Translations under genes and position numbers: made by a program
Assembly (NCBI GenBank): GCA_903821415.1
Contig: CAIJLF010000152.1
Location: 1 to 15,288, forward strand
Direction: 5' to 3'
DNA: 15,288 bases
Origin: an uncultured bacterium
GTDB taxonomy: Bacteria; Patescibacteriota; Minisyncoccia; Phycocordibacterales; UBA9973
Shown here: positions 1 through 15,288 of the stretch, in pieces
Position numbering within the stretch: the first letter of the stretch is position 1
Layout: every line of letters starts with the position of its first letter
Notes under the pieces: generated by a model
What the model saw: only the letters and a program-made list of their open reading frames with translations
What the model was told of the DNA's origin: nothing
Database searches by the model: none

Positions 1-2
1 GA

Positions 3-755
3 AGTCTCGTATTGTCCACAACGTGGGGGGGGGTTATCACATCTCTTAAACTAAAAGGCAAAGAGATTCTATATTTCGACCAAGAAACATTTATAGATAT
101 AGAAAAATCTGTTAGAGGAGGAATACCAATACTCTTCCCGAACGCAGGGGAGCTTCAAAAAAATGATATTTACCCAAATTTAAAACGCCATGGTTTCGCA
201 AAGAATATGGAATGGAAAGTGGAAAAAATAGAAGATGGATTTAAAGAGACATTAGTAGCAAATGAAGATACTAAAAATGCCTATCCTTATGATTTTAAAC
301 TATCTATCATAGGTTTGTTTGAAAGGGACGGCTCTTTTACCTTAAAACAAGAAGTAAAAAATATGGAGAATGATAAGGAATTACCAATATCAACGGGGTT
401 ACATCCATACTTCAAAGTTCCTGATGGAGAAAAGAAAGACATAAAATTTAATTTCGAAGAAGGTCAAATAGCGGAAGATAAAATAGATATATGGGCAAAC
501 AGTGGAACTGTATATATAGATAATCCAAAAACTAAAAACCCGGAAGCTGTTTTAAATATAGATATACCACGACTAGGAACTATAATCTTAGATATATCTC
601 TAGAATATGAAAAAATATGGATTTGGTCTATACCAAAAAGTGATTTTATATGTATCGAGCCTATGATGAGAGGCTTGAATGGGTTAATAGATAATCCATT
701 TAATATAAAAAATGGTGGTGTTTTTAATGCTTATTTAAATATAAAACTAAAATAA
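3..755 (+). CDS. aldose 1-epimerase / hexose-6-phosphate mutarotase-like protein, 5'-truncated
   Basis: Galactose-mutarotase-fold protein that should interconvert alpha and beta anomers of a hexose or hexose phosphate in the cytoplasm. The frame is open to the left edge, so the gene starts outside the window; a TTG at 12 is the first possible start codon, but the beta-strand that opens the family is already under way there, so I treat it as internal. Residues below count from that TTG. Family signatures are KRHGFA (H60), TGLHPYF (H131) and a C-terminal FICIEPM with E216; the two His and the Glu are the expected catalytic and substrate-binding positions. About 250 residues are present against the usual 270-300, so perhaps 15-30 are missing. 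Nearest downstream neighbour is manC, 63 nt away behind its own promoter. Substrate cannot be told from sequence; mannose or mannose phosphate is a guess from context. A run of nine G at 25-33 lies in the coding frame. Confidence 0.8.
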   Translation, partial: SLVLSTTWGGVITSLKLKGKEILYFDQETFIDIEKSVRGGIPILFPNAGELQKNDIYPNLKRHGFAKNMEWKVEKIEDGFKETLVANEDTKNAYPYDFKLSIIGLFERDGSFTLKQEVKNMENDKELPISTGLHPYFKVPDGEKKDIKFNFEEGQIAEDKIDIWANSGTVYIDNPKTKNPEAVLNIDIPRLGTIILDISLEYEKIWIWSIPKSDFICIEPMMRGLNGLIDNPFNIKNGGVFNAYLNIKLK

Positions 756-781
756 AGTTGATAATAGACCCCTCTCTTAAT

Positions 782-810
782 TTGCCAAAATATAAACTTA
801 GTAATACTAT
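782..810 (+). promoter_or_regulatory. sigma-70-type promoter for manC
   Basis: TTGCCA at 782-787, 17-nt spacer, TACTAT at 805-810. The -10 ends only 8 nt before the manC ATG (819), so the predicted transcription start (about 817) gives a leader of about 2 nt: a leaderless or nearly leaderless mRNA. Seen in sequence; the start site is inferred. Confidence 0.6.
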
Positions 811-818
811 TAAATATA

Positions 819-1919
819 ATGAAAAATGAAAATAAATATGTATTAATAATGGCAGGTGGATCAGGCTCAAGGCTATATCCTCGTTCTACGGATAGTCTTC
901 CGAAACAATTTCAACAAATAGTAGGAGATAAAACGCTAATAGAGCAAGCTTATGAAAGAGCTAAAAAAGTAGTTGAGTTTGATCATATATATATATCATC
1001 AAATCATAAATACATAGATCTAATAAGGAAGCATCTACCAGAAATACCTGCAGAGAATTATATAACTGAACCAATAAAGAGAAATACAGGGCCAGCTATA
1101 TCTTTGGCGACTGCTCTTATCTACAAAAAAGATAAAGATGCAATCATCATAGTTACTCACTCCGACCATTTAGTAATAAAGACAGATGAATATGTAAAAG
1201 CCATAAAGACAGGAGTCAAAATAGTCAAAGAGAATTCTAAATATATCTTATGTATTGGTATTACACCAACTAGTGCACATACAGGCCTAGGGTACATAGA
1301 GAAGGATAAAATATTCAAAAAAACTGATGGTCTCGTCTCGTATAACACAAAAAGATTTGTAGAGAAACCAAACTTAGACTTAGCTAAACAATATGTTTCA
1401 TCTGGTAACTTTTTTTGGAATGCTGGATATTTTATATATCAGGCTAAAAACTTTTTGAGTGAATTAAAAAAGTTTAGCCCTAAGATCTATGAAGGTGTTA
1501 TTAAGATATCAGAATCGAAAGAAAGCAAAAATTTCTTAAAAATACTCGATAAAGAATTCCTTAAATTTGAGGATATTGCAGTAGATAATCTGATTATGGA
1601 GAAAACAAAAAATTTACTTGTTCTACCTGTAGAGATAGGGTGGTCAGATATCGGGAGTTGGGATGTCGTAGCAGATATGGTTAACGTAGGGGATAAAGAT
1701 ATAAATGGTAATTATTTTAAGGGGACTGTGATAAATATAGATACTCACAATACAACCATTTTCTCTCATGATAGCGAAAAGATAATAGCTACAATAGGCC
1801 TAGATAATTTTATAATAATCACCACAGAAAATGCGATAGTTATCGTTCCAAGAGGGAGGAGTGAGGATATCAAGAAAATTGTAAACGAAATAATACAAAG
1901 AGAAATAAAAAAGATTTAA
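819..1919 (+). CDS. manC: mannose-1-phosphate guanylyltransferase (GDP-mannose pyrophosphorylase)
   Basis: Makes GDP-mannose from mannose-1-phosphate and GTP, the donor for mannosyltransferases and for GDP-deoxysugars. The nucleotidyltransferase signature is near the N-terminus (GGSGSRLYP, residues 13-21, then PKQF at 28-31). Further family motifs are HSDH in the metal-binding loop, GITPT.. and TGLGYIE, FVEKP (180-184), FFWNAG (198-203) and GWSDIGSW (274-281). Length 366 residues matches the single-domain form; it lacks the C-terminal mannose-6-phosphate isomerase cupin found in bifunctional enzymes, and that cupin appears as a separate gene at 2644. The ATG at 819 sits directly below a good promoter and has no Shine-Dalgarno sequence. 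Two GH130 genes downstream could supply its substrate. Very sure of the family; mannose specificity is well supported by the motifs and by the cupin neighbour. Confidence 0.93.
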   Translation: MKNENKYVLIMAGGSGSRLYPRSTDSLPKQFQQIVGDKTLIEQAYERAKKVVEFDHIYISSNHKYIDLIRKHLPEIPAENYITEPIKRNTGPAISLATALIYKKDKDAIIIVTHSDHLVIKTDEYVKAIKTGVKIVKENSKYILCIGITPTSAHTGLGYIEKDKIFKKTDGLVSYNTKRFVEKPNLDLAKQYVSSGNFFWNAGYFIYQAKNFLSELKKFSPKIYEGVIKISESKESKNFLKILDKEFLKFEDIAVDNLIMEKTKNLLVLPVEIGWSDIGSWDVVADMVNVGDKDINGNYFKGTVINIDTHNTTIFSHDSEKIIATIGLDNFIIITTENAIVIVPRGRSEDIKKIVNEIIQREIKKI

Positions 1920-1925
1920 AAGATT

Positions 1926-2573
1926 ATGAATTTAAGTAAAATTAAAATTCCAAAACAAATAATATACATATACACATTTGCAGTTATTATAAACATATTA
2001 CGTGTTTTTCTTTTTGATAGTACGGCCTTTCTATATATATTATGGAATATAATACTAGCTACCATTCCTTTTCTTATAAGTTCTATACTTTTAATTTATA
2101 CAAGAAAAGAAAATATGATTAAACCCTTTTTTATTATAGGTTTTATACTCTGGCTCTTATTTTTACCAAATGCACCATATGTTATTACAGACTTTATACA
2201 TCTCGGGAGGATACACTCTGTACCGGTGATGTTTGATATATTCGTACTATTTAGTTCAGCATTGGTGTCTCTGCTTATGGGGCTTTATTCTCTGTTACAT
2301 ATGGAAAGGATGCTACTTTTGAAATATAGTAAAAAAATTACAAATATACTTATTGTAATAATTATACTAATTACAAGTTTTGGTATATATTTAGGGCGAT
2401 TTTTACGTTTTAATAGTTGGGATATTTTTACTAGTCAAAGCTCATTACTCTCTAGTATCTGGAAGATATTCACCCAGTCTAACAATTATGTAAATGTTTA
2501 TGGTTACACCGTATTATTCTTTGCTTTTATCTACATCTCGTATATTTCGTTTAAAAATAGTAAATTAGATTAA
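1926..2573 (+). CDS. DUF1361 multi-spanning membrane protein
   Basis: Integral membrane protein of 215 residues with about six hydrophobic segments (roughly 12-32, 37-58, 67-88, 101-125, 139-158 and 190-208). The family signatures of DUF1361 are clear: LPNAPYVITDFIHL at 80-93 and GIYLGRFLRFNSWDI at 153-167, the second with the conserved R-x-N-S-W-D. The molecular function of DUF1361 is not known; the conserved polar residues next to membrane segments suggest an enzyme or transport site rather than a simple anchor, but that is inference. It begins 6 nt after the manC stop with no promoter or ribosome binding site between, so it is almost certainly cotranscribed with manC. The stop is followed in frame by a second TAA. 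Confidence 0.82.
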   Translation: MNLSKIKIPKQIIYIYTFAVIINILRVFLFDSTAFLYILWNIILATIPFLISSILLIYTRKENMIKPFFIIGFILWLLFLPNAPYVITDFIHLGRIHSVPVMFDIFVLFSSALVSLLMGLYSLLHMERMLLLKYSKKITNILIVIIILITSFGIYLGRFLRFNSWDIFTSQSSLLSSIWKIFTQSNNYVNVYGYTVLFFAFIYISYISFKNSKLD

Positions 2574-2628
2574 TAATTATCACTAAAGGTTATTTGGGTA
2601 TATATTCATAGTCTTGTTTTCTTCAATG

Positions 2629-2637
2629 TGTTATAAT
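2629..2637 (+). promoter_or_regulatory. extended -10 promoter for the cupin gene
   Basis: TGT directly followed by a perfect TATAAT (2632-2637). I see no good -35 at 16-18 nt. The -10 ends 6 nt before the ATG at 2644, putting the predicted transcription start on the A of the start codon: a leaderless mRNA. Confidence 0.6.
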
Positions 2638-2643
2638 CGTATC

Positions 2644-3003
2644 ATGGAAAATGAAATAGAAATGGAAATATACCAAGAAGAAAGACCTTGGGGAAATTTT
2701 AGGAGATTTATAAACAACACTCTTTCTACTGTAAAAATAATAACAGTTAATCCGAACGAAGAGCTAAGCCTACAGAGTCACAATAAAAGAAGTGAATTCT
2801 GGAGAGTGATTAGTGGGAGTGGTACTTTTGTAGTGGGTGAAACTATCAATAAAGTTGAAGTTGGAAGTGAACAAGATGTTCCAGTTTTAGCTAAGCATAA
2901 AATGTCAGCAGGAGATAGTGGTATGCAGGTATTAGAAATCGGGCTAGGTGAGTTTGATGAGAATGATATAATACGTTACGAGGATAAATATGGCAGAGTT
3001 TAA
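2644..3003 (+). CDS. cupin, type II mannose-6-phosphate isomerase C-terminal domain, stand-alone
   Basis: Small cupin of 119 residues, the size and sequence of the C-terminal isomerase domain of bifunctional AlgA/ManC-type enzymes; expected to interconvert fructose-6-phosphate and mannose-6-phosphate using one divalent metal. It opens with the typical ERPWGNF. Metal ligands are visible as Q44, H46, E51 (LSLQSH....E) and probably H85 (AKHKMSAG). It ends with the family signature RYEDKYGRV. Start choice: a TTG at 2614 would add ten residues, but that stretch contains the TATAAT box of the promoter, so ATG 2644 is the start. The GH130 gene follows after 8 nt, in one operon. The usual fourth ligand region (IPAG..H) is altered to VLAKHKMSAG, so activity should not be taken for granted; a regulatory or different sugar-phosphate cupin is the alternative. 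Confidence 0.8.
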   Translation: MENEIEMEIYQEERPWGNFRRFINNTLSTVKIITVNPNEELSLQSHNKRSEFWRVISGSGTFVVGETINKVEVGSEQDVPVLAKHKMSAGDSGMQVLEIGLGEFDENDIIRYEDKYGRV

Positions 3004-3011
3004 TAATTTAT

Positions 3012-4322
3012 ATGGCTACAGTTGCAAATAAAAAAACTAAAAGTAAAGTAAAAACAATTTTTAAAAAAATTGTTTCATCCTCTGGGCCAGTTAAAAAAGT
3101 ATTAAAAAAGAAGGTTCTTTCAGATATTAAAACAAATAAAATTAAAAAAGTTCTAATAAAGAGAAATACAATTAAAACTTCTATTCCTAAAAATAAAAAG
3201 ATTATTAAGAATAAGCTTGTCTTAAAGAAGAAAAAATTTGTATCAAACAAAAAGAAATTAGAAAAAAAGGTTGAAAAGAAAGAACATATAACTCATAAAG
3301 AAGAAAAAGTTAAATTAAGAAAGGTTTCTCATAATCCGATAATTTCTCCAACTTTATACAGCTGGGAATCAAAAGCAACTTTTAACCCTGCGGCATTTGA
3401 GCATCAAGGTAAAGTTTATATCGTTTATAGAGCTATCGGGGAAGATGATTCTTCTGTCCTTGGATGTGCAGTGAGTTTAGATGGACTTAATATTGAAAAT
3501 AGATTAACACATTTTATATATAAAAGATTTTTTGAACTTGCTAAAGTAGGGGAGAAGATAGATTATGTCTCAGGAGGAGGGTGGAGCGGGGGATGTGAAG
3601 ACCCTAGAATAACATTGATAGATGACACTATATATATGCTATACAATGCATTTGATGGATGGGGTTCTATAAGAGTAGGACTAACATCTATAAAACTCAA
3701 TGATTTTACAAATAAAAAATGGAACTGGAAAAAAGGCGTATTGATTTCTCCCTTAGGTCAGAGGCATAAAAATTGGGTTCTTTTTCCAGAAAAAATAAAT
3801 AATAAATTTGTAATTCTTCACAATATTCATTCAAAAAATATTTCTAATGTAAGAGTGGAATATTTTGATAAATTAGATGAAGAAGATTTTAAAAATGCAA
3901 ATTTTGAAAGCCCAGATCCAAATGCATTACCAGACAGACCTTGTGCTTGGCATTCTCGTATGAGAAGTGTAGGACCACCACCAGTAAAAACTAAAATTGG
4001 ATGGCTTGTATTGTATCATGCTATGGGGATAAATGAACCGAATAAATATAAGCTCGGAGCAATGATACTAGATCTAAAAGACCCTACAAAGATTTTATAT
4101 CGTTCAAATTCTCCAATACTTGAACCAGATGAAGTGTATGAGAAAAGAGAACACCAGGGGATTGTATATTCTTGTGGCGCTGTTATTAAAAATAAGAAAT
4201 TATATGTATATTATGGTGGGGGAGATAAGTTTGTTTGTGTTGCCTCAATCCCTCTACAGGAACTAGTTGATAGTATGAAAAAAGATAAAATTATTAAACT
4301 AAAGAATACTAAAAGTATTTAA
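3012..4322 (+). CDS. GH130-family glycoside phosphorylase/hydrolase with lysine-rich N-terminal tail
   Basis: Five-bladed beta-propeller protein of family GH130 (older name: DUF377, PH1107-related glycosidase). GH130 members cleave beta-1,2- or beta-1,4-mannosides, most by phosphorolysis yielding alpha-mannose-1-phosphate, some by hydrolysis. The domain covers about 105-428: HNPIISP (107-113), FNPAA (124-128), GCEDPRI with D197 as the likely catalytic acid, LFPEK, PPVKTKIGWLVLYH, and YYGGGD near the end. There is no signal peptide, so it is cytoplasmic. Residues 1-105 are low-complexity, with 38 lysines and only six acidic residues, and contain no alternative ATG, so the tail is probably translated. 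It shares an operon with the cupin upstream and the double GH130 gene 12 nt downstream. Substrate, and phosphorylase versus hydrolase, cannot be fixed from sequence alone. Confidence 0.85.
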   Translation: MATVANKKTKSKVKTIFKKIVSSSGPVKKVLKKKVLSDIKTNKIKKVLIKRNTIKTSIPKNKKIIKNKLVLKKKKFVSNKKKLEKKVEKKEHITHKEEKVKLRKVSHNPIISPTLYSWESKATFNPAAFEHQGKVYIVYRAIGEDDSSVLGCAVSLDGLNIENRLTHFIYKRFFELAKVGEKIDYVSGGGWSGGCEDPRITLIDDTIYMLYNAFDGWGSIRVGLTSIKLNDFTNKKWNWKKGVLISPLGQRHKNWVLFPEKINNKFVILHNIHSKNISNVRVEYFDKLDEEDFKNANFESPDPNALPDRPCAWHSRMRSVGPPPVKTKIGWLVLYHAMGINEPNKYKLGAMILDLKDPTKILYRSNSPILEPDEVYEKREHQGIVYSCGAVIKNKKLYVYYGGGDKFVCVASIPLQELVDSMKKDKIIKLKNTKSI

Positions 4323-4334
4323 AATAAATAATAT

Positions 4335-6275
4335 ATGTATGTAGTTAAAAGATCAGATCATAACCCTATATTAGTTCCCAATAAAAATCATTACTGGGAG
4401 GAATTTGCTACATTTAACTTGTGTCCTGTTCAAAAAGGAAATAAGATTTATGGATTTTATCGTGCTATCTCTGCTGTGGATAAAATATTAAAACAGCAAC
4501 AAGTTTCAATCATAGGGAAGGGAGTAAGTAATATGAGTGGAATTCATTTTGATAATCGTGAGCCTTTTATCGTTCCCGAAGAACCTTGGGAGGTTCACGG
4601 ATGTGAAGATCCCAGGGTAACCTTCTTTGAAGGTAAGTATTATATCTTCTACACAGCTCTCTCGGGATTCCCATTTAAGGCTGACAATATAAAAGTAGCA
4701 GTTGCTGTCACTAAGGATATGAAAAAAGTGGATGAGCGTCATCTCGTAACAAACTTTAATTCAAAAGCAATGACTCTTTTCCCTGAGAGAATTAACGGCA
4801 AAATCACAGTTATTTTCTCTGCTCATACAGATATGCCTCCTGCCAAGGTCTGCATAGCTCAATTTGATAATATAGAACAGCTATGGGATGAGTCGTACTG
4901 GACAAAATGGGAAAAGGAAATAGATACTCATGTTGTTGATTTTACTCGTAATTCTTATGACCATTTAGAAGTAGGGGCTCCTCCTGTAAAAACAAAATAT
5001 GGATGGCTTTTAGTTTATTCTCATATTCAAAACTATTTTCCTCATCCAGACAATTTAGATCGTATTTTTGGTATAGAGGCATTGCTTCTAGATATTGATG
5101 ACCCCACGAAAATAATAGGAAGAACCAAGGGTCCTATACTTGCTCCTGAAGAATCTTACGAGCTTTCTGGGTATATCGCAAATATTGTTTTTCCTACAGG
5201 AGCATTGGTCAAAAAGGATACTTTAAGTATTTATTATGGCGCAGCTGATACGACTACCTGCGTCGCATATGTAAATCTTACAGACCTTATCTCGAGTATG
5301 TATGTAAAGACTGCAGAGGAATGGAGCTTCAAGCGTAGTCCGACAAATCCTATAATAAGTCCAAAGAGCGAAAATAGTTGGGAGGCTACAGCTACCTTTA
5401 ACCCAGCTGCAGTTTTACTCGATAATAAGGTTCACATTTTATATCGTACTCTTTCTAGTGATAACACTTCGTATCTCGGATATGCTATGAGTAAGGATGG
5501 AATAAATATAGACGAGAGATTAAATGTTCCTATCTATTCTCCTAGAGAAGATTTTGAAATGAAAAAAGTTACGAATGGAAATTCAGGGTGTGAAGACCCA
5601 CGTATTTCGCAGATAGGGAAGAAGTTATATATATGTTATACAGCATATGATAGTATAGGCCCACCTCGTGTCGCGATAACGTCTATAACAAATAAAGATT
5701 TTCTTGAACACAAATGGAACTGGAGTAAGCCTATACTGATAACTCCTCCTGGCTTTGATGACAAGGATACTTGTATATTCCCTGAGAAATTAAAAGAAGG
5801 GTACTTTGTTTTGCATAGAGTCGGGAATGAAATCTGTGGAGATTACTTGAGAACCCTAAATTTTGAAAATGATGTTATTAAAAAATGTATCCGTATTATA
5901 GGGCCAAGGTTTAATTCATGGGATGGTCTCAAGGTTGGAATATCTGCTCCTCCTATTAAAACAAAGTATGGATGGGTACTGCTTTATCATGGAGTTTCAA
6001 AAAGTCACAATACGTACAGAGTTGGAGTTTTACTTCTCGACTCAAAGGACCCTGCTATAGTACTCGCTCGCTCTTCTGATGCAATTTTTGAACCAGAAAC
6101 TGATTATGAAAAAGTTGGAATAGTGAATAATGTAGTCTTCCCTTGCGGAATGGTACTAAAGGATGATCTTCTGTATATATATTATGGTGGGGCTGATAAG
6201 GTAACAGGTGTCGCTACTATGAAGCTTTCAAACTTGGTAAGCGCACTCGTGAGGGGTTCAAAGCTGGGAGAGTAA
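4335..6275 (+). CDS. tandem double-GH130 protein (two fused mannoside phosphorylase/hydrolase-type modules)
   Basis: A 646-residue cytoplasmic protein made of two complete GH130 beta-propeller modules. Module 1 is about residues 1-320: HNPILVP, ATFNLCP, HGCEDPRV with D92, LFPERI, GAPPVKTKYGWLLVY, YYGAAD. Module 2 is about 328-640: TNPIISP, ATFNPAA, SGCEDPRI with D421, IFPEKL, APPIKTKYGWVLLYHG, YYGGAD. Both keep the ED-P-R catalytic motif, so neither looks dead. Module 2 is closer by eye to the single GH130 upstream (FNPAA, GCEDPRI, KWNW) than module 1 is, which points to successive duplication and divergence. Ordinary GH130 enzymes are about 300-390 residues with one module. The two modules may act on different linkages or ends of one polymer, or one may synthesise and the other degrade (inference). 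Last gene of the operon; a hairpin terminator follows at 6310. Confidence 0.85.
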   Translation: MYVVKRSDHNPILVPNKNHYWEEFATFNLCPVQKGNKIYGFYRAISAVDKILKQQQVSIIGKGVSNMSGIHFDNREPFIVPEEPWEVHGCEDPRVTFFEGKYYIFYTALSGFPFKADNIKVAVAVTKDMKKVDERHLVTNFNSKAMTLFPERINGKITVIFSAHTDMPPAKVCIAQFDNIEQLWDESYWTKWEKEIDTHVVDFTRNSYDHLEVGAPPVKTKYGWLLVYSHIQNYFPHPDNLDRIFGIEALLLDIDDPTKIIGRTKGPILAPEESYELSGYIANIVFPTGALVKKDTLSIYYGAADTTTCVAYVNLTDLISSMYVKTAEEWSFKRSPTNPIISPKSENSWEATATFNPAAVLLDNKVHILYRTLSSDNTSYLGYAMSKDGINIDERLNVPIYSPREDFEMKKVTNGNSGCEDPRISQIGKKLYICYTAYDSIGPPRVAITSITNKDFLEHKWNWSKPILITPPGFDDKDTCIFPEKLKEGYFVLHRVGNEICGDYLRTLNFENDVIKKCIRIIGPRFNSWDGLKVGISAPPIKTKYGWVLLYHGVSKSHNTYRVGVLLLDSKDPAIVLARSSDAIFEPETDYEKVGIVNNVVFPCGMVLKDDLLYIYYGGADKVTGVATMKLSNLVSALVRGSKLGE

Positions 6276-6281
6276 TATGAT

Positions 6282-6309
6282 TTGAAATTTTGACTAAATA
6301 TGTTATAAT
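6282..6309 (+). promoter_or_regulatory. sigma-70-type promoter for the ABC exporter gene
   Basis: TTGAAA at 6282-6287, 16-nt spacer, TGT plus TATAAT at 6304-6309 (extended -10). The predicted transcription start is about 6316, giving a 26-nt leader. The -10 box abuts the left arm of a hairpin. Confidence 0.6.
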
Positions 6310-6340
6310 AAACAAAGGGCCAAAAGCCCTTTGTTTCATT
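6310..6340 (+). terminator. intrinsic terminator overlapping the ABC transporter start site
   Basis: Perfect 11-bp inverted repeat: AAACAAAGGGC (6310-6320), loop CAAAA, GCCCTTTGTTT (6326-6336), followed by a T-rich stretch up to the ATG at 6342. A GC core with A-tract and T-tract flanks is the form of an intrinsic terminator. It would end read-through from the GH130 operon. RNA started at the local promoter (about 6316) would lack most of the left A-tract and keep only about a 5-bp stem. Confidence 0.6.
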
Positions 6341-6341
6341 T

Positions 6342-8123
6342 ATGGAAAAAGATAAAGACTATTCAAATTTACATAGAAGCCTAGTACTTAAATACTACTG
6401 GCAAGTTATCAAACGATTTAAGATATCGTTTTTTGCCTTTATCTTTTTTATTATTCTGGTTTCTATTATGGATGTTTATATTCCATTCCAGTTTTTAAAA
6501 CTTTTCAATATATTCCTTACTAATAATTTCTCTTTCGTTAAACAAGCTCAAAATCTCTTTCTTTTTATTTTTGCTCTGAAAATATTTAGTTGGGGACTTA
6601 GAAGAGCTATTGAGTTCACTGACTTTTATTTTGTATCACACGTCGATGCAGGACTAAGACAGCAAGCCTTTTCATCAATGATGAAACATTCAAAATCTTT
6701 TTTTGCTAATAATTTCAGTGGATCATTGACTCAGAAAATAAATAAATATATAAAGGCTTTTGAAAAGCTAAATGATAGGTTTATAAGAGATGGAGTTGCC
6801 TTGGTAGTTAAATCTATCGGTACAGTTTTTGCTATTTTTGTATTAATACCTAAATATTCATTAATGCTTGGTGTTTTCTGTTTTGTATTTTTATTAACAG
6901 CAATGCTCTATACAAGATGGAAACTAAAATATGATATAAAAGCAGCATTATCTGATACTAAAACACACGGAGCACTAGCTGATTCTATAAGTAATCATCC
7001 ATCAGTTCAATTTTTTGCTGGGCATGAATACGAAAATGAAAGAATAAAAGAAGTTGTCGCAGAGCAACAAAAAGCTTATTTATTTAATTGGAATTTGTGG
7101 GGGTTACTTGGTACTATTCAGGGATTTCTTATTTTGATTATTGAGTTTGTTATTTTTTGGTATGCGATTGGAGACTGGAAGCTAGGTTTAATAACCCTTC
7201 CTATCATTGTTCTAATCCAAAATTATCTTGGTCGACTAGTAGAAAACCTATGGGATTTTGCTTCTATAACAAAAGCTTTCTATGAAGCCTTTTCCGATGC
7301 ACAAGAGATGGCCCTCATAATGGAGTTACCTTATGAAATTAAAGATGGGGACAAGGAAACCTTGAATAATGTTAAAGGAGAAGTAGTTTTTGAAAATATT
7401 ACTTATATTTATGATCAAAACAATACAAAAGTTTTTGATGATTTTTCTCTAACTATTCCGGCAGGACAGAAGATAGCTCTAGTCGGGACTTCGGGTGCAG
7501 GGAAATCAACTTTTGTGAATCTTTTAATGAGATTGTATAATCTGACTGCGGGCAATATATTAATCGATGGTATTGATATTAGTTCTGTTTCCCAGAAAAA
7601 TCTACAAGAAAATATAGGATTTGTACCGCAAGATCCAGCTTTGTTTCATAGAACATTGATGGAGAATATCAGATATGGAAAGCGTGGAGCATCAGATGAA
7701 GAAGTGATAGAAGCTAGTCGTTTGGCAAATTGTGATAAATTTATAAATAAATTACCACTTGGTTATTATACTTATGTAGGAGAGAGAGGTATAAAGCTTT
7801 CAGGAGGGGAGCGCCAAAGAGTAGCTATCGCAAGGGCTATTTTAAAAAATGCACCGATATTAGTTTTAGATGAAGCAACTTCAGCCTTGGATTCAGAGTC
7901 AGAAATGTTGATTCAGGAAGCACTTCAAAATTTGATTAAAAATAAAACAACAATAGTTATAGCTCATAGACTCTCGACTGTCCGCGCGATGGATAGAATA
8001 ATAGTCATAGAAAACGGAAAGATAGTGGAAGATGACAATCATAGCGAACTTCTAGAAAATAAAGATGGTATATATAAAAGACTTTGGGATATACAGTCTG
8101 GAGGATTTGAAAACGAAAATTAA
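6342..8123 (+). CDS. ABC exporter half-transporter (fused membrane and ATPase domains)
   Basis: Type IV-fold ABC exporter of 593 residues, acting as a homo- or heterodimer in the cytoplasmic membrane to export lipids, drugs, peptides or glycoconjugates. Residues about 25-330 form the six-helix membrane domain; about 365-590 form the nucleotide-binding domain with every catalytic motif intact: Walker A GTSGAGKST (382-390), Q-loop Q430 in VPQDP, signature LSGGERQ (486-492), Walker B ILVLDE (D510, E511), H-loop H542 in IAHRLST. No fused peptidase domain. It has its own promoter and is closed by the palindromic terminator at 8122, so it is monocistronic. Position after the mannose block may mean export of a mannose-containing product, but substrate class cannot be read from this sequence; multidrug or lipid flippase (MsbA/LmrA-like) is equally possible. 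Confidence 0.9.
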   Translation: MEKDKDYSNLHRSLVLKYYWQVIKRFKISFFAFIFFIILVSIMDVYIPFQFLKLFNIFLTNNFSFVKQAQNLFLFIFALKIFSWGLRRAIEFTDFYFVSHVDAGLRQQAFSSMMKHSKSFFANNFSGSLTQKINKYIKAFEKLNDRFIRDGVALVVKSIGTVFAIFVLIPKYSLMLGVFCFVFLLTAMLYTRWKLKYDIKAALSDTKTHGALADSISNHPSVQFFAGHEYENERIKEVVAEQQKAYLFNWNLWGLLGTIQGFLILIIEFVIFWYAIGDWKLGLITLPIIVLIQNYLGRLVENLWDFASITKAFYEAFSDAQEMALIMELPYEIKDGDKETLNNVKGEVVFENITYIYDQNNTKVFDDFSLTIPAGQKIALVGTSGAGKSTFVNLLMRLYNLTAGNILIDGIDISSVSQKNLQENIGFVPQDPALFHRTLMENIRYGKRGASDEEVIEASRLANCDKFINKLPLGYYTYVGERGIKLSGGERQRVAIARAILKNAPILVLDEATSALDSESEMLIQEALQNLIKNKTTIVIAHRLSTVRAMDRIIVIENGKIVEDDNHSELLENKDGIYKRLWDIQSGGFENEN

Positions 8124-8153
8124 AAAACCTGAGAATTAATTCTCAGGTTTTTT
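8122..8153. terminator. bidirectional intrinsic terminator (perfect 32-bp palindrome)
   Basis: AAAAAACCTGAGAATT (8122-8137) followed at once by its exact reverse complement (8138-8153). As RNA this gives a stem of 12-14 bp with a small AATT-centred loop and a U-run on either strand. It lies between the convergent ABC exporter (stop at 8121-8123) and metallophosphoesterase (stop at 8156-8158 on the other strand), so it should end both transcripts. Confidence 0.88.
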
Positions 8154-8155
8154 AT

Positions 8156-9259
8156 TTATTTAATTGTTACTACTACTATCTCTGGTACAGTACCTATTCG
8201 TATTGGGACCATTGCTGTCCCTACTCCATAGCTCGTGATTTCAGCTGTATCTTTTGTGTAAGTTAATCCGTGGAAATATTTACCAGCAATCATTTTGACT
8301 AAAAGAGTAAAAGGGAAGAACTGACCTCCGTGTGTATGTCCAGATAAGACAAGAGAGGCACCGTTGTCAGCTAGCTGTGAAGTATCCTTAGGGTCATGCA
8401 TCAATATGATACTAGGAATACTCTTGTCATACTTTACTTTGGCTAACTCATTATTGATTTCATCCTTACCTTTCATGGCTCCGTAAGGTATTCCAATAAT
8501 CTGGGTGTTGTTCACGATAACTTTTTTGCCTGTTATATCATTTATATTTTTAGGAAAGTTTTCTTTGAAAACATTATATTCTTGGCTGTAACTTTCATGG
8601 TTTCCTTCAACATAATAATTTCCAAGATTGGATTTTAAGTCATCAATAGGAGCAAAAGCTTTTGAATAGGGGAATGAAGGGCCATCAATCAAGTCTCCTA
8701 GGTTAAAAGTGATATCTGGTTTCTCACTATTAACAATATCTACAATTTTTTTCATAAATTTTTCACGTCTGATTAATCCAAGGTGAGTATCTGAAACGAG
8801 CACAATCTTCTTTCCTTTCCATAAAGGAGAAAGAGAAGGGGAGGTAACTTCTATCCTGACTGTGCGGATATTACTCGCATTAATTATACCTATGACTGTT
8901 GTTGCGATGGAACAAAATATCAGAATAATAGTTATTAATTTTATAGGAATACTAAATCCTAAATAAGTATTTAGTAGTAATAGTATGGAAATTAAAAGAG
9001 TGGTAATCACTAGATAAGTAAGTAATCCGAGCCATATTCCACCCGCTGTATAAATCCAAGAATTCAACAAAGAGAAATTCTTCCCTCCATATGCCATTGA
9101 TCCTACAAACATTAATGGTAGAACTATACCCATTGTAAGCATCGTGTTCTTGATATATGTGTAGCGTAATAGACCTAATCTATTTAAAGATATGAATATT
9201 AGATACTCACCGACAGTGATAACTATTAAAAAAACTATAAAGATAAAAGTATATCGCAT
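8156..9259 (-). CDS. membrane-anchored metallophosphoesterase (YkuE/YaeI-like)
   Basis: Calcineurin-like phosphoesterase with an N-terminal membrane domain, 367 residues. Four hydrophobic segments (about 4-25, 40-58, 68-95, 105-127) precede the catalytic domain (about 150-367). All metal-binding motifs are present: SDTH (D157, H159), GD (D189), GNHE (N220, H221), H288 in LMHDP, and GHTHGG (H308, H310). The ending, with SYGVGTAMVPIRIGTVPEI, is typical of the YkuE/YaeI branch, whose studied members hydrolyse lipid-linked or UDP-linked phosphodiesters or pyrophosphates; the substrate here is unknown. It starts 8 nt after the stop of the DUF475 gene, in the same operon, with no Shine-Dalgarno sequence. 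Catalytic-domain side of the membrane was not determined. Confidence 0.88.
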   Translation of the reverse strand: MRYTFIFIVFLIVITVGEYLIFISLNRLGLLRYTYIKNTMLTMGIVLPLMFVGSMAYGGKNFSLLNSWIYTAGGIWLGLLTYLVITTLLISILLLLNTYLGFSIPIKLITIILIFCSIATTVIGIINASNIRTVRIEVTSPSLSPLWKGKKIVLVSDTHLGLIRREKFMKKIVDIVNSEKPDITFNLGDLIDGPSFPYSKAFAPIDDLKSNLGNYYVEGNHESYSQEYNVFKENFPKNINDITGKKVIVNNTQIIGIPYGAMKGKDEINNELAKVKYDKSIPSIILMHDPKDTSQLADNGASLVLSGHTHGGQFFPFTLLVKMIAGKYFHGLTYTKDTAEITSYGVGTAMVPIRIGTVPEIVVVTIK

Positions 9260-9267
9260 AAAGATAG

Positions 9268-10185
9268 TTATTTTTTGTTATTATTAATAGACTTGACAAT
9301 AAAGAACCCGATGATTATAAAAGTTATGATAGGTGATATATAAGAAGGTATCTCTACTCCAAATGCATCCATCATCATAATAATCCCTAGAACGAAAATA
9401 GAATACATAGCACCATTCTTCAAATAAGCATACTTTTTAATACGATCAATATTGCCTATTGTTAACTTCCTTAAAACGAAAGCTCCAAGTCCATTCCCTA
9501 ATATAATAAGGGGGACGGAAAGAGTGAAAGCAAAGGCACCGAGCACTCCATCTATAGAGAAAGTCATATCTATTATTTCTAAATACAATATCTTACTAAT
9601 GTCAGACATTTTATTGTCTGATGAGAGTAGTGCCTTTTCACCCTTTTCAGCATTTTCTTTGAATCCGTGAGTAATGAAAAATGCTGTTGATCCGATGACG
9701 GCAGAGAAAGCGAGCATTGGATTAATCTTGATCGCATACCATACAACTGTCGCTAAGAGTATTGATACTACAGCAAAAAACCAAACACCATTGGCTTGGA
9801 AGAATCTCTCATGTCTGAGACCGAAGTTCTTTGTTTCAAGAAATAGCCAGTGAAAGAATAGAAATACTAGAAATATACCTCCACCTAGAAGTAGTATAGG
9901 AGCTGACTTATGGACTGCGTCTAAAATACTAGGGTCATTTGAAAATGCTGCAGTGAGAGAGCCCATAAATCCTAATGAAGGCATAGTCGCCCAAATGATA
10001 GCCCAAGGGAGAAGTCCACGAACGACAAAGACAGCAAAGAAAAATCCATATAAAAGAAACCATTTTCTTCCTTTTTTACCCATTGTACCTAATACTTCAG
10101 CGTTTATAACCGCGTTGTCTATACTACTGATAATCTCAAAAAGACAAAGACCTAAAATTGTAATTATTATTGTTCCTGTTGTCAT
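9268..10185 (-). CDS. DUF475 (TerC-like) integral membrane protein
   Basis: Multi-spanning membrane protein of 305 residues in the DUF475 family, related to TerC and the LysE-type transporters. Two pseudo-symmetric acidic membrane motifs mark it: FEIISSIDNAVINAEVL (16-32; E17, D23, N24) and LEIIDMTFSIDGVLGAFAF (202-220; E203, D206, D212). TerC relatives act in metal-ion (manganese, calcium) handling and metalation of exported proteins; the paired acidic residues are consistent with cation binding, but no function is established for DUF475 itself. It is the first gene of a two-gene minus-strand operon with the metallophosphoesterase, which is a metal enzyme, so a metal-supply role is tempting but unproven. 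The ATG lies 7 nt from the -10 box, implying a leaderless mRNA. Confidence 0.88.
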   Translation of the reverse strand: MTTGTIIITILGLCLFEIISSIDNAVINAEVLGTMGKKGRKWFLLYGFFFAVFVVRGLLPWAIIWATMPSLGFMGSLTAAFSNDPSILDAVHKSAPILLLGGGIFLVFLFFHWLFLETKNFGLRHERFFQANGVWFFAVVSILLATVVWYAIKINPMLAFSAVIGSTAFFITHGFKENAEKGEKALLSSDNKMSDISKILYLEIIDMTFSIDGVLGAFAFTLSVPLIILGNGLGAFVLRKLTIGNIDRIKKYAYLKNGAMYSIFVLGIIMMMDAFGVEIPSYISPIITFIIIGFFIVKSINNNKK

Positions 10186-10192
10186 ATATCGT

Positions 10193-10200
10193 ATTATACA
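10193..10200 (-). promoter_or_regulatory. -10 box of the DUF475 operon promoter (minus strand)
   Basis: On the minus strand TG is directly followed by TATAAT (10198 down to 10193). The box ends 7 nt before the DUF475 ATG (10185), so the predicted transcription start leaves a leader of 0-1 nt. No clear -35 element was found. Confidence 0.55.
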
Positions 10201-10215
10201 TTTTTTTCTTTCTTA

Positions 10216-10224
10216 TGGTACATT
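10216..10224 (+). promoter_or_regulatory. extended -10 promoter of the MFS transporter gene
   Basis: TGG followed by TACATT (10219-10224), ending 6 nt before the ATG at 10231, so the predicted transcript starts at the start codon. No clear -35. Weaker match than the other -10 boxes; the identical spacing to the ATG is the main support. Confidence 0.45.
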
Positions 10225-10230
10225 AAATAC

Positions 10231-11463
10231 ATGTTCAAAAATAAAACAATTACAACAATTTTCTTTACCATTTTTATCGACTTACTTGGTGTGGGTATAC
10301 TTATACCTGTTATACCTCTTCTTTTCGCAAGTCCACTTTCAGAATTCTATATCCTACCTGCAGATGTTAGTGTTAAAGCGGGGTATCTACTGCTAGGGCT
10401 TCTTATCGCTGTATATCCGATAGGTCAATTCTTGGCGACACCAATCTTGGGTCAGCTCTCAGATATATATGGTAGAAAGAAGATTTTAGCCATATCACTT
10501 GCTGGGACATCTGTATCATATTTTCTTTTTGCAATTGGAATAGTTACTCATAATATTCCACTTCTTTTTATTTCTAGATTCTTTGATGGACTAACTGGGG
10601 GAAATATATCTGTAGCCCAAGCGATGATAGGGGATGTCAGTACGAAAGAAAATAGAGCCCGCAACTTTGGTATGATAGGTGCAGCCTTTGGCTTAGGATT
10701 TATTTTCGGCCCATTCCTAGGAGGAAAACTTTCTGACCCGCATACTCTCTCTTGGTTTAGTGCTACTACACCTTTTTACTTTGCTGCCATATTGGCATTC
10801 TTAAATATGCTTTCTGTATTATTCGTTCTAAAGGAGACAAACAAGCATATGCATCCACATAGGCTAACTTGGAATAAATCTATTAGTAATATAGTAGAAG
10901 CCTTAAAGATAAAAGAGTTGAAGGCTATCTTCTTGACTGGTTTTTTCTTTAATGCAGGCTTTACATTTTTCACAACATTTTTCTCAGTGTATTTAATTAA
11001 AAAGTTCGGCTTTGATCAGGGTAATATAGGAGACTTCTTCGCCTATATAGGTCTCTGGTCTGTTATCACTCAAGGATTTGTGACCAAGTATGTAGCAAAA
11101 AGGCTTTCAGAAGAGAAAGTGCTCAAATGGAGCTTGGTGGCTACGGGAATAATAGTGCTTGCATGTTTCTTACTACAGCATGCTTGGCAGATATACTTAA
11201 TTCCTCCATTTTTCGGACTTGCAACTGGCTTAACTATGGCAAACTTAGGAAGCTTGCTATCTAAATCTACCGACCCTAAGACTCAAGGTAAAATTTTCGG
11301 TATTAATTCCTCTGTTCAGGCCCTAGCCCAGCTAATACCTGCTATTATATCAGGATTTATCGCTGCACTTTTGACTCCAGAGTCTCCTATAGTCATCGCA
11401 TCAGTATTTATGCTTTTTGGAGCTTTTGTTTTTATAAGGCTTTATAAAAAGAGTATTAGATAA
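10231..11463 (+). CDS. MFS efflux transporter, TetA/drug:H+ antiporter-like
   Basis: Major facilitator superfamily protein of 410 residues with the 12-helix pattern of the DHA1/TetA branch, expected to expel small molecules using the proton gradient. TM1 carries the family's IDLLGVGILIPVIP (16-29; D17). Motif A in the first cytoplasmic loop is GQLSDIYGRKK (74-84). Motif C of antiporters is seen as GMIGAAFGLGFIFGPFLGG (147-165). The length equals that of TetA-type pumps. The gene is divergent from the DUF475 operon (45 bp between the start codons) and is followed by a hairpin at 11489, so it is probably monocistronic. TetA-like MFS proteins are often annotated as tetracycline resistance, but drug specificity cannot be concluded here. 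Confidence 0.88.
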   Translation: MFKNKTITTIFFTIFIDLLGVGILIPVIPLLFASPLSEFYILPADVSVKAGYLLLGLLIAVYPIGQFLATPILGQLSDIYGRKKILAISLAGTSVSYFLFAIGIVTHNIPLLFISRFFDGLTGGNISVAQAMIGDVSTKENRARNFGMIGAAFGLGFIFGPFLGGKLSDPHTLSWFSATTPFYFAAILAFLNMLSVLFVLKETNKHMHPHRLTWNKSISNIVEALKIKELKAIFLTGFFFNAGFTFFTTFFSVYLIKKFGFDQGNIGDFFAYIGLWSVITQGFVTKYVAKRLSEEKVLKWSLVATGIIVLACFLLQHAWQIYLIPPFFGLATGLTMANLGSLLSKSTDPKTQGKIFGINSSVQALAQLIPAIISGFIAALLTPESPIVIASVFMLFGAFVFIRLYKKSIR

Positions 11464-11488
11464 ATTAAAATAATTTGTTTTTATACTC

Positions 11489-11525
11489 AAAAATCTTTGG
11501 AAATTGCAATTTTTGAAGATTTTTT
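11489..11525 (+). terminator. AT-rich intrinsic terminator after the MFS gene
   Basis: AAAAATCTT (11489-11497) pairs with AAGATTTTT (11516-11524), with further internal pairing of AAATT-type repeats, ending in a T-run. GC content of the stem is low, so strength is uncertain. Confidence 0.5.
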
Positions 11526-11662
11526 AATTTTTAAAAGGATAAATTTTTTAGATAAAAATATCCTTTAATGGTAGTGCTTTCACGGTGTTATTCAGGCAGT
11601 TCTTAAAATCTATTGACGCCTTGCCAATATTTTAACATAGTGTATAAATTGCTAATTTTCGC

Positions 11663-11692
11663 TTGGCTTTCAAGTTGGGGTAGAGGTATAAT
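11663..11692 (+). promoter_or_regulatory. promoter of nrdJ
   Basis: TTGGCT (11663-11668), 18-nt spacer, perfect TATAAT (11687-11692). The predicted start is about 11699, giving a leader of about 42 nt. The -35 lies within a small inverted repeat CTTG-GCTTT-CAAG (11662-11674), which could be coincidence. A second possible promoter sits about 44 nt upstream. Confidence 0.55.
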
Positions 11693-11740
11693 GTAAACCC
11701 ATAAAGTTTTAGGGGACATTATTAACTAAATTAAAAAAAT

Positions 11741-14083
11741 ATGCCTTCAAAAAAGAAAGTGCTAAGTGTTAAAAAAGAAATAAAAAAGGTCATAGAAAAA
11801 AGAGAAGAGGCTGTCGAAAAAAAACCAAGTAAGAATATTTTTATTAAAAGCGTTATAAAGAGAGATGGAGTTTCTGTCCCTTTCGACCTTGATAAAATCG
11901 CGAATGCTGTTAATAAAGCTATGCTTGCAAGTGGTGAAGGATCAATGAAGGAAGCAGAGATGGTGGCTAATAGGGTGATGATGGAAATCGTCAAAATAGC
12001 CAAGAAATATAAGAACTTTATCCCAACAGTTGAAGGCGTCCAGGATACAGTCGAGCAAGAATTGATGCTCTCGGACTTTGTTAAAACATCCAAGAATTAT
12101 ATTCTCTATCGTGAAGAGAGAGCCCGTCTACGATCTCATAGTGTAGTCGTTCCTCCTCATGTAAAAAAACTTGCAGATGAAAGTAAAAAGTATTTTAGAA
12201 ATCCACTTTCTGAATTTGTTTACTATCGTTCATATGCAAAATGGATAGAGGAAGAAGGAAGACGCGAGACTTGGGTAGAGACCATCGATAGATATATGGA
12301 CTTCATGAAAAGCAAGATAGGTAAGATGCTGAAAGAAGGAGAGTACAGTGAGATACGCGAAGCTATACTAAAGCAAGAAGCAATGCCATCAATGAGGCTT
12401 TTACAGTTTGCAGGACCTGCAGCTGATAAGACCAATGTCTGTGCCTACAACTGTTCATTCGTAGCACCATCAAAATTTGAAGACTTCGGAGAAATAATTT
12501 ATATATCAATGTGTGGGACAGGAGTAGGATTCTCAGTTGAAAGTAAAAATATACAATCTCTACCACAGATTAAAGTTCAAGGGAATAAAAAGCTTCCTGT
12601 TTATATCGTACCAGATACAAAGGAAGGATGGGCTGATGCTTTTGTTCTCGGTATGAAGACTTGGTTCAATGGGGAAGATGTTGATTTTGACTTCTCTTTG
12701 CTACGTCCTGCAGGAGCAAGACTTAAAATAATGGGAGGAAAGAGCTCTGGACCTAAGCCTTTGATAGACTTACTCGGATTTACGAGAGAGCGTATTTTAC
12801 GTAGACAAGGAAGACACCTTCGTAATATAGATGCCCATGATATCATCTGTAAAATAGGTGAATGTGTAGTTTCTGGAGGGGTTCGTCGTAGTGCCCTTAT
12901 ATCTCTTTCTGACTTAGATGATTCTGATATGCGTGATGCAAAGAACGGACAATTCTGGAACAACGAAGGACAAAGAATGCTCGCCAATAACTCCGCTGTT
13001 TATAATGTAAAGCCAACAGAAACAGAATTCCTAAAAGAATGGATTGCCCTTATGGAGTCAGGTTCCGGCGAAAGAGGTATCTTTAACCGTGAATCTCTAT
13101 ATAAGACTTTACCAAAACGAAGAATAGAAAAGTCTGCTAATTATATCGGAGAGATGGGGACAAATCCTTGCGGAGAGATTATTCTTCGCTCAAGACAGTT
13201 CTGTAATCTATCAGAAGTGGTTGCTCGAGCAGAGGATACAGAGGAAGATCTAATGAGAAAAATAAGAGTAGCTACAATACTAGGTACTTATCAATCAACA
13301 CTTACAAAATTTGGTTACTTGTCTAAGGAATGGAAAGAAAATTGTGAAGAAGAGAGGCTCTTGGGTGTATCTGTAACAGGACAGTGGGATTCAAAACTTT
13401 CTCGTGACCCAGATATGCTAAAGAAGCTTCGTCTAGAGGCAATACGTGTAAATAAAATATATGCAAAGAGATTTGGTATAAGTGAGTCAACTTGTATAAC
13501 GGCAGTGAAGCCTTCTGGAACAGTATCTCAGACTGTAGACTGTGCTTCTGGAATGCATCCTCGTCATGCACCTTACTATATACGACGTATCCGTATTTCA
13601 GCTACAGATTCACTGTTTAAAATGATGAAAGATCAAGGAGTCCCTTATCACCCAGAGGTAGGACAGAGTCACGAAGATGCAAATACTTTTGTTCTAGAAT
13701 TCCCAATGAAGGCACCAGAGGATGCAATTTGTAAAGATGATATTTCTGCCCTAGAACAGCTTGAACACTGGAAAGTTGTAAAAGTTAACTACACAGAGCA
13801 CAATCCTTCTGTAACAATATCTGTAGGGGAGAATGAATGGATACAAGTAGCTCACTGGCTATACCAAAACTGGGATATAGTAGGAGGACTATCATTCCTA
13901 CCAAGAAGTAACCATGTATACCAGCTAGCTCCTTATGAAGCTATTGATGAAAAGACTTACAAAGATCTTATAAGTAGAATGCCAGACTTTGACTTCTCTA
14001 AAATAGTAACTTATGAACTACGTGATGAGACTGAAGTAAAAAGAGAACTAGCGTGTGTCGCAGGAGTTTGTGATATAGTCTAA
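11741..14083 (+). CDS. nrdJ: class II adenosylcobalamin-dependent ribonucleoside-triphosphate reductase
   Basis: Reduces ribonucleoside triphosphates to deoxyribonucleotides using a thiyl radical generated from adenosylcobalamin, in the cytoplasm. Order along the 780 residues: a lysine-rich tail (1-31), an ATP-cone regulatory domain (about 32-125, VIKRDGVSVPFDLDKIANAV), then the ten-stranded barrel. Key residues: C238 in YNCSFV (C234 is nearby) and C488 in RQFCNLSEVV as the redox pair, C477 in NPCGE as the thiyl cysteine with E479, phosphate-binding KPSGTVSQ, and the C-terminal shuttle pair CVAGVC (C772, C777). The 11-residue step C477-C488 and the tail pair match the monomeric Lactobacillus-type RTPR (C408, C419, C731, C736). 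This enzyme needs B12, matching the S-component-like gene 9 nt downstream and the cobalamin riboswitch beyond. No class I or III reductase is in the window. Confidence 0.95.
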   Translation: MPSKKKVLSVKKEIKKVIEKREEAVEKKPSKNIFIKSVIKRDGVSVPFDLDKIANAVNKAMLASGEGSMKEAEMVANRVMMEIVKIAKKYKNFIPTVEGVQDTVEQELMLSDFVKTSKNYILYREERARLRSHSVVVPPHVKKLADESKKYFRNPLSEFVYYRSYAKWIEEEGRRETWVETIDRYMDFMKSKIGKMLKEGEYSEIREAILKQEAMPSMRLLQFAGPAADKTNVCAYNCSFVAPSKFEDFGEIIYISMCGTGVGFSVESKNIQSLPQIKVQGNKKLPVYIVPDTKEGWADAFVLGMKTWFNGEDVDFDFSLLRPAGARLKIMGGKSSGPKPLIDLLGFTRERILRRQGRHLRNIDAHDIICKIGECVVSGGVRRSALISLSDLDDSDMRDAKNGQFWNNEGQRMLANNSAVYNVKPTETEFLKEWIALMESGSGERGIFNRESLYKTLPKRRIEKSANYIGEMGTNPCGEIILRSRQFCNLSEVVARAEDTEEDLMRKIRVATILGTYQSTLTKFGYLSKEWKENCEEERLLGVSVTGQWDSKLSRDPDMLKKLRLEAIRVNKIYAKRFGISESTCITAVKPSGTVSQTVDCASGMHPRHAPYYIRRIRISATDSLFKMMKDQGVPYHPEVGQSHEDANTFVLEFPMKAPEDAICKDDISALEQLEHWKVVKVNYTEHNPSVTISVGENEWIQVAHWLYQNWDIVGGLSFLPRSNHVYQLAPYEAIDEKTYKDLISRMPDFDFSKIVTYELRDETEVKRELACVAGVCDIV

Positions 14084-14092
14084 TAATTAATT

Positions 14093-14614
14093 ATGAAAAA
14101 TAAGCTTAAATACATAATCGCCTTTTTGACTGTCTTTACCTTTAGGCTTATGCCATTTAGGGCTCCAAATGTCGAGCCAATAATGGCATTTATAATGCCT
14201 TTTGGAAAAGTATATGGTGGCTTGATGGCTTTTATCTTTGGATTTTTAAGTATTGCTTTGTTTGACTCTGTGACTTCAGGCTTCGGTATCTGGACACTAA
14301 TAACAGCTTTAGCTTATGGTCTACTAGGACTAGGAGCAAGCTATTATTTCAAGAAGAGAAGTGGCTGGAAAAGTTATGCAAGCTATGCATTTATAGCGAC
14401 TATCTTCTACGATGTAGTAACAGGATTAACTATAGGTCCGCTATTCTTTCATCAGTCATTTATGGTGTCTTTGATAGGGCAAATTCCTTTCACTGTACTT
14501 CATTTGCTAGGTAACGTATCTTTTGCTATAGTTCTATCACCAGTTATCGAAATATGGGCAAAGAAAGAATTTGCTGCTTCTCTCTTGAAAGAGAAAGTAT
14601 TAGTTGTAAGTTAA
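14093..14614 (+). CDS. ECF-transporter S-component-like membrane protein, probable cobalamin uptake
   Basis: Small integral membrane protein of 173 residues with about five or six hydrophobic segments, the size and pattern of an energy-coupling-factor (ECF) substrate-binding subunit. Visible features are FRLMPFRAPNVEPIMAFIMP (17-36), a glycine-rich second segment, FDSVTSGFGIWTLITA (57-72), and a repeat-like FYDVVTGLTIGPLFFH (105-120). It starts 9 nt after the nrdJ stop with no promoter or terminator between, so it is cotranscribed with a B12-dependent enzyme, and a cobalamin riboswitch follows 24 nt after its stop. Taken together, cobalamin or a precursor is the likely substrate. The ECF ATPases and T subunit are not in the window and would be shared components elsewhere. 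Assignment to ECF S components rests on overall pattern, not on a decisive motif; another small transporter family is possible. Confidence 0.62.
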   Translation: MKNKLKYIIAFLTVFTFRLMPFRAPNVEPIMAFIMPFGKVYGGLMAFIFGFLSIALFDSVTSGFGIWTLITALAYGLLGLGASYYFKKRSGWKSYASYAFIATIFYDVVTGLTIGPLFFHQSFMVSLIGQIPFTVLHLLGNVSFAIVLSPVIEIWAKKEFAASLLKEKVLVVS

Positions 14615-14637
14615 TTGTATATTAAAATTTTAAATCT

Positions 14638-14740
14638 AAGTATTTGGAAGTGAGGTGAGATTCCTCCACTGTGCCGCAACGGTAATACTCGAAAGAGGTA
14701 AGTCCGGTCTTAATACTTTGATGTTTCCCGAGCAGGAGAA
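14638..14740 (+). ncRNA. cobalamin riboswitch (compact, Cbl-II/AdoCbl-variant-like)
   Basis: B12-sensing leader of the DUF4430 gene. The conserved core is unmistakable: GAGGTGAGATTCCTC (14652-14666), CACTGTGCCGCAACGGTAA (14667-14685), then AAGTCCGG (14700-14707). P1 closes the core: AAGTATT (14638-14644) with AATACTT (14712-14718). After P1 comes a small hairpin TTCCC-GAGCA-GGAGAA (14725-14740, one bulged A) whose loop GAG, plus the flanking C, can pair with CTCG at 14688-14691, i.e. the L5-L13 kissing loop of cobalamin riboswitches. The large P7-P11 arm is absent, as in the class II (hydroxo-/methylcobalamin-preferring or variant) types. Where its transcript starts is unclear; read-through from the nrdJ operon is possible. 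Confidence 0.88.
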
Positions 14741-14762
14741 TATATTTATTTATATGTGGTTT

Positions 14763-14802
14763 AAAAGCCCCTCCGACTCAAATCGGAGGGCTTTTATTTT
14801 TT
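14763..14802 (+). terminator. riboswitch-controlled intrinsic terminator
   Basis: AAAAGCCCCTCCGA (14763-14776), loop CTCAAA, TCGGAGGGCTTTT (14783-14795): a 13-bp stem with one bulged C, then a T-run. It lies between the cobalamin aptamer and the DUF4430 start codon, so it is the likely expression platform. CCGACT in its left arm (14773-14778) can also pair, with one bulge, with AGTCCGG of the aptamer core (14701-14707): a possible antiterminator in the ligand-free state (inference). Confidence 0.85.
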
Positions 14803-14816
14803 AATTCCATAAACAT

Positions 14817-15288
14817 ATGAAAAAAAATCATACCAAAGTTATAATAATAGTTTCATTATCTATCCTACTTATTGTCAGTCTTTCCCCCCATTTTAATTCC
14901 TCTAAGAATTATCAAAAAATAGATTTGAAAATAAATCCTAATTCTATAATTTCAAATAAAGTAGAAACTAAAATTGAAGCAAAGGTGAATTCTCAAGCTA
15001 ATTATTTAGTAGAGAATAAGTCAAAAAATATAGAAGTTTCCTTAATGGTTTTAGATAAAACATACAGTATTGAAGTTCCAGAAAACTCTTCAGTTTTTGA
15101 TGCTATGAAGAAAATAGAAGAAGAAAGTACAAAAGATAATTCATTTAGTTTTAAATATAATGAACATTTAGGATTAGGTGCTTTTATAAATAGTATCGAT
15201 GGAATAGATGGAGAACCAGGCAAATATTGGATTTATTATATAAATAATAATAAAGCATCGATTGGGGTTTCAAAATATGTTTTAAAAA
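14817..15288 (+). CDS. signal-anchored DUF4430 (transcobalamin-like) protein, 3'-truncated
   Basis: Surface protein expected to bind cobalamin outside the membrane. 157 residues lie in the window; there is no stop before the right edge. Residues 1-25 (MKKNHTKVIIIVSLSILLIV..) are a signal peptide or N-terminal membrane anchor; there is no lipobox cysteine. A polar, variable spacer follows (about 26-80). The DUF4430 domain starts near 82: VSLMVLDKTYSIEVPENSSVFDAMKKIEEE, then FSFKYNEHLGLGAFINSIDG, then KYWIYYINNNKASIGVSKYVL. The last part, W-x-Y-Y-x-N...A..GVS.Y.L, is the family signature; DUF4430 resembles the C-terminal domain of transcobalamin and intrinsic factor. Perhaps 10-20 residues are missing unless another domain follows. 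It sits directly under the cobalamin riboswitch and terminator, so it should be repressed when B12 is plentiful. Confidence 0.86.
   Translation, partial: MKKNHTKVIIIVSLSILLIVSLSPHFNSSKNYQKIDLKINPNSIISNKVETKIEAKVNSQANYLVENKSKNIEVSLMVLDKTYSIEVPENSSVFDAMKKIEEESTKDNSFSFKYNEHLGLGAFINSIDGIDGEPGKYWIYYINNNKASIGVSKYVLK

Follow-up and report, generated by a model that had tools for sequence, protein, structure and literature searches.

The window, meaning the whole stretch of DNA that was analysed, is the entire contig CAIJLF010000152.1 of 15,288 nt, so the DUF4430 gene that runs off its 3′ end is truncated and the DNA downstream is absent. A sequence-only reading had placed an nrdJ gene, an S-component gene, a riboswitch with terminator and an anchored DUF4430 protein in the last part of the window, and all four are present where it located them. 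The nrdJ gene (11741 to 14083, forward strand) was identified with Pfam and TIGR02505 profiles as encoding a monomeric (RTPR-type), adenosylcobalamin (AdoCbl)–dependent ribonucleotide reductase of 780 aa. Its ATP cone, RNR_Alpha, RNR barrel and B12-RNR insertion domains all exceed the Pfam cut-offs, and with PF21995 (the insertion domain), PF17975 and PF02867 above cut-off the protein is, as judged from its sequence, a class II AdoCbl-dependent reductase of the RTPR/NrdJ type; TIGR02505 matches it in three stretches with 288 bits, below the model cut-off of 340. The S-component gene (14093 to 14614, forward strand) starts nine bases 3′ of the nrdJ stop and encodes a likely corrinoid importer of 173 aa, which matches PF07155 with 35.4 bits (cut-off 26.7), stays far under the cut-offs of the NCBIfam S-component models, and is predicted by AlphaFold2 to adopt the six-helix ECF-S fold.

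Four bases past the S gene begins an AdoCbl (cobalamin) riboswitch (14619 to 14750, forward strand), which matches the Rfam model RF01482 with 67.6 bits against a gathering threshold of 50 (E 6.5e-11) and was aligned with 13 riboswitches of relatives. It is followed on the same strand by an intrinsic terminator, a hairpin with a T-tract (14769 to 14790). Terminator-type sites in this region are no rarer than chance (one found against 2.1 in shuffles), and the support for this one therefore comes from its position and from the fold energy of 14700 to 14812 (z −2.5); a terminator pattern follows the riboswitch in 18 of 24 cases, counted without a shuffled control. The hairpin is likely the attenuator of the riboswitch. 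The last gene (14817 to 15288, forward strand, cut by the contig end) encodes an N-terminally anchored DUF4430 protein, transcobalamin C-terminal-like (SLBB), that despite its truncation matches PF14478 with 42.7 bits (cut-off 23.8); its N-terminus, read off the sequence, is a hydrophobic anchor without a lipobox. The proximity of riboswitch and DUF4430 gene recurs in relatives, where a cobalamin riboswitch lies 5′ of DUF4430 in 23 of 30 scanned loci, these having been selected around S or DUF4430; of the seven misses, L075, L089 and L098 were scanned once.

Conservation of the cluster

The family sample comprises 99 genomes that are mutually related and do not count as independent observations. 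Homologs of nrdJ extending beyond the ATP cone were found in 66 of them, 20 of 86 matching genomes having been left out because their matches cover the ATP cone or its surroundings only; the 66 include split or partial genes (G063, G086 and G088) as well as a gene interrupted by two stops (G043). The S component is encoded in 53 genomes, every one of which has nrdJ, and in none of the 33 genomes without nrdJ. It adjoins nrdJ in 42 of the 46 loci examined, which are the S genomes that were fetched; among the seven outside that count, coordinates put it beside nrdJ in five (G040, G086, G087, G090 and G098) and not in G075 and G094. DUF4430 occurs in 47 genomes, including G065, which falls below the family cut-off, and 46 of these also encode the S component. 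Linkage of nrdJ, S and DUF4430 had been anticipated and is borne out by these counts. Two nrdJ-S gene orders exist among the relatives, a PduO-type adenosyltransferase usually lying 3′ of nrdJ in the S-nrdJ order, and PduO is found within the same cluster in many loci.

On this gene content, nrdJ and the S component are the constant pair of the module. The sequence-only reading had taken the last three features of the window to form the B12 route. A route that would capture and import B12 for class II ribonucleotide reductase is well supported by the sequences, but the module is larger than those three features: its constant pair includes nrdJ, and in relatives a large transcobalamin-like protein is encoded beyond the point at which the window ends. 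The B12 auxotrophy also proposed is upheld for the one late step by which corrinoid synthesis was probed, CobS being detected in 0 of 99 family genomes. Conserved linkage failing in relatives, an S protein grouping with S components for another vitamin, and a full B12 synthesis set had been named beforehand as counting against the proposal, and none was encountered in the tests run. A phylum sample of 239 genomes contained five S-positive genomes, three of which belong to the family set; around the homologs in the other two (G112 and G241), neither nrdJ nor DUF4430 was found within 3.5 kb.

The S component and the ECF motor

We detected no EcfT above the PF02361 cut-off in any of the 99 family genomes, including that of the window, with this one profile applied to metagenome-assembled genomes; one match below cut-off, with three stops, occurs in G054. 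BtuCD-type import was rejected as a general route, FecCD being found in 4 of 99 genomes as partial matches of 24–31 bits. When the S-family profile was searched against solved structures, CbrT was the sole S component in the PDB reached by sequence (E 0.014), and hhalign, run without a control family, related the S family to CbrT at 97.5%. Both small residues of the CbrT helix-1 motif are carried by all four CbrT homologs, whereas in the S family they are nearly gone (2 of 22 and 3 of 22 members; 0 and 3% of 65). We take this AxxxA-type motif to be the EcfT docking site.

The S protein might nonetheless be a classical ECF subunit for B12, whose T subunit and ATPases are present but have diverged beyond recognition by PF02361, or whose place is taken by subunits of another ABC transporter. 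Its S fold is intact in the model, the EcfT search was made with the single profile PF02361, and an exporter-type ABC gene lies upstream in the window (6342-8123) and in some relatives. A shifted docking motif is also conceivable, small residues being common at other helix-1 positions (18 of 22 members eight before R18), and CbrT, the nearest solved relative by sequence, gives no growth on B12 without the ECF module in the available text of its description (PMC5997447). Against this, PF02361 passes in 2 of the 239 phylum-sample genomes and in 9 of 14 controls, yet in none of the family; G112 and G241, the S-positive genomes outside the family, likewise lack a match above cut-off, and the neighbor clusters that were annotated, which are some of the total, include no T-like protein. 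Together with the near-absence of the helix-1 residues, this leaves a classical ECF subunit an unlikely, if serious, alternative. Because EcfT was undetected, the S component more probably works without the classical motor, at slightly better than even odds given the rest. It may be solitary, as BtuM is, but without an invariant cysteine: the window protein has no cysteine at all, and in the family, counted by eye, no position holds one invariantly, since 15 of 22 members carry a cysteine in helix 1 and 5 of 22 have none.

Surface proteins and the imported vitamin

In relatives, the gene after DUF4430 encodes a secreted protein with a DUF4430 domain and an alpha/alpha toroid, and both domains occur in one protein of locus L071. 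We aligned 65 of 120 listed homologs of the toroid protein (447 matches overall), a choice made largely by coverage that favors DUF4430 matches; 46 of the 65 match DUF4430 and 59 match a toroid model. Forty-three of 55 matching genomes were retained, namely those overlapping toroid residues 277-545, with G000 included through its paralogue only. Same-strand counts of DUF4430 and toroid matches were set aside, because a search with DUF4430 may also match the toroid protein. The modeled homolog P0146 is predicted to have a beta-rich domain at 33-155, which has no Pfam DUF4430 match; the structure comparison covered the toroid alone. The genome of the window encodes, in C122 (L119), a toroid protein without DUF4430. 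We rejected it as the missing next gene of the window and treat it as a paralogue, because it has its own, separate upstream region and shares with the window end only exact matches of 14 bases or fewer, which are chance-like.

In both fold and sequence the toroid comes closest to terpene cyclases, and some homologs carry surface Ig-like repeats. These proteins could accordingly act otherwise, for example on terpenoids or polysaccharide, with B12 as a regulator only. The motif D.DD, which we take to be that of class II cyclases, is however present at the conserved DD site in just 7 of the 64 homologs having the site (15 of 65 anywhere in the sequence). The placement of the cobalamin riboswitch also speaks against such a role, as do a DUF4430 gene adjoining a CbrT homolog in four plasmid loci examined and the profile match to PDB transcobalamin-1 (E 7e-4); in the available portion of PMC1796856, the counterpart of DUF4430 is the clade of the transcobalamin C-terminus. 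We consider a non-B12 role improbable.

The fold of the S protein does not discriminate substrate, FolT and RibU being among the closest structural matches of the model, and the riboflavin label of PF07155 was rejected as a guide to specificity, since CbrT itself reaches PF07155 (22 bits, below cut-off) and the context points to B12. Import of riboflavin, folate or some other vitamin by a mere neighbor of nrdJ, which would fit that label, the weak match of the riboflavin model PRK13661 to 13 of 22 members (18 bits of 99 for the window protein) and the ligA-linked copies in three genomes, is the least probable alternative, given the absence of S from nrdJ-free genomes, the pairing kept in two gene orders, the PduO gene in shared clusters and CbrT as the one S structure reached by sequence.

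Known systems and the proposed B12 route

The pairing had been put forward as new, a claim that is not supported. An nrdJ-cbrS-cbrT-pduO cluster is published, along with ECF-CbrT of Lactobacillus delbrueckii (PMC5997447), and lactobacilli already bring together nrdJ, DUF4430, an S component and PduO. As far as the available text of that report extends, the two systems share B12 auxotrophy and S-component motifs; they differ in the shared ECF module that CbrT requires, EcfT not being found here. In the lactobacillus plasmid loci L147 and L148 the DUF4430 gene likewise adjoins the S gene, but no toroid gene is annotated within the 12 kb shown, the DUF4430 protein of L148 is a small one bearing a lipobox-like LAGC, and no cobalamin riboswitch reached threshold in L147-L150, in contrast to the window and its relatives.

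Surface SLBB scavengers of B12 near CbiO/CbiQ were predicted in 2007 by Burroughs et al. (PMC1796856). In the available part of that paper they resemble the present proteins in being secreted SLBB proteins (here PF14478) with alpha/alpha-toroid fusions in either order, in forming paralogous pairs per operon, and in having hosts that usually lack key B12 synthesis enzymes. They are described there as widely distributed among low-GC Gram-positives and planctomycetes and as having CbiO/CbiQ neighbors, whereas the present proteins come from Paceibacterota, where nrdJ and an S component accompany them and CbiQ was undetected. BtuM of Thiobacillus denitrificans shares the S-component fold, B12 and a host without an ECF module, but differs in its invariant cobalt-ligating cysteine, according to the available sections of PMC6072759. 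Transcobalamin, intrinsic factor and haptocorrin likewise combine an alpha/alpha toroid with a DUF4430-like beta-grasp domain, from which the bacterial surface protein differs in its reversed domain order (DUF4430 first) and low identity. We found no published account of the present module in Patescibacteria in the portion of the open-licence PMC literature available. What is unusual is not the pairing, which is already known, but the undetected EcfT and the missing CbrT helix-1 small-residue motif.

Taken as a whole, the locus is probably, with a probability of roughly 0.8, a module by which a Paceibacterota (Nomurabacteria-like) cell auxotrophic for B12 scavenges the vitamin. In such a module, two DUF4430 proteins would clasp corrinoid at the cell surface in the manner of transcobalamin and intrinsic factor, the S component would take it over and move it across the membrane, the adenosyltransferase would convert it to AdoCbl, and NrdJ would use AdoCbl in dNTP synthesis. 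With abundant AdoCbl, the riboswitch would stop transcripts short of the capture genes and leave nrdJ and S expressed. Capture at the surface and trapping within the cell would drive uptake without a motor. The full ECF-free version, in which a two-protein transcobalamin-like clasp feeds a solitary, motorless S component without a BtuM-type invariant cysteine, import is pulled by adenosylation and NrdJ binding, and the riboswitch tunes the capture half only, is tentative and falls somewhat short of even odds; if true, solitary B12 S components would come in two kinds, this one and BtuM.

The module offers a defined gene set for asking whether B12 import by an S component is possible when the ECF motor is missing but a surface clasp assists. 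Bacterial transcobalamin-like proteins here have nrdJ, an adenosyltransferase and an AdoCbl riboswitch as neighbors, a context not found in the available text of the 2007 prediction (PMC1796856). The module also suggests how an uncultured, probably B12-auxotrophic Paceibacterota family obtains a cofactor needed for DNA synthesis.

Gene order and conservation of the nrdJ locus

The window is one entire contig of a 712-kb genome that is 92.8% complete. At its right end, nrdJ (11741-14083), encoding class II ribonucleotide reductase, is followed after nine bases by the ECF S-component gene (14093-14614), four bases later by an AdoCbl riboswitch (14619-14750), then by a terminator hairpin (14769-14790). 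Last comes a DUF4430 gene, truncated by the end of the contig. This is the order claimed in the sequence-only reading, and the protein matches to Pfam and the riboswitch match to Rfam are above curated cut-offs; NCBIfam scores were under the model cut-offs for nrdJ (288 vs 340 bits) and the S component (18 vs 99 bits).

The predicted conservation of linkage was borne out in 99 related genomes (the family). We detected nrdJ (match extending past the ATP cone) in 66, PduO in 56, the S component in 53, DUF4430 in 47, and the c3 toroid, a transcobalamin-like DUF4430 plus alpha/alpha-toroid protein, in 43. No family genome encodes the S component without nrdJ, and a single one, 77% complete, has DUF4430 without the S component. 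The S gene and nrdJ lie on the same strand at most 700 bases apart in 42 of 46 loci examined, the exceptions being G001 (a remote S homologue) and three genomes, G039, G054, and G057, whose S gene comes after a gene of the ligA cluster (the copy in G057 was checked with Pfam). Named S-protein relatives are mainly from Nomurabacteria and other Paceibacterota, with one record labelled Bacteroidetes, and on this basis the host is presumed to belong to Paceibacterota as well. Distances of the four module proteins are correlated across genomes (r 0.28-0.68; Mantel, value reached by at most 1 in 500 permutations), a pattern that fits joint inheritance but could also reflect plain kinship.

Locus L071 (G055) has a 7-base tandem repeat (gaattaa-like unit) between nrdJ and S at about 10045-10195. 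At its positions 5670-6606, and in several same-genus loci, thioredoxin-like CPHC and DsbB-like proteins are encoded 3′ of the toroid gene and perhaps act on disulfides of the secreted clasp. Elsewhere in the window, tandem GH130 genes (3012-6275; the second with two GH130 stretches), preceded by genes for a ManC-type nucleotidyltransferase (819-1919) and a mannose-6-phosphate isomerase-like cupin (2614-3003), form a mannose/mannoside block. A minus-strand gene (9268-10185) encodes a TerC/DUF475 membrane protein, homologues of which (cluster c13, nine members) recur near nrdJ in several relatives' loci.

Probable corrinoid dependence and riboswitch attenuation

Loss of B12 synthesis, also predicted, was checked at one late step: CobS is found in 0 of 99 family genomes. 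Given this absence and the small genome, the cell is likely to depend on imported corrinoid. FecCD permease matches, weak and partial, occur in 4 of the 99. The PduO adenosyltransferase was not found in the window's own genome. On another contig of that genome (C122, locus L119), a helix-turn-helix ORF (3480-4328; HTH_17, weak MerR) with a B12-binding domain under cut-off (29.1 vs 32.1 bits) is possibly a CarH-like corrinoid regulator; beside it (1259-3106) is a toroid protein that lacks DUF4430 and carries a peptidoglycan-binding domain.

A cobalamin-clan riboswitch (RF01482, RF01689, or RF00174) lies directly upstream of DUF4430 at gathering threshold in 22 of 29 relatives' loci scanned, or 23 of 30 including the window; four of the seven negative loci were rescanned at lower stringency, giving matches in three. 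In each of L079 and L093 a further riboswitch follows S or PduO at the end of the contig, where DUF4430 would come next. None was found elsewhere in the 509 kb of scanned loci, all of them picked for their S or DUF4430 genes. Because only four bases separate it from the S gene, the window riboswitch is probably transcribed from upstream and works as an attenuator within the operon.

Kinship of the S component, and the search for an ECF motor

The predicted structure of the S component shows an ECF S fold; structure alone does not separate the candidate substrates. With a profile of 22 diverse members, CbrT, the cobalamin S component of Lactobacillus delbrueckii, was the sole S component matched in PDB (E 0.014; 0.22 with a profile from mostly close relatives). 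Alignment of the family with four CbrT homologues by hhalign gave 97.5%, with no control family alongside, and 16 conserved columns are common to both, including R18, N26, P29, G65, W67, T68, Y75, H137, G140, and N141. The sequence comparisons point to CbrT kinship. Among S homologues from outside the family (L143, 1495-2043; L142, 1498-2043), that of L143 matches DUF6580 above cut-off, which suggests that DUF6580 is related to S components.

None of the 99 family genomes has an EcfT match above cut-off; a phylum sample of 239 genomes has two, neither carrying an S component of the window's type; that type occurs in five of the 239, three already in the family set. Two helix-1 positions are A/G/S in all four CbrT homologues and in 2/22 and 3/22 S-family members, although small residues are common in this family at other helix-1 positions. 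Taken together, the undetected EcfT and the mostly missing helix-1 residues tilt the balance toward a solitary S component, motor absence being judged on EcfT. BtuM is proof that a solitary S component can exist (PMC6072759); against this reading, CbrT by itself is reported to fail in E. coli (PMC5997447).

Known counterparts and novelty

The claim that DUF4430 with an S component is a new pairing did not hold. Lactobacillus intestinalis has consecutive nrdJ, DUF4430, S component, and PduO genes, and an L. plantarum plasmid has the order nrdJ, PduO, DUF4430, S component. Two enterococcal megaplasmids have a DUF4430 gene that overlaps the S gene, and no nrdJ is annotated within 6 kb on either side. 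L. delbrueckii carries an nrdJ-cbrS-cbrT-pduO cluster (PMC5997447), in which gene order suggests that cbrS is the DUF4430 gene. A role in B12 scavenging was predicted by Burroughs et al. in 2007 for secreted SLBB and SLBB-toroid proteins, which often come in paralogous pairs (PMC1796856). In view of these precedents, the module belongs to an already known kind. As far as literature searches show, what is new is the apparent lack of an ECF motor, the combination of a clasp pair (two DUF4430 proteins) with an AdoCbl attenuator and nrdJ, and the presence of the module in Paceibacterota, where we consider it likely (probability about 0.8) to capture and import B12 for class II ribonucleotide reductase.
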